Shown piece by piece: positions 1 to 64,000 of a stretch of DNA of 64,000 nucleotides. Each line of letters starts with the position of its first letter. Within the stretch, counting starts at the first letter, position 1. Both the position numbers and the translations under genes were made by a program. Origin of the DNA: Bryobacterales bacterium (lineage in GTDB: Bacteria > Acidobacteriota > Terriglobia > Bryobacterales > UBA6623); NCBI GenBank assembly GCA_028819215.1, contig JAPPMG010000096.1, positions 439,328-503,327 of the forward strand, in the 5' to 3' direction. The notes below the pieces were generated by a model. The model made no database searches. It saw only the letters and a program-made list of their open reading frames with translations, and was not told the DNA's origin.

Positions 1-578
1 GCACGCTTGCGGAAGCCCGCCACCGGGCTCAGCCGCAAGCGCTCCGGACGCCCGTCCGCACTCACCTGTGCCGCGGCCACAAAGGGCGTCTTGCGCGCGG
101 CCCCACGCCCGCGCTTGCCCCCGCTGGTCTCGCCTCCCAGATAGGCGTCATCGACCTCCACGATGCCGCGCAGCGGCTGGCTGTCGTCCCGCTCGCGCAT
201 CGTCTGCATGAGTTTGTGCTTCAGCGTCCAGGCCGTGTTGTAGCTCACCCCCAGCTGGCGCTTGAGATCCATCGCCGAGATCCCGTTCTTGGACTGGCTG
301 AGCAAGTAGATCGCCAGGAACCAAGTCGTCAGCGGCAGCTTGGTGTTGTCGAACAGCGTGCCGGCGGTGAGCGAGACCTGCTGCTTGCAGCGGATGCACT
401 GCCAGACCTTGCGCTGGCGAAGTTGGCAGCTCTTGCGATAGCCGCAGCCGGGGCACACGAAGCCCTGTGGCCAACGCGCCTCCAACACGGCTTGCTCGCA
501 TTGCGGGACGGTTCCGTAGAGTGCGAGAAACTCCGGCAGGCTCTGGCCCTTCTGGAACTGGACTTTGTTTTTGGGCAT
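1..578 (-). CDS. IS1595-family transposase, partial (C-terminus beyond the window)
   Basis: Reading the minus strand from the ATG at 578 gives an open frame of about 192 codons that runs off the left edge. It starts MPKNKVQFQKGQSLPEF. A zinc ribbon follows (CPGCG near residue 41, then CIRC), and the first DDE-type segment VEVDDAYLGG is visible before the edge. This is the layout of IS1595/ISXO2-like transposases. An AAGGAG ribosome binding site lies 6 bases upstream of the start. A near-consensus promoter is further upstream. The gene is divergent from the second IS1595-family transposase at 744 and clearly different in sequence, so it is a separate element. Whether it is intact cannot be judged here. 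Confidence 0.9.
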   Translation of the reverse strand, partial: MPKNKVQFQKGQSLPEFLALYGTVPQCEQAVLEARWPQGFVCPGCGYRKSCQLRQRKVWQCIRCKQQVSLTAGTLFDNTKLPLTTWFLAIYLLSQSKNGISAMDLKRQLGVSYNTAWTLKHKLMQTMRERDDSQPLRGIVEVDDAYLGGETSGGKRGRGAARKTPFVAAAQVSADGRPERLRLSPVAGFRKR

Positions 579-605
579 AGATAACTCCTTTCCGATCAGA
601 CACTT

Positions 606-634
606 AGTATACATCAAGCTGCATTTTGTGTCAA
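606..634 (-). promoter_or_regulatory. Sigma-70-like promoter of the left IS1595 transposase
   Basis: On the minus strand a TTGACA box (629-634) is followed, after 17 bases, by TATACT (606-611). This is close to the housekeeping consensus and points at the transposase starting at 578. The spacing is ideal. It is a sequence prediction only. Confidence 0.65.
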
Positions 635-644
635 CTGTTTACGG

Positions 645-652
645 AATTTAAT
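645..652. repeat. Target-site duplication, left copy (AATTTAAT)
   Basis: AATTTAAT directly abuts the left inverted repeat at 653, and the same 8 bases follow the right inverted repeat at 3746-3753. Eight bases is the usual duplication length for IS1595-family elements. The exact match supports one intact, probably recent, insertion. Confidence 0.95.
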
Positions 653-695
653 GGGAATTATATACAAACGTCCCGAAATACCCGCTGAAATCGCT
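653..695 (+). repeat. Left terminal inverted repeat, 43 bp
   Basis: It begins GGGAATTATATACAAACG and is identical over all 43 bases to the reverse complement of 3703-3745. The -35 box of the transposase promoter starts on its last base. Confidence 0.97.
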
Positions 696-724
696 TGACA
701 GGATTCGGGACTCTCCTGTATAAT
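695..724 (+). promoter_or_regulatory. Consensus sigma-70-like promoter of the transposon operon
   Basis: TTGACA (695-700) and TATAAT (719-724) are both perfect consensus boxes, 18 bases apart, beginning at the inner edge of the left inverted repeat. An AAGAGG ribosome binding site (733-738) lies 5 bases before the transposase ATG at 744. The overlap with the repeat raises the possibility that bound transposase represses its own transcription, which is inference. Confidence 0.8.
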
Positions 725-743
725 TAGAGCGTAAGAGGTTGAT

Positions 744-1736
744 ATGAAAGCGACTACTAAGGGACCGGGCAAGGCATTCCGCAAGGGCATGAGCGTTGCC
801 GAGTTCTTCCAGATGTTCCCGGACCACGACGCTGCCGAGAAATGGCTGGTCGAGCAGCGCTGGCCCGACGGGATCTACTGCCCCGAGTGCGGCTCTGTCA
901 ACGTGCAGACGGGCGCGAAGCGCAAGCGCGCCGCGTTCCGCTGCCGCGAGAAGGTCTGCGGCAAGCAGTTCAACGTCAGGCACGGCACGTTCATGGAGGG
1001 CGCGAAGGTCAAGTACCGCGACTGGGTGTACGCCATGTACCTCGCCTCCACCAATCTCAAGTCCGTCTCCAGCATGAAGCTGCACCGCGATCTGGGCATC
1101 ACGCAGAAGACCGCGTGGTTCCTGGCCCACCGCATTCGCAAGGCGTGGAAGGCCGATCCCGAAGCGTCTCCGTTCGATGGTCCGGTCGAGGTGGACGAGA
1201 CCTACTTCGGCGGGCGGGAGAAAAACAAGCACGAATCCAAGAAGCTCAAGGGCGGCCGCGGCCCCGTGGGCAAGGCTACCGTGATCGGAGCGAAGGATCA
1301 GGCCAGCAACAAGGTCGCGGCCAAGGTCATCGAGACAGCGGACAAGCCCACGCTCCAAGAATTCGTGCAGGACAGCGCCAAGAAGGGCGCGACGGTGTAC
1401 ACGGACGGCAACCCGTCCTACGAGGGAATGCCGGGCGTGGACCACGACAGCGTGAATCACACCGTGGGCGAGTACGTCAAGGGGCAGGTCCATACGAACG
1501 GCATTGAGAGCTTCTGGGCCGTGCTGAAAAGAGCCCACAAGGGGACGTTCCACAAGCTCTCGCCGAAGCACCTCCAGCGGTACGTTGACGAGTTCGCGGG
1601 CCGCCACAACATCCGCGATCTGGACACCATCGAGCAGATGCGGTCGATGGCCCGGGCGATGGAGGGCGGACAGCTCCGCTACAAGGATCTGACCGCCCCT
1701 AACGGGCTCGATTCGGGTGCGAGGCTGGCGGCGTGA
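744..1736 (+). CDS. IS1595-family (ISXO2-like) DDE transposase
   Basis: This 330-residue protein is the transposase of the element at 653-3745. An N-terminal zinc ribbon is visible (CPEC near residue 46, then paired cysteines to about residue 74). The ISXO2-like DDE core follows, with VEVDETYFGG near residue 149, VYTDGNPSY near 217 and HTNGIESFWAVLKR near 247, where the asparagine/glutamate block is typical of the family. The length is ordinary for IS1595. The start is set by the ATG behind AAGAGG. Its stop overlaps the methyltransferase GTG by 4 bases, suggesting coupled translation. No frameshift or missing catalytic residue is seen. Confidence 0.95.
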   Translation: MKATTKGPGKAFRKGMSVAEFFQMFPDHDAAEKWLVEQRWPDGIYCPECGSVNVQTGAKRKRAAFRCREKVCGKQFNVRHGTFMEGAKVKYRDWVYAMYLASTNLKSVSSMKLHRDLGITQKTAWFLAHRIRKAWKADPEASPFDGPVEVDETYFGGREKNKHESKKLKGGRGPVGKATVIGAKDQASNKVAAKVIETADKPTLQEFVQDSAKKGATVYTDGNPSYEGMPGVDHDSVNHTVGEYVKGQVHTNGIESFWAVLKRAHKGTFHKLSPKHLQRYVDEFAGRHNIRDLDTIEQMRSMARAMEGGQLRYKDLTAPNGLDSGARLAA

Positions 1737-3292
1737 GCTTGGGACTGACCGTATCGACAGAGCCCGCCCAGCCTCCCGCGCTTCGCTACACTGACGGCCA
1801 TCTCATGGCCATTGCCAACTGGAAGAACCAGACGATCTGGACAGGCGACAACCTCGACATCATGCGGGGCATGAACTCCGAGAGCGTGGACCTGATCTAC
1901 CTCGACCCGCCCTTCAACTCGAACCGCGAATACTCCGCACCCATCGGATCGGAAGCTGCGGGCGCGGCCTTCAAGGACTCTTGGACGCTCAGCGATGTGG
2001 ACCTTGCGTGGGTCGGGATCATCGCAGAGAAAGAACCGAATCTGTCGGCTGTCATTGACGCGGCGGGACTGGCTCATGGCAAGTCCATGCAGTCGTACCT
2101 CACAATGATGGCGGTGCGGCTGCTTGAGATGCGGCGGCTGCTCAAGCCGACCGGAAGCATCTACCTGCACTGCGACCCGACGGCGAACGCCTACCTGCGA
2201 ACGTTGTGTGATGCTGTCGTTGGCGCTCGAAACTTCCGCAGTGAGATCGTATGGCGGAGGTCGAATGCTCATAGCAAGACACGGAAACAATACGGCCCTG
2301 TCCACGATACTTTGCTGTTCTACGCCTTGTCTGATGCAGCGGAATTTCATCCAAGCACGCGTCCGTACTCCGACGCCTACATCCAATCGCGATTCAAGCG
2401 GTCTGACGAGAGAGGCCGCTACCAAACGAACTATCTGACCGGACCTGGTCAGCGGGACGGAGAAAGCGGGGCGGAGTGGCGCGGATTCGATCCGACAGCA
2501 GCCGGCCGTCACTGGGCTGTCCCGAGATCGCTACGGCAGTTCCTGCCAGACGACGGACTCGGTATGAGCAGTCATGAGAAGCTCGAATGCCTGCACGATC
2601 AGGGATTGATCGTCTTCCCGAAAAAGCAGGGTGGCCAACCGATGTACAAGCAGTACATCGGCCCGGGAGTGCCCTATCAGGACTTGTGGGCGTACCAGCC
2701 GAATACCAGCGGGACACTCTTCAACTCCGACGAGCATATTGATCAGGACGTGAAGTGGCTTGAAGCGGAACCAGAGCGCACCGGATATCCCACGCAAAAG
2801 CCAGTCGGATTGCTGGAGCGAATCATCCGCACGAGTACGAACGAGGGCGACATGGTGCTGGACCCGTTCTGCGGATGCGCCACCGCCTGCATCGCAGCCG
2901 AAAAGCTGGGCCGCCAGTGGACGGGTATCGATATCTCGCCCAAGGCCGCCGAACTCGTGAAGTTGCGGATGGTGCGAGAGACGAACCTATTCGACCAGTT
3001 CAACCCCATCGTCCGCACGGACATCCCCAAGCGGACGGACACCGGCCCGCTGCCGCCGTACAAGACCCACAAGCACACGCTGTACGGCAAGCAGGAGGGC
3101 AAGTGCGCCGGGTGCGGCCACCACTTCCCGTTCCAGAACTTCACGGTCGATCACGTCGTCGCCAAGTCAAAGGGCGGGACGGACCATCTGGAGAATCTCC
3201 AGTTGCTCTGCAACCACTGCAACTCCGTCAAGGGCACGATGGACCAAGCCGCGTTCGTCGCCAAACTGAAAGCGAGCGGGCTGGGAGCGTGA
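1733..3292 (+). CDS. Passenger DNA methyltransferase (beta-class) fused to an HNH domain
   Basis: This 519-residue protein carries an N4/N6-type methyltransferase fold in beta-class order. The catalytic motif IV (YLDPPF, about residue 57) comes first and the AdoMet-binding motif I (LDPFCGCAT, about residue 376) comes late. After a linker, residues 456-505 form an HNH domain with CAGCG and CNHC zinc knuckles and a VDHV active-site segment. The predicted activities are modifying DNA at an unknown site and possibly nicking or cutting it. The GTG start overlaps the transposase stop (GTGA); an ATG at 1806 is an alternative. The location inside the transposon implies a role in transposition, its control, or protection of element DNA. 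That role is inference. Confidence 0.88.
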   Translation: MSLGLTVSTEPAQPPALRYTDGHLMAIANWKNQTIWTGDNLDIMRGMNSESVDLIYLDPPFNSNREYSAPIGSEAAGAAFKDSWTLSDVDLAWVGIIAEKEPNLSAVIDAAGLAHGKSMQSYLTMMAVRLLEMRRLLKPTGSIYLHCDPTANAYLRTLCDAVVGARNFRSEIVWRRSNAHSKTRKQYGPVHDTLLFYALSDAAEFHPSTRPYSDAYIQSRFKRSDERGRYQTNYLTGPGQRDGESGAEWRGFDPTAAGRHWAVPRSLRQFLPDDGLGMSSHEKLECLHDQGLIVFPKKQGGQPMYKQYIGPGVPYQDLWAYQPNTSGTLFNSDEHIDQDVKWLEAEPERTGYPTQKPVGLLERIIRTSTNEGDMVLDPFCGCATACIAAEKLGRQWTGIDISPKAAELVKLRMVRETNLFDQFNPIVRTDIPKRTDTGPLPPYKTHKHTLYGKQEGKCAGCGHHFPFQNFTVDHVVAKSKGGTDHLENLQLLCNHCNSVKGTMDQAAFVAKLKASGLGA

Positions 3293-3296
3293 TCGC

Positions 3297-3518
3297 ATGG
3301 GGAAGACGCCCGAGCGCTTCCACGACACGGACAGGGCGTTCCGCGTCTACAAGCTGAGCGGCCTGATCATCGAGTCCTGCCCCGGCAAGCCGACGGTCTG
3401 CATCCTGCCGAACGATACGAGAGTGGAGATGCGGGATGGCGAGGAGTACAAGGCGTTCTTGGAACGCTGCGAGGAGCTGGCCGGCGGGCGTCCCAAGCGG
3501 TATAATTCGGAGCCGTGA
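3297..3518 (+). CDS. Small transposon passenger protein of unknown function
   Basis: This is a 73-residue charged protein (MGKTPERFHDTDRAFRVY...) that begins 4 bases after the methyltransferase stop and overlaps the next small gene by 4 bases. It has no signal peptide, no membrane segment and no motif I recognise. Its tight position in the transposase-led operon argues that it is expressed. It could be a regulator or accessory factor of transposition, but nothing in the sequence shows that. Confidence 0.6.
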   Translation: MGKTPERFHDTDRAFRVYKLSGLIIESCPGKPTVCILPNDTRVEMRDGEEYKAFLERCEELAGGRPKRYNSEP

Positions 3519-3703
3519 GCAAGCCGAAGCGCAAGACGGTGGAGCTGGTAGACAGCGCCTACCAGCCGACGATGGCGGAGAAGCGCGAGGAGTTCGCGCT
3601 TCGCAAGCGCGACGGCTCCCGGCCGTCGATGGAGGAGGTCGCTCAGGCGGTGCTGCGTCCCGTCAGCGTCCGCCGGATCAAGCGGCCCCGGGACCGGCGG
3701 TGA
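3515..3703 (+). CDS. Small basic passenger protein at the transposon right end
   Basis: This 62-residue lysine/arginine-rich protein starts at a GTG that overlaps the preceding stop. Its own stop codon ends on the first base of the right inverted repeat. The C-terminus (VRRIKRPRDRR) is strongly basic, which would suit nucleic-acid binding, but no fold is recognisable. It is the last gene of the element. Function is unknown. Confidence 0.55.
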   Translation: MSKPKRKTVELVDSAYQPTMAEKREEFALRKRDGSRPSMEEVAQAVLRPVSVRRIKRPRDRR

Positions 3704-3745
3704 GCGATTTCAGCGGGTATTTCGGGACGTTTGTATATAATTCCC
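3703..3745 (-). repeat. Right terminal inverted repeat, 43 bp
   Basis: This is the exact reverse complement of 653-695 and ends TATATAATTCCC. It is followed directly by the second AATTTAAT target-site copy. Confidence 0.97.
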
Positions 3746-3753
3746 AATTTAAT
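3746..3753. repeat. Target-site duplication, right copy (AATTTAAT)
   Basis: This matches 645-652 exactly. The stop codon of the NACHT-like gene lies 8 bases further on. Confidence 0.95.
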
Positions 3754-3760
3754 CTACAAA

Positions 3761-5455
3761 TTATCGCCTCCTAAGTATGGCTGTGACTTCGGGGTAATCA
3801 GGAAAGTCGATGTACCGGCCCGTCGAACTTCCATCGCCGGACTTCGGAAAGTAGTCCCAAATCTGGCTCGGGCCAACAGTCTTTGGGTACAGTTCGGAGA
3901 GCAGCGTCCCACAGAGATCACTGTCGGCGATCGAGACTTGACCCTTCGTGAACTCATCGAGCAGCACCTTCCGTGTGTCGTCGACTCCTGACGAGCCCTC
4001 TTGGTAGTGAAGCAGAGCATTCAAGGCAGCGTCACGTACTCCACTTGACCAGGACTTGTCCCTGACGATCTTGAGGATCACCGGCGGAAGGCTAGGAAGT
4101 CGCTGTTCCGAACTGAGCAGCCGCAATAGGAATCTCAACCTGTGCTCTTGTTCCGGAGCGCGCTCCTCGCTCTGCAGGACCGTCCAGACATGCGACTCGG
4201 TTGCTGCGCAAGCCAGAGGGGCGAATCTCTCGGCGTGGTTGCACGCACGGGATACGCTCATGGGATTAGCCAGCAAAGCCTCTAGCACTCGCCGCTTGTC
4301 ATCTCCTGAGAACGTATCTAGGTCACCGTACACCCCCAATTCCACGGGATTCTTGCTGATGAGTTTGGACCTAGCAGATTCGCTGAATGTTGCCAGCCAA
4401 CCTGACAGTCCCGCGAGAGCGGTCACTGGCACACCATCGCTTCCCGTCATCAGTGCGAGCACTCGCCTTGCAGAGAGCCCTTCGTCAATGAGCTGCGCCA
4501 GGTGCTGCGCACCCAAGAATTCGGCAATCTGCCGATGGACCGGACCGAAGCATTGCTCCGAGGTTGTCTTGAACAGCTTCGACGAGACAGCCGCCTGCAG
4601 ACACTCCGGTTGCCCTTGACCACACGGGTCTCGCGGAATGAAATCCTCACCCTCGGCGTGGGCGTCAAGGCAGTACCCGGACTTGTCTGAAATCAGCAGG
4701 AGAGCGCACAGTTGGCCAGCGCAACTCATCGGCGAGTCTGTGGCGAGATTCGTCGAAGCAGCCGCTTGATGCTCTTGATTCCTCTCGCTGGCCATTTCTC
4801 TGCAGGCCAGTTCAAATACCTCTCGACGCCTGCTAGGCCATCCCTCACCCCGATTTACGGCACGAACGAGCAACTCCAAGGCCTGCGGGTTCTCGAGCAG
4901 GCCTTCCAGCCCCGCATCATGAGCCTGCAGGACGAACGTCTCTGGATCCCCTACACCATGGCTCTCTTGAAGGATCTCTAGGATGTCTGCCTCCGTGAGC
5001 GGATCCAGGCGCAATATCGAGGCGTTAGCGTCCCCGGTGATGTAGGCGAGCGCGTCTCGGTCGCTATCTCCCATCCAATCCGCTGCGCGGCAGGAAATCC
5101 GGAACTTAGGTGTGCCTAGCTGGATCAGCGCTTGGCGGATCTGGTCGAGAGGGATTCGTCCGTCCAGTCCTCCTGCGCGGATCTCGTCGAGCCCGTCGAT
5201 GAACAGGGTCCTTCCGCCAAACTCGTCCGGTGCTCGCAAGTGAAGAAGGAAGTTCCTGGCCGAAATGAAGACCGCTTCGTCTCCGACTGCATCGCATTCC
5301 GCTCGAAACGAGGTAGTCTTGCCCGATCCCGGATCTCCGAGCAACACGTATGCCTGAAGGGACCGATAGTCAGCGAGCGTCGTCGTCGGGCCGTCGTTGG
5401 CTCGCGCCGTGTCGCCCGCCAGTTCTGTGCAGGTCCTGGGTACAATCGCGCTCAT
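3761..5455 (-). CDS. NACHT-like STAND NTPase, possibly truncated at the 3' end
   Basis: From the ATG at 5455 the protein has 564 residues. A P-loop (LLGDPGSGKTT, about residues 38-48) and a Walker B segment (TLFIDGLDEIR, about 83-93) with the acidic D-E pair mark a NACHT/STAND-type NTPase. A helical C-terminal part with HEAT-like character follows and lacks a recognisable effector domain. The start is chosen because its ATG overlaps the TGA of the upstream DUF4143 ATPase gene (ATGA). The frame ends at 3761, only 8 bases from the transposon insertion, and the C-terminus stops abruptly. I suspect that part of a longer protein has been lost. STAND NTPases often act in defence, but no such role is shown here. 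Confidence 0.75.
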   Translation of the reverse strand: MSAIVPRTCTELAGDTARANDGPTTTLADYRSLQAYVLLGDPGSGKTTSFRAECDAVGDEAVFISARNFLLHLRAPDEFGGRTLFIDGLDEIRAGGLDGRIPLDQIRQALIQLGTPKFRISCRAADWMGDSDRDALAYITGDANASILRLDPLTEADILEILQESHGVGDPETFVLQAHDAGLEGLLENPQALELLVRAVNRGEGWPSRRREVFELACREMASERNQEHQAAASTNLATDSPMSCAGQLCALLLISDKSGYCLDAHAEGEDFIPRDPCGQGQPECLQAAVSSKLFKTTSEQCFGPVHRQIAEFLGAQHLAQLIDEGLSARRVLALMTGSDGVPVTALAGLSGWLATFSESARSKLISKNPVELGVYGDLDTFSGDDKRRVLEALLANPMSVSRACNHAERFAPLACAATESHVWTVLQSEERAPEQEHRLRFLLRLLSSEQRLPSLPPVILKIVRDKSWSSGVRDAALNALLHYQEGSSGVDDTRKVLLDEFTKGQVSIADSDLCGTLLSELYPKTVGPSQIWDYFPKSGDGSSTGRYIDFPDYPEVTAILRRR

Positions 5456-6264
5456 TCTTGCCTTAGCCAGTGCTCCGCAGGCTCGCTCAGGAATTCGTCC
5501 AAGGGCACTCCGCCGCCTCCGACCACAAGGCAATGATCGACTGCGTACTTCGCACGGAATTTGTCAATTCCCTTCGCGTGCTTCGGTGCAGCGCCACTCT
5601 TCACCTCGATCCCTACCACGCGTGGCCCGCCTTTCAGCACGAAATCCATTTCGGCGTTGCCATCGCGCCAATAGTGAACGTCGATGCCTGGTCCCGCGGT
5701 ATTCACTAGGTGCGCACCGATGGCGCTCTCGACGATCCGTCCCCAGAAGGTGCGGTCATTGCGAGCCTCGTAGAAGGTGTACGTTGACACGCCTGTCATC
5801 AGAGAAGTGTTCAGCACGTTCAGCTTCGGGCTCGAAGCCCTGTTCCTGATGTGCGGTCCGCTGTACTTCGACAGCCCCGTGGCCAAGCCCACGTGAGAGA
5901 GCAGATCGAGATAGCGCGCAAGCGTGGTTGTGTTGCCGGCGTCCTGCAATTGGCCCAACAGCTTGTTATACGAGACGATCTGTCCGGAGAGATTGAACGC
6001 TGCATCTACGAGCTGCCTCAGTAGCGCGGGTTTGTCCACACGAGTCATCGCGAGGAGGTCGCGATCGATGGCTGGTGCGATGATGGATCCGGCCATATAG
6101 CCCTTCCACAGCCTCGAATTGTCACGGAAAGAGGCGGGGCCCGGGTAGCCCCCGTAGTACAGGTATTCGTCCAAGCTGAATCCGAACCCTTTGGACATCT
6201 CCTCATACGTCCAATGCGTGACGCGTAGGGGCAGGAACCGACCCATCAGGCTCTCGTTTAAGCC
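5452..6264 (-). pseudogene. DUF4143-type ATPase, 3' fragment (split by an IS4 element)
   Basis: This is the C-terminal part of an ATPase whose N-terminus lies at 7679-8129. It contains the DUF4143 region and the typical end with a nuclease-like core (EMDFVLKGG, then VGIEVKSG) seen in this family. Joining the two halves across one copy of the 10-bp duplication restores the frame as ...LLMQAGLNESLMGRF.... The TGA overlaps the ATG of the NACHT-like gene by 4 bases, so the two genes formed an operon. The fragment has an in-frame ATG near the junction, but without the P-loop it is unlikely to be functional. Confidence 0.9.
6255..6264. repeat. IS4 target-site duplication, left copy (CGTTTAAGCC)
   Basis: These ten bases directly precede the IS end at 6265 and are repeated exactly at 7679-7688 beyond the other end. 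Ten bases falls in the range usual for the IS4 group. Confidence 0.95.
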
Positions 6265-7678
6265 CAATACTCCTTAGTTAAGGATTTTGACACAACTGAG
6301 GATGTCGGGAATCGGGGGCAGCTTGGCGCTGCCATGCTTCTTCCGATAGGAGCTCATCTTGCGCTTGATCACCCTGCGGTTGCGTCGGCCGCGGCTGGAG
6401 TTCACGCGCTCCTCAAGCAGTTCCCTCAGCGCCTCCTGGCGGAGTCTGGCTTGGTCCTGAGGGGGGAATAGCGGCGTGGAAGGGTAGCTTGCGGCGGACC
6501 ACCCGCACGGCGTGCAGGAACGAGAGCGCGTCCGGGTCCGCGTCCGCCTGCAGGGCCGCCTCGTGCATCAGGCTGCGGACCGCGAAGTGCGCCAGCAGCA
6601 GACCGTAAAACTCTTGCTCGACCAGATCCGGCCGCTTGCTCCGCAGCACGATGCGCGCCCCCCGCAAGTGCGTCTTCAACTCGTCCAGCGCCGTCTCGAT
6701 CTCCCAGCGCTCGTGGTACAGCGCCGCCAACTCCCGGGCCGGGGCCTGCTCCGGGTCCAGCACGCTGGTCACGACCCGGTACAGCGGCTCGGCGTCCTCG
6801 ACCCCCTCCAGGCGGTACTCGACCACGCGCAAATCCGCTGTGCCCAGTGCGCTCAGATACGAGCCGTCCGGCAGGCGCCGCCGGCAAGGCAGGACCTGCT
6901 TCGCCTTGACCCGCCACAGCAGCTCCGCACCCGTCGAACGGGCCCGTTCCCACTGCGCCCGCCCGAAAAAGCCCCGGTCAGCCAAGCACAGCATGCCCGG
7001 CTCCAAGCGCGGCAGCACCTCCTGCGCCAGCGCGTTCTCGCTCGTCCGATACGCCCCCATGCGGCTGCCGAACAGCACATGCGTGCCCGCCTCCACCAGC
7101 GACACCATGCGCACCTTCGGATACGCTCCCGCTCCCCGCGCTCCCTGTGGACGCCCGAAGCGCTCCTCGTTCTCGACCCGATCCGCCACGTCCAGCGTGC
7201 TGCCGTCCAGACACACCAGCCGCCAGCCCCGGTACCACGCCCCGCGCGTCGTCGCCTCCGCCACCGGTCCCACCAGCTCGTCGTGCAACTCGCGCAAGGG
7301 CTCCTTGCCGAGCCTCGTCCGCGCTTGCGAGATCGCCGAGTCCGTCGCCACCGCCACCGGCGCGAACGGACCGCCCAGCCACCGCAGCCCTTCCAACAGG
7401 CAGCGCAGCACCTCGCGGTACGAGGAATGCATGTACAGTGCCAAGGCGATCACGTAGTAGACCACCACCGGCGCGGGCAGGGCGCGCTGGCGCACGCCGG
7501 CCTTGTTCGTCCTTGCCAAGACCGCCTGCACCGTAGACGACGGGATCGCGCTCGCGATCACCCCCAGGCTGATGTAGTCCGTGATGCGTGCCCCTTTCGG
7601 AAGGACTGCCAAAGTTCGTGCCATCGCTTGGATGCTCCAGCACAAGCTTACCACAGAGCCGTTAACTTAGGAGTATTG
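6265..7678 (-). mobile_element. IS4-family insertion sequence, 1414 bp
   Basis: The ends CAATACTCCTTAGTTAAGG (6265-6283) and the reverse complement of 7660-7678 agree at 17 of 19 positions. An exact 10-bp target duplication flanks them. The single gene inside is an IS4-type transposase on the minus strand. The element splits the DUF4143 ATPase and lies in the same orientation as that gene. The exact duplication implies a fairly recent insertion, although the transposase carries a one-base frameshift. Confidence 0.95.
6274..7624 (-). pseudogene. IS4-family transposase with a C-terminal frameshift
   Basis: From the ATG at 7624 (a GTG at 7654 is possible) the frame encodes the IS4 N-terminal domain, then the DDE residues in LDGSTLD (about residue 140), LADRGFF and the YREK-like HERWEIETALDELK. 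After AAIPP the frame changes at a run of six G on the plus strand (6461-6466) and ends early at 6413. Removing one base restores PQDQARLRQEALRELLEERV and a basic tail that ends at the TAA at 6274, inside the terminal repeat. The catalytic residues are upstream of the shift, so partial activity is possible. A sequencing error in the homopolymer would also explain it. Confidence 0.88.
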
Positions 7679-7688
7679 CGTTTAAGCC
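7679..7688. repeat. IS4 target-site duplication, right copy (CGTTTAAGCC)
   Basis: This is an exact copy of 6255-6264, directly outside the IS4 end at 7678 and inside the ATPase reading frame. Confidence 0.95.
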
Positions 7689-8129
7689 GGCCTGCATGAG
7701 CAGCGGGGCAGATCCGAGCAGCACCACTCGCAAAGGGCTATCGCTGGCACGATCGGCGTCCCAGAGCCCCTTCACTGTCTCCGACCAACGCGGCAGTTTC
7801 TGGATCTCGTCCAGAGCGAGGACGAAGCCTCGGCCAGTGTGCTCGGCCTCAACTCTGGCTGCGCGCCAATGCCGAACGAGCCACTCTGTAGTCCCGGGCG
7901 GCGAAATCAGCGCGGGCGAGCTACCGGCATCGGCTGCGTACCTTAGCGGGGGCTGCTCCAGGCTGTCAATCGGCAGTAAGCGGCCCGGAATCTTCGCTCT
8001 TTCTAGCGCCTGCTGCACGATTGTTGTCTTGCCGGTCTGGCGCGGTCCGAAAATCGCGACCATGAATTTCGGACTTGCTTGCAGGAGATCGCAGAGTCCT
8101 TGCACTTGGGCCCGCTGATACGGCGGCAT
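7679..8129 (-). pseudogene. DUF4143-type ATPase, 5' fragment with P-loop
   Basis: This is the N-terminal part of the split ATPase, about 147 original residues from the ATG at 8129. It shows the Walker A sequence GPRQTGKTT near residue 29 and the Walker B/DEIQK segment (LALDEIQKLP) near residue 107. Both are characteristic of the AAA-type ATPases that carry DUF4143. The frame then runs into the IS4 element, so no complete product is made. A large AT-rich palindrome lies immediately upstream. Members are often isolated accessory genes of unknown biological role. Confidence 0.9.
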
Positions 8130-8132
8130 ATT

Positions 8133-8178
8133 GATATAGTACTCTATTGAGTAAATTTAGTCAATAAGATACTATATC
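8133..8178. promoter_or_regulatory. 46-bp AT-rich imperfect palindrome upstream of the ATPase operon
   Basis: The arms GATATAGTA...TACTATATC pair at 19 of 23 positions around a perfect TAAATTTA centre at about 8152-8159. The palindrome begins 3 bases upstream of the ATPase start and is much richer in AT than its surroundings. It could be an operator over the operon promoter or a recognition site for the encoded ATPase. From 8179 to 8471, up to recD2, I see no gene. Confidence 0.6.
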
Positions 8179-8471
8179 GCTCTATTTCTTGCCAAGCACT
8201 TGCCTTCTCGGTGACCGTCGTTGGGGCGCGATGGATCCTGGATTCGTTGACAAGACAGACGCTCCATTTCCGTCGGCAGAGCCGCCTGAGCAGCATCCGC
8301 ATACCTGCAGGGCCTCGCGAATGTTCGGCCGCGACAGGGGCTAGCGATTTCGAGAGCCGTCCTTGTGTTAACCGTGACTGAGTGCTGGGACCCGCGATTG
8401 AGGCGGCGGCGCGCTGCGCTATCGTAGAACTGCGAACGGGCCATGATCGGCCCGCGGAGCAGTCCTGACCT

Positions 8472-10708
8472 GTGGACCAGCAAGCGCAGATTCTCGAACG
8501 CGAGGTTCTGTCGGGTTCGGTCGAGCGGGTCGTGTTCCACAATTCCGAGAACGGGTTCTGCGTTCTGCGCGTACAGGTTCGCGGGTTGCGGGAACTGCAG
8601 GCTGTGGTCGGTCGTACGCCCGCGGTCAGCCCCGGCCAGTGGATCACGGCATCTGGCCAGTGGGTGAACGACCGCTCGCACGGGCGGCAGTTCGAGGCCT
8701 CGTACATCAAGGCTTCAGCGCCGGAATCGGACTCCGGCATCGAGAAGTACCTGGGCTCCGGCGCGATTCCCGGCATTGGTCCCGTCTACGCCAAGAAGCT
8801 CGTCTCCGAATTCAGCGGCGATGTCTTCAAGGTGATAGAGACCGATCCGGCGAGACTGCGGGAGGTGCCGGGCATCGGCCCGGTCCGCGCCAAGCGCATC
8901 ATCGAGGCTTGGGACGAGCAGAAAATCGTGCGGGAAATCATGATCTTCCTGCACGCGCACGGCATCGGCTCGGCGCGGGCGGCACGGATTTACAAGACGT
9001 ACGGCGCCGATGCCTTGCAGGTGATGAGCGAGAACCCGTACGTGCTCTCAAGGGACATTCGGGGTATCGGATTCAAGGTTGCCGATGGCATCGCGATGAA
9101 GCTCGGCATGGACCGCGGCTCTCCCGTTCGCATCCGCGCCGGCATCGGCTACGCGCTGAGCGAGGCCACCGCCGACGGGCACTGCGGTTTGCCGCGCGAG
9201 GAACTGCTCCGGGCGGCCGAGAAACTGCTCGGTGCTGCGCTCGATCAGATCGAGCCAGCCGTGCGGGCCGAGATCGAGGAGGGCAATGTCATCGAGGACA
9301 GCGTAGGAGAGGAGCCCTGCCTGTTCCTTGCCCGCCTCCACCGCGCCGAGCGAGGGATCGCCAGGGTGCTGAGCGCGTCGTTGCGCGGCGCGCCGCCGTG
9401 GCCCCGCGTGGACACCGAGCGGGCGGTTCCATGGGTCGAGCGGCAGATCGATCTCAGGCTGGCCCCGAGCCAGGTCGAAGCTGTGCGCTTGGCGTTGCGG
9501 TCCAGGGTGATGGTGATCACCGGCGGTCCAGGCGTGGGCAAGACCACGATCGTCAACGCCATCTTGAAGATCTTGCAGGCCAAGGGAGTCGCGATCGCGC
9601 TTTGCGCGCCCACGGGCAGAGCCGCCAAGCGCTTGGCCGAGACCTCTGGCATGGAAGCCAAGACGATCCACCGGTTGCTTGAGTTCGACCCCGGTCGCGC
9701 GGGATTCCGGCGCAACGCCGACAAGCCTTTGGACTGCGACCTGCTCGTGGTGGACGAGACCTCGATGGTCGACGTGTCGCTAATGAACTCGCTAATGCGG
9801 GCACTGCCCGGGCATGCGGCTCTGCTGCTGGTCGGAGATGTCGATCAGCTCCCCTCTGTCGGCCCAGGCCAAGTGCTGGCCGACCTGATCGCGAGCGAAG
9901 CGGTGCCCGTCGCGCGCTTGGTCGAAGTGTTTCGGCAGGCCGCGAGCAGCCGCATCGTCGTCAACGCACACCGGGTCAATCGCGGCGAGCTGCCGGAGCT
10001 TGACAAGCCGGAAGGGGAAAGCGACTTCTACTTTGTTCTTGCTGGCGCGCCGGATGACGCGATCAGGAAGACCGTGGAAATGGTTCGCAGCCGGATTCCG
10101 CAGCGCTTCGGGCTCGATCCGGTCCGCGACATCCAAGTGCTGTGCCCGATGAACCGCGGCGCGATAGGCGCCGGCGCCTTCAACACCGCACTCCAAAGCG
10201 CACTCAACCCGCCCGGGGAGCGAAAGCTAGAACGGTTCGGGTGGAGTTTCGTCCCGGGCGACAAAGTGATGCAAGTCGAAAACGACTACGACCGGGATGT
10301 GTACAACGGCGACATAGGCAGGATCGAATCGCTGGATCTGGAAGAGGGGACGATCGAGGTGGATTTTGACGGGCGCAAGGTCAACTACACCCTGCGCGAT
10401 CTAGACATGCTGGTTCCCGCGTTCGCCACCACGATCCACAAGAGCCAAGGATCCGAATATCCCGCCGTGGTGATCCCGCTCATGGACCGCCACTTCATCA
10501 TGTTGCAGCGCAACTTGCTCTACACCGCGATCACGCGGGGCAAGCGGCTGGTCGTACTGGTGGGCCAGCGCAGCGCCGTAAGGCGAGCCGTGCAGACATC
10601 GACGCAGTCGCGCCGCTGGTCCAAGTTGCGGGAGCTCTTGCAGGCCGGCGCCGGGGCCGGCTCGGACCGGCAGGGCAGGCTGTACGGCACCGGCGAGGCC
10701 GGCATCGA

Positions 10709-10712
<4 letters not shown>
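8472..10712 (+). CDS. recD2: RecD2-like DNA helicase
   Basis: This 746-residue SF1B helicase is of the RecD2 type, which unwinds DNA 5' to 3' without RecBC. An OB-like N-terminus (to about residue 85) and two helix-hairpin-helix segments (IPGIGPVYAKKL and VPGIGPVRAKRI, about residues 97-150) precede the helicase core. Visible motifs are Walker A GGPGVGKTT (about 350), DETSMVD (motif II), GDVDQLPSVGPG (motif III) and the C-terminal TIHKSQGSEY and YTAITRGK motifs. The GTG start at 8472 puts the conserved N-terminus in frame. Its stop overlaps the convergent lolD-like gene by 4 bases. The gene looks complete. Confidence 0.95.
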
Positions 10713-11384
<672 letters not shown>

Positions 11385-11392
<8 letters not shown>

Positions 11393-11951
11393 CTGCGCGA
11401 AGCCCCTGCATCCATCCTAGCTTGAACACTTCGCGCAGGATATCCGCGGGCGCCGCCGAGGCGTCGATTCTGCAGTCAGCCTGGGCGTAGGACTCCCTTC
11501 GGGCCGCGTAGATGCGCAGGAACTCGGCGCGGTCGCGGGCCAGCGGACGGTGGGACTCCAGTCGCACCCGTTCCCACAGAGTCTCGGCCGGGGCATCGAG
11601 CCAGACGGTGGGGCCGACCTGTCGCAAGAGGCTGCGGTTTCGCTCGAACGCATAGGTGCCCCCGCCCAGAGCCACCACGCGCGGCGCGGCAGCGCGACTC
11701 ATTTCGGCCTGCTCGCGCAGCGCTGCGTGCTCGAAATCGCGAAACCCGTCTTCGTCATGTGCCGCGAAGATGTCCGGAATCGAGCACCCCGCAAGCCTCT
11801 CAATCTCGGCATCTAGGTCGACGAACGACCAGCCAAGCGCTCTTGCGAGCCGTCGGCCGACTGTGGACTTGCCGGACCCCATGAAGCCCGCCAAGAAAAT
11901 CGCCCTCGGGCTCTCTGGAGGCCGTTCTGAGCCGTGTGGGTCCGTACTCAC
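11385..11951 (-). CDS. aroK: Shikimate kinase
   Basis: This 188-residue enzyme phosphorylates shikimate at the 3-hydroxyl in the chorismate pathway. It shows the P-loop (LAGFMGSGKSTVG, about residue 20), the shikimate-binding aspartate in FVDLDAEIE, the conserved FRDFE and the ALGGGTY segment. The lid region carries ESHRPLA. The start used is a GTG at 11951 that overlaps the TGA of the SDR gene (GTGA). A longer reading to 12101 would lie inside the SDR gene and adds an unconserved extension. The partner genes suggest only co-transcription, not a shared pathway. Confidence 0.93.
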
Positions 11952-12739
11952 CCTCGGCCGTCCCTGCGCATCGCGCGCGACATGGCACTGTTCACCAAGG
12001 CCGGGCAGAGACGCTCCGCCGCGACTACAAGCCAGCCGAGACGCGGCAGGACCACGGTGCGCTTGCGCTTGCGAATCCCGGAGTGTATGGCTTCGGCACA
12101 CTGGTCAGGAGTTAGCGCAAACCTCATGCGTCCGGGCAGCGGCGCGGCCGAAGCGCCTTGCAGCATGTTGCTCATGAATGGCGTGCGCACGTAGCCGGGA
12201 CAAAACGACATCACGTGAATCTCGCGTTCGCGCAATTCTCCCCTGAGGATGTTGGCATATGCGTTGAGGGCATGCTTCGACGAAGCGTAAACGCCCATGC
12301 CGGGCAGTGATAGCTTGCCCGCGATAGAGCTCACCATGACGATGCTGCCGCCCGGTCGCATCAGCGGGAGGAGTTGTCGCGTAATCTCCACGGGTGCCAA
12401 GAAATTCAGTGCCAGCAAGTTGCGGGCGTGATCGGGATCGGTAGAGTCTGATGGAGCCAGAATGCCAATGCCTGCGTTATGCACCAAGATGTCGAGGGAT
12501 TCTAGTTCATCCAGCGCGCGAGCGCAGAACGAGGAGCGGGCGGCGGGGTCGGTGAGATCCGCGTCGATGATTCTGGCGCCGCCGATCAGGCTGGCGGTTT
12601 CTTCTAGCGCTTCCCGTCGCCGGCCGTGAAGCACTAGCCGGGCACCGTCGCGGGCGAGCCTGATAGCGCATGCCCGCCCGATTCCGGACGAGGCTCCGGT
12701 GACCAGCGCGGTCTTGTCGGAAAGCTTAGCCGCACGCAT
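11948..12739 (-). CDS. Short-chain dehydrogenase/reductase (classical SDR)
   Basis: This is a 263-residue NAD(P)-dependent oxidoreductase. The cofactor motif TGASSGIG is near residue 15, NAG near residue 87, the catalytic serine in VMVSSIAG and the YASSK tetrad motif near residue 155. An arginine-rich stretch after the TGxxxGxG motif (HGRRR) favours NADP. The C-terminal helix (LGWLVVAAERLCPALV) is hydrophobic, as in membrane-associated SDRs of the DltE/YqjQ type. The substrate is unknown. It heads the operon with aroK and is divergent from the AtuA-family gene. Confidence 0.9.
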   Translation of the reverse strand: MRAAKLSDKTALVTGASSGIGRACAIRLARDGARLVLHGRRREALEETASLIGGARIIDADLTDPAARSSFCARALDELESLDILVHNAGIGILAPSDSTDPDHARNLLALNFLAPVEITRQLLPLMRPGGSIVMVSSIAGKLSLPGMGVYASSKHALNAYANILRGELREREIHVMSFCPGYVRTPFMSNMLQGASAAPLPGRMRFALTPDQCAEAIHSGIRKRKRTVVLPRLGWLVVAAERLCPALVNSAMSRAMRRDGRG

Positions 12740-12925
12740 GGTTCAGCCTCGGCCGACCCAGAATTGGAATACTGTAACATGGGCGGCGGCAACCGCCGGG
12801 CGATGGTGCGGTCGGGCGCGAGGCACCTGTCTCAGGAGCCTCGGCCCCGATCTGCGGGCGCTGTGCTGCTTCCAGTCTTTGCGCCGAGGGCGCGGGCGCC
12901 ACAAGAATTCGAACGGGTTTGGGGC

Positions 12926-14281
12926 GTGATTCGGATCGCAAACGGCCAAGGATTTTGGGGCGACTGGCTCGAGGCTCCGCGGCGCCTGGTGGCGGACGGC
13001 CCGATCGACTATCTGGTGCTGGACTATCTCTCCGAGGTCACTATGTCGATCTTGGAGAAGCAGAGGCGGCGCGACCCCGACAAGGGCTACGCGACTGATG
13101 TCGTCGATCTCGCAGTGTCCTTGCTGCCGCGCATGCTGCAGCGCGGCATCCGTATCGTCACCAATGCCGGTGGCGTGAACCCGCGCGCCTGTGCAAGGGC
13201 GATCTTGGAGAAAGCGAGCGCTGCCGGCATCCGCGATGCGAGGGTGGCGGTCGTGCTCGGCGATGACATTCTCGACCGTATCGACGAGATGACCTCGCGG
13301 GGAGTCCGTTTCGACGAGATCGACACTGGGCGCCCGATCGAGGACATACGCGCGGATCTGCTCAGCGCCCACGCTTACTTGGGCGGGTTTCCGCTCGCGG
13401 AGGCCCTGGCAACCGAGGCACACATCGTGATTGCCGGCAGGTCGACCGATACAGCCCTGACACTGGCGCCCATGATTCATGAATTTCGCTGGTCCGAGCA
13501 AGATTGGGACAGGCTGGCCGCAGGCACGATCGCCGGCCACATCATCGAGTGCGGCGCGCAATGCACCGGAGGGAATTGCTCGGTAGATTGGCAGACACTC
13601 CCAGACATGGCGAACGTCGGATTTCCGATTGTTGAGGCCACCGAGAGTGGTGACTTCGTGGTCAGCAAGCACCCCGGAACCGGCGGGCGGGTCACGCTGG
13701 CTTCGATCAAGGAACAGCTGCTGTACGAACTTGGCGACCCCAAGGCGTACCTGACGCCGGACTGCAGCGCCGATTTCACAAGCATCGCCTTGCGCGACGA
13801 CGGGCCCAACCGGGTGGCGGTCGAAGGAGTGCGCGGAGGGCCGCGTCCTCCCACTCTGAAGACATCGATCACGTATGCGGCAGGCTATCAGGCAGTCGGT
13901 GCCTTGGTGTACAGTTGGCCGGATGCGGCGCAGAAGGCACGCGCTGCGGAGAGCATCGTGCGCCAGCGCTTGGACGATCTGGGATTGAGGTTTGACGAGG
14001 TTCAAGCCGAAGTGCTGGGCTTGGACGCTTGTCATGGACCAGTTGCAGCGCCGAACCCCGATCCGCCCGAAGTCCAGCTACGCATCGGCGTGCGCGCCGC
14101 CGAACGCGCACCGGTTGAGCGTTTCAGCCGCGAGATGATCCCACTGGTGCTGAACGGGCCGCCTACGGCCACCGGCTTCGGAGACGGCCGGCCTCACGTC
14201 AGGCAGGTCGTTGCACACCACGCCTCGCTGCTGCCGCGCGAGGAGATCAGCACCAGCGTGGAAGTGTTCGACCTGTCGTGA
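12926..14281 (+). CDS. AtuA-family (DUF1446) acyclic terpene utilisation-like protein
   Basis: From the GTG at 12926 the protein has 451 residues and begins VIRIANGQGFWGDWLEAP, which is the conserved N-terminus of the family. The frame extends further upstream, but that part is unconserved. Other family-like segments are VTNAGGVNP, HIVIAGRSTDTAL and ECGAQCTGGN. Family members occur beside acyl-CoA and citronellol/geraniol (atu) catabolic genes, but their reaction is not established. No other atu gene is nearby, so the substrate cannot be assigned. It ends 18 bases before the convergent SnoaL-like gene. Confidence 0.85.
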   Translation: MIRIANGQGFWGDWLEAPRRLVADGPIDYLVLDYLSEVTMSILEKQRRRDPDKGYATDVVDLAVSLLPRMLQRGIRIVTNAGGVNPRACARAILEKASAAGIRDARVAVVLGDDILDRIDEMTSRGVRFDEIDTGRPIEDIRADLLSAHAYLGGFPLAEALATEAHIVIAGRSTDTALTLAPMIHEFRWSEQDWDRLAAGTIAGHIIECGAQCTGGNCSVDWQTLPDMANVGFPIVEATESGDFVVSKHPGTGGRVTLASIKEQLLYELGDPKAYLTPDCSADFTSIALRDDGPNRVAVEGVRGGPRPPTLKTSITYAAGYQAVGALVYSWPDAAQKARAAESIVRQRLDDLGLRFDEVQAEVLGLDACHGPVAAPNPDPPEVQLRIGVRAAERAPVERFSREMIPLVLNGPPTATGFGDGRPHVRQVVAHHASLLPREEISTSVEVFDLS

Positions 14282-14299
14282 GCGCCCCGCTGTGGCAGA

Positions 14300-14758
14300 C
14301 TAGCGCGGGGCGGGCAGCATGTTGCGAATCGCCGCGATGCGCCAGCCGTCGTCGGTGCGCAAGCAAACGAAGGTGCTCCACATCTTGCGGTCCGCGGCCC
14401 CAGCGCTGCCCGTGATCACGTAACGGGCATCGGCCACTGCCACGCCCGGCGCGGGAAACCGCACCGTATCGACCGTCAGCGTGCGGGTTCCCGGGTTGCG
14501 CCGCGAACTGGAAAGCATGCCTTCTACCAGAGCCTCGCGTCCCCGGCGCCACACGCCGGACGAGACGAGCTGGTCGGCGTCATCGGTGAACAGCTTTCGG
14601 ATCGCTTGCGGATCACTTGACTCGCGTGCCGCGGCGTAGCGGCCAACCAGGGCCCTGATCTCGTCTGAATCGTCCTCGGCCTGTGCGCCGGGCGCGCTGG
14701 CGATGACGAATAGAGCGGCAATCAGCGAGACGACAAGTGATCGCGATGTGGTCGGCAT
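14300..14758 (-). CDS. Secreted SnoaL/DUF4440-like protein
   Basis: This 152-residue protein has a clear Sec signal peptide (to about residue 27, ending APGAQA). The mature part has the NTF2-like pattern of SgcJ/EcaC and DUF4440 proteins, with EIRALVGRYAAARESSDPQAIRKLFTDD at the start and GWRIAAIRNM at the end. Such domains bind small ligands or act in association, and no catalytic residue can be assigned. It lies 21 bases downstream of the adenylate-forming gene on the same strand and may be the last gene of that cluster. Confidence 0.8.
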   Translation of the reverse strand: MPTTSRSLVVSLIAALFVIASAPGAQAEDDSDEIRALVGRYAAARESSDPQAIRKLFTDDADQLVSSGVWRRGREALVEGMLSSSRRNPGTRTLTVDTVRFPAPGVAVADARYVITGSAGAADRKMWSTFVCLRTDDGWRIAAIRNMLPAPR

Positions 14759-14779
14759 CTTCGGGTGTCTCCTCCCCGG

Positions 14780-15862
14780 CTAGTAGACTCCGACTGTTAC
14801 CGAGCCCGTCTTGGAGTCTTGGTACGGACGTACGTTGCGCACCCCATCCCAGGGGTACAGCTCGATCGGGCGCTCGCGTTCGCAGATGTCGCGCTCGGGG
14901 AACCTGGGCATGAAGAATTCCCGGGTCAGGGTGGTCAGCACGGCTCTCCCGGTCGCGCCGTACTCGACGACCCTGTCGAGGTTGTCCGGGTCGCAGACTT
15001 CCAGCGCTGCTCGCGGCTGGGGAGGGTAGTAGATGATGGCGTGATCGTCTGCCGGGTCGAACGGCTTGTGGCATGCCAGGCCCATCAGCGTATTGCCGTA
15101 GGTTGCTGCGAAGTACGCGCCTTCAAGCAGCTCTTCTCGGGCGAAGCGGTGGAACTCGGGCGTCATCTCGGTGCCGCCGCAGAACACGCCAGTGATTCCG
15201 AACTTCTTCAGCGAGATCCGATCGCAGAGGCCCTCCAGCAGCTTCGGCGTCGCGAACAGGCAGCGGATCCCGTCGTGCGCCTTCAAGATCGTGATCGCTT
15301 GGTCGAGGCAGTGCTGGCGATAGCGCTCGGCCTCCTCGTACTGGCCGCGCTTGAGCAGCTTGACCACCCAGCGCGGGTCCAGGTCGACCGAGAACGAAAT
15401 CCCGCCTCGGACATGGGCAAGGTGCTCGACCGCCAGGCGCAGACGCCGCGGCCCGGTCGGGCCAAGGTGCAGCCAGTCCGAGCCCGGCGGAAAGAACTCG
15501 TCCGGCAAGGTCTTGGAGAACTCGGCGTAGTCGGTCTGGAAGTCTTCGACGTTGACCCGCGATTTGGGCACGCCGGTCGTCCCGCCGGTTTCGAACACGT
15601 ACACGGGCTTGCCCGCCAAGCCCTTGGGCACCCAGCGTCGTACCGGGCCTCCGCGCAGCCACTCGTCCTCGAAAGGCGGCAGCAGGCGCAGGTCGTCAAA
15701 ACCGCCGATGCGGTCCCGCGGGTCCCAAGCCAGGCGCTCCTTGGCGAACTCCAGCCAGAATGGGCACCCGGTCTCCGGATCGAAATGCCACGCGACGGTA
15801 TCCCGCACGTGCGCGTCCAATGCAGCCTTGGCTGCTTGCACCTTGTCTTGGCCGATTGACAT
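14780..15862 (-). CDS. PaaK/EhpF-like adenylate-forming enzyme without the C-terminal domain
   Basis: This protein of about 360 residues resembles phenylacetate-CoA ligases and shows the phosphate-binding loop TGGTTGVPKS near residue 93 and the adenylate-contacting YGNT near residue 250. It ends soon after the ERERPIELYP segment and lacks the small C-terminal domain of full-length PaaK (about 430 residues). That shorter build is like EhpF of phenazine antibiotic biosynthesis. It could activate an aryl acid without a thioester step. The start at 15862 leaves a 10-base gap to the upstream propeller gene; the frame is open to 15892. Confidence 0.75.
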   Translation of the reverse strand: MSIGQDKVQAAKAALDAHVRDTVAWHFDPETGCPFWLEFAKERLAWDPRDRIGGFDDLRLLPPFEDEWLRGGPVRRWVPKGLAGKPVYVFETGGTTGVPKSRVNVEDFQTDYAEFSKTLPDEFFPPGSDWLHLGPTGPRRLRLAVEHLAHVRGGISFSVDLDPRWVVKLLKRGQYEEAERYRQHCLDQAITILKAHDGIRCLFATPKLLEGLCDRISLKKFGITGVFCGGTEMTPEFHRFAREELLEGAYFAATYGNTLMGLACHKPFDPADDHAIIYYPPQPRAALEVCDPDNLDRVVEYGATGRAVLTTLTREFFMPRFPERDICERERPIELYPWDGVRNVRPYQDSKTGSVTVGVY

Positions 15863-15872
15863 GCTCAGCGCC

Positions 15873-17300
15873 TCAGTCCCCAGCGATCGCATAAAGGTGC
15901 GACCGGGTCATGATGAAAAGAGTGCCGTTGGCCGCCACGGGAGTGGAGTAGATCACGTTCCCAAAGTTGATCTCGGACAGCACCTCCATGTCCCGCCCGG
16001 CCGTCAAGACGGACAGGTCGCCGTCCTCGTCGCCGATCATCACCTTGCCATCGACCACGTAGGGCGAACCCCACACTGCCGCGAGCATGTCGTGCTCCCA
16101 CAGCAACTCGCCCGAAGAGAGATCCAAGGCATGGAAGAATCCCGAGAAATTGGCAGCGTAGACAATCCCGTCGTGGATAGCCACCGTCGAGATCGTGCGG
16201 CGGAAAGGGTGGTGCCAGACAACGTGGCTCTCGGTCACGTCTCCGCTTCCCGAGGCGTCCACGGCCCAGAGGTGTCCGACGCCCTCGCCGTGCTCGGGGT
16301 CCTGTCCGACCGCGATGTAGACCTTGCCGTCGAGCATGACCGGCGTCGCGATGAGGTTGTTGCGATCGCCGCGTCCCTGCTTCCATTCCGATTCCTTCGG
16401 GTTGGTGTCAAACTTCCAGATCAGATCGCCGGTTTCCGGCACGAAGCTGTAAAGCCACCCATCGCCGCCTGCGAAGACCACCTGCTGCTTGCCGCCGGCC
16501 GTGCCGTGCGCCGGCGATGACCATTGGCCGTGCAGGATGTTGCGGCCCGGCGAGCGGTCTTCCCACACGATCTCGCCAGTCTTGCGGTCCAGCGCCAGAA
16601 AGCTCGGGCTGCGCGGGGAGGGAATGTTGATGTGCGATTCGTCCACGCCGTTCGAGGTATTCACGAACAGCAGGTCGCCCACGATCAGCGGCGAGGTGGC
16701 GGCCATGTTGTGCGGGAATACGCCCAGGTCGTTATACATGTCCAGCGACCAAATCACGTCGCCATCGGTAGGATCCTGCTTGGCCTCGTCCTTGTAGGGA
16801 CCGTCATTTTCGCCGTCGCGGAAGCCATCGGCGTCGAGAGCCAGCACTTCCGCGCGGTTGGAGACGTAATAGACGACGCCATCGGCTACCGCCGGCGAGG
16901 AGCAAACGCCCTGCTCCGGCCAGTCGTTGACTCGCCCGGCCTCGAGCTTGGCGTGCGTCATCTGCCACAGGAATTCTCCAGTCTGCTCGTCGAAGGCCAT
17001 CACCACGCCACGGTCGCCGCCATAGGCCTCGTCGCGCATGAGCTCGTTGTTGGTGCCGAGAAAGACCTTGCCGTCGGCGATCACCGGGTTCCCGTAGGAC
17101 TGTGAACCGATCTCGGCCTTCCACTTGATCCGCTCCATGGTCTTGATGTCCCACGTGCGAGGAATGCCGCTTTCGGAAGACACCATGTTGCGGGATGCGT
17201 TCCCGCCCCACATCGGCCAGTCGGCACCTGAGGCCGCCGATGTCAGCGTGGTTGCAAGTGCCAGGGTGAGACAGTGGCTTCGGGTTAGGCGAGCTAGCAT
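15873..17300 (-). CDS. Secreted PQQ-type beta-propeller protein
   Basis: This 475-residue protein has a signal peptide ending near ASGA (residue 25). The mature part is a run of PQQ-enzyme-like blades with recurring patterns such as GKVFLGT, GVVYYVSN, TGEIVWE and GKVYIAVG. The first blade opens with WPMWGGNASRN, typical of PQQ-binding-like proteins from Acidobacteria and Planctomycetes. The quinoprotein-dehydrogenase catalytic residues are not evident, so a structural or carbohydrate/cofactor-binding role is likelier. It follows the second propeller gene by 22 bases, and the two probably form one transcript. Confidence 0.85.
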   Translation of the reverse strand: MLARLTRSHCLTLALATTLTSAASGADWPMWGGNASRNMVSSESGIPRTWDIKTMERIKWKAEIGSQSYGNPVIADGKVFLGTNNELMRDEAYGGDRGVVMAFDEQTGEFLWQMTHAKLEAGRVNDWPEQGVCSSPAVADGVVYYVSNRAEVLALDADGFRDGENDGPYKDEAKQDPTDGDVIWSLDMYNDLGVFPHNMAATSPLIVGDLLFVNTSNGVDESHINIPSPRSPSFLALDRKTGEIVWEDRSPGRNILHGQWSSPAHGTAGGKQQVVFAGGDGWLYSFVPETGDLIWKFDTNPKESEWKQGRGDRNNLIATPVMLDGKVYIAVGQDPEHGEGVGHLWAVDASGSGDVTESHVVWHHPFRRTISTVAIHDGIVYAANFSGFFHALDLSSGELLWEHDMLAAVWGSPYVVDGKVMIGDEDGDLSVLTAGRDMEVLSEINFGNVIYSTPVAANGTLFIMTRSHLYAIAGD

Positions 17301-17322
17301 TTCGATCTCCGGGTGGCTGCGG

Positions 17323-19527
17323 TCAGCCGCCGAATGGCGTGACCTTGAGGTTGTCGTAGTGGATGTCGGCGGAAGAATAGCCGTAGATGCCCGGGCTGCC
17401 GTGGTCGTGTCCTAGCGTGTCCACGGCCTCTATGGTCCACGCTTGGGGTTCGTCATCCCCCTTCGGCCAGACCTTGCCGCGGATCGCCGTGCTGCCGTCC
17501 GCGGCGGGCTCCACGCGCAGCTTGACGCGGTACCAAACCTCGGGGTCCCATTCCAGAGGGACCTCCTTCGAGAATCGCCCCAGCTCCGACAGCCACGTGC
17601 GGATCATCAGGCTCTGGGCGTTGCCCATCAGAGCCAGCGTGTAGCGGTGCGAGACCAAGCCCATGTCAGCCATGCGCCTGCGCTGCTCCATGGACATCAT
17701 CTCGGCCTCGATCTCGTAGCCGCTCTGCATTGGGTTGCCGACATAGACCGTCGTGCGCCAGCTGCGAGGGTTCCCTGACGGCTTCTTGAGTTGCTTGCCG
17801 CCATCGGCCTCGACGACGGCGAAGCGCCCTCTTGCGGCCGACCAGCCATCCGGCACGGCGTCCACGCTGTAACGCTCGAAGTCCTCGGTGAAGCCGCCCG
17901 TCGGACGGACCGCCACCCGAGCCCGGCCGCTGAGCTCGCCGATAGTCGCCACGACTAGTCCGCCCTGCGGAAACTGGTCGCTGGCCGTGAAGTCACCGTC
18001 CGGGCCCAGGTCCCCTTCGATCGCGCCCTCGATCGACCAAGTCGCATCGCGCTCGCCAATCAGGCGGCCTTTGGCGTCGAATAGCCTTGCCCGGAATCGT
18101 GCCCTGCCGCCCGGTGCGAGGTTGATCTCGCCCGGCACGACTTGCACGTGAGCTGGAGCGGCGCCGGGTGGTGCGGAGCCGGGCCCGCTATCCGCCGGCT
18201 GAGCGCTGCCCGGCTTGCCCTGTTCGTTGCCGATGCAGTAGATCATGTTGTTGGTGATGAAATACACCCGCCCGTTGGCAATGGCAGGCGAGCCGTTGAT
18301 CTGCGTTGCGCTGCCGTCGGGGTTCTTAAATTCATCGAGATCGGTCCGGCTCGGCTCTTGGCGCCCGGAGAGCCGCAGGATGTGCAGCTTGCCGTCCACA
18401 TCCGAGACATAGAGCTTGTTGTCGCCAATGACGGGCGAGGATCGCTGGGCGATGCCGATGTTGCGCGTCCACAATTCGTCGCCGGTCGCGCCGTCGAATG
18501 CGACTAGGTTGGCGGAGTTGTCCACGTGGTAGAGAATACCGTCTTGGATCGCTGGCGAGGCGTAGCCGGCCGCGAAGCCGTCGACCATCCACAGCTGTTT
18601 CGGCTGGCCGTCTGTGACGTCGGCGGCATCCAGCGCGACAAGGCGTCCCATGGAGGTGCTGCCGTCGACGTTTTCCTCGCTGTGGGAGGCGTAGACAGTC
18701 GTGCCGTCGACCGCTACCGAGGAGTTGATGCCGCGTTTCGACAGCGAGAACTCCCAGACCTTGATCCCCGTCGCGACCTGCATCGCATAGATGCCGCCGT
18801 CTCCGTTACCGGCGATCAACAAGCGTTGGCCGTCGATCTCGCGAACGACCGGCACCGTGTACGTCGTGTCGTAGGGGGCCTTGCCGGGCGTGGACAGCCA
18901 GACGGTCTCGCCGGTGCGCTTGTCCAGCGCGTAAAAGCGGTGCCGCGGAATGAACGTCGATCCCCAGCCGGCTGAAAGGAAGCTCACGACCAACAGGTCT
19001 CCGTCAAGAACCGGCGTCACGGTGCGACCGCCGAAGCCCGAAATGCGGCCGATCTCCTCGGAGGTCGAGCGCTCCCACAACACGTTGCCCTGGGGGTCGA
19101 ACGCGATGATCATGCCCTCCACGCCGTGCGCGAACACGTTGCCGGTGCTTGGGTCGCCCACCAAGCTCGCCCAGCCCACGCGGTGGTGCGGGATGTCGGT
19201 CTGGAAGACGCTGTAGCGGTACTCCCAGACCAGTGTGCCCGTACCGGCGTCAAGGCAGGCGACTTGCTCCTGCCAGCGCGTGGGCGTGTCAGGCTCGGCT
19301 AGACGGATCATGCAGACGCGGTCGTCCACGACCACGGGTGCGGAGCGCCCGCCGTAGGGCGCCTTCCAGAGCAGGTTCTGGCCGTCTGCGGACCAGCTGT
19401 CCGGCAGGCCGGTATCTTGCGACACTCCATCCGACAAGATGCCTCGCCACGCCGCCCACGAATCTGCTGCCGATAGCTGCGCGCACACTATGAATATCAG
19501 CGACAGTGCTAGAACGGACGCTCTCAT
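17323..19527 (-). CDS. Secreted PQQ-type propeller with C-terminal LamG-like domain
   Basis: From the ATG at 19527 the protein has 734 residues and begins with the signal peptide MRASVLALSLIFIVCAQLSA. Residues about 25-460 are PQQ-like blades (SWAAWRG at the start, then repeated TGELVW-like and GKLYVSD patterns). A proline-rich linker and an Ig-like stretch follow. The last 190 residues (from TEDFERYSVDAVPDGW) look like a LamG/concanavalin-type sheet, often seen in polysaccharide-associated secreted proteins. The frame opens upstream to 19671, but the signal peptide decides the start. It probably leads the operon at 14.3-19.5 kb. Confidence 0.82.
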   Translation of the reverse strand: MRASVLALSLIFIVCAQLSAADSWAAWRGILSDGVSQDTGLPDSWSADGQNLLWKAPYGGRSAPVVVDDRVCMIRLAEPDTPTRWQEQVACLDAGTGTLVWEYRYSVFQTDIPHHRVGWASLVGDPSTGNVFAHGVEGMIIAFDPQGNVLWERSTSEEIGRISGFGGRTVTPVLDGDLLVVSFLSAGWGSTFIPRHRFYALDKRTGETVWLSTPGKAPYDTTYTVPVVREIDGQRLLIAGNGDGGIYAMQVATGIKVWEFSLSKRGINSSVAVDGTTVYASHSEENVDGSTSMGRLVALDAADVTDGQPKQLWMVDGFAAGYASPAIQDGILYHVDNSANLVAFDGATGDELWTRNIGIAQRSSPVIGDNKLYVSDVDGKLHILRLSGRQEPSRTDLDEFKNPDGSATQINGSPAIANGRVYFITNNMIYCIGNEQGKPGSAQPADSGPGSAPPGAAPAHVQVVPGEINLAPGGRARFRARLFDAKGRLIGERDATWSIEGAIEGDLGPDGDFTASDQFPQGGLVVATIGELSGRARVAVRPTGGFTEDFERYSVDAVPDGWSAARGRFAVVEADGGKQLKKPSGNPRSWRTTVYVGNPMQSGYEIEAEMMSMEQRRRMADMGLVSHRYTLALMGNAQSLMIRTWLSELGRFSKEVPLEWDPEVWYRVKLRVEPAADGSTAIRGKVWPKGDDEPQAWTIEAVDTLGHDHGSPGIYGYSSADIHYDNLKVTPFGG

Positions 19528-19820
19528 GCATGACTCTCGCGCTCTCATGGGATCAGGGTGTCGTGGCGGGCAGACAGCCGGAGGCCACCGTTCCAGTATA
19601 AGTGGGGGCATTCTCAGAACCAAGCCCGTTGGTCCGGGTCTAGGTGCGTTCTCTCGTCGATACGAGCGCAAGCATTGATCCGCGTGATCTCAGGCGAGGA
19701 GACTCAAGAACGTCAAGGGGGCTTGCGCACTTGCACCGCGGGCCCTAGACTGATACGGCATTTGCTCCGCATCACCAGACACGGTGCCCGTGCCGAGGAT
19801 GCGGACTGAGAGGTGATGGA
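19528..19820. other. Intergenic region between divergent propeller and receptor genes
   Basis: I see no gene here. Both neighbours are transcribed outward, so their promoters should lie in this stretch, but no clean -35/-10 pair stands out. Confidence 0.6.
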
Positions 19821-22800
19821 ATGAAACTCAGGAATTCAATCCTGTTCACGGTCGGGTTTTCCGTCTTGGTTGTCGGAGCGCCGTCCGCTCTTGGCCAGGC
19901 GGACACCACCCAGATTTCCGGCTTTGTCCGTGACGCATCCGACTTGATCATTCCCGGGGCTGTCGTGACGATCACGAACGAAGCGACACAGCTAACCCGG
20001 CAGGTCGAGACGAATGAGAACGGCTACTTCGTGGCATTGGCCCTCACGCCAGGGTTCTACACGATTGCCGCCGAGTCAGAAGGGTTCAAGCGTAGCGTGC
20101 GTACGCAGACTAAGCTCGACGCCAACATCGCCATGCAAGTCGACATGAGCCTGGAAATCGGCGAAGTGACGGAATCGATCGAAGTCGTGTCCCAAGCCGT
20201 GCAACTCCAGTCCGAGACGGCGACGGTCGGCCGCTTGGTTGAGGAGACGCAGATCAAGAACATCGTCCTGAACGGACGGAACCCGTTGTTCCTCGCCTTG
20301 CTTAAGCCAGGCGTGACATCGAGCCGCAACATTGGGAGCTTTCGGTTCGGTCTAGACAGCGGCAACTTGTCGATCAACGGCTCGCGCCGGCAGGACAACA
20401 TCATCTCTTTCGACGGTGCCGTCAATATGCGTACGCGTTCGAACGGAACGAGCATCGGCACGGCCGATCTGGAAACCGTCCAGGAAATCCAGATCATGAC
20501 GGCGAACTACGCCGCCGAATACGGGCGCGGCATGGCGGGCCAAATCCGTTTCGTTACAAAAAGCGGAGGATCGGAGTTCCACGGCAGCTTCTACGAGTAC
20601 TTCCGCAACAACGCGCTCGATGCGAATACTTGGTCTAGGAACCGCGCCGGACAGCCGCGCGAGGCAGAGCGATTCAACCAGTTCGGATACGTGCTGTCCG
20701 GCCCGGTTGCGACCAAGAACCGCACGCAGAGCAAGATGTATTGGCTATGGAGCCAGGAATGGGTCAGGCGTCGTCGCCAGCGCACATCCATCCAGACCTT
20801 CCCGTTGCCATCCATGCGGACCGGAGACTTTTCCGCGCTTCTCTCAGCTGACAATACGTTCTTCGGAAGAACCCGTGCCATCCTCGATCCCGAAACCGGT
20901 ACGCCATTCGCCAACAACATCATCCCGGCTTCTAGGCTGAGCCGAAACGGCGTGGGGTTTCTTTCGGCCTATCCCGACCCCACTGCCGGGTTCCAGGAAG
21001 GCACGCGGAACTTCATCCAGACCCGCCCCCAGCCCGCGGACCAGCGCAAGGACACCTTGTCGATCGACTACAATCCGTCCGAGAACCAGAACATCCGCTT
21101 TCGCTTGCAGAACTACAACTATTTCGAGCCAGAGGCTTTCCGTGGCGGAACCGACCGGGCCACCCGGACGATCGACCGCCCCAACCGGACATACACGTTG
21201 AATCACATCTGGACAATTTCACCGACGCTGATCAACGAGATGCTGGCCTCCGTGAGCTACGACCGGGTCTATCTGGAGGTGCCGGTGACAAGTCGCCTGG
21301 ACCGCAACACCTACGGCATAGACTATCCATACATCTATCCGGAGCGGAAAGAGATCCCGATCAAGATCCCGACGATCAACATCCAGAACTTCGGACGGGT
21401 GGACGGCGGCCCCTACCCGGCGTTTTCGTCTGGCCCGATCTACCAGCTCTCCAACAACCTGACCCGCATTTTCGGCAACCACTCGGTGAAGTTCGGAGGC
21501 CGTTTCGAACGCGCCGGCCAGAATGACTTTGATCAGATCAATGTCGCCGGAGTTCCAGGCGGCACCAACAACCAAAACGGCCGTTTCGTATTCGACGACC
21601 GTCGGCTCGGCGCCCCGTCGACAGGCGTCGCAGTTGCCAACGCAGCGTTGGGCCTCTTCTCCACCTACGCCGAGATCGGCCAGCGCGCCTACACTCCTTA
21701 CCGCGGCATCATGGGCGAGTTCTTTCTTCAGGACTCGTGGAAAGCGACCTCGAGGCTGCGCTTGGAGTTCGGGATCCGGTATTCGATCATGACGCCGTAC
21801 TTCTATAGTCTCTGGCGAAACATGGCGGTTTTTGATCCAGATAGCTATGATCCGTCGCGCGCCGCCGTCCTCGACCCGGCAACAGGGAACGTGCTGAGCG
21901 GTGATCGCTTCAACGGCGTTCGGATTCCTGGCAAGGGCTGGCCCGATGCCGCTAGGGGGCGGGTGGCGATCGCGGATTCAGGCGAGTTCGACCATCTTTT
22001 CACTGGTGGCAACAAGTACTGGGGCCAAGTTCAAACGAAGGAATTCCAACCCCGCTTTGGCATGGCTTACCGCCTCAACGAGCGCATGGTCATCCGCGCA
22101 GGACTCGGCCGCTACTTGGCCCGCCCAGGCGTTGCAGACAACGTATTTCTGGGCGGCAATCCGCCATTCCAGCCGATGGTGTCAGTCTCGGCAGGACTTG
22201 CGGACGACCCCGGTGCCGGAGAAGCCACCGGATTTCCCCAGTTCTTTATGACCCAAGATCCCGTTTATCGGATCCCGGCCTCCTACATGTGGAACGTCAC
22301 GTTCCAGAGGGAACTCGGCTTCAACACTCTCCTGGAAGCGGGCTACGTCGGCCGCACGGCTACGCACATGGAGCGAGTGCGTGACATCAACCAGCTTCCT
22401 GTAGGGACAACCCAGCGATCCGAGAACGCCGGTGTCAATCCGAATTTCCTGCGTCCATACAAGAGCTTTGCGAATATCATCCTCGGAGAGAACGCCGCAC
22501 GCTCGGAGTACAACGGCTTGCAGCTCAACGTGACTCGCCGATTTAGCAAGGGCCTGAGCTTCGGCGTCGCGTACACCTATTCAGCATCGAACGATAACGC
22601 AGACAACCGGCGTGACCGGATCTGGAATAGCGCGGACGACTCGAACTTCTGGGGGCCGTCGGACTACGATATCCGCAACTCCCTAGTCCTGAACTGGGTC
22701 TATGAACTGCCGTTCTTCAGCGATTCCACCAACCGTGCTGTGCGCGGCGTGCTGGGGGGCTGGACGATTTCCGGTGTCGGACAATACCAGACCGGGTTTC

Positions 22801-23243
22801 CGACCACGATCGGTCGAAACAGCGACTATGCGGGCATCGGCGACAACGCATTCCAGCCGTGGGACGTGTCGGGCGATCCGAAGCTCCCGAGAGGCCAGCG
22901 CCAGTTCGCGGAGTCTGCCGGGGCTGACGCCTTCTACTTCCGAACAACGAATGCGGATGGGTCCCCGATTTTCTCGGCGCCAGCCGCTGGAACGTTCTCG
23001 AGGAGTCAGCACCGCAACCAGTTCATTCGGGGCCCGAGCCGCCAGAGTTGGAACCTCGGCATTTTCAAGGATTTCGAGATTTCAGAATCGCAAAGGGTGA
23101 GCTTACGCTGCGAGATGTTCAACTTTCCGAACCATCCCAACTTCGGCAACCCGGGAACCAACCCACGGGGGAGGACGTTTGGCAAGGTGACATCGAAGTC
23201 CGGCAACCGGAACTTGCAGCTGAGCCTTCGCTATTCCTTCTAG
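19821..23243 (+). CDS. TonB-dependent receptor-like outer-membrane protein with carboxypeptidase-regulatory-like domain
   Basis: This 1140-residue protein has a signal peptide ending SALGQA (about residue 28). A carboxypeptidase-regulatory-like sandwich follows (ISGFVRDASDLIIPGAVVTITN..., about 32-115). A plug-like region comes next (ETVQEIQIMTANYAAEYGRGMAGQIRFVTKSGG, about 215-250), then a long beta-barrel ending in LSLRYSF, with the terminal aromatic expected of outer-membrane proteins. This Oar-like class is greatly expanded in Acidobacteria and is thought to import complex substrates. The ligand cannot be predicted. It is a single-gene unit; its nearest same-strand neighbour starts 445 bases later. 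Confidence 0.92.
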   Translation: MKLRNSILFTVGFSVLVVGAPSALGQADTTQISGFVRDASDLIIPGAVVTITNEATQLTRQVETNENGYFVALALTPGFYTIAAESEGFKRSVRTQTKLDANIAMQVDMSLEIGEVTESIEVVSQAVQLQSETATVGRLVEETQIKNIVLNGRNPLFLALLKPGVTSSRNIGSFRFGLDSGNLSINGSRRQDNIISFDGAVNMRTRSNGTSIGTADLETVQEIQIMTANYAAEYGRGMAGQIRFVTKSGGSEFHGSFYEYFRNNALDANTWSRNRAGQPREAERFNQFGYVLSGPVATKNRTQSKMYWLWSQEWVRRRRQRTSIQTFPLPSMRTGDFSALLSADNTFFGRTRAILDPETGTPFANNIIPASRLSRNGVGFLSAYPDPTAGFQEGTRNFIQTRPQPADQRKDTLSIDYNPSENQNIRFRLQNYNYFEPEAFRGGTDRATRTIDRPNRTYTLNHIWTISPTLINEMLASVSYDRVYLEVPVTSRLDRNTYGIDYPYIYPERKEIPIKIPTINIQNFGRVDGGPYPAFSSGPIYQLSNNLTRIFGNHSVKFGGRFERAGQNDFDQINVAGVPGGTNNQNGRFVFDDRRLGAPSTGVAVANAALGLFSTYAEIGQRAYTPYRGIMGEFFLQDSWKATSRLRLEFGIRYSIMTPYFYSLWRNMAVFDPDSYDPSRAAVLDPATGNVLSGDRFNGVRIPGKGWPDAARGRVAIADSGEFDHLFTGGNKYWGQVQTKEFQPRFGMAYRLNERMVIRAGLGRYLARPGVADNVFLGGNPPFQPMVSVSAGLADDPGAGEATGFPQFFMTQDPVYRIPASYMWNVTFQRELGFNTLLEAGYVGRTATHMERVRDINQLPVGTTQRSENAGVNPNFLRPYKSFANIILGENAARSEYNGLQLNVTRRFSKGLSFGVAYTYSASNDNADNRRDRIWNSADDSNFWGPSDYDIRNSLVLNWVYELPFFSDSTNRAVRGVLGGWTISGVGQYQTGFPTTIGRNSDYAGIGDNAFQPWDVSGDPKLPRGQRQFAESAGADAFYFRTTNADGSPIFSAPAAGTFSRSQHRNQFIRGPSRQSWNLGIFKDFEISESQRVSLRCEMFNFPNHPNFGNPGTNPRGRTFGKVTSKSGNRNLQLSLRYSF

Positions 23244-23688
23244 CGTTGTTGTCGGTGTCGCAACGATGGCGGAAATGCTTCCAGTGGGCGGGCAGCGGGC
23301 AGCTGACACCTGATTCGGCCGGACGCGCCGAGAAAGCGGAGATCTCTTGCGAGCGGTTGGCGAATCACGGCCAGTAGGTCAAATTCGCGAACTTGATGTG
23401 ACACTTGTGATCGAGCGACATCCAGAGTCAATGTGGCTCATTTTCGTCCCTGTGCAGCAGCTTGCAACTGCGCGATGAAGTTCAATCAGGCGAACCAGTT
23501 CCTTGCCGCAGCTTCAGCCGAGCCCCGGGCGCATGCCAGCGGTAGAGGCGGGTCCGTGGCATACCTGAATCCAATTGCAAGAGACCATATCATTTCAAGT
23601 GAAGCCCAAGCCAGCAGAGAAGAACTCGAGTCACTGAAGCGCTGTCTCTCGGGGACCGGATGAGCAGATACGATTTAAGATAGCCACG
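23244..23688. other. Intergenic region, no supported gene
   Basis: These 445 bases separate the receptor from the B12-binding subunit. One open frame of 76 codons (23433-23663) exists, but it has no ribosome binding site or recognisable family and is not called. No tRNA-like cloverleaf or strong terminator hairpin was recognised. Confidence 0.55.
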
Positions 23689-24111
23689 ATGCCTCACGGA
23701 TCGCTTGCCACGCCCGTGCGCGTGCTGGTCGCCAAGCCCGGATTGGACGGCCACGACCGCGGTGCCAAGATCATCGCCCGAGCATTGCGCGACGCTGGCA
23801 TGGAGGTCGTCTACACGGGGCTGCGCCAGACGCCGGAGCAGATCGTCAGCGCGGCAGTGCAGGAAGATGTCGAATTCATCGGCCTGTCGATCCTCTCGGG
23901 GGCGCACATGGCGATCGTGCCCCGCGTGCTGGCGTTGCTCGAAGAAGCGGACGCATCCGATATCCGCGTGATCGTCGGCGGCATCATTCCCGACACCGAC
24001 GCAGCGACGTTGCTAGACATGGGCGTAGCGCGGGTGTTCCAGCCAGGAGCTTCGCTCGAATCCATCGTCCACTTCTTGCGAGACCACCGACCATCGCGCG
24101 AGCTGGCCTAG
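23689..24111 (+). CDS. Methylmalonyl-CoA mutase-type cobalamin-binding subunit
   Basis: This 140-residue protein is a stand-alone B12-binding domain. The cobalt-coordinating histidine motif DGHDRG is near residue 25, followed by SILSG near residue 65 and the GG of VIVGGIIP near residue 103. This matches the C-terminal domain or small subunit of acyl-CoA mutases (methylmalonyl, isobutyryl or ethylmalonyl type), which rearrange carbon skeletons with adenosylcobalamin. The large catalytic subunit is not in this window. The gene lies 84 bases upstream of the DUF2520-panB-panC run. Confidence 0.92.
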
Positions 24112-24195
24112 TGCGCCGAGCGTCCGTCCACGCTGATCCGGCACTGTGGCGCGAATCGAGCGCCAAGACTCGGCCAAGCGCCATAATGGCCCGTT

Positions 24196-25053
24196 GTGTC
24201 CCAAGGCTTGACTGTAGGAATCGTCGGCGCGGGCAGCGTCGGCCAGGCGCTGGCTCGCTTGCTGGCCGCCGACTTCGACGTGATCGTCACATCTCGCAGC
24301 GGCGCTCGTGCGGCAGCTGCCGTGGCCGGTATCGAAGCACGGGCCGCGCCCCTTGAAGCGCTCGCTCGCAGCAGCGATTGCGTGATCGTCGCGGTGCCTG
24401 ACAGGGCTGTCACGGAGGTCGCTGCGGTGCTGGCGCGATTCGATCTCGCGGCGGCTCTCCAGACAAGCGGAGCGCTGGGGCCGGCTAGTCTGGCAGCGCT
24501 TCGGAAGCGCGGTGTTCCATGTGCCATGTTCCATCCGCTGCAGACCTTTCCGACGCCGGACGCGGGAGCGCAACGGCTGCCCGGCTCGTTGGTGGGAATT
24601 TGCGGCGACGGCCCCGCCCTAGCTTGGTGCGAGCGACTGGCGCGAGCGCTGCGATGCAACACATTCAGCGTTGCGGAGGATCGGTTGGCGCAGTACCATG
24701 CAGCAGCGGTTCTGGCCAGCAACTGCGTGGTCGGCTTGGTCGACGCGGCGGCCGCCCTCATGGAGGCCGCGGGCGTCAAGCGCACGGATGCGCTGCGCGG
24801 CTTGCGCCCGTTACTCGATGCCAGCCTTGAGAATGCATCTACAATGGAAGCGACCCAAGCGTTAACCGGCCCCATAGCGCGGGGAGACGCGGTTACAGTG
24901 CGGCGCCACTTAGGCTCCATGAGGAATTCGCCGATACCGCTCGTCGGCCTCTACCGGGCTTTCGGGGAGTACCTCTTGGATCTGGCGCAGAGAAGCGGCC
25001 TGCCGGCGTCCGAAGCGGCCGCGGTGCGATCCGCGCTCAGCGAGGAATGCTAA
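24196..25053 (+). CDS. Rossmann-fold DUF2520 protein, candidate NAD(P) oxidoreductase
   Basis: This is a 285-residue protein from a GTG start. The N-terminus has a dinucleotide-binding GIVGAGSVGQAL, and CVIVAVPDRAV follows at the position of a Rossmann beta-strand. MFHPLQTF and the helical second half match DUF2520. The fold resembles pyrroline-5-carboxylate and ketopantoate reductases. It overlaps panB by 7 bases, so it is co-transcribed with the pantothenate genes. A ketopantoate reductase-like role would fit the position but is inference; the classic PanE sequence is not evident. Confidence 0.8.
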   Translation: MSQGLTVGIVGAGSVGQALARLLAADFDVIVTSRSGARAAAAVAGIEARAAPLEALARSSDCVIVAVPDRAVTEVAAVLARFDLAAALQTSGALGPASLAALRKRGVPCAMFHPLQTFPTPDAGAQRLPGSLVGICGDGPALAWCERLARALRCNTFSVAEDRLAQYHAAAVLASNCVVGLVDAAAALMEAAGVKRTDALRGLRPLLDASLENASTMEATQALTGPIARGDAVTVRRHLGSMRNSPIPLVGLYRAFGEYLLDLAQRSGLPASEAAAVRSALSEEC

Positions 25054-25886
25054 CCGTGCGCAACACCCACCAAGTTGTCAGAGCCCCCGACCTGCTGCGC
25101 ATGAAGCGCGTCGGCGACAGGATCGCGATGCTCACAGCGTACGACTTCACCATGGCGGGGCACCTAGACCGCGCCGGGGTCGACGTGCTCCTGGTGGGAG
25201 ACTCGCTCGGCATGGTCGTGCTGGGACAGTCCAACACGCTGTCGGTGACGCTGGACATGATCGCGCACCACACTGCGGCCGTGTCTCGCGCCGTTTCCAG
25301 AGCATTGGTCGTTGCCGACATGCCCTTCCTCAGCTGTCACGTCGGCGTGGCCGAGGCCGTGCGCGGCGCCGGGCGGCTTGTCAGCGAGGCCGGTGCGCAC
25401 GCAGTCAAAGTCGAGGGCGGCCACCAGGTGTTGGAGGTGGTGCAGCGATTGGCGGAAGCGGGTATTCCGGTCATGGGGCACTTGGGCCTCACTCCGCAGT
25501 CGATTCACCAGGTCGGCGGCTTTCGCAAGCAGGCGCGCGACGCCGACGAGGCGAGGAAGCTGCTCGAGAGCGCCCGCGCCTTGCAGGCGGCAGGTGCCTT
25601 TGCACTTGTGCTCGAGATGATCCCGGACAGGGTAGCGGCGGACGTGACCCAATCGCTGGAGATTCCGACCATCGGGATTGGGGCTGGCCCCTACTGTGAC
25701 GGGCAAGTGCTCGTTAGCCACGATGCGTTCGGACTCTACGACGAATTCACACCGCGCTTCGTCAAGCGATTCGCGGATTTGGGCCGACAGTTGCAGACCG
25801 CTGCCGAAGACTATGTCCGCGAAGTTCGCCAAGGCGAGTTCCCAGTCTCCGAAAAGAGGGTCCTGAGCGGCCAATATTCGGACTGA
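25047..25886 (+). CDS. panB: 3-methyl-2-oxobutanoate hydroxymethyltransferase
   Basis: This 279-residue enzyme makes ketopantoate from 2-oxoisovalerate and methylene-tetrahydrofolate, the first step to pantothenate. Recognisable segments are MLTAYDF, VDVLLVGDSLGMVVLG, the metal-binding VVADMPF, AVKVEGG, VMGHLGLTPQS, LEMIP and IPTIGIGAGPYCDGQVLV. The length is normal. The ATG at 25047 overlaps the DUF2520 stop, and panC follows after 5 bases. This is a tight biosynthetic operon with the likely order DUF2520-panB-panC-sulfatase. Confidence 0.97.
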   Translation: MLTVRNTHQVVRAPDLLRMKRVGDRIAMLTAYDFTMAGHLDRAGVDVLLVGDSLGMVVLGQSNTLSVTLDMIAHHTAAVSRAVSRALVVADMPFLSCHVGVAEAVRGAGRLVSEAGAHAVKVEGGHQVLEVVQRLAEAGIPVMGHLGLTPQSIHQVGGFRKQARDADEARKLLESARALQAAGAFALVLEMIPDRVAADVTQSLEIPTIGIGAGPYCDGQVLVSHDAFGLYDEFTPRFVKRFADLGRQLQTAAEDYVREVRQGEFPVSEKRVLSGQYSD

Positions 25887-25891
25887 GCCGG

Positions 25892-26755
25892 ATGGCAACC
25901 GAGCGCATCGAGCGCATCGCCCGGATCCGCGAGCGGGTCGCGGCCGCCAAGCGCCGCGGCCTGCGCGTGGGTTGTGTGCCCACCATGGGTGCGCTTCACG
26001 CCGCCCATACCGCCATGTTCGATCGGGCCCGCGGGGAGTGCGACCTAGTGGTTGCCACGATCTTCGTGAATCCGCTCCAGTTCGACCGACAGGACGACTT
26101 GCGCAGCTATCCCAGGGACACTGAGTCCGACTTGATCGCCTGCGAGCGCCACGGCGTGGACTTGGTGTTCGTACCGGACGTAGCTGAAATGTACCCGCGC
26201 CCTCCCGCGATGACCGTCGAGATCGAGGGCCTCGCTGACGGCTTGTGCGGCGCGAGTCGCCCGGGACACTTTCGCGGCGTCGCCACGGTCGTGCTCAAGC
26301 TGCTCAATTCGGTGCAGCCGGATATCGCGTACTTCGGCGAGAAGGACTACCAGCAGCTTGCCATAGTGAGGCGGCTTGCCGAAGACGCCTGCCTGCCGGT
26401 CGAAATCGCGAGCGTGGAAACGGTCCGCGAACCGGACGGTCTGGCGCTGAGTTCGCGCAATGTCCTGCTCAGTCGCGCCGAGCGGGCGTCGGCCCCTGCG
26501 ATCTTTCGCGCACTGCGGCGCGCCCGGAATGCGGTGGAGTCCGGCCAGCAAGATGCCGGGAAGGTTGTGGCCCTGGCCAGGCAGATTCTCGACGAGGAGC
26601 CGCTGCTCAGGGTGGACTACTTCGAGATCGTCGATCCGGACACGCTCGAGCCCGTGCGATCGATCCATGGCCCGGTTCGCATCATAGCTGCCGCGTTTTT
26701 CGGTTCGACGCGTCTGATCGACAACATTCGTGCAGATCCCGTGAAGGCGCGATAA
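25892..26755 (+). CDS. panC: Pantothenate synthetase
   Basis: This 287-residue ligase joins pantoate and beta-alanine with ATP. The HIGH-like GALHAAHTAMF (residues 33-43), VATIFVNPLQF, the pantoate-binding LCGASRPGHFRGVATVV, FGEKDYQQL and the KMSKS-like LSSRNVLLS are all present. One residue differs from common sequences: GALHAAH replaces the usual GxLHxGH at its glycine. The second histidine is kept, so activity is plausible. Its TAA shares a base with the ATG of the next gene (TAATG). Confidence 0.96.
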   Translation: MATERIERIARIRERVAAAKRRGLRVGCVPTMGALHAAHTAMFDRARGECDLVVATIFVNPLQFDRQDDLRSYPRDTESDLIACERHGVDLVFVPDVAEMYPRPPAMTVEIEGLADGLCGASRPGHFRGVATVVLKLLNSVQPDIAYFGEKDYQQLAIVRRLAEDACLPVEIASVETVREPDGLALSSRNVLLSRAERASAPAIFRALRRARNAVESGQQDAGKVVALARQILDEEPLLRVDYFEIVDPDTLEPVRSIHGPVRIIAAAFFGSTRLIDNIRADPVKAR

Positions 26756-28065
26756 TGGCGCCAGTGTCCCGGATCGCAGCTCTCTTCGCTTGTTCTCTAC
26801 TGTGCTGGTCGACCGCGTCGGCCGCGCCGAACATCGTTTTGTTGTTTGCCGACGACCTCGGCTACGGAGACCTTGGCGTTTACGGCAACCCTACGATTCG
26901 CACGCCCAACCTCGACAGGCTCGCGTCCCAGGGGCTGCGGATGACGGCGTTCTACTCGGCCCCGTCCTGCGTGCCTGCCCGCACCCAGCTGCTGTTGGGG
27001 CGCTACCCGAGCCGAACGAACGTTTCGGGCACGTCCGTGGGAGGCGAGGGCGGGATTCCGGACGAATATGCGACCTTGGCCCAAGCGCTGGGCGCGGTCG
27101 GCTACCGGACTGCAATGGCGGGCAAGTGGCACCTGGGCTACGCCCGCGCCGAGTACCTGCCGGTCGGAAAGGGCTTCGACAGCTGGTTCGGCCTGCCGTA
27201 CTCCAACGACATGATCAAGCCGTGGGTCCAGACGGACGAGCCTCTGTGGCTGTACCGTGACGCCGAGCGAGTCGAGCATCCGGTCGACCAAGACCAGCTC
27301 ACCATGCGCTACACGGCGGAATTGGTGGGCGCGATCCGCGAAAGATCCAGCCAGCCTTTCTTCGCGTACTTGGCCTACAGCATGCCTCACTTGCCGCTGC
27401 GTACCGCCGGACGCTTTCGCGGCACGTCGCGGGCTGGGCTCTACGGCGATGTGATCGAGGCCATCGACTGGTCGGTGGGGCAGGTCGTGCAGGCCTTGGA
27501 GGAGACCGGACAGACCGACGACACGATCGTGATCTTCACCAGCGACAACGGTCCTTGGCTCAACCTGCCCGACCGCATGCTCTCTGGGGGCGTCGTGCCG
27601 TGGCACGCCGGCTCGCCGGGACCGCTCAGGGGTGCTAAGCACACTACATACGAAGGGGGCGTGCGAGTTCCCTTCATCGTTCGATGGCCGGGCATTGTGC
27701 AGCCGGGCACGGTGACCGCAGAGATTGGAGCGACCCTGGACCTGTACGCGACCTTGCTGGCAGCCGGGGGCGGGGAAGTGCCCGCTGACTCCGACGGCCA
27801 CGACCTGACAGCGCTGTGGGCGGGGCGCACAGCGCAGTCGCCGCGCCGGGAGTTCATTTATCACCGGGGAAGCAGCGTGCAGGGCATCCGCGTCGGACCA
27901 TGGAAGTTGCGCGCCATTGAGGGCGAGGAGCTATTCCACCTCGACCGGGATCCTTCCGAGCGCTACAATATTGCCGGCGAGCATCCGGAAATCGTGGCGC
28001 AATTGCGGCAGCGCATTGACGAGTTCACGTCGCGCGTCGCTGCGGAGATGGGCCGAGCGCCCTGA
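26755..28065 (+). CDS. Secreted formylglycine-dependent sulfatase
   Basis: From the ATG at 26755 the protein has 436 residues with a signal peptide (MAPVSRIAALFACSLLCWSTASA). The active-site signature CVPAR, whose cysteine is oxidised to formylglycine, is near residue 72. Metal ligands appear in LLFADDLGYGD and the later SDNG. AGKWHLG is the second sulfatase signature. The expected role is hydrolysis of sulfate esters on glycans outside the cytoplasm. The chosen start shares one base with the panC stop; a longer frame inside panC exists but would bury the signal peptide. Co-transcription with panBC is probably incidental. Confidence 0.93.
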   Translation: MAPVSRIAALFACSLLCWSTASAAPNIVLLFADDLGYGDLGVYGNPTIRTPNLDRLASQGLRMTAFYSAPSCVPARTQLLLGRYPSRTNVSGTSVGGEGGIPDEYATLAQALGAVGYRTAMAGKWHLGYARAEYLPVGKGFDSWFGLPYSNDMIKPWVQTDEPLWLYRDAERVEHPVDQDQLTMRYTAELVGAIRERSSQPFFAYLAYSMPHLPLRTAGRFRGTSRAGLYGDVIEAIDWSVGQVVQALEETGQTDDTIVIFTSDNGPWLNLPDRMLSGGVVPWHAGSPGPLRGAKHTTYEGGVRVPFIVRWPGIVQPGTVTAEIGATLDLYATLLAAGGGEVPADSDGHDLTALWAGRTAQSPRREFIYHRGSSVQGIRVGPWKLRAIEGEELFHLDRDPSERYNIAGEHPEIVAQLRQRIDEFTSRVAAEMGRAP

Positions 28066-28073
28066 GCAAGGCG

Positions 28074-29198
28074 CTAGTCTCGAGTGGGTGTGGGCAGCGG
28101 CAGTTGCACGGGGCGCTGCTCGCTCGCCGAGACCTTCGCGGCCTCTAGAATCTGCACCGCGTCCACGTTGAGGTCGAGCGCCACGATGTGCTCGAGGGGC
28201 TGGCGGCTTGTCACGCGGTCGATCATGTACCGCACTGGGTGGCTCGCGACGGGTGCCAGGGCTGCGCTGTTGACAGCCGTTGCGGCCTTTCGCCCGGCTT
28301 GGATGGTCAGCGAATCGCGCGCAAGCGACAGGCTTCCTTCAAGGCCGAAGACCTCCAAGTGCTGGAAGCCGCGCGGCAGATCCCAGCTGGCCTCGAAGAT
28401 GCCCACCGCCTCTGGGTACGCGAGCACGAATACAGCGTTGTCTTCCACCTTGGGGAAGCGCCCGGGTTGCAGCTGGCTGACCGTGGCATAGACGTGCTGG
28501 GGCAGGCCTAGGTGCCATATCGACCACGTCGCGCTGTAGATCCCGAAATCGATTAGCGCGCCTCCTCCGTTGGCATCGGGATCCGTCAGCCAGTCGAAGA
28601 ACACCTTGCGCCGCAGGTCTCTGGGCGCGGGGCCCGAGTTGCCCACAACGCCGTGCAGCCGCCACACCTTGCCGATGGAACCGTCCGCTACCATGCGGCG
28701 GAGCTGGTGGTTGGCGGCCCACCACGCCATCTGGTAGTTGGTCATCACCTTGATGCCGTGCCGAGTGGCGAGTTCGCGAATGTGCAGAGCGTCGGCGTAG
28801 CTCCCTGCGAGAGGCTTTTCGAAGATCACGTGGATCCCAAGCGGGGCCAGGAATTCGACGATCTCGAGGTGGCGGTTGTTCTCGACGAAGGCCCACACGA
28901 TTTCCGGCCGCGTCTCTTTGACGAAGGTACGATAGTCTGCCGCGTAGCGGGCATTGGGCTGGATCTCCTTGGCAGCCTCGACCAAGCCCGGGATGGACTC
29001 GGCGACGCCCACGAAGTCTGCCTCGTCGATGTCCGAGATTTCGCTCAGCTGGCGCCACGCGTGGCCGTGCCGCAGGCCGATGAAACCGACCTTCGTCGCA
29101 GCCGCGACAGATTCGCTGAACACGAGCGCCATGCAGGCGACCACCGTGACGGAGCACAAGTTTGTAGGGGAAACGCGATGGCCTAGCACGAGAGCCAT
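28074..29198 (-). CDS. Exported Gfo/Idh/MocA-type oxidoreductase
   Basis: This 374-residue protein starts with a hydrophobic leader (to about residue 34) and continues with a dinucleotide fold (VGFIGLRHGHAWRQL) and the family motif EKPLAGS near residue 127, whose lysine is catalytic. Asn/Gln-rich VMTNYQMAWW and GGGALIDFGIY follow at the usual places. Family members reduce or oxidise sugars or inositols with NAD(P). The usual first GxGxxG is altered to GLRHGH. It is convergent with the sulfatase and divergent from what would be hom in the absence of the inserted unit. Confidence 0.88.
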   Translation of the reverse strand: MALVLGHRVSPTNLCSVTVVACMALVFSESVAAATKVGFIGLRHGHAWRQLSEISDIDEADFVGVAESIPGLVEAAKEIQPNARYAADYRTFVKETRPEIVWAFVENNRHLEIVEFLAPLGIHVIFEKPLAGSYADALHIRELATRHGIKVMTNYQMAWWAANHQLRRMVADGSIGKVWRLHGVVGNSGPAPRDLRRKVFFDWLTDPDANGGGALIDFGIYSATWSIWHLGLPQHVYATVSQLQPGRFPKVEDNAVFVLAYPEAVGIFEASWDLPRGFQHLEVFGLEGSLSLARDSLTIQAGRKAATAVNSAALAPVASHPVRYMIDRVTSRQPLEHIVALDLNVDAVQILEAAKVSASEQRPVQLPLPTPTRD

Positions 29199-29425
29199 TT
29201 TGGCAGACTGTCGCGGCCTGCGCTCCGCAATGTTTGAACTGTCGCAAGAACCCTTTCGAACTCAGGCCGGAACGGTCGGGTCAGAGAGGTTGCGGTCGAA
29301 TGCCAGGGAAGGGACGGGGCGGGCCTCGGCAGTGCGCTGCCCCAGCATGGCAGGTGTCGAAGCTTGTGATGGCTCTGGACAAGCCGCGCTGGTAACAGTC
29401 GAGGCTCGGGCCGCTGGTGGGCAGC

Positions 29426-29433
29426 AACGAATC
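29426..29433. repeat. Putative target-site duplication, left copy (AACGAATC)
   Basis: AACGAATC directly precedes the element end at 29434 and occurs again, in the same orientation, directly after the opposite end at 35282. An exact 8-base match exactly at both junctions is unlikely by chance. Confidence 0.8.
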
Positions 29434-30188
29434 GGGGATTATCAGGATAGGTTGACAAGCTGGCCCACATGCGGGAGTTCGCTAGCAAGCACAACTCCCG
29501 CTCGGGACTCTTGCGCAGCTGACGCCACTGGTCGCTGGACCGGTCGGCAAGTGGCTCCTGTACACGGAGCTGGTCGCGGACAGCGGGGTCGGCCACGGTG
29601 AGGGTCGAGGCGTCCGACGGCAGCACGGCGGTCGGCCAGACCGTGGGCTTCACCGTGTACACCGTGTATCGGGTGTCGGCCCAGCAGGCCCAGCATGAGG
29701 AGCCGTGGACCGTCACGTTCACCCGACACGGCGCGGAACCTACAGGCTCACGTTCGCCCGGAACGGGAACGTGCCGGAAATCCGCCTGCACCTGTTAGGC
29801 GAGCGGTGGAAGTCCATCCCGATGGGGGTCGACATCACCATCTACTCCGAGCAGCGGGTCGGAGCCATCCCGGGCTGTGCCCTCACGGTCGTGTCCCGGA
29901 CCGCGGCGAGGCATGGCAAGGGATGACCTTGGTTCGAGCATTCGCAGTGCCGGTAGTCGATGCAGCAAATTGTTGGCCTGTGGGCAAAGACGGTCGGCCC
30001 GAGCAGCGCTCCGGCTATCGTCGTCGAGGTGAAGAACTTCACCCCGAATGCGAAACACGACGGGCCCCAGGAGCGGGTCTTGCACATTTGATGAGACTGC
30101 GGCAAGCGTGCGGCGGCGCGGCTGGGCTGCGCCACGCGCCGGACTGTGCGGGAATCGGCCAGCTTGTCAACCTGTCCTGATAATCCCC
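29434..30188. repeat. 755-bp degenerate repeat with 32-bp inverted ends (left copy)
   Basis: The ends 29434-29465 and 30157-30188 are inverted copies with one mismatch, so the segment looks like a MITE or a decayed IS. Its right 406 bases (29783-30188) are repeated at 34943-35282. Frames inside are short and broken. Although some are conserved between copies, none is a recognisable transposase. The inner end is not followed by AACGAATC but by GGATTCG. Confidence 0.75.
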
Positions 30189-30233
30189 GGATTCGAGGCC
30201 GCGATGCCCTGAATTCGTAATACGATAGGGGCG

Positions 30234-33044
30234 GTGCCTGCCGCTGGTCGCCGGATCGCGAGGCGCTTGAAGGATTCCTTGGCTATGCCTGCAAAGGGCA
30301 GCTGCGGTCCGTCCGCCCGATCTCGGGCAGGCGTGCGGATTCCCGGCCATTGCTGGGCAGCTAGGACAGCGCGGCTTGCGGTGGCGGCAGTGCTGTGGTT
30401 GCCCGCTGCAACCGCTCAAGGCGGAGCGGATTTCTTCGAGACCCGTGTGCGTCCGCTCTTGGCGGAGAAGTGCTTTGCTTGCCATACCCAGACGAAGATG
30501 GGCGGCTTGGAGATGGTCTCCCGCGAAGCGCTGCTGCGAGGGGGGCAGTCCGGCCCTGCCGTCGAGCCGCGTGCTCCAGAGCGGAGCTTGCTGATCCGGG
30601 CTGTGCGCTACGACCACGAGAGGCTGAGAATGCCACCGACCGAGCGGCTCACGGACGAGGAGGTGGCTGTTCTCACGAAGTGGGTCGATGACGGAGCTGT
30701 GTGGCCCGATTCCGCCCGGCTCGCGGCGGAGACAGACGACGGCGGGTTCGCCATCACGGATCAGCACCGGGCCTTTTGGTCGTTCCGGCCTGTCGAGCGT
30801 TCCGGGCTCCCGCTAGGTCAGGGTGCCCCCATCGACCGGTTCGTGGATGCTGCCTTGAGGGAGGCCGGCATAGCCAGAGCGCCGCGAGCTGACCGGCGCA
30901 CGCTGGCCCGCCGGGTGTTCTACGACTTGCTGGGGCTGCCTCCCAGTCCGGACGAGATGGAGGAGTTCCTAGCTGCTGAGTCGCCAGACGCGTTCGCGAC
31001 CCTCGTCGACAGGCTGCTCGCCTCGCCTCGCTACGGGGAGCGGTGGGGTCGGCACTGGCTGGATGTCGCCCGCTATTCCGACGACCGCCTCAACTCGACG
31101 CAGGACGAGGCCTACCCGAACGCGTGGCGCTACCGCGACTGGGTGATCCAGGCCTTCAACGACGACATGCCGTTCGACCTGTTCGTGAAGGCCCAGATGG
31201 CTGCCGACCAGCTCAGTCTGGAGGAGATGGGCGCTTGGTCTCGGGAGGACTTGATCCCCGGCCTGGGTATGTTCGGACTGAGCCCCAAGTTCCAGGACGA
31301 CAGGATCGACGTCACAGGCAGAGGCTTCCTCGCGCTGACGATCGGCTGCGCACAGTGCCACGACCACAAGTTCGACCCCATCCCGACGGAGGACTACTAC
31401 GCGCTGCTCGGCGTGTTCAACAGCTCTGAGGTGCGGGAGTATCCCTTGGCACCGGACGCCGTTGTGAAGGCCTACCGGGAAGGGAAGGAGCGGCTGGAGC
31501 AGGCCGAGCAGCGACTGGAAGCGTTCTTGGAGACTCAGTCGGAGCAACTGGTGGACGCGCTGGCGGCCCGGACCGCCGTCTATGTCCTAGCGGCGTGGCA
31601 GGTCGCCGGCGCCGCCGGTGCCACCGTCGCCGAGGCGGCTGCTGAGAATGGGCTGGATGAGGAGACGTTGCAACGTTGGTTCGCGTACCTCGAGGGATGG
31701 CCAAAGCAGCATCCGCTTCTCGACCGGTGGAAGCAGCTTGTCGCCGATGCTGGCCCCGCCGCCGGAATCGAGGACTTCGCCGCAGGCATCCAAGCGAAGG
31801 TGCTGGCGCTGATCGCCGAGAAGAAGCGCATCGACCGCGAGAACGACATCCGACTGCGAGGCGACCATTCCGGCCGCAATATCCGCCGCACGGCGCTGCT
31901 GGCGCTACCGCGGGACGACTTCTACCTCTGGAACGATGTCGCGTCCCCAAACTCGAGGGACCTGCCCGCGCCGGCCAAGTCAGGGATTCTGTACTACCGA
32001 GGAGCAGCGCTGGAGCGCTTCCTGTCGGGGGTCTGGCAGGAGCATGTCTCGAGGGCCCGCCGCGAAGTGGAGCGTCTCGAGGCCGACCTGCCGCCCAAGT
32101 ATCCCTATCTGCACGCTTTGGCTGACAAGTCAACGGTGGCCAATGAGCATGTCCACATCCGGGGCAGCGCCGACAACCTCGGCGACGAGGTTCCGAGACG
32201 GTTCCTGCGGATCCTCAGCTCCGGGGAGCCGGCGGTCTTCAAGGCTGGCAGCGGCCGGCTGGATCTGGCGCGGGCCATCGCCTCCCCGGGCAATCCGTTG
32301 ACGGCGCGAGTAATCGTGAACAGGGTTTGGATGCACCATTTCGGGCGCGGGATTGTGGGCACGCCCAGCAACTTCGGCATGATGGGCGAACGGCCGTCCC
32401 ATCCCCGACTGCTCGACTACCTAGCCGCGCGCTTCATGGATGGCGGCTGGTCCATCAAAGCGCTCCACCGAGAGATCCTGCTCACCGAGGCGTACCAGCG
32501 CGCGGCCGCTGACATCCCCGCCAGCAGGGCGGCGGACCCGGAGAACCGCTTGCTGTGGCGCGCGAACCGAAGGCGGCTGGACGCCGAGAGCATGCTGGAC
32601 TCGATGCTGTACTTGGCGGGGCGGCTCCACCTCGAGGCCGGGGGGCCGCCGCGGCAGTGGGACGAAGAGACCAAGCAGCCCCGCACCGTGTACGGCTTCG
32701 TCAGCCGGCGACGCTTGGACGTGCGCCTCGGATTGTTCGACTTTCCGAACCCCAATCGCACCAGCCCGAGGCGGTTCGGCACCAATACGCCGCTGCAAGG
32801 GCTGTTCTTCCTGAACAGCCCGCTGCTGATGGAGCAAGCCTCTGCTCTCGCCGAACGGCTGAGTGCAGAGGCCGGGCCGGACGACGCCAGGCGGATCCGG
32901 CGAGGCTACCGGCTGGTCTTCGGCCGCCTTCCCACCGAGGCGGAGCTGGCCTTGAACCGGGAGTTCGTCGGGGGGTCGCAGGACGCATGGCCGCGGCTCG
33001 TGCAGGCTTGGTTCAGCTCGAACGAGTTCCGATATGTCAACTAG
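30234..33044 (+). CDS. PSCyt1-DUF1549-DUF1553 protein (planctomycete-type cytochrome fusion)
   Basis: This is a protein of up to 936 residues from a GTG behind AGGGG; an ATG at 30285 is an alternative. After a hydrophobic leader it shows the PSCyt1 haem-binding CFACH (about residue 82), the DUF1549/PSCyt2 domain (from about residue 200) with a second CAQCHDHKFDP near residue 374, and the C-terminal DUF1553/PSD1 domain with RVIVNRVWMHHFGRGIV and NPNRTSPRRFGTNTPLQGL. Such proteins pair with DUF1501 proteins in Planctomycetes, Verrucomicrobia and Acidobacteria and are tied by context to polysaccharide breakdown. It overlaps the DUF1501 gene by 11 bases. Confidence 0.93.
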   Translation: MPAAGRRIARRLKDSLAMPAKGSCGPSARSRAGVRIPGHCWAARTARLAVAAVLWLPAATAQGGADFFETRVRPLLAEKCFACHTQTKMGGLEMVSREALLRGGQSGPAVEPRAPERSLLIRAVRYDHERLRMPPTERLTDEEVAVLTKWVDDGAVWPDSARLAAETDDGGFAITDQHRAFWSFRPVERSGLPLGQGAPIDRFVDAALREAGIARAPRADRRTLARRVFYDLLGLPPSPDEMEEFLAAESPDAFATLVDRLLASPRYGERWGRHWLDVARYSDDRLNSTQDEAYPNAWRYRDWVIQAFNDDMPFDLFVKAQMAADQLSLEEMGAWSREDLIPGLGMFGLSPKFQDDRIDVTGRGFLALTIGCAQCHDHKFDPIPTEDYYALLGVFNSSEVREYPLAPDAVVKAYREGKERLEQAEQRLEAFLETQSEQLVDALAARTAVYVLAAWQVAGAAGATVAEAAAENGLDEETLQRWFAYLEGWPKQHPLLDRWKQLVADAGPAAGIEDFAAGIQAKVLALIAEKKRIDRENDIRLRGDHSGRNIRRTALLALPRDDFYLWNDVASPNSRDLPAPAKSGILYYRGAALERFLSGVWQEHVSRARREVERLEADLPPKYPYLHALADKSTVANEHVHIRGSADNLGDEVPRRFLRILSSGEPAVFKAGSGRLDLARAIASPGNPLTARVIVNRVWMHHFGRGIVGTPSNFGMMGERPSHPRLLDYLAARFMDGGWSIKALHREILLTEAYQRAAADIPASRAADPENRLLWRANRRRLDAESMLDSMLYLAGRLHLEAGGPPRQWDEETKQPRTVYGFVSRRRLDVRLGLFDFPNPNRTSPRRFGTNTPLQGLFFLNSPLLMEQASALAERLSAEAGPDDARRIRRGYRLVFGRLPTEAELALNREFVGGSQDAWPRLVQAWFSSNEFRYVN

Positions 33045-34419
33045 CCCCTCACGTCGCGACTTGTTGCGCCTGACCGGTTCCGGAGTGGGCTTGGTAGGCC
33101 TGTCGCGGGTCCTCGCCGACCAGGCGTCCGCTGATCCGCTCGCCCCCAAGCCCCCTCACTTCGACGCCAAGGCGAAGCATGTGATCCACCTGTTCCTGAA
33201 CGGAGCCCCGTCGCACGTGGATAGCTTCGACCACAAGCCCGAGCTCGCCAAGCACCACGGCAAGCCCTATCCGGGCGGGAACCTGCGCACCGAGCGCAAG
33301 ACCGGCACGCTGATGCAGTCCCCGTTCGAGTTCGCGCCTTCCGGGGAGAGCGGAATTCCGCTCAGCGAGATCTTCCCGCACCTCGGTTCCGTAATAGACA
33401 GGTGCCTAGTCATCAATTCGATGCACACTGACGTGCCGTTCCATGAGCCGTCCCTGTTCATGTTCAACTGCGGCCAGCGGATCGCCGGGCATCCATCGTA
33501 CGGCTCGTGGCTGACCTACGGCCTGGGTACCGAAAACAGGAACCTGCCCGGCTTTGTCGTGCTGTGCCCGGGCTATCCGGTGGTCGGGCCGCAGTTGTGG
33601 ACTTCCGCCTACCTGCCGGGGGTTTATCAAGGGGCCTACATCCGCAACACGGAGACCGAGCCCGACAAGCTGGTGCCGTTTCTTCGTAACCCCTCCCTTT
33701 CGGCGGGTGCGCAGCGCAGCCAGCTGGAGCTGCTTGGGAAGCTCAACTCTCTGCACCTCGAGCGCCAAGGGCCGGCTCCCCAGCTGGAAGCGACGATTCA
33801 GGCGATGGAAGTTGCCTTCCGCATGCAGTCGGAGGCGACCGACGCCTTCGATGTGCGGCTGGAGTCCGAGCGCACCCGCGAGCGCTACGGAGACGGCGAC
33901 TTCGCCCGGGGCTGCCTGATTGCCAGACGGCTGGTCGAGCGAGGGGTCCGCGTAGTGCAGGTCTACTACGGAAACCTCCAGCCTTGGGACACGCACGACG
34001 ACATTCAGCGCATGCGGACGTTGGCCGCCACCTCGGATCGCGCCATGGCTTCCCTGATCGAGGACTTGGACGCCAGCGGGCTGCTGGACGAGACGATCGT
34101 GCTCATTGGCGGGGAGTTCGGGCGGACGCCCACGGTCGAGATCGCCGGCGTCACGAAGCTGCACGCGGGGCGCGACCACAACAACCACGGCTTCAGCGTG
34201 CTCGTGGCGGGCGGCGGCTTCCGTCCGGGCCTGCGCTACGGCGCCACGGACGAGTTCGGCTTCAAGGCGGTCGAGAACCGCGTCCATGTGCGGGACCTCC
34301 ATGCCACGATGCTGCGCCAGCTGGGCATCGATCACGAGCGGCTCACCTACCGCCACAGCGGCCGGGACTTCCGCCTGACGGACGTGGAGGGGGAAGTCAA
34401 GACGGACCTGCTCGCTTAG
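33034..34419 (+). CDS. DUF1501 protein with Tat-type leader
   Basis: This 461-residue protein begins with a twin-arginine-type leader (SRRDLLRLTGSGVGLVGL). The body is the DUF1501 fold, related to alkaline phosphatase/sulfatase enzymes, with LFLNGAPSHVDSFDHKPEL near residue 53, GGEFGRTP near residue 362 and DHNNHGFSVLVAGGGF near residue 383. These supply the Asp/His metal ligands typical of the superfamily. The start overlaps the DUF1553 gene, so both are translated from one message. The substrate is not established for the family. Confidence 0.92.
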   Translation: MSTSPSRRDLLRLTGSGVGLVGLSRVLADQASADPLAPKPPHFDAKAKHVIHLFLNGAPSHVDSFDHKPELAKHHGKPYPGGNLRTERKTGTLMQSPFEFAPSGESGIPLSEIFPHLGSVIDRCLVINSMHTDVPFHEPSLFMFNCGQRIAGHPSYGSWLTYGLGTENRNLPGFVVLCPGYPVVGPQLWTSAYLPGVYQGAYIRNTETEPDKLVPFLRNPSLSAGAQRSQLELLGKLNSLHLERQGPAPQLEATIQAMEVAFRMQSEATDAFDVRLESERTRERYGDGDFARGCLIARRLVERGVRVVQVYYGNLQPWDTHDDIQRMRTLAATSDRAMASLIEDLDASGLLDETIVLIGGEFGRTPTVEIAGVTKLHAGRDHNNHGFSVLVAGGGFRPGLRYGATDEFGFKAVENRVHVRDLHATMLRQLGIDHERLTYRHSGRDFRLTDVEGEVKTDLLA

Positions 34420-34565
34420 CCATCACCGCTGCGCGGGGGTTGGTTCTGCGAAGCTGGTGTCGTCGTCTGCGCCGCTCGTCTGCGCCGGCGTACTCCGCAG
34501 CGACCGGGAGCGGAGATTGCTCCGGTGCAGCTGGACTGGCGGGCGGGAGTTCGAAGCCGATCCGA

Positions 34566-34790
34566 ATGCAGACCGTTCTGGCGGTGGCGCTGGCGACCGC
34601 AGTCTCGACCTGTTGGGCCCAGCCTTACGCGAAACCCTATCGCATGGTGGAGGGCTGGGCCAAGCTGCCGGAAGGGCGCAGCCCCGGCGCGATCGGGGAC
34701 GTCGTCATGGATCCGGCTGGCCGGAGTCTGTGGGCCGTCATCCGCTGCGACGCGGGTCCCGGGAGGTTCGGCTACGAATACCTCGAGGGC
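34566..34790 (+). pseudogene. 5' fragment of a secreted beta-propeller protein
   Basis: From an ATG at 34566 a signal peptide (MQTVLAVALATAVSTCWA) leads into VEGWAKLPEGRSPGAIGDVVMDPAGRSLWAVIRC, the first blade of an NHL/six-bladed propeller of the peptidylglycine-lyase-like type. Sequence similarity to the family stops after about 65-70 residues, and the frame continues into unrelated sequence and then the repeat at 34943. A full gene would be about 1 kb. Loss of the rest probably accompanied arrival of the right-hand repeat. Bases 34791-34942 hold nothing I recognise. Confidence 0.7.
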
Positions 34791-34942
34791 GCTGAAATGC
34801 AAGCGCTTCGAGGACTGCCATTGCGTCGAGGCCAAGAGCATGGCATGAGGGAGTCGGGGCTGGTTCTGGCCCTGCCGGCCGGATTCCGCTCGCAAGGAGG
34901 GATCATGGATGACTCGCGCAAGGACGGATCGCGGCCCCGGCT

Positions 34943-35282
34943 CGCCTGCACCTGCCCGGCGAGCGGTCGAAGTCCATCCCGATCGGGGTCGACATCACCA
35001 TCTACTCCGAGCAGCGGGTCGGCGCCATGCCGGGCTGTGCCCTCAGGGTCGTGCCGCGGACCGCGCGAGACATGGCAAGGCATGGCCCAAGTTCGAGCGT
35101 TCGCAGTGCGGGTAGTCGATGCAGCAATTTGTTGACCTGTGGGCAAAGACGATCGGTCCCGTCAGCGCTCCGGCCATCGTCGAGGTGAAGCACGTCACCC
35201 CGAACGCGAAACACGACGGGCCGCGCCACGCGCCGGACTGTCCGGCAATCGGCCAGCTTGTCAACCAATCCTGATAATCCCC
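34943..35282. repeat. Partial second copy of the degenerate repeat (right copy)
   Basis: This matches 29783-30188 along its length in the same orientation, with scattered substitutions and a deletion of roughly 65 bases near 35223. It keeps the 32-bp end at 35251-35282 but lacks the left half of the 755-bp unit. It ends 42 bases before the hom start codon. Confidence 0.88.
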
Positions 35283-35290
35283 AACGAATC
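35283..35290. repeat. Putative target-site duplication, right copy (AACGAATC)
   Basis: This is identical to 29426-29433 and directly abuts the right end of the mobile unit. Confidence 0.8.
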
Positions 35291-35324
35291 TGACCAGCAC
35301 GATGCCCAAGTAGAATGGAATTCT

Positions 35325-36647
35325 GTGTCAGCCGTCCGCGTGGGAATCATAGGGCTGGGCAACGTGGGCGGCGGTACCCTGCGTCTGCTACGCAACAACT
35401 CCTCGGAGATCGAGGCCAAGCTCGGCTTTGCGCTGGACGTCTCGGCGGTGTGCTCGCGCAGCGTGCTGACGAACCCGAGCGAAGCTGTTAACCTGCACCC
35501 GCAGGCGCTGCGAACTGCCGACTGGAGGGAGGTCGTGGAGAGCCCTCAAGTCGATATCGTTGCCGAGTTGATCGGCGGCGCCGGAGTTGCCAAGCAAGTC
35601 GTCGAGACCGCCCTGGCGGGTGGCAAGCCGGTGGTCACGGCGAACAAGGAACTATTGGCGGAGGAGGGTCCGGAGATTTGGCGGCGCCTGGCCAGCAATG
35701 GCGCCACGCTCGGCATGGAAGCAGCAGTCGCGGGCGGGATTCCAGTCTTGAGCGTGTTGCGCGAGGGTATCGCGGGCGATGGCATTGACGCCCTGATCGG
35801 AATCTTGAACGGAACATCGAATTACATCCTCACCGAGATCGAGCGGACCGGCGCGGCCTTCGACCAAGTGCTCAAGGAGGCTCAGGACCTTGGCTACGCC
35901 GAAGCGGACCCCAGCGCCGACATCGACGGCTACGACGCGCGATCCAAGCTGGCGATCTTGGCGGCCATAGCGTTCGGCGAGCAGGTGTCTCCTGGCGATA
36001 TCCCGCTACAAGGGATCCGGCGCATCCGAACCATCGACTTCGCCTATGCAGGGCGGCTCGGGCACACGATCCGCCTGCTGGCAACCGCTCGCCGGGAACC
36101 AGACGGGTTGCGCCTGGCGGTACGTCCCGCGCTGGTCGAACGAAACACCGTTCTGGCAGGCGTTACTGGCTCCTACAACGCCCTGTGGGTGCACGGTCGG
36201 GGCGGCGACACGTTCTATTACGGCAAGGGCGCGGGGCCCGATCCGACCGGTGTGGCCGTGGTGAGCGATTTGATGGCGGCCGCCCGAGACCTGCGCCGGG
36301 CGGGAGGCTCGGTACAGCGCGTTCAGCCCTTCGGGCACACTAGGCTGTCACCCCATCGCCCAGTCTCAAGCGGCACGGAGGAGCGCCAGTTCTATCTGCG
36401 CTTTCGCGTTCGCGACCGGCCTGGAATCCTTGCAGCACTGGCATCGAAGCTGGCCGAGCAGGGCGTAGGTATCGAAGCGGTGCTGCAGGAACCCTACTTT
36501 GACAAGCAAGACCTGCCCTTCGTAGCGACCTTGGAACCGGCGAGGCGAGCCGCCGTCGAGAAGGCGGTTGAGACGATCAAGGGATTGGATTTCTTGGTGG
36601 ACGAGCCGCTCGCGCTGCCTCTGGAGCCAACTTTGGCGGCCGCCTGA
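35325..36647 (+). CDS. hom: Homoserine dehydrogenase with ACT domain
   Basis: This 440-residue enzyme reduces aspartate semialdehyde to homoserine for threonine and methionine synthesis. It shows the NAD(P) motif GIIGLGNVGGG (about residues 7-17), VTANKELLA near residue 103, ILNGTSNYIL near residue 162 and EAQDLGYAEADPSADIDGYDARSKLAILA with the catalytic lysine near residue 208. A C-terminal ACT domain (about 345-425, RVRDRPGILAALASKL) suggests feedback control by an amino acid. The GTG at 35325 puts the Rossmann strand at the N-terminus; the open frame extends upstream only through the inserted repeat. Confidence 0.95.
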   Translation: MSAVRVGIIGLGNVGGGTLRLLRNNSSEIEAKLGFALDVSAVCSRSVLTNPSEAVNLHPQALRTADWREVVESPQVDIVAELIGGAGVAKQVVETALAGGKPVVTANKELLAEEGPEIWRRLASNGATLGMEAAVAGGIPVLSVLREGIAGDGIDALIGILNGTSNYILTEIERTGAAFDQVLKEAQDLGYAEADPSADIDGYDARSKLAILAAIAFGEQVSPGDIPLQGIRRIRTIDFAYAGRLGHTIRLLATARREPDGLRLAVRPALVERNTVLAGVTGSYNALWVHGRGGDTFYYGKGAGPDPTGVAVVSDLMAAARDLRRAGGSVQRVQPFGHTRLSPHRPVSSGTEERQFYLRFRVRDRPGILAALASKLAEQGVGIEAVLQEPYFDKQDLPFVATLEPARRAAVEKAVETIKGLDFLVDEPLALPLEPTLAAA

Positions 36648-36705
36648 CCGGACCTGCCTGCGCCCGTAGCAGCCTGAACCACTCGAAGGCAGGAGACGAA
36701 GAAAC

Positions 36706-37503
36706 ATGCCCACAAGATCCATCGGAAAGAGCCTGCGCCTGCGGCGCATCCTGAGGCGCGGTCGCGCGGTCGTTGTTGCGATGGACCACGGCAACGCCGC
36801 GGGCGCGGTACGAGGCCTCGAACGGCCGGCCGAACTCGTGAGGCAGCTCGCGTCTGCTGGCGCGGACGCCATCTTGGTGACGCCGGGCGTGCTCGAGCAG
36901 GTCTGCGAGCATGTCGGCGACCTAGCCATCCTGCTGCGCATCGATGGCTGCGTGAGCTCGCTAGGCGGCGGGCCGATGCGCCTCTACGTGGATGTCGAGC
37001 AAGCCGTTTCGCTGGGAGCCGATGCTGTCGTGGTGAATGCCACGCTCGGGGCGGACTTCGAGAGCGATGAGCTCGAAAAGGTCGGCTCGATCGCCAGCGA
37101 GAGTCGTTGCTGGGGCATGCCGTTGGTCGCCGAGATGCTCAGCCAAGGCATGATGGCCAATCACATGGACATGTCCGGCCAGGGCGGCGACATTCTGCCT
37201 CCCGACATCGACGATGACGTCACGCTGGCATGCCGCATGGGGGCGGAGCTCGGTTCGGACGTGATCAAGACGCGCTACTCGGGAAGCGTCCGCGGCTTCC
37301 GCAAGAGCATTGATGCTTGCGGGGTGCCCGTGCTGGTGGCGGGCGGGCCTCGCCGCGGGCCGGGACTGGACGGCACTCTGGAAACGGTCTCCGAAGTCAT
37401 GGACGCGGGTGCGTCGGGTGTCATCTTCGGGCGACAGATTTGGCAGTATGCCGATCCTGCGGCGGCCGTCGCCGCAGTCGCGGGCCTCGTGCACGCGGAA
37501 TAA
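36706..37503 (+). CDS. DhnA/LsrF-type class I aldolase
   Basis: This 265-residue TIM-barrel protein has AMDHGNAAG near residue 26, the Schiff-base lysine in SDVIKTRYSG near residue 188, and the phosphate-binding VLVAGGPRRG and GVIFGRQIWQ. This is the pattern of archaeal-type fructose-bisphosphate aldolase, LsrF and ADH synthase. Which substrate is used cannot be decided from sequence alone. It follows hom by 58 bases with the same orientation. ADH synthase feeds the alternative route to dehydroquinate from aspartate semialdehyde, the substrate of hom, but its partner was not seen nearby. Confidence 0.85.
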   Translation: MPTRSIGKSLRLRRILRRGRAVVVAMDHGNAAGAVRGLERPAELVRQLASAGADAILVTPGVLEQVCEHVGDLAILLRIDGCVSSLGGGPMRLYVDVEQAVSLGADAVVVNATLGADFESDELEKVGSIASESRCWGMPLVAEMLSQGMMANHMDMSGQGGDILPPDIDDDVTLACRMGAELGSDVIKTRYSGSVRGFRKSIDACGVPVLVAGGPRRGPGLDGTLETVSEVMDAGASGVIFGRQIWQYADPAAAVAAVAGLVHAE

Positions 37504-37548
37504 TGACATTGGCGGACCGCCGACCGGCGGGCGCTAGAATCACGAGTC

Positions 37549-39624
37549 GTGCCTGCAAGCCTTCTAAGCCGACGCGAATTGGCCGCCTTGGCGGCCTCCG
37601 GCTGGCTCGTCCCGGCAGCGGGTCAATCCCAGTTCGGTTGGATGTTGTGGGAGTTTGTCAGGGAGTACTTGCGGCTGCTAGACGAGCGCCGGTCGGGCCA
37701 GCTGGCCAGCTTGGAATCTGCGGAAGAGTTCGCCGCGTTGCGCCACAAGGTGCGCGCCGAGCTGGGAAGGATGTGGGGGCCGTTTCCCGGGCGCACGCCC
37801 CTGAACGCAAAGCAGATCGGAACCATCGATGCCGGCGACCACCGGATCGAACGGATTGTCTTCGAGAGCCGTCCGGCCTTTCACGTCACGGCGAACCTTT
37901 ACTGTCCGCAAGGGCAGGGCGCGAAGGCGCCCGCGATCATCTTCCCATGCGGTCATGGCAGCGCCGGCAAGGCGTCGGAGACCTACCAGCTCTTCGCTGC
38001 TCTGATGGCGCGGAATGGCATCGCTGTGCTCACTTGGGACCCGCTCGGCCAGGGCGAGCGTCACCAGTACGTGGACGCCAGTACTGGCACGACCCGCTTC
38101 CGCGCGGGCACCGGGGAGCACCGCATCTTGGGAGACCGCTGCTACTTGGTCGGCGAGAACCTGATGCAGTACAGGGTGTGGGACTGCATCCGCGCGTTGG
38201 ACTATCTTGAGTCGCGCCAAGAGATCGACCCCGGTCGCATCGGCATCGCCGGCCAGTCTGGCGGGGGGATGGTAACGCTGCAATTTGCCGGTTTCGACGA
38301 CCGCCTCAATGCGGCATTTGTCAGTTGCGCGGTCGCCAGCTTCCGAGCCAAGAGCGAGGCCCTGTTGATCGCCGACCCCGAACAGGTGCTGTACGGGACC
38401 CTGCGGGCCGGGATCGACCATCCGGAGTTGCTGGCGGCATTCGCCCCGAGACCGCTGATGATCGGGGCTGCCAAGCGGGACTACGTGCCCATCGAGGGCG
38501 CTCGGCGCACGCATGCCGAGTTAACGGGCGTGTACGAGAAGCTCGAGGCTCCAGAGCAGCTTCACTTGGTCGAAACCGACGACACGCACGGCATGAACCG
38601 CGAGTTGCGCGAAGCGGCCGCGTCGTTCTTCCTCAAGACCCTGGCTGGACAGGAGCGGACCGTCTCCGAGGGAGACTCGCGGCCGCGCCAGGCGGCTGAG
38701 TTGGCTTGCACGGCATCGGGACAGGTCGCGCTCTCGCTGCAGTCGACGAATGTGGCCGATCTCTGCGCGGCCAGGGCGAAGGCCATCGAGCCAAGTTTCG
38801 AACTGCCCCGCAGCGAGAGCGAGTTCGGCGTCTACCAGAGCCTCATCGCCAATCGCGTCAAGGATGTGACCCGAGTGGGCGCATACAAGGCCGAGTTCGG
38901 GATCGAAGTGCCGACGCGGTTCCTTGACGCCGGCGTCTACGCCAAGGGCGCGGTGTTCCTGGTCGCGGAGCAGGGCAAGGACCACCCAATCGTGCAACGG
39001 TACCTGATCGATGCCGTGGTGGCCGCGAACCACAGCCTGTACGGCTTGGACTTGCGTGGCTGGGGCGCCAGCACGCCTGTCATGCCGGAATTAGAGGTGG
39101 GCTTTGAATGGGACGACTTCCTCGCCTACCGGAGCTTGGAGCTGGGCCGGCCGCTGTTCGGGCAGCGCCTGAAAGACCTGCTGGCTACTGCGCCGAGGCT
39201 GACCAAGCGGCGCGAGTGGATCGTGATCGGAGTCGGTATCGGAGGCCTTGTCGCGGCGCACGCTGCGGTTCTCGACCCGCGCATCTCAGGCGTGGTGAGC
39301 GTCGAAGCGCCAATCTCGTATCGGTCCATCCTGGACGACCCCGAATCGACCCTGCCGGTGAGCAGCCTGTTGCCGGGGGTGTTGGGGCAGTACGAAGTCC
39401 GCGATCTCTATGCCGCGGTCGCGCCGCGCCCGCTACTGATCGTGAATCCGCAGGATCCGCGCCGTCGAACGGTCGCGCGCGAACAAGCCCAGGCCGAGTG
39501 CGCTTGGGTGACCGATGTGTACGACGCGCTAGAGTCAGTCGAATCGTTGCGCATTGAATCCGGCTTGGGCCGCACGGAAGTGCGCTCTCTGGTCGGGGAT
39601 TGGCTGGGTTCGCTGGCCGGCTGA
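37549..39624 (+). CDS. Tandem alpha/beta hydrolase, second domain lacking the nucleophile
   Basis: This is a 691-residue protein from a GTG start with a possible twin-arginine leader (SRRELAALAASGWLVPAAGQ). The first domain (about 30-365) is of the acetyl-xylan-esterase/dienelactone hydrolase type, with GQSGGG near residue 238, a candidate acid in AAKRDYVPIEG and the histidine in DTHGMN. The second (about 430-685) repeats the fold, but its elbow reads GVGIGG instead of GxSxG, so the serine is missing. It is probably an exported esterase with a pseudo-enzyme or binding half. It starts 45 bases after the aldolase gene. Confidence 0.82.
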   Translation: MPASLLSRRELAALAASGWLVPAAGQSQFGWMLWEFVREYLRLLDERRSGQLASLESAEEFAALRHKVRAELGRMWGPFPGRTPLNAKQIGTIDAGDHRIERIVFESRPAFHVTANLYCPQGQGAKAPAIIFPCGHGSAGKASETYQLFAALMARNGIAVLTWDPLGQGERHQYVDASTGTTRFRAGTGEHRILGDRCYLVGENLMQYRVWDCIRALDYLESRQEIDPGRIGIAGQSGGGMVTLQFAGFDDRLNAAFVSCAVASFRAKSEALLIADPEQVLYGTLRAGIDHPELLAAFAPRPLMIGAAKRDYVPIEGARRTHAELTGVYEKLEAPEQLHLVETDDTHGMNRELREAAASFFLKTLAGQERTVSEGDSRPRQAAELACTASGQVALSLQSTNVADLCAARAKAIEPSFELPRSESEFGVYQSLIANRVKDVTRVGAYKAEFGIEVPTRFLDAGVYAKGAVFLVAEQGKDHPIVQRYLIDAVVAANHSLYGLDLRGWGASTPVMPELEVGFEWDDFLAYRSLELGRPLFGQRLKDLLATAPRLTKRREWIVIGVGIGGLVAAHAAVLDPRISGVVSVEAPISYRSILDDPESTLPVSSLLPGVLGQYEVRDLYAAVAPRPLLIVNPQDPRRRTVAREQAQAECAWVTDVYDALESVESLRIESGLGRTEVRSLVGDWLGSLAG

Positions 39625-39639
39625 ATGCGGCGCGAACGT

Positions 39640-41433
39640 TTATTCCCACTCGATCGTCGATGGCGGCTTGTGCGACACGTCGTACACGACGGCGTGGATC
39701 CCGTCGATCGACGCTAGGCGGTCGGCCAAGGCGAGCAGGCCCCGCATGGGAAGTTCGGCGACCGATGCGGTCATGCCGTCGACCGACACGACCGGTCGCA
39801 GGGCTACCGTCTCCCCGTCGCCTTGCCCCCAAGGCAGGAGCACGACCGGGCACTGCCAGACCTGGTCATAGAGGCCCTCGCCGCGCAGGTATTCCGTGAC
39901 GGCACGATCTGCCGTCTGCAGCAGTTTGACCCGCTCGGGCGTCAATGTCGCCGGCCGAATGCTCCATTGCGCAGGCTCGATCTCGCGCGGCGCCAGCCAG
40001 GCCACGACACGGTTCGTGTGGCGAAACTCGTTCGTGATGGCGGTGGACAGCGGTAGCAGCCGCGCGAAGTCAGTCTCGCCTCCGTGCAGGACGGTAAGCT
40101 GTGCGTAGCTCCGGCTGTCGCCCTGGACCCCCACGCTCCGAATGGGAAGTAGAAAGGCGGAGTAACCCGCTCGCTCGGCAAGCGCGGAGATGCCCGGATC
40201 CGGCACCGCGCTGCCCGCGCCGGAGGCGCACAGGCAGCGGATTGCCAAGCCGGGGCCCGGGAAGGGATGCCGGTCGAGCAGCCTGTTCGGCAAGCCTAGG
40301 GCGCGTCCGATCTCGCGAACCTCGTCCTTGTAGAATTCGCTTAGCGGCTCGAGCACGCGCCCTTGCACGAGCAGCTCTTGAATGCGCTCGACTCGGTTGT
40401 GATGCGTCTTGATCACGTCGGCGGCCTGTGTGCCGCCGGACTCGATGGTGTCGGGATAAATGGTGCCTTGCCCGAGCATCCAGTCTTGGCTGGCATAGCG
40501 GTCGTCTCTGAGGATCTGGTCCTGGACATCTACGAATGCCTGTCCGATGATCGCCCGCTTGGTCTCGGGATCGGTAACGCCCTGGAGTCGCCCCATGAAC
40601 AGGTCCGCGGCGCGGAACACCCGCAGTTCTCCTAGCTCAAGGTCCCGGAAGGCACCCTCGATTTCGTCTGTCTCGAGGTCGCGCATGAATCCGGTGTCGA
40701 CGTACACCGCCTCGACCCGCTCAGGGCCCAGGGACCGAACGACAAGGGCGTAGGCGACCGTGGAGTCCACGCCGCCGCTGAGAAACAGCAGGACCCGTCG
40801 GTCCCGGGCCGTTTCGTTGATACTCTGCAGCAACGCTTGCACGCGGTTCTGAGGCTGCCAGTCCAGCGCACAAGCGCAGGCGTTGCGCAAGAAGTTGCGC
40901 AGGATCGTGGAACCGTTGTGAGTGTGGACGACTTCGGGGTGGAACTGCAGCCCATAGACGCGAAGCGCTTCGTGTCCCATCGCCGCGACCTCGCATTCGT
41001 CCGTGCCGGCCAGAACGGCAAAGCCTTCCGGCGGGCGGGCGACATGGTCGCCATGGCTCATCCACACCTGCTGCTCAGGACGCATCCCCTCGAACAGCAC
41101 GCCGTCAACCCGGAGTTGCAGCGTCGCGCTGCCGAACTCGTGCGTGTCGCTGCGCTCGACGATGCCGCCGAGATAGCGGGCGATCAGCTGATGGCCGTAG
41201 CAGATGCCGAGCATCGGCTTGCCTAGTGCGAACAGCCCTGCCTGGGGCTGCGGGCTGGCCTCGTCGAACACGCTGGAGGGGCCGCCGGAGAGAACGATCC
41301 CAGCGTGGTCGCCCAACAAGTCAGGATCTACGCCTACCGGGAAGATCTCGGCATAGACACCGAGCTCCCGCACCTTGCGCGCGATCAGGTGGCAGTACTG
41401 CCCGCCTGAGTCAAGGACCGCGATTCGCCCCAT
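39640..41433 (-). CDS. guaA: GMP synthase (glutamine-hydrolysing), long form
   Basis: This 597-residue enzyme converts XMP to GMP. The class I amidotransferase domain has GICYGHQ (Cys near residue 77) and the LQFHPEVVHT histidine. The ATP-pyrophosphatase domain has the P-loop LFLSGGVDST near residue 217. After FPGPGLAIR the protein carries about 70 residues more than the 525-residue E. coli form: FLLPIRSVGVQGDSRSY is followed by an extra segment before the VYDVSHKPPSTIEWE end. That layout resembles the long GMP synthase of eukaryotes. It is convergent with the hydrolase gene. Confidence 0.95.
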   Translation of the reverse strand: MGRIAVLDSGGQYCHLIARKVRELGVYAEIFPVGVDPDLLGDHAGIVLSGGPSSVFDEASPQPQAGLFALGKPMLGICYGHQLIARYLGGIVERSDTHEFGSATLQLRVDGVLFEGMRPEQQVWMSHGDHVARPPEGFAVLAGTDECEVAAMGHEALRVYGLQFHPEVVHTHNGSTILRNFLRNACACALDWQPQNRVQALLQSINETARDRRVLLFLSGGVDSTVAYALVVRSLGPERVEAVYVDTGFMRDLETDEIEGAFRDLELGELRVFRAADLFMGRLQGVTDPETKRAIIGQAFVDVQDQILRDDRYASQDWMLGQGTIYPDTIESGGTQAADVIKTHHNRVERIQELLVQGRVLEPLSEFYKDEVREIGRALGLPNRLLDRHPFPGPGLAIRCLCASGAGSAVPDPGISALAERAGYSAFLLPIRSVGVQGDSRSYAQLTVLHGGETDFARLLPLSTAITNEFRHTNRVVAWLAPREIEPAQWSIRPATLTPERVKLLQTADRAVTEYLRGEGLYDQVWQCPVVLLPWGQGDGETVALRPVVSVDGMTASVAELPMRGLLALADRLASIDGIHAVVYDVSHKPPSTIEWE

Positions 41434-41536
41434 CTTCCGTAGTGCGCCGACCCGCTAGTCTCACGTCTCGGGACGGGCCCACCCCAAGAATCCATTGTTG
41501 CACCCCTGGCTCGGGCACCTGTCGCGGCTGTTGCGG

Positions 41537-42985
41537 CTAGCGACGTTTGCGGGTGGGATTGGGGCGATGCCTCAGCGGCACGTTGGCTTCGATCCAAGCG
41601 TTCAGCTTGGCACGCAAGCTCTCCGCCAGAGCGGCCTCTTGAAGCGCTAGGTCTTCGCTCTCGCCGAGGTCGTCCTCGAGCCTGTACAGCTCCACGCGGG
41701 GCGGGTCGTAGAACTCGATCAATTTATTGCCTCCCGAGAGGATCGCAGCGCCGGGCGCTTGCGCCTGCGGGCTGTAGTGCGGGTAGTACCAGACCAACTC
41801 GCGAGGGGTCCACGGGCCGCCATCGATCAGCGGGCTGAGGCTGCGGCCGTCGAGATGGTCGAAGCTGCTCGGCGCGAGTCCGGCAACTTCGGCTATGAAC
41901 GGGAAGAGATCCGCGTTGGTGACGGGCGTGCGCACCACGCTACCCGGGTTTCCGTGTCCGGGCCAGCGCACGATCAGCGGCACGCGAATTCCGCCCTCAT
42001 ACAGATGACCCTTGCCGGCGCGCAAGGGTGCATTCGCGGTGACAGAAGCGAGACCTCCGTTGTCGGAAGCCAAGATGAACACAGTGCGGTCCGCGACGCC
42101 TGCCGCCTCGAGCCGGTCGAGGATCCGACCGACACTGGTATCGACTGATTCGACCATGGCGGCGTACACGGGATTCGCGCCGGATGCGGACTCAGCGATC
42201 TTGCCGCGGTACTTGCGCACCAAGTGGTCCGGTGCTTGCAGAGGGGTGTGGACCGCGTAGTGGGAGAGATACAGGAAGAAGGGCCTGTCGCGGTTCCGCT
42301 CGACGAACTGCAACGCCTCGTCGGTCAGACGGCTGGTCAGGTATTCGCCCTCGCTGCTGGCCGACAGATCGAGGTTCGGCATGTCGGGGTTCCAAGCCTG
42401 GCCGGGCCTGCGGTACGGGAAGAAATAGCTGGCCGGACTGCCATGAGTGTGCCCGGCGACGTTCAGGTCGAAGCCGTGCGACAGCGGCCAATTAGACTCG
42501 GCGCCTAGGTGCCACTTGCCGATGCTGGCGGAGGCGTATCCGGCAGTTCCGAGCGCCTCGGCGATCGTGACGAACTCGTCTCTGAGGTACATGAAGTCCG
42601 CAGGCGGCAAAATGGCGCTATCGGAGGGGTGGCGATGGCGCCCGATCGCGGTGATATGCCCGGTGAAGCCGACGCGTCCGGGGTACTGTCCGGTCAGCAG
42701 GGCGGCTCGGCTGGGAGAGCAAACCGGGCAGTTGGAATACGCCTGCGTGAAGCGCACGGCTTCAGCTGCCAGCGCGTCGATCCGGGGCGTCTCGTAGAGA
42801 TCGGAGCCTTGGCAGCCAAGGTCCCGCCAGCCTAGGTCGTCGACCAATACCAGCACCACGTTGAGCAGCGCGGGAGAAGCTGCGGGTGCGACGGCGCTGG
42901 CTACCCCGGCTGGCAGCAGCGCGCAGCCGAAGAGCGCCGCGATCGCTGGCCAGCGGTTTGGGGCTCTGCGGCGGGCGCGCTGCAT
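41537..42985 (-). CDS. Secreted formylglycine-dependent sulfatase
   Basis: From the ATG at 42985 the protein has 482 residues, with a basic N-terminus and hydrophobic leader ending near SAVAPAAS. NVVLVLVDDLGWRDLGC supplies the first metal ligands, CSPSR (cysteine near residue 87) is the formylglycine site, and GKWHLG and ASDNGG complete the family pattern. It is distinct from the sulfatase at 26755. The substrate is unknown, probably a sulfated polysaccharide. The frame is open further upstream to 43111. The promoter region is shared with the divergent groES. Confidence 0.92.
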   Translation of the reverse strand: MQRARRRAPNRWPAIAALFGCALLPAGVASAVAPAASPALLNVVLVLVDDLGWRDLGCQGSDLYETPRIDALAAEAVRFTQAYSNCPVCSPSRAALLTGQYPGRVGFTGHITAIGRHRHPSDSAILPPADFMYLRDEFVTIAEALGTAGYASASIGKWHLGAESNWPLSHGFDLNVAGHTHGSPASYFFPYRRPGQAWNPDMPNLDLSASSEGEYLTSRLTDEALQFVERNRDRPFFLYLSHYAVHTPLQAPDHLVRKYRGKIAESASGANPVYAAMVESVDTSVGRILDRLEAAGVADRTVFILASDNGGLASVTANAPLRAGKGHLYEGGIRVPLIVRWPGHGNPGSVVRTPVTNADLFPFIAEVAGLAPSSFDHLDGRSLSPLIDGGPWTPRELVWYYPHYSPQAQAPGAAILSGGNKLIEFYDPPRVELYRLEDDLGESEDLALQEAALAESLRAKLNAWIEANVPLRHRPNPTRKRR

Positions 42986-43059
42986 GTCTACCGATCCTTC
43001 CAGCACAATTCGCGCGCCGTGCCTGGGCATTGCACGGCGGTTGCCGGTTCCGTTATCAT

Positions 43060-43090
43060 AAGGGCATCGGGGCATGCCCCTATGCCCCTT
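43060..43090. promoter_or_regulatory. Long G/C-rich palindrome between sulfatase and groES
   Basis: Around a perfect GGGGCATGCCCC core, the flanking AAGGGCAT and ATGCCCCTT nearly pair, giving a 31-base near-palindrome. It lies between divergent genes, so an operator is more likely than a terminator. It is not a CIRCE element, the usual HrcA site ahead of groES. Confidence 0.45.
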
Positions 43091-43230
43091 GGTCGCGTCG
43101 GCCGAATGCATGGCTTCGCTGGCGCTACCCCCTTTTCACAACGAACAGGGAATCGCATCGCTTGCTGGGCCGGATCTGTGCCTAGACACCGGATCGCGCT
43201 ACCCACGAAAGACGGAGGAACCATAACACT

Positions 43231-43521
43231 GTGACAATCCAACCCCTAGGCAACCGCCTCGTTGCTGAGCGCATTTCTGCGGAAGAGCAAGTCGTCGGCG
43301 GAATTATCATTCCCGACTCTGCCAAGGAGAAGGGTCAGACTGCCACGGTCATCGCTGCCGGGCCGGGCACCAAGAAGGATGACGGGAGCATCGTGCCGCT
43401 CGACGTGAAGGCCGGCGACACGGTCATGATCGGCAAGTACGCGGGCAACGAGGTCAGCGTTGACGGTACGGAGTACTTGATCCTGACCGAAGACGATATC
43501 CTCGGCGTGGTCGAGGGCTAG
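43231..43521 (+). CDS. groES: Co-chaperonin GroES
   Basis: This 96-residue protein caps the GroEL ring. It shows IQPLGNRLVAERI at the start, the mobile loop segment EEQVVGGIIIPDSAKEKGQ and the typical VKAGDTVMIGKYAGNEV and LILTEDDILGVVEG. The start is a GTG with a GGAGG about 12 bases upstream, which is a long spacing. It forms a two-gene operon with groEL, 69 bases downstream. No CIRCE repeat was found upstream, so heat control, if present, uses another system. Confidence 0.96.
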   Translation: MTIQPLGNRLVAERISAEEQVVGGIIIPDSAKEKGQTATVIAAGPGTKKDDGSIVPLDVKAGDTVMIGKYAGNEVSVDGTEYLILTEDDILGVVEG

Positions 43522-45210
<1,689 letters not shown>

Positions 45211-45221
45211 GTCATTGGCCA

Positions 45222-45265
45222 CAAGCGGGTGCAGCCGCGACAGCGGATCGCGGCGCACCCGCTTG
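45222..45265 (+). terminator. Strong hairpin after groEL
   Basis: CAAGCGGGTGC (45222-45232) pairs perfectly with GCACCCGCTTG (45255-45265), and an inner GCCGCGA/TCGCGGC stem continues the structure. It begins 11 bases after the groEL stop. There is no T tract, so it may act as a stabilising 3' end or an atypical terminator. Confidence 0.7.
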
Positions 45266-45312
45266 ACACTGGGGGGCACGGCCAGAGTGTCTGCGAATAC
45301 GCAGTTCTCCCG

Positions 45313-45483
45313 CTAGCGCGCGCAGGATATCAACGCAAGCTGCGTGCCACGCGAGGAGCGGATTCCGTCAGAGGGCGCGCTGAGGTAGACCGTGTTGGCC
45401 GGGTCGGCGCAGTTCCCTCTCGCCGCGGTCGACAGTTTGGAGTCATCTGTCACCAGCCAAAGGAAGGTGCAGGCGTCCAGCAA
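45313..45483 (-). pseudogene. Truncated PIN-domain (VapC-like) toxin
   Basis: Downstream of the antitoxin, from a TTG at 45483, the frame reads LLLDACTFLWLVTDDSKLSTAA and on to VYLSA, the first part of a PIN-domain toxin with its first catalytic aspartate. The expected ASAWEIAVK continuation is replaced by unrelated sequence and a stop after 56 codons. There is no normal ATG start (ATA stands where one could be). The toxin is therefore inactive. A functional copy would be about 130 residues. Confidence 0.75.
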
Positions 45484-45488
45484 TAGTC

Positions 45489-45875
<387 letters not shown>

Positions 45876-45998
45876 TCAATTCGAAGCAGGAGTGAAGCCG
45901 GTGATTCTAGTTCGTCATCTCAGCGCTTCCCGAACGCGCTATCCGGGCACCGACCTACAGGTGTCGGACCGCCTCGCGGACTGACCGGCGAGGACAAT

Positions 45999-46017
45999 AC
46001 AAGGATTTCGTCCTTGT
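45999..46017. promoter_or_regulatory. Inverted repeat upstream of the AbrB-PIN pair
   Basis: ACAAGGA and TCCTTGT form a perfect 7-bp dyad with a 5-base spacer, and a further AAGGAT follows at about 46023, just before the ATG at 46030. The position suits an operator bound by the AbrB-type antitoxin, which usually represses its own operon. Confidence 0.6.
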
Positions 46018-46029
46018 TAGAATAAGGAT

Positions 46030-46317
46030 ATGTCGAAGGTCACGAGCAAGCTGCAGGTCACGATCCCAAAATCGCTTGCTCTGCAATACTCAATCCAGCC
46101 GGGAGATTCGATTTCGTTCGAAGCGGCTGGCGACATCATCCGAGTGCTGCCTCCCTCGGCAGTCACTCGTCCCCAGCTTGATCGGCTCAAGCGACTAGCG
46201 TTGTTCGATGCGGGAACGGAGCGGCAGCGAGCCCGTGAGTCCCGCGCAAAGCGACCAGCAGCCAAGAGGCGAGGCTGGACGCGCGAGGAGCTGTACCAGC
46301 GTGGCAGTACTGATTGA
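46030..46317 (+). CDS. AbrB/SpoVT-type antitoxin
   Basis: This is a 95-residue protein whose first half (MSKVTSKLQVTIPKSLALQYSIQPGDSISFE) is the swapped-hairpin AbrB DNA-binding domain. The second half is basic and ends RGWTREELYQRG, a common toxin-binding tail in VapB-like antitoxins. It overlaps the PIN toxin GTG by 17 bases. A dyad lies directly upstream. The layout and families point to a type II toxin-antitoxin module that appears intact. Confidence 0.9.
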   Translation: MSKVTSKLQVTIPKSLALQYSIQPGDSISFEAAGDIIRVLPPSAVTRPQLDRLKRLALFDAGTERQRARESRAKRPAAKRRGWTREELYQRGSTD

Positions 46318-46732
46318 TACAAACATCTTCGTTTATCGCTACGACGCTCGCTTCAGCCGGAAGCAACAGATTGCCAAAGACATTCTCCGCTCGGCGATCG
46401 ATGCAGGCGACGCTAGGGTGCCGCATCAAGTGGTTGTCGAATTCGTGGCGGCGACGACGAGGGGCAGGCCAGGCACCCGACTGCTCAGCGCTCGAGAGGC
46501 CTTGCACGAGGCGGATGATATCTTGGCTCAGTTTCCGATCATATATCCGAACGAGGCCGTGTTACGAACCGCCCTGCGAGGCCTCGCGGCCTACGGCCTG
46601 TCGTGGTTCGATGCGCACTTGTGGGCCTACGCGGAGGTTTTCGGCTTGACCGAGATAATCTCCGAGGACTTCGCTCACGGTCGGCTCTACGGAAGTGTCA
46701 TGGTGCGGAACCCCTTCGTTCAGGTTCAGTGA
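46301..46732 (+). CDS. PIN-domain (VapC-like) toxin
   Basis: This 143-residue protein starts at a GTG inside the antitoxin gene. The four acidic positions of PIN ribonucleases are visible: LIDTNIFVYRYD at the N-terminus, QVVVEFVAAT near residue 47, WFDAHLWAYAE near 105 and ISEDFAHG near 121. VapC-type toxins cut structured RNA such as tRNA or rRNA when the antitoxin is lost; the target here is unknown. A longer reading from 46208 would lie inside the antitoxin and is not supported. Confidence 0.9.
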   Translation: MAVLIDTNIFVYRYDARFSRKQQIAKDILRSAIDAGDARVPHQVVVEFVAATTRGRPGTRLLSAREALHEADDILAQFPIIYPNEAVLRTALRGLAAYGLSWFDAHLWAYAEVFGLTEIISEDFAHGRLYGSVMVRNPFVQVQ

Positions 46733-47261
46733 AGTGTCTCGTCGCGAGTCGGCGGACGGTCGAGCTCGTTCGGGAGAGGGAGGCACCTGCACGGCTTCGA
46801 ATGGATGAGATTGCCCCATGTCAAGGCAAATCGCGACAGAGCCGCAGGGCGCGTATTGGGATGAGCCTAGAGCGTCACCTGTATAGCTGAATGGTCAAAT
46901 TGAACGACAAGAGAATAAGGCGAGCAGGCTCTGTGACAGCAGAAACTCCGGGAAGTTCTAATGTGACTCACGGATATAGTCCCCCTGTTCCTTCCCGCCC
47001 ATCAAGCATGTCCGCGCGGTCCTCCTGCTGCGCCCGCAGCCGACCGGTCATGCCGAGTTTTCCGCCCAGGGGCGGGAATGGATCGGCTCGCTAAGCACCT
47101 TGGTGGCCGCGGAGGATTGCCGCTGGCAGTGGCGCGGCCGCGTCCTGAGAATAGTCATGCCGACCGGCGTCGCGGACAACACTGTGGGCCGACGAGTCGC
47201 TCACGCGGCAACGGGTTCTTATACTTGACGGTACGCGGCGAGGCTCCGTCGCGAATGCGCC
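46733..47261. other. Intergenic region with a possible decayed coding stretch
   Basis: This 529-base stretch has no supported gene. One frame from about 46980 to 47228 reads without stops (around HVRAVLLLRPQPTG and EWIGSLSTLVAAED) but has no start codon or recognised family, and may be a remnant. No tRNA was recognised. Confidence 0.5.
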
Positions 47262-49118
47262 ATGCCTCTCCCGCCACATTGGGATGAACTCAGGGCGGCA
47301 GCCTGGGAGTTGCCTGCCACGCCCGGCATCTACCAGTTCATCGGCCGAGACGGCAAGGTCTTGTATATCGGCAAGGCCAAGAGCCTGCGCGACCGGGTCC
47401 GCAGTTATTTTTCGAACGAAGCCTTGGCCGATGCCAAGCGCGGCGGCCTGCTGTCAGAATCCCGCTCCATCAGCAACATTCTCGTCAGCAATGAGAAAGA
47501 GGCGCTTGCTCTTGAGAACAACCTGATCAAGCAGCACAAGCCGAAGTACAACATCCTGCTGCGCGATGACAAGACCTATCCCTACATCAAGCTGACCAAG
47601 GAGAAGTATCCGCGCGTATATGTCACGCGGCGGCTCAAGAAGGACGGCTCTACCTACTTCGGGCCCTATTTCCCCGGCAATCTCGCCCACCGCCTGGTGC
47701 ACTTCATCCACCGGCACTTCAAGCTGCCGTCGTGCAGCATCGACCTGACTCGAACTCACCCGCGGCCCTGCCTCGAGTACCACATTCACCGCTGTTGGGG
47801 GCCGTGCGTGAAAGGCTTGGTCCCGGACGACACCTATCAGCGGGCCGCCGAGGACGTAAGGGCGTTCTTGGGTGGGCGGCGGCACCAGTTGGTGCGTGAC
47901 CTGAGAGAAAGGATGCTTCGGGCGTCCGAAGATCTGGAGTTCGAGAAGGCTGCCAGCCTGCGCAACCTGATCACCACCGTGGAAGAGATCACCGAGCGCC
48001 AGCGCATGGCGGCCGCCGAAGGGCGAGACATCGACATATTTGGCGTCCACGCGGAGCCGCCGCTGGTCGCCGCCAACATCTTCCATGTCCGCAACGGCCG
48101 GGTGGTCGACCGCCGCGAGTTCTATTGGGAGGACGCCGCCGACTACGACGAGGCGGAATTCCTTGCGAGCCTGCTGCCCCAGGTCTACCTCGGGCAGCGG
48201 CATGTGCCCGCGCTGGTACGGGTGCAGCGGGAATTCGAAGGGATGGCAGCCTTGGCGGAGCTTCTAGCGGAGGACCGCGGGGCCAAGGTGGAGATCGCCG
48301 TGCCCGTGCGGGGTTCTAACCGCGCATTGTTGGACCTTGTCGTCACAAATGCCCGCAGTTGTTTCGAGCAACGCTTCAGGGTGCGCAAGCCGACCGCGGC
48401 CCAGATGGCCGAGGCATGGCGCGACGCCCTGAACCTCCCGCCCGCCGAGGAGGGCGAGAAGTCCAATAACCGCATCGAGTGCTTCGACGTCTCCCACACG
48501 CAAGGCACAGAAGTCGTCGCTTCGATGGTGGTGTGGGAAAACGGGCGCATGAAGAAGAGCGCCTATCGAAAGTTCATCGTCAGCCGGCAGGCCAACGATG
48601 ACTTTGCCGCCATGAGGGAGGTTGTCCGGCGGCGCTACTCCCGACTGCAGGCGGAGAGGAAGGGATTTCCGCTGTTCGTGCTGGTCGACGGCGGCATCGG
48701 CCAGCTACACGCGGCGGCCGAGGCACTCGAAGAACTCGGTGCCGCGGCGCTGCCGCTGGCTGCGATCGCCAAGCGGGAGGAAGTTCTTTACGTGTTCGGG
48801 CAGGAAGACGAACCGCTAATCCTCGACCGCTTCAGCCCTATTCTCCACGCCGTCCAACAGATCCGCGACGAAGCCCACCGCTTCGCGATCACGTTCCATC
48901 GGCAGCGCCGCTCCAAGCGGGCGCTGCACTCGGAGCTCTTGGACATTCCCGGGGTCGGCGAGAACACCGCGCGCAAGTTGCTGACGCAGTTCGGCAGTGT
49001 TGCCGGAATCCGCGAGAGCGGCTTTGAAGATCTGTCGGCCGCCGTCGGCCGTCAGCGTGCCGCCGCCATCCGCGCCCACTTCGCCGGGGCGGCCGAGGGT
49101 CAGGCCCAGCAATTGTAG
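47262..49118 (+). CDS. uvrC: Excinuclease ABC subunit C
   Basis: This 618-residue nuclease makes both incisions in nucleotide-excision repair with UvrAB. The GIY-YIG domain is at about residues 17-95 (PGIYQFIG...VLYIGKAKSLRDRVRSYF). A UVR domain lies near residue 205 (DLEFEKAASLRNLI). The RNase H-like endonuclease domain contains IECFDVSHTQGTEVVASMVVWENG near 405, and helix-hairpin-helix segments close the protein (IPGVGENTARKLLTQFG). The ATG at 47262 gives the usual length. The 3' end overlaps the convergent ABC gene by 19 bases. Confidence 0.97.
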   Translation: MPLPPHWDELRAAAWELPATPGIYQFIGRDGKVLYIGKAKSLRDRVRSYFSNEALADAKRGGLLSESRSISNILVSNEKEALALENNLIKQHKPKYNILLRDDKTYPYIKLTKEKYPRVYVTRRLKKDGSTYFGPYFPGNLAHRLVHFIHRHFKLPSCSIDLTRTHPRPCLEYHIHRCWGPCVKGLVPDDTYQRAAEDVRAFLGGRRHQLVRDLRERMLRASEDLEFEKAASLRNLITTVEEITERQRMAAAEGRDIDIFGVHAEPPLVAANIFHVRNGRVVDRREFYWEDAADYDEAEFLASLLPQVYLGQRHVPALVRVQREFEGMAALAELLAEDRGAKVEIAVPVRGSNRALLDLVVTNARSCFEQRFRVRKPTAAQMAEAWRDALNLPPAEEGEKSNNRIECFDVSHTQGTEVVASMVVWENGRMKKSAYRKFIVSRQANDDFAAMREVVRRRYSRLQAERKGFPLFVLVDGGIGQLHAAAEALEELGAAALPLAAIAKREEVLYVFGQEDEPLILDRFSPILHAVQQIRDEAHRFAITFHRQRRSKRALHSELLDIPGVGENTARKLLTQFGSVAGIRESGFEDLSAAVGRQRAAAIRAHFAGAAEGQAQQL

Positions 49119-49897
49119 TAGCCGTCCTTGGTCTCGACCTCAATCGCAGTGCCGTAGACGTCTGACAGGACATCGTTGGCCAGCAGTCGCTCTTTCGGGC
49201 CGTCGGCGTGGAGGCGCCCGTTCTTCAACAGGATGACTCGCGACACCTCCGGAATGATGTCGGGAAGGTGGTGGGTCACATAGATGAGGCTGGTGCCCAA
49301 GGCTGCGACGTGACGCAACGTATCGCGCAGCTCGATGGCGGCGCGGAGGTCCAGTCCGTTGGAGGGCTCATCGAGCAGCAGCGCGCGCGGCTCGTTGACG
49401 AGCGCACGGCCGATCACCACGCGCTTGGCCTCGCCCGAGGACATGGCGTTGACCGGCTTGTCTCTCAGGTGCTCGGCATGCATCAGCCGCAGCACCTCCT
49501 CTCCGCGGGCTTCCATAGCGTCCGTGACGGGATGCTGGGGCCAAAGCTCGAAGCTGGAATAGTAGCCAGACAGGACTACGCTGCGGCCGGTGGCGCTCTT
49601 GGAGCACGCTTGGACCATCTCGTTGGATACGACCGCGATCAGCTTGCGCATGTCGTGGACGTGCCAGTCGGAGCGGCCGAACACTTTCATCACCGGACCG
49701 TAGCGCCGGACAGGGTGGTCGTAACGCATCATCGTGCGGATCAGGGTGGACTTGCCCGAGCCGTTCGGGCCAATGATGGCCAGATGCTGGCCGCAGGGTA
49801 TCGAGAGCGACACATCGTCTAGGGCCAATGTCTCGCCACGGTAGACCGTAATGTTGCGGAACTCGAGGAGCGGCGGATCTGGCGCGGCTTCAGTCAT
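49100..49897 (-). CDS. ABC-type ATPase, ModF/YlmA-like single-domain protein
   Basis: From the ATG at 49897 the protein has about 265 residues; the frame also allows a start at 49930. It shows Walker A (IIGPNGSGKSTLI), a Q-loop-like VVSNEM, a variant signature (MSSGEAKRVVIGRAL), Walker B (ALLLDEPSNGLD) and THH. The sequence around GYYSSFELW is typical of the ModF/YlmA group, whose role is not well defined and which often stand alone, as here. No permease is nearby. Confidence 0.85.
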   Translation of the reverse strand: MTEAAPDPPLLEFRNITVYRGETLALDDVSLSIPCGQHLAIIGPNGSGKSTLIRTMMRYDHPVRRYGPVMKVFGRSDWHVHDMRKLIAVVSNEMVQACSKSATGRSVVLSGYYSSFELWPQHPVTDAMEARGEEVLRLMHAEHLRDKPVNAMSSGEAKRVVIGRALVNEPRALLLDEPSNGLDLRAAIELRDTLRHVAALGTSLIYVTHHLPDIIPEVSRVILLKNGRLHADGPKERLLANDVLSDVYGTAIEVETKDGYYNCWA

Positions 49898-50130
49898 CTG
49901 GATTTCTGTCAGGTCCCGCTTTGGGTGCAACCGGCTAGGCGAGCTGTAGATCGCGCGCAGTCCCGCGGAGGCGTTAGTGGGTGCGCCACGGCGTTGCCGT
50001 CCTCGCCGGCGCTGCCTAGCGATGCGTCCAGTAGGTGTTCCGATCTGACGTCGTCGCTATCAGAAGTCCATTATGAACAGACGGCCGCCGACTCGCGCGA
50101 CGACGCTGCTGAGTAACGCGCCGCGAACGA

Positions 50131-52773
50131 CTATTCTCGCTCGCTTGCCGGCACGACGACGAACGTGACCGGGATGGAGGCAAGCGTGTCACTGGTTAGA
50201 TCATTCGTTGCGGAGTACAAGACCTTCAGGTGGCCATTGTGGGTGTCAGGGGCCATGCCTGCGCCGAGAGTGCTGACCGTGATCTCGGCAGTGGCTCCGC
50301 TTGCGATACTCCGCTGCGGCGGATTGGCGAAGAGCCAGACCCTGTCTCCAACGAAAGCGAACGATGAAGTGCTGTTTCCGGAATTCGTAACTCGAACGAC
50401 TTGAGCAGCGGGGTCCGAACCGAGCGGCGCCACGAACGTGAGTGCCTGTGGGCTTGCGGCGGCTGACAACCGGGGGGACGCTTCTGTCACGACTTCGGCA
50501 GTCAGTGTGCCTCGGATTCTGGTCCGGGGCGAATAGCCGACAAGGCTGACGAAATACGTGCTGGATGGGTCCAGCGGCGGATTCGAGTCGCGGTTGATGA
50601 CGACCGTCTCAGTACTGCCCGTGCTATTCGATTGGAATTCGGCATAAAACCTAGCAGCCTGCCCATCTGCGCCATACTCCCAGTAAACGCGATCCCGGTC
50701 AGCATGGACCAATAGGTCGACTTCGACAGCTGGCGTAGCCGCCTCGAAACTGAACCGAACTTCACCCGCGTCGGATGGAGGGTCGAAGCGAAATGACTCC
50801 TCCTCGTCATGGACGAAGAGCCTGTAATTGTTCTCAGCGAGATCTACGTCGACAGGTTGCCCGGCCTGAATCCGCTGGGCTTGCGAGAAGAGTGCCTCGG
50901 CATGGGTCGGCTGCGCCATCGCGATCATTAGGTCCGACTCACGGCTCTCGATGTCGCCCGACCAGCGCACAAACTCCCAATCTGGGTTCGGAACCGCCGT
51001 CAGGCGGACCGATGCCCCTTCGCTGTAGTAGCCGTCGCCTGACGAGGGCTGGATGTTGATCGAGCCGCCCTTGGATCTCGCGACCCCCGTTGACAGGGGG
51101 TGCTCAGATACGAAATTGGCTGCGATCCGACCGCCCAATCGCGGTAGGGCTAGGCTGTGAGTGCGTGCCCCGCCGTTGCTCCAGCTCTTGAAACGGTAGC
51201 GCCGCTGGCCGCCATGCGGAACGGACCGCACTTCGTCTGTGGCGAGTCTGATCAGCTTGTTCTTGACATCGGTCAGGATCGCCGACGGACCATAGGTCCA
51301 GTACTCCGGATTCGAGTCATAGTAGCCATGGATGCTAACGAAGAATGGCTCGATGTTTGCATCGATCAGGAAGATCGGACGATCGGTGAAGTAGGCCTCG
51401 AACACCTTCCCCGCTCGGTCAACTGTCCATGACGCTGGATTCGAGGACCGTCCGTGGTGACCCCTCAGTACGCGACGCCAACGCAAGAACCGATGGGTGG
51501 CATCCGTGTCGGGAACTGCCAGGGCTTGGACCTCCGTACGCTCTGTGTAGTAGCCATCCGGTGAGTTGGGGCGCAGCTCGACACTCCCTTGATTGGCTGG
51601 ATAGACTGCTGTCCCGACGCGGTGCTGCACGATGAAGTTCGCCTCCATCCATGTCCGGTCGGCTGTAGCAGTCACGCTGCGCGAGCGGGCACTCCCGTCG
51701 CTCCAACGTCCGAACAAGTACCGGCTATCCCCGTTTGTTTGGGACACCGGTGCCTCGACAGAATGTTCGCTTCCGTTTGCCCAGTCGAAGTTCGCCGGCG
51801 TGGCCACTCGCACACCGTCAACGACAATTTCCAAGCCGGGCGGATTCGTCGAGATCACTGTCGTGGTCGGGAGTCTCCCGTACAGCCGTGCTACGCCATC
51901 GATATCCCCCGGGGAGAGTCCCGCAGACGGAACGTTCATCCCGGGCGGCACGGTCTCAAGCACGCGACCGCCGTTCGAAGAGTAGCCGCCAGTTCGGTAG
52001 TGCATCACGGAGGAGTAGTTGTAGGGGCCCGACGCCGGATGCACTGCTGGAAAAGCGTTTTGGCCTCTCTTGTCGAGATTCTCATCCAGCACTGTCACGA
52101 ATGCGTCACGGTCCTCGCGTTGGTGCTCGTGCCACAGTCCGACCGCATGGCCAATCTCATGTGCAACGGTATCGGCGTTGCAGCCGTGTGGTGGTATAGA
52201 AATCTGTTGTTCCCCGCCAACCATTCCAACCCTTGACCGGCAATTTCCTGACGAAACGTTCAAGAACCGCACATAGTTCTCCTCGGTCGTGCGCGCGGTC
52301 AAGGAAACCGCCGTCTTGTCGTTCCATTCCCCAATCGCTTCAAGGATGTCTTGGCGCTGCTCGTCCGAGACAGGCTCGTCGATCACGTATGGAACGACAC
52401 CGCCGGGCCAAAGATATGTGGAGCTTCTTGCGGAGAGATCACGTCGACGTAGCCCAGTCAGTTCCCGGTCCTTATCCGATCTCGGGGTCGGTGCTCTTGG
52501 CCCCAACTCGTCGGCCCTGCCGAGCACAATGTCACCGGCGTGGACGGCCATGCCGTCGATCACAGCATAGGTAAGCGCCATCCCGCGGAAATTCGCAGTC
52601 CCGGACACTTCTGGCAGCGGGCCTGCCGCGGCAGCGAGAGGAATCGCTTGCAATCGGCGCGGACGGGGCAACTCCGAGGTGCCTTCGCGCGGTTGCGCCC
52701 CCGCAACCAAGCACGAGGCGGCGATCAGGCTGACAGGTCGGACGAATGCACCGCTAACGCAATCCCAGGCCAA
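50131..52773 (-). CDS. Secreted astacin-type zinc metalloprotease with bacterial repeat domains
   Basis: This 880-residue protein has a hydrophobic leader (to about residue 26, SLIAASCLVAGA) and an M12A catalytic domain at about 115-300 with HEIGHAVGLWHEH (about 203-215) and the Met-turn SVMHY near residue 252. Beyond it are several divergent InlB-B/Flg_new-type repeats (for example GSINIQPSSGDGYYSEGASVRLTAVP). A jelly-roll-like stretch and a C-terminal Ig-like region follow. It probably cuts extracellular proteins or works in surface attachment. It is not in an operon: the HupE gene upstream is 47 bases away on the same strand. Bases 49931-50130 hold no gene. Confidence 0.9.
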   Translation of the reverse strand: MAWDCVSGAFVRPVSLIAASCLVAGAQPREGTSELPRPRRLQAIPLAAAAGPLPEVSGTANFRGMALTYAVIDGMAVHAGDIVLGRADELGPRAPTPRSDKDRELTGLRRRDLSARSSTYLWPGGVVPYVIDEPVSDEQRQDILEAIGEWNDKTAVSLTARTTEENYVRFLNVSSGNCRSRVGMVGGEQQISIPPHGCNADTVAHEIGHAVGLWHEHQREDRDAFVTVLDENLDKRGQNAFPAVHPASGPYNYSSVMHYRTGGYSSNGGRVLETVPPGMNVPSAGLSPGDIDGVARLYGRLPTTTVISTNPPGLEIVVDGVRVATPANFDWANGSEHSVEAPVSQTNGDSRYLFGRWSDGSARSRSVTATADRTWMEANFIVQHRVGTAVYPANQGSVELRPNSPDGYYTERTEVQALAVPDTDATHRFLRWRRVLRGHHGRSSNPASWTVDRAGKVFEAYFTDRPIFLIDANIEPFFVSIHGYYDSNPEYWTYGPSAILTDVKNKLIRLATDEVRSVPHGGQRRYRFKSWSNGGARTHSLALPRLGGRIAANFVSEHPLSTGVARSKGGSINIQPSSGDGYYSEGASVRLTAVPNPDWEFVRWSGDIESRESDLMIAMAQPTHAEALFSQAQRIQAGQPVDVDLAENNYRLFVHDEEESFRFDPPSDAGEVRFSFEAATPAVEVDLLVHADRDRVYWEYGADGQAARFYAEFQSNSTGSTETVVINRDSNPPLDPSSTYFVSLVGYSPRTRIRGTLTAEVVTEASPRLSAAASPQALTFVAPLGSDPAAQVVRVTNSGNSTSSFAFVGDRVWLFANPPQRSIASGATAEITVSTLGAGMAPDTHNGHLKVLYSATNDLTSDTLASIPVTFVVVPASERE

Positions 52774-52820
52774 GGCTCATGATATGGGAAGCCATCGGCA
52801 CATTTGTGATTCTCGGTGAT

Positions 52821-54128
52821 TCAATCAGAATCCGATTTCGCTGAATCGTCCGTTGCCTGCACCGCCCGCCGATCCCGATAGAGACGGGCGCCCGCCAGCC
52901 CAGCCACGATCAGTCCGGCCCACGCTAGCACCGCGGGCAGCCACTCCGCCCAGCCGACATCGTACAGCGCCAGCACGTCGCCTCTCTCCATCGTCCAGTG
53001 CCATGCCTCGTGCGCCGCGAACGCTGACAGGATGATCGTGCCCAGCCTCTCGGCAACCACGTGCCGGAAGAGCAGCGCCAACGCGGGCACCAGCAGAGTC
53101 AGCGCGAACAACTGTCCCAGTTCGACCCCGACGTTGAAGGCGAGCAGGGATGTGACCAAGTGCCCTCCAGCGAATTGCAGGGTCTCTCGCAGAGCGAAGG
53201 AGAAGCCAAAACCGTGGATCAGGCCGAACCCGAGCGCGACCAGCCAGCGATGTCGCGCTGTGCCGACGATGTTCTCCAAGGCCATGTAGACGATCGAGAC
53301 GGCGATCAGCGCCTCGACCAGAGGCGGGAACCACAGCGCATCGGGCGCGAAGTCCAGTGCGCTGCCGATCAGAGTGATCGAATGCGCCACGGTGAAGGCA
53401 GTCACGATCAGGACCAGAGGCTTGAAGCGGCGCAGGGGAATGACCAAGCAGAACAGGAACAGCAGGTGATCTGGGCCATCAAGGATGTGGACGAACCCCA
53501 GCTGGACGAAATGCCAGGCAGCTTGGAACCAGCTCGGATCCAGGGTCACCAGTCCCGGGTCTTCCGAAAACTGATAGGCCCGGGTCGTGCCATCGGCCAG
53601 ATAGAACTGCAGGGTGAGCAAGACCCTCTCCGCAAGGTGACCCAGTCCGGCTCGAAGCGAGAATTGCGACTCCTCTGACCGGATGGGAAAGTCCAGCTGC
53701 ACATCGAACATCACCTGATCCCAGACCAGTCTTTCGGTGTTGGCAGGCTTGGCTTCGGCAACGCGCGCGAGAGCGCTGTCGATGTGGCTGAAGGACCTAT
53801 CAGACGGCAGGGAAATCTGAGTTCCCGACACGACGGGCGGCGGCAGCCGCTCTCCGTCTTCGTAGACTTCCACGAACGGCACGATCCACTGCGTGGCCAG
53901 ATCGTTCAATCGTGGCTCTAGGGCCGCGACATCGAGGTAACCCGGCCCGAACTCCGGCACTTCCACGTCCCGCATTGAGTTCAGCGGCACGCGCATCACG
54001 AGTTGAAAGCTGTCGCCATGCGCTCTGGCCAGCGTCCGCGCAACCACTTCGGTTGGAATTTCGTGGGCCGCGGCAGGACTGGCAAGCAGCAGGCCAAGGC
54101 TGCAGAGGACGGATTTCGTGCGAATCAT
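52821..54128 (-). CDS. HupE/UreJ-type membrane protein
   Basis: This protein of about 435 residues has a Sec signal peptide (MIRTKSVLCSLGLLLASPAAA), a large periplasmic N-terminal region to about residue 215, and a C-terminal HupE/UreJ domain of six to seven helices with HILDGPDHLLFLFCLVIP near residue 220 and HGFGFSFALRE. HupE/UreJ proteins are nickel or cobalt permease-like, but the two-part versions in non-nitrogen-fixers are uncharacterised. A GTG at 54146 is an alternative start. It is divergent from the lipoprotein gene. Confidence 0.85.
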   Translation of the reverse strand: MIRTKSVLCSLGLLLASPAAAHEIPTEVVARTLARAHGDSFQLVMRVPLNSMRDVEVPEFGPGYLDVAALEPRLNDLATQWIVPFVEVYEDGERLPPPVVSGTQISLPSDRSFSHIDSALARVAEAKPANTERLVWDQVMFDVQLDFPIRSEESQFSLRAGLGHLAERVLLTLQFYLADGTTRAYQFSEDPGLVTLDPSWFQAAWHFVQLGFVHILDGPDHLLFLFCLVIPLRRFKPLVLIVTAFTVAHSITLIGSALDFAPDALWFPPLVEALIAVSIVYMALENIVGTARHRWLVALGFGLIHGFGFSFALRETLQFAGGHLVTSLLAFNVGVELGQLFALTLLVPALALLFRHVVAERLGTIILSAFAAHEAWHWTMERGDVLALYDVGWAEWLPAVLAWAGLIVAGLAGARLYRDRRAVQATDDSAKSDSD

Positions 54129-54198
54129 GGAGATCTGCTTGCCCACCTTTACTTAAGCAAGTATGATGGCTTAGGCCGAAACGGGCCGGAAAACACCA

Positions 54199-55431
54199 AT
54201 GACAACCGCACTTCGCTCGACACTCGCTGCAGTCGCCCTGCTTGCCCTGCTCGCAGCCTGCACTACTCCATCCGAAGAGCCGATGGCCGCTGCGGATGGC
54301 CCGATGGCTCCCGTCTTTGAGGTCGATCCTCTGTGGCCCAAGCCGCTTCCCAACCACTGGTTGCTGGGGACCGTCATCGGCGTGGACGTCGACGGCCAAG
54401 ACAACGTCTGGATTGTTCATCGCGGCAGTTCGCTGGAACGCAAGGAACTCTACGCGACCTGGGATCCGCCGGCGTCGTACTGCTGCTTCGCTGCGCCACC
54501 GGTGCTCGCATTCAACCAGGAGGGCGAGCTGATCGAGCACTGGGGCGGCCCAGGTGATGGCTACGACTGGCCAGCCTCCAATCACGGCGTTGACGTCGAC
54601 CACAAGGGCAACGTCTGGATCGGCGGCAACGGCCGCGGCCCGTCCAAGGAGGCCGCGGCGCTGCCGCACCACGAAGACGCGATGGGCAAGGGACGCGTCC
54701 ATGACAGCATGGTGGTGAAGTTCACGCGCACCGGCGAGTTCCTGATGCAGATCGGTAAGCCGTTCATGGGCGAGGGCAGCCACGACCTGAAGAACTTCAA
54801 GCTGCCAGCCAAGACGCTGGTCGATCCGAATACGAACGAGCTATACATTGCCGACGGCTACGGTAACCGGCGCGTGATCGTGCTTGACGCCGACACCGGC
54901 GAGTACAAGCGGCACTGGGGTGCCTATGGCAATGAGCCGGACGACACGCAGCTGCCAGCTTACACGCCAGGCGACAAGCCGGATCAGTTCCGGACGCCCG
55001 TGCATGGGATCGCGCTCTCAGACGACGGCATGGTCTACGTGTGCGACCGCACCAACGACCGCATCCAGGCGTTCACAACAGACGGAAAGTTCGTGAAGGA
55101 GACCTGGATCGAACCTGACACACTCGGCGACGGATCGACCTTCGATGTTGCCATTTCGCGGGACCCAGGGCAGAATTACCTGTACGTCGCCGACGGCGCG
55201 AACCAGCGCATCCACATCCTCGACCGCGAGTCCCTAGAGGTGCTGACGAGCTTCGGCGATGGCGGGCGGCAGCCCGGACAGTTCTACGCAGTCCACAGCG
55301 TGGCTACCGACTCGATGGGCAACCTCTACACCACTGAGACCTACCGCGGGCAACGCGTTCAGCGGTTCGTGTACAAAGGGCTGGCCCCGGTCACCAAGAA
55401 GCAGCAGGGTGTAGTCTGGCCGACCGACTGA
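54199..55431 (+). CDS. NHL-type beta-propeller lipoprotein
   Basis: This 410-residue protein has a lipoprotein leader with LLAAC near residue 21, so it should be anchored to a membrane. The body is a six-bladed propeller with NHL-like repeats (GVDVDGQDNVWIVHRGS, LVDPNTNELYIADGYGNRRVIVLD, GIALSDDGMVYVCDRTNDRIQAF, YLYVADGANQRIHILD). It resembles the peptidyl-alpha-hydroxyglycine lyase-like proteins common in Acidobacteria, but active-site residues cannot be assigned. It stands alone. It belongs to the same broad fold as the truncated gene at 34566. Confidence 0.88.
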   Translation: MTTALRSTLAAVALLALLAACTTPSEEPMAAADGPMAPVFEVDPLWPKPLPNHWLLGTVIGVDVDGQDNVWIVHRGSSLERKELYATWDPPASYCCFAAPPVLAFNQEGELIEHWGGPGDGYDWPASNHGVDVDHKGNVWIGGNGRGPSKEAAALPHHEDAMGKGRVHDSMVVKFTRTGEFLMQIGKPFMGEGSHDLKNFKLPAKTLVDPNTNELYIADGYGNRRVIVLDADTGEYKRHWGAYGNEPDDTQLPAYTPGDKPDQFRTPVHGIALSDDGMVYVCDRTNDRIQAFTTDGKFVKETWIEPDTLGDGSTFDVAISRDPGQNYLYVADGANQRIHILDRESLEVLTSFGDGGRQPGQFYAVHSVATDSMGNLYTTETYRGQRVQRFVYKGLAPVTKKQQGVVWPTD

Positions 55432-55867
55432 CTCGCGACGGCGTGTTCATGGGTTGACTGCCGCAGCGTGCTGCCGGGACAGCTGCCAGTCTTGCCCGAC
55501 GGGGTGGCCCCGCTATTGACCGGTCGGCTGTCGGTGCAATGGTCGGTCCCTATGCGCAAGCCTGCAGAAGGGCTCGCTTCGAATGCGCGAGCCCCTGCGG
55601 TGAAACCGGACGCTGAACTGGTCTAGGCACTGGTTGAGTCGACGTATGCAGATCGCCCCTCGGTACCTCCAGTCCGTCAACGCTTGAGCAGCGGTGCTGT
55701 CCGACGGACGCGCGCCAGCGACTGCCCGCTAGTTTGGGTTCCTGGCGGCAGTTACATCGCACCGGTCCGCCGGTGCCTCGCTTTGAACCCATTACACTTA
55801 GGCTGGCGTAAACGACTACAGGGAGGGCGACCGCTCGGTCGGTTGAATCTCTTCGCCTGCTGTACGG
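55432..55867. other. Intergenic region with one strong hairpin
   Basis: This 436-base stretch between the lipoprotein and the sigma factor holds no gene I can support. A hairpin is at 55564-55598 (GCAG, then GGGCTCGC, pairing with GCGAGCCC and CTGC), which could be a terminator or a folded leader. No clear ECF promoter box was found. Confidence 0.5.
55564..55598. terminator. Candidate hairpin downstream of the lipoprotein gene
   Basis: Two matched stems (4 and 8 bp) enclose a 9-base loop, giving a stable GC-rich structure 133 bases after the lipoprotein stop. No T tract follows, so termination is uncertain. Confidence 0.4.
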
Positions 55868-56422
55868 ATGGACATTGCCCCGCGCAAATTGCTCGATGCG
55901 GCGCTCGCTGATTCGGAGGCGTTCGCAGGCATCGTCGACCACACGCAGGGGATGGTGTACGGGGTGGCCTTTGGGTTCTTCTCCAACCGTGCCATTGCGG
56001 AAGACTTGGCGCAAGAAGCGTACTTGGAGCTGTTTCGCAACCTCGGCCGGCTGCAATCGGACATGCATCTCGTCAACTGGCTGCGGCAGATCACGGTGCG
56101 CAAGTGCATCGATTACTCCCGGCGCAAGAAGCATGCTCCGCACGCGAGTCTGGATTCGATTCCGGAACGCTCGGTCGACCCGGTCGAGCCTGACCCTCGC
56201 TTGTCCGCCGAGCTTGGCAGCAAGGTAGCCGACCTTCCCACGAAGATGCGAATGGTGATTGTGCTGCGCTTTCAGGAGGACCTGAAGCTCCACGAGATCG
56301 CGGAGTCGCTGGACATCCCCGTTAACACCGTCAAGACCTTGCTGCGAAGAGCGCTCATACGGCTCAGGCCCAAGGTCGCCCACCTACGACAGGAGGTTTC
56401 CTATGTCCCTGTGGGACGATAG
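55868..56422 (+). CDS. ECF-type RNA polymerase sigma factor
   Basis: This 184-residue protein has region 2 (FSNRAIAEDLAQEAYLELFRNLGRL... through NWLRQITVRKCIDYSRRKKH, about residues 38-86) and region 4 (LPTKMRMVIVLRFQEDLKLHEIAESLDIPVNTVKTLLRRALIRLRP, about 124-170), with no sigma 1.1 or 3. That is the ECF layout. It overlaps the next gene by 20 bases, and together the three genes form one operon. The promoters it serves are unknown. Confidence 0.93.
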   Translation: MDIAPRKLLDAALADSEAFAGIVDHTQGMVYGVAFGFFSNRAIAEDLAQEAYLELFRNLGRLQSDMHLVNWLRQITVRKCIDYSRRKKHAPHASLDSIPERSVDPVEPDPRLSAELGSKVADLPTKMRMVIVLRFQEDLKLHEIAESLDIPVNTVKTLLRRALIRLRPKVAHLRQEVSYVPVGR

Positions 56423-56786
56423 CCGACATCTCGAGGAAGAGCTCCGTCGCGTGATGGCGCGGTCGCAAGCGCCGTCCGGGCTTGGCCTTCGCGTCATGGC
56501 GCGGATTCGCGACGAGGCCCGCCGGCCAGCGGCGGATCCGCTGCAGGCGCCCTCTTCCGGCAAGATCTGGTTCCGCAGCGGGTGGGCGCTGGCGGCATGC
56601 GCGTGTCTCGCGTTGCTAGTGACTATCTTCGCTTGGCCTAGAGAACAAGAGGGCTTGCAAGCCCAGGCAGAGGAGATGGCAAAGGTCGAACGAGAACTCG
56701 TAGAGGTCTTGCAACTGGCGGGCAGCCAGTGGAACCGGGCGCAAGAGCTGGCGTTTCCATTCGGACAGGACAAGGAACATGACTAA
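56403..56786 (+). CDS. Single-pass membrane protein, candidate anti-sigma factor
   Basis: This 127-residue protein has a charged cytoplasmic N-terminus (about 1-55), one membrane helix (WALAACACLALLVTIFAWP, about 61-80) and a short outer part rich in glutamate. The position directly after an ECF sigma gene and the topology fit an anti-sigma factor. The usual zinc-binding HxxxCxxC of the ZAS type is absent, so the call rests on context. It overlaps the next gene by 8 bases. Confidence 0.65.
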   Translation: MSLWDDSRHLEEELRRVMARSQAPSGLGLRVMARIRDEARRPAADPLQAPSSGKIWFRSGWALAACACLALLVTIFAWPREQEGLQAQAEEMAKVERELVEVLQLAGSQWNRAQELAFPFGQDKEHD

Positions 56787-57369
56787 GACTTACTCACTCC
56801 AAGTCGTCGGCATCGTTGCCGCGCTGCTGGTGCTCGCTGCCCCAGCGTCCCTGCGGGCGCAAAGCCAGTCCGATGAAGCCGCCTTGGACTTCTCCAACTT
56901 GGAGGAGAAGGCTGACGAAGTCGTCAAGGTGAATCTTTGGGGCCGCCCGCTCGAGCAGGCCAAGAAGCTGCTCGGATTGCGCAAGAACGTCACCGCATCC
57001 GTGCGCAGCTTCATGAGCGGCCTGACTGCCGTGTACCGGCGAACGTACCGCTTTCGCAAGGGCCGCGCCAGCGCGGACGATGTCAGGCCCGTGCACCAGC
57101 AACTAGCCGAGGACGGCTGGGTGCCCTTGATCGAGGCCGCTGACCGCGACAAGCCACAATCGCTGTCCGTCTACTCGTACTACCGCAACGAACAAGTCGC
57201 GGGCATGACCGTGGTCTCAACGGATTCCGACGAAGTGACGGTCCTGAAAATCATCGGACCGGTAGACTTTGAGGCCCTCTCGGAAATCGGCAGCGGCCTT
57301 GGCCTGCCCGTGATGAACGTGGCTACGTCTGAAATCCGAAAGCTGTCGAGCCAGACTACGGGCAGGTGA
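56779..57369 (+). CDS. Exported DUF4252-like protein of the sigma operon
   Basis: This 196-residue protein has a signal peptide ending near LRAQS (residue 30). The body, about 35-190, has DFSNLEEKADEVVKVNLWG near the start, and then SVYSYYRNEQVAGMTVVSTDSDEVTVLKIIGPVDFEALSEIG, the pattern of DUF4252. Proteins with this domain often sit beside ECF sigma and anti-sigma genes. A function in envelope sensing is possible but not shown. The M16 protease gene converges 3 bases after its stop. Confidence 0.7.
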   Translation: MTKTYSLQVVGIVAALLVLAAPASLRAQSQSDEAALDFSNLEEKADEVVKVNLWGRPLEQAKKLLGLRKNVTASVRSFMSGLTAVYRRTYRFRKGRASADDVRPVHQQLAEDGWVPLIEAADRDKPQSLSVYSYYRNEQVAGMTVVSTDSDEVTVLKIIGPVDFEALSEIGSGLGLPVMNVATSEIRKLSSQTTGR

Positions 57370-57372
57370 GTC

Positions 57373-60126
57373 TCAATCCAATATCGCCCCCTCGGGGCTG
57401 AGTCTGCGGATGTCGGCGAAACCCAGCTCCCGCACTCCGGCTTCGATCTCGGCCAGGTCCCCGACCACTATCCAGACAACGCGATCCGGTTGTACGATCT
57501 GCTCGGCCGCGGTCTCGACATCGTCCAAGCTCACCGCGCGCATGCGATCGGCATAGGTCTCGAAGTAGTCTTCGGGCAGGCCGTGCTTGAGGATCTTGAC
57601 TAGCGCTCCCAGCACTGCGCGCTTGGTCTCGTACTGTCCGGGCAGCCGCAGCGTCCGGTTTCTCTGCGCCTTTTCCAACTCCTCGGCTTCGGGAGGGCGC
57701 GGCCCCAAGATGTCTCGCAGTTCCCGGTCCATTTCGACCATCGATTCCTTGGTCTTGTCGGTCTGAACTGGAGCGTAGGCCATGAACAGCCTCGGTCCAA
57801 CCGCGTCGATCAGCGTGCTCCTGGCACCGTAGGCCCAGTGCTTGTCCTCGCGGAGGTTCATGTTGATCCGAGAGGTAAAGCTCCCGCCGAGAATCGAGTT
57901 CATCGCCTCAATGGAGATCTCGTCGGGATTGTTGGTCGGCGGCGCCGGCAGGCCCGCCAGAATCACCGACTGCAGCGCTCCAGGCTTGTCGACCAAGTAG
58001 ACCCTCCGCCCGTCGGCGGCCGCCACCTCCCCGATCTCCAACTTCGGGAGCTCTCCGTCACCCTTCCAGCCGCCGAAGCGCTCCTCCAGCATTGGCTGTA
58101 GCCTCGCCAGCGGCACATCGCCGACGACGACGAGAGTGGCGTTGCGGGGGCGGTACCACGTGCGGTGAAACGACACCACATCGGCGCGGGTCAAGGAGGT
58201 GACGGACTCGACAGTGCCGCTGCCGGTCATTGGAGCCGCATAGGCGTGATCGTCTCCGAAAATCAAGCCGGGCAAGAGACGCAGGCCGACTGTGAACGGC
58301 TGCGCGAGTTCCTGCTGGATGCCCGCCACGCGCAGGCGCTTGAGTCGATCAAGCTCTTGCTGCGGAAATGACGGGCGCAGCACAACCTCGGCAAACAGAT
58401 CGAGCGATTCCTCCAGGCGCTCCGACAAAGCGGAGAGGGAAACGCTCGCCGTGTCCAACGACGCGGACGAGGAAATCCTCGCACCAATGCGGGTTGCTTC
58501 ATCGCTGATTTCCAGCGACGACATACCCTCCGTGCCCTCGTCCAGCATCTCCGCGGTCATCCTGGCGAGGCCCAGCTTGCCGAGCCGGTCCGCCGCAAAG
58601 CCGGCATCGAAGACGAGCGCCATCTCGACGGTGGGGATAGAGCGCACGTCGGCGTGCACTACCTTCAATCCGTTCGACAGCTCGGTCTCATCTTTGGCGG
58701 GAAACGTGAATTCCGGAAAGCCGGAGGCCGACGGCAGCTTGGAACGATCTACCTTGCTCTCCGAAACTCGGCGTTCGGGGGCCGGGTGAATCTCGAGCAC
58801 GTAGACACCGTCGGACAGGTATTCCGCAGCGGTGGCACGAATGTCCTCGGCGGTGGCATCTTCGGCCCAGGCCAGCATCTTCTTGTAGTGGGCGGGATCG
58901 CCCATGTACACCTCGTTCCGTGCGAGGATGTCGGACTTGCCGCCGAATCCGCCGATCCGCTCGGCACCACGAATGAAGCGCGCCTTGTGGTCCATCTTGG
59001 CCCGTGTCAACTCGTCGTCGGTAGGCCCCGACTGCAGGAATTCCCGGAGTTCCTCGTCTAGGGTGGCCTCGACCTCCCCAAGGTTTCCGTCACGATGAGC
59101 GGTGGCTTGGAGGACCACTTGCCCGGCGATTTCTTGGGCTTGGATATAGGCGGTGGCGCTAGTGGCGATCTGGTCCTCGTAGACCAAGCGCTTGTAGAGC
59201 CGCGAGCTCTTGCCAGCGGCGAGCACATCCGTGGCCAAATCGAGCAGCACGGCCTCGCGCGTGCCCCACTCCGGCACGTTCCAGACCTTCATGACGCGTG
59301 CCTGCGGCACGCGGTCTTCGGCCCTCTGTCTGTGCTCGCCGGTGCGGCGGGCGATCCACGACTGCTGCCGCGCGACGGGCGGCCCGCTCGGGATGCTTCC
59401 GAAGTACCGCTCCACCAGTCCGCGCGCCTCTTCCGGCGCGATGTCGCCGGCAATCGAGACCACTGCATTGGCCGCGCCGTAGTAGGTGCGGAACCACTCG
59501 TGGACATCCTCCAACGAAGCGGCATCGAGGTCTTCCATCTCTCCGATCACGGTCCACGAGTACGGATGCCCCTGCGGGAACGTGTTCTTGGTGATCAGTT
59601 CGTAGGAGAGGGCGTAGGGCTGATTCTCGCCTTGGCGCTTCTCGTTCTGGACCACGCCGCGCTGTTCGTCCAGCTTGGCTTGGTCCACCGCGCCGAGCAT
59701 GTGCCCCATGCGGTCGGACTCCATCCACAGGGCCACTTCAAGCGCCGGCCGCGGCACGTCTTGGAAGTAGTTGGTGCGGTCTTCGTTGGTCGTGCCGTTG
59801 AGATTGGTCGCGCCGACGCGCTCCATGGCTTGGAAGTAGTCGTCGTTGAAGTTCTCCGAACCGTTAAACATCAAGTGCTCGAACAGGTGGGCGAAGCCCG
59901 TCTTGCCGGGCTTCTCGTTCTTCGACCCCACGTGGTACCAGACGTTGACCGAGACGATTGGCGCCTTGCGGTCCTCATGGACCAGCAGCGTCAGTCCGTT
60001 GTCCAAGACATACTTCGTATACGGGATGTCGACGCTGGCCATTAGCGGCATGGCCAGCGCGCCGGCCAAGCAGGCGAGCCCCAAGACTTGGAGCATGGGG
60101 AGCTTGCATTGAAGTGCGAATTCCAT
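57373..60126 (-). CDS. Exported M16 zinc protease (pitrilysin family)
   Basis: This 917-residue protein has a leader with hydrophobic core (LQVLGLACLAGALAMPLMA) and two M16 halves. The first carries the inverted zinc motif HLFEH (H80, E83, H84) and the downstream glutamate in LDEQRGVVQNEKRQ. The second half (from about residue 480) lacks an HxxEH, as usual for the non-catalytic partner half. It probably cleaves peptides in the periplasm or at the surface. The ATG at 60126 leads the conserved leader. Neighbours are unrelated; guaB lies 243 bases upstream on the same strand. Confidence 0.93.
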   Translation of the reverse strand: MEFALQCKLPMLQVLGLACLAGALAMPLMASVDIPYTKYVLDNGLTLLVHEDRKAPIVSVNVWYHVGSKNEKPGKTGFAHLFEHLMFNGSENFNDDYFQAMERVGATNLNGTTNEDRTNYFQDVPRPALEVALWMESDRMGHMLGAVDQAKLDEQRGVVQNEKRQGENQPYALSYELITKNTFPQGHPYSWTVIGEMEDLDAASLEDVHEWFRTYYGAANAVVSIAGDIAPEEARGLVERYFGSIPSGPPVARQQSWIARRTGEHRQRAEDRVPQARVMKVWNVPEWGTREAVLLDLATDVLAAGKSSRLYKRLVYEDQIATSATAYIQAQEIAGQVVLQATAHRDGNLGEVEATLDEELREFLQSGPTDDELTRAKMDHKARFIRGAERIGGFGGKSDILARNEVYMGDPAHYKKMLAWAEDATAEDIRATAAEYLSDGVYVLEIHPAPERRVSESKVDRSKLPSASGFPEFTFPAKDETELSNGLKVVHADVRSIPTVEMALVFDAGFAADRLGKLGLARMTAEMLDEGTEGMSSLEISDEATRIGARISSSASLDTASVSLSALSERLEESLDLFAEVVLRPSFPQQELDRLKRLRVAGIQQELAQPFTVGLRLLPGLIFGDDHAYAAPMTGSGTVESVTSLTRADVVSFHRTWYRPRNATLVVVGDVPLARLQPMLEERFGGWKGDGELPKLEIGEVAAADGRRVYLVDKPGALQSVILAGLPAPPTNNPDEISIEAMNSILGGSFTSRINMNLREDKHWAYGARSTLIDAVGPRLFMAYAPVQTDKTKESMVEMDRELRDILGPRPPEAEELEKAQRNRTLRLPGQYETKRAVLGALVKILKHGLPEDYFETYADRMRAVSLDDVETAAEQIVQPDRVVWIVVGDLAEIEAGVRELGFADIRRLSPEGAILD

Positions 60127-60369
60127 TGCGATACCTCGGATTGCCTTTAGTTCAAGATAGCGCCCGGCGACGCTTCCGCGCAGTGCCAGCCCGAACCCAG
60201 GCTCGGTGGCGGGTGGGCGCGGAGGCCCGGTACTCCCTCTGCGCCCGCCGAGAGGCGTGAAGGACAGCGTCGCGCTTCGTGCGCCGATGCGTATCGACGC
60301 GCTATTTTTCGGCCGCCGCCGTCAAGATCTGGCGGGCCCTGGATGGCAGGACGGATGCAAGTGCCAGCA

Positions 60370-61827
60370 TCAAGTCTCGACTTGATAGTTGGGGGCCTCG
60401 GTCGTGATCAGCACATCGTGCACGTGCGCCTCGCGGAGCCCGGCCGGCGAAATGCGCACGAACCGCGTTTCGCTGCGCATGGCCTCGATCGTTGGGCATC
60501 CGCAGTAGCCCATGCCCGCCCGCAGGCCGCCGACGAGCTGATGGACGAGATCTCCCAGCATCCCTTTGTGCGGAACCCGGCCCTCCACGCCCTCCGGGAC
60601 CAACTTGCCATCCCTGGAGGCTTGATCGTACCGGTCGCTGCCCTGATTCATCGCGCCCATCGACCCCATGCCCCGGTAGGTCTTGTACGTGCGGCCTTGG
60701 TACAACACGGTTTGACCGGGGCTCTCCTCCGTGCCCGCAAAGAGGCTGCCGAGCATTACGCTGTGCGCGCCTGCGGCAATGGCCTTCGAAATATCGCCGG
60801 AGTACTTGATCCCTCCGTCAGAGATGATCGGGACAGCGCTTGCGCTCGCAGCGGCGACGCACTCCGCCACGGCCGTGATCTGCGGCACGCCCGCTCCTGA
60901 CACGATGCGCGTGGTGCAAATGGAGCCGGGTCCGATGCCGACCTTGACGCCATCGACGTCCAACTTGATCAGGTCGCGAGTCGCTTCGCCTGTGGCGACG
61001 TTGCCCGCGACCAGCTGGACGTCTGGCAGGGTCCGGCGCAGGTTCTTCACGGCATCAGCGACGCTCTTGGTATGTCCGTGAGCCGTGTCGACGACGATCA
61101 CGTCGACCTTCTTGGCGAAGAGCTGCTGTGCGCGCTCCAGATAGTCTCCCTTTGCGCCCACCGCCGCCCCGACGCGCAGACGCCCTTGGTCGTCTTTCGT
61201 CGCATGGGGGAATTTCCTCTTCTTTTGGATGTCCTTGACAGTGATTAGCCCCTTGAGGACGCCGTCTTCATCGACTACGAGCAGTTTTTCGATCCGATGC
61301 TTGTGCAGCAGACGCTCCGCGTCGTCCAGTGTCGTGCCGACCGGGACCGTGACGAGTTCGTCCTTGGTCATCACTTCCCTCACCGGCAAGTCGAGGCGCT
61401 TCTCGAAGCGCAGATCTCGGTTGGTGAGTATGCCGACCAGCTTCGAGTCGTGCGTCACCGGCACTCCCGAAATCCGATAGCTCGACATCAGTGCTAGGGC
61501 GTCACGGATCCGGTCGTCGGGAGAGATCGTGATCGGATCGACGATCATGCCGGATTCGCTGCGCTTGACGCGGTCGACTTCCTCGGCCTGCCGCTCGATG
61601 GACATATTGCGGTGGATAATGCCGATCCCGCCTTGGCGGGCCAGCGCAATCGCCAGCCTGGACTCAGTCACCGTATCCATCGCGGCGCTGAGGATCGGGA
61701 TATTGATCGAAATGCCGCGCGTGACGCGCGTGACTGTTGATACCTCCGACGGCAGAATCTCGCTGTAGGCAGGGAGCAGGAGTACGTCGTCGAAGGTAAG
61801 GGCTAGCGGCGGCGATTCCAAGACCAT
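60370..61827 (-). CDS. guaB: Inosine-5'-monophosphate dehydrogenase
   Basis: This 485-residue enzyme oxidises IMP to XMP with NAD, the step before GMP synthase. From the ATG at 61827 it begins [22 protein letters not shown], the standard start. A CBS pair lies at about residues 95-210. The catalytic cysteine is in [15 protein letters not shown] near residue 304. The flap and the [10 protein letters not shown] segment follow. A longer frame to 62046 would run into the copper ATPase region and is not conserved. CBS domains allow adenine-nucleotide control, as known for the family. Confidence 0.97.
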
Positions 61828-61931
61828 GCAACATTCTAGCTTGCACGGGCCCAGCTGCCGCAGGGCGCGACCGCACGCCGATGCGCGGCGATGGGAGAGA
61901 CTGGCACCGCCCGGCAAGGGGTTGCCGCCTG

Positions 61932-64000
61932 TCAGCGGGCTGTTGAGAGCGCTCTGCCAAGGCGAAGACTGTTTGCTAGCACAGACAGGCTTGAAAGGGC
62001 CATAGCTGCCGAAGCGAGTACCGGGGACAGCAGCAGTCCTGTCCACGGGTACAGAGCGCCGGCTGCGATAGGGACGCCCAGCAGGTTGTAGCCGAATGCC
62101 CAGACGTAATTTTGAGCGATTGCGCGCTGCGTGCGCCTGGCTACGTCAATCGCTCGGTCCACGTCTGCAGGGCTGTTGCGGACGAGGATAACGTCTGCCG
62201 ATTCCACCGCGATGTCACTACCGGCGCCAATCGCGATGCCTAGGTCGGCCTGGGCGAGGGCGGGGGCGTCGTTGATGCCGTCTCCCACCATTGCGACTCT
62301 CTCTCCGTCGGATTGAAGACGCTCGATAGCAGCTGCCTTGTCGACTGGCAGCACGGGTGCCAGCACGCGGTCAATGCCCGCCAGAGTCGCCGTGGCCCGG
62401 GCAACTCTGGCACTGTCGCCGCTGATCATCAGCGTCTTGATCCCACGCCTCCGCAGTGCGGACGTTGCGTCCACGGCATCGTGGTGCAGCGTGTCGCGCA
62501 CCGCGAACGCGCCTGCTAAGGCCCGGCCCCGAGCCACCAGCACGGTAGTCTTGCCCTCCTCGGAGCTTCGATCCAGCCTGGTCTGGGCCTCCGCAGTGGC
62601 GATTCCCCTGCCTGCCAGCAGCTCCGGCTTGCCAATGAGCCACTCTTGGCCGGCAGACTCGGCACTGGCGCCCGCCCCGGGGAGGGTCTTGAAGTTGCTG
62701 ACGGCTTCTTCGGCGCTCGGATCGAGGGCCGCGATGGCCTGCGCGATGGGGTGCTCGCTGCGACGCTCGATCGCGCAGGTCACCCGCAGCAGGTCGTCTC
62801 TGGCGACGCGTCCGTAGGTCTCGATGTCTGTCACTTCGAAGTTTCCGAGCGTCAGGGTCCCGGTCTTGTCGAACACGACGGTGTCGAGATCTCGCGCGGC
62901 TTCCAGAGCCTCTCCATCACGAACCAAGATGCCGTGTTCCGCAGCCCTGCCGATGCCTACCGCCAGGGCTGCGGGAGTGGCTAGGCCGAGCGCGCACGGG
63001 CATGCGATGATCAGCACGCTCACAGCACTGTTCACGGCGAGGCGCAGACGACCATCGGGCGGTGCCAGCAGTAGCCACGCCAAGAACGTCAATGCGGCCA
63101 GCACTAGGATCGCTGGCACGAAGACAGCGGCGATCCGGTCGGCCAGGCGCGAGGCCGGTGACTTCGAGTTCTGCGCCCGGCGCACGAACGCAATCATCCT
63201 GGACAATGACGTCTCGCCTCCGACGCTCTGGGCCCGGACCACTAGGTATCCTTCCTTGGCCAGTGAGCCGCTGAGCACCTCGCTGCCAGGCAACTTGTCG
63301 GCGGGCAGGCTCTCTCCGGTAAGCGGCGATTCGTCTATAGCCCCTATGCCTTCGATGACCTTGCCATCAATCGGCACTCGTTCTCCTGCGCGTACCACTA
63401 CGGCATCGCCGATCACAAGTTGGGTCGCGGGAATCTCGGTTTCTTCTCCATCGCGCAAGACTCGAACCGTTTCCGGCCGCAGCTCCATCAGCTTGCGGAT
63501 GGCACCCGATGTCTTGCGTCGCGCTCGCGCTTCAAGCATCCGCCCCAGCAAGACCAACGTCAGAATCGCGGCGGCTGTCTCGAAATACACCGGAGCCGAG
63601 CCGCGTCGCTCGACCCATTCGGGCATGACGGTCGCCACCAGACTGTATGCGAAGGCAGAACCCGTTCCTACCGCGATGAGCGTGTTCATGTCGCTGCGAA
63701 GATGCCTGGCTGCGTTCCAAGCAGCCGAATAGAACGGTGAGCCGCCGTAGAGGACCACGGGCAGCGCCAGCGCAAGCTGTACCCAGCCTGAGTCGCCGCC
63801 GAGCCTTCCATGGGACATGGCGAGCGCCAGCAGCGGAATCGTGAAGATCGCCGAAACGACCAGTCTGCGCCGTAACCCGCTCGTAGACGGCTCGCCGCGG
63901 AGCCTGCCAGGACCGTCCCGGTCTACAGTTGCGCCGTATCCCGCGCTTTCGACGCTTCGCAGCAGGTCTGCGGTGATTGCGCGAGCCGGATCGAGAGTCA
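61932..64000 (-). CDS. copA: Copper-type P1B ATPase, partial (N-terminus beyond the window)
   Basis: The frame is open from the right edge to the stop at 61932, about 689 residues. It starts inside a metal-binding domain ([17 protein letters not shown]) and continues with membrane helices. Visible motifs are the actuator SPLTGES, the transport-site CPC in [13 protein letters not shown], the phosphorylation site DKTGTLT, the HP of [11 protein letters not shown] and [13 protein letters not shown] with this domain order is typical of copper or silver exporters; another metal is not excluded. The metal-binding CxxC of the N-terminal domain lies outside the window. Confidence 0.93.

Follow-up and report, generated by a model that had tools for sequence, protein, structure and literature searches.

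The DUF2520 gene that precedes panB and panC in a Bryobacterales genome very probably encodes the operon's own ketopantoate reductase, which would be of the PanG type. The assignment rests on linkage to the pan genes, co-occurrence with panB, a pattern of replacement with PanE and the relation to the published PanG proteins. A preliminary description of this DNA had put the gene forward as a candidate for a missing ketopantoate reductase; on the grounds just named the function is very probably right, but the word "missing" is not, as the genome holds two genes of the PanE family and an ilvC elsewhere.

Organization of the operon

The DUF2520 gene, panB and panC are three consecutive open reading frames on the plus strand, at positions 24196-26755 of the window, i.e., the whole stretch of 64,000 nucleotides that was analyzed:

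23689..24111, + strand: stand-alone B12-binding domain gene, methylmalonyl-CoA mutase C-terminal type (profile matches), 84 bases upstream of the DUF2520 gene
24196..25053, + strand: DUF2520 gene, proposed PanG-type ketopantoate (2-dehydropantoate) reductase, GTG start, 285 amino acids (Pfam, relatives, linkage, model)
25047..25053, + strand: overlap of the DUF2520 stop with the panB start, 7 bases (ORF coordinates)
25047..25886, + strand: panB, ketopantoate hydroxymethyltransferase, ATG start, 279 amino acids (PF02548 375 bits, TIGR00222 325 bits)
25892..26755, + strand: panC, pantoate--beta-alanine ligase, ATG start, 287 amino acids (PF02569 335 bits, TIGR00018 309 bits)

The layout had been described correctly in the preliminary description. 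The TIGRFAM matches of panB and panC exceed their cut-offs, and the overlap of 7 bases is exact, with the TAA stop of the DUF2520 gene ending at 25053 and the ATG of panB beginning at 25047; panB and panC are separated by a gap of 5 bases. PanE is likewise absent from the operon and from the window, where the ApbA_C profile has no match and a whole-genome search with TIGR00745 touches only the Rossmann stretch of the DUF2520 protein (about 15 bits, cut-off 141).

Relatives of the protein were collected from species-level genomes by means of the motifs HPLQ and YHAAAV, which yielded 448 loci, and the best 80 named loci were kept. The five closest of these named relatives (L050-L054, 87-89% identity) all have the order B12-binding domain gene, DUF2520, panB, panC, and in all five the panB start overlaps the DUF2520 stop. 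Chance is no reasonable explanation for this recurring gene order and overlap. The B12-binding domain gene, which is equally placed in 6 of the best 80 loci (L050-L055) and also in L164, is probably a neighbor outside the pantothenate pathway.

Domains, fold and conserved residues of the DUF2520 protein

The C-terminal part of the protein matches PF10728 (DUF2520) at residues 133-258 with 105.1 bits (cut-off 25), while residues 3-114 contain F420_oxidored, 2-Hacid_dh_C and Rossmann-like Pfam matches above cut-off; in the comparison with 2f1k and 4wji the profile matches only up to about residue 110. The Rossmann fold ascribed to the protein beforehand is thus borne out by the Pfam matches, and the overall fold is that of a two-domain reductase of the NAD(P) type. 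The AlphaFold model (mean pLDDT 96.7) is closest to two solved DUF2520 structures that share this two-domain fold, namely TM1727 (PDB 2i76; Z 22.5 over 240 residues, 26% identity, profile E 7.7e-42) and BF3122 (PDB 3d1l; Z 21.3 over 251 residues, 22% identity, profile E 9e-38). The entry titles of both give no tested function, and BF3122 is labeled "putative NADP oxidoreductase". The next fold matches are arogenate/prephenate dehydrogenase, hydroxyisobutyrate dehydrogenase, imine reductase and ketol-acid reductoisomerase.

Two other identities were considered and rejected. PanE/ApbA (PF02558 plus PF08546) has a Rossmann NAD(P) domain in common with the window protein and catalyzes the reaction that is proposed for it, but the ApbA match (PF02558) is restricted to residues 7-46 and reaches 14.7 bits against a cut-off of 22.2, ApbA_C (PF08546) is without a match and TIGR00745 stays far below its cut-off. 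When compared with the C22 PanE-family protein of the same genome (discussed below), only 77 N-terminal columns align, with an hhalign probability of 29%, and therefore the DUF2520 protein is not a PanE. IlvC likewise has a related fold, and KARI_N matches the window protein with 23.9 bits (cut-off 20.6), but KARI_C (PF01450) is absent from its 18 Pfam matches, TIGR00465 reaches 15.3 bits against 226, and the genome has a separate IlvC.

Conservation was assessed in two alignments. In 25 diverse relatives, which were found by Pfam or tblastn and chosen from 38 matches, so that the set is free of motif bias, the residues G11, G13, G92, H113, Y167, H168, N213, G225, P226 and R229 are invariant, besides the start. 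The larger alignment comprises the matching open frame from 79 of the best 80 of the 448 loci plus the window protein, and the HPLQ and YHAAAV residues are over-conserved in it since the loci had been found by those motifs. Here, R34 is present in 71 of 80 sequences; position 164, a leucine in the window protein, is Lys or Arg in 66 and Leu in 9; and position 89 is Gln in the window protein, whereas His is retained in 74. At these last two well-conserved positions the window protein thus deviates from its family. For the structure alignment, 60 of 65 selected loci were used together with the window, after L051-L054 and L068 had been dropped as near-duplicates.

Linkage to pan genes in other bacteria

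Within flanks of up to 5 kb, panB, panC or panD was found at 56 of the best 80 of the 448 loci, and at 41 of the 61 among them with flanks of 1.5 kb or more in both directions. The remaining 24 (20 of the 61) are without a pan gene. The pan-linked loci come from Acidobacteriota, Chloroflexi/Dehalococcoidia, Bacillota, Deltaproteobacteria and Bipolaricaulota. A tblastn search (E <= 1e-6) of the same 80 loci detected no relatives of the source genome's two PanE-family proteins.

Linkage extends to plasmids, for which 7 of the 122 records with a match were examined. An Enterococcus faecium plasmid carries the operon DUF2520-panB-panC-panD, a Thermomicrobium roseum plasmid carries DUF2520-panB-panC in the same order as in the window, and an Arthrobacter plasmid has DUF2520-panC; the copies on Legionella, Monoglobus, Ruegeria and Novosphingobium plasmids do not adjoin pan genes. 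No panB was found in viral contigs.

Co-occurrence with panB and replacement by PanE

The phylum sample consisted of 149 genomes, of which 121 have panB and 28 do not; the counts exclude the second halves of split matches as well as secondary or sub-cut-off fragment rows. DUF2520 is found in 86 of the 149, with a weakest match of 64 bits, and all 86 have panB, as opposed to none of the 28 genomes without panB (hypergeometric P 4e-13, uncorrected for kinship). PanE-family genes occur in 67 genomes at E <= 1e-20, in 64 of them above cut-off. Among the genomes with panB, they are present in 26 of the 86 with DUF2520 versus 28 of the 35 without it (Fisher 7e-7, phylogeny ignored), and when each genus is counted by its majority in 25 of 65 versus 14 of 19 (P 0.009, phylogeny again ignored). 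Seven genomes with panB have neither.

If adjacency is taken to mean a distance of no more than 4 kb on one contig, DUF2520 adjoins panB in only 9 of its 86 genomes, which represent 7 families, and PanE does so in 8 genomes from 3 families. No genome has both at this place, and DUF2520 is absent altogether from the 8 genomes with PanE there. Hence, PanE and DUF2520 tend to substitute for each other in genomes with panB.

Among the 41 closest genomes, strong DUF2520 matches (at least 97 bits) are found in 17, and 15 of the 17 adjoin panB; the two exceptions are poor drafts, namely G166, which is in 1030 contigs with panB on another contig, and G168, which is 64% complete and in which no panB was found. 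Weak, divergent matches (24-53 bits) occur in 11 of the 41, including one in G181 that lies below the Pfam cut-off (24.4 bits), and 8 of these 11 genomes are without panB. The domain as such is therefore not a marker of pantothenate synthesis, and the result for the 86 genomes does not extend to matches of 24-53 bits, so that the notion that every DUF2520 protein marks the pathway was discarded. Conversely, nine of the 41 have panB without a strong DUF2520 match. Eight of these nine loci were searched, with open frames read in two of them, G150 (a panB fragment) left out and five loci with DUF2520 taken as comparison, and at none of the eight does tblastn (E <= 1e-5) detect a relative of either DUF2520 or PanE in the 6.5-9 kb that surround panB-panC. 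If the pathway works in these bacteria, another enzyme must therefore perform the step.

Relation to published PanG proteins

According to papers that cite the original work, PanG was named in 2013 as a ketopantoate reductase distinct from PanE (Miller et al., J Bacteriol 195:965), and the proteins concerned are FTT1388 of Francisella and EF1861 of Enterococcus faecalis. A DUF2520 protein of Corynebacterium ulceribovis has been tied to both, in a text that treats EF1861 as a PanG homolog (PMC4572677), whereas elsewhere the E. faecalis genes that complement Francisella are worded as "panE copies" (PMC13055272). The name is also used for a different protein, since the "PanG" of Bacillus subtilis (YkpB) is a member of the PanE family (PMC11487621). 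A PanG-type function for DUF2520 proteins is hence already known rather than new, and the link to DUF2520 is in print.

The window gene resembles PanG in being of the DUF2520 type and in belonging to a pan operon without PanE, and its linkage to panB and panC is what we assume to be a criterion for PanG. Its product is homologous over the full length (280 columns, E 1.4e-38) to the panB-linked DUF2520 protein of E. faecium, the record of which does not name it PanG. It differs in sequence, with 22-25% identity to this E. faecium protein, and in its genomic background, which is of the Bryobacterales type and also includes PanE-family genes and ilvC, with panD not found.

Other candidate reductases in the source genome

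The source genome is a draft assembly (103 contigs, 5.86 Mb in total) with a completeness of 98.98% and one DUF2520 gene. The preliminary description had suggested looking for panE or ilvC elsewhere in the genome and had regarded a clear panE there as a refutation. At the level of protein families both are present: the possibility that the genome is devoid of PanE-family genes was dismissed by profile searches, which recover two above the TIGR00745 cut-off, one on contig C12 (198 bits) and one on contig C22 (212.7 bits over two pieces), as well as one ilvC. However, a PanE-family match is no proof of ketopantoate reductase activity, because PanE-family genes are also found in 13 of the 28 phylum genomes without panB, and the two genes therefore leave the proposed function of the DUF2520 protein unrefuted.

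The chances are nearly even that the DUF2520 enzyme is one of two or three ketopantoate reductases in this cell, sharing the step with the C22 PanE-like protein, with IlvC or with both. The 26 phylum genomes that carry DUF2520 together with a PanE-family gene, and the eight loci with panB but neither relative nearby, are in line with such sharing, for which there is a precedent in B. subtilis, where three enzymes are described as contributing to the step (PMC11487621); what speaks against it is that family membership alone does not show activity. Since several reductases would be compatible with the DUF2520 protein being the reductase of its operon, the probabilities of the two readings overlap, and IlvC and a PanE-family protein may provide back-up activity in this genome.

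It is considerably less probable, and in our view unlikely, that the C22 protein (or IlvC) is the reductase while the DUF2520 protein carries out another reduction. The C22 gene (C22:82968-83906) reaches 360 bits with NF005089, a subfamily model named "2-dehydropantoate 2-reductase", in addition to its TIGR00745 score, and its product keeps a K-x3-N motif (KLMGN), the residues of which we equate with the catalytic K176 and N180 of the Escherichia coli enzyme; in the C12 protein the corresponding motif is KLLMV, with the lysine but without the asparagine. IlvC is present, and it has been described as capable of the ketopantoate step in Buchnera (PMC4306246) as well as in B. subtilis (PMC11487621). 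Against this, the C22 gene lies away from the pan genes, next to an alpha/beta-hydrolase-like and a nadC-like gene (both named by eye), the best PDB relative of its product is 3ghy, and the PanE family is represented in 13 of the 28 phylum genomes without panB, none of which has DUF2520.

It is very improbable that the DUF2520 protein acts on another 2-keto acid or on an imine and has been kept beside panB and panC for regulatory or historical reasons. In favor of this reading, its fold is common to imine reductases, pyrroline-5-carboxylate reductases and prephenate dehydrogenases, and a divergent DUF2520 group exists without panB. What speaks against it is that DUF2520 genes are linked to panB/panC in several phyla as well as on plasmids, and that they alternate with PanE next to panB.

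Proposed reaction

The preferred reading, in which the DUF2520 protein is the PanG-type reductase of the operon, would place it between its two neighbors. PanB would make 2-dehydropantoate, and NAD(P)H would be bound by the N-terminal Rossmann domain of the DUF2520 protein through G11-x-G13, with the conserved R34 suggesting a preference for NADPH. The cleft facing the helical C-terminal part would then be the place where the C2 ketone of 2-dehydropantoate is reduced to (R)-pantoate. Residues that may form the active site are H113, located where the Rossmann part ends, together with Y167-H168, N213, G225-P226 and R229 from the helical part. PanC would subsequently join pantoate and beta-alanine.

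Beta-alanine supply

The gap of the pathway in the source genome appears at panD, i.e., in the supply of beta-alanine, as panD was found in none of the 41 closest genomes, the source genome included. At a separate locus titled Bryobacterales (L069), a panD-like stretch adjoins a DUF2520 gene. PLP decarboxylases of the PF00282 family are encoded in 36 of the 41 genomes and number three in the source genome (on C84, C38 and C41), none of which reaches the PanP cut-off. A decarboxylase of such a type is described as replacing PanD in Desulfovibrio vulgaris (PMC10102598), and uracil breakdown as another source of beta-alanine in Rhizobium etli (PMC7142369); a literature search for panD or PanP in Acidobacteria found no paper on point.

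Implications for pantothenate synthesis in uncultured bacteria

A broader picture can be offered tentatively, and we consider it possible while giving it somewhat less than even chances. The DUF2520 PanG would be the committed reductase in Bryobacterales and in several other phyla, interchangeable with PanE at the panB locus, and the ApbA/PanE paralogs of DUF2520 genomes would serve other reactions; panD would have been lost throughout the order, with the PanG-PanB-PanC operon making pantothenate from beta-alanine that derives from a source other than PanD, possibly from one of the three PLP decarboxylases present here.

The name PanG is attached to none of the Pfam matches of the window protein, nor to any among the 25 of its 41 NCBIfam matches that were listed, and the plasmid records, where they name the genes, use "Rossmann-like and DUF2520 domain-containing protein" or "DUF2520 domain-containing protein". 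Owing to such unspecific labels, pathway reconstructions may show a false gap at ketopantoate reductase. A printed case is T. roseum, the genome paper of which reports panE as not identifiable and expects the pathway to be complete (PMC2615216), and in which a DUF2520 gene heads the panB-panC operon. Provided that the divergent DUF2520 group of genomes without panB is kept separate, giving the name PanG to panB-linked DUF2520 proteins would close this gap in many uncultured lineages.

Genomic context of the operon

The DUF2520 gene (24196-25053, + strand), proposed to encode a PanG-type ketopantoate reductase, is followed directly by panB and panC. The same gene order, DUF2520-panB-panC, is found in Thermomicrobium roseum (locus L045), for which the genome paper states that panE was not identifiable (PMC2615216). 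Upstream, separated from the DUF2520 gene by 84 bases, lies a stand-alone B12-binding domain gene, which occupies the same place in six of 80 named relatives (L050-L055), the best 80 of 448 loci, and likewise in locus L164.

23689-24111, stand-alone B12-binding domain gene, methylmalonyl-CoA mutase C-terminal type (domain match)
766037-768682 of T. roseum plasmid NC_011961, DUF2520-panB-panC (L045)

A 32-base repeat is present in three copies in the window, where none would be expected by chance:

29434-29465, + strand, copy 1
30157-30188, - strand, copy 2
35251-35282, - strand, copy 3

Each copy has 0-1 mismatches to the common pattern. Copies 1 and 2 face each other with ~690 bases between them, and could be the ends of a small element. 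A 27-base form of the repeat was absent from the 167 loci searched, which cover little of the remaining genome.

Beta-alanine supply

Canonical aspartate decarboxylase, PanD (PF02261), was detected in none of the 41 genomes of the order-level sample (the genome holding the window and 40 relatives), 25 of which have a detectable panB. The window's genome encodes three PF00282 PLP decarboxylases, on contigs C84, C38, and C41, none of which reaches the cut-off for PanP.

Variation among DUF2520 proteins

At two positions the window protein carries unusual residues, namely Gln at residue 89, where 74 of 80 aligned sequences have His, and Leu at residue 164, where Lys or Arg is found in 66/80. In 11 relatives from the order-level sample (G161, G164, G172, G175-G179, G181, G183, and G188), the DUF2520 proteins form a divergent group scoring 24-53 bits; eight of these genomes lack panB, and the group probably serves another function.
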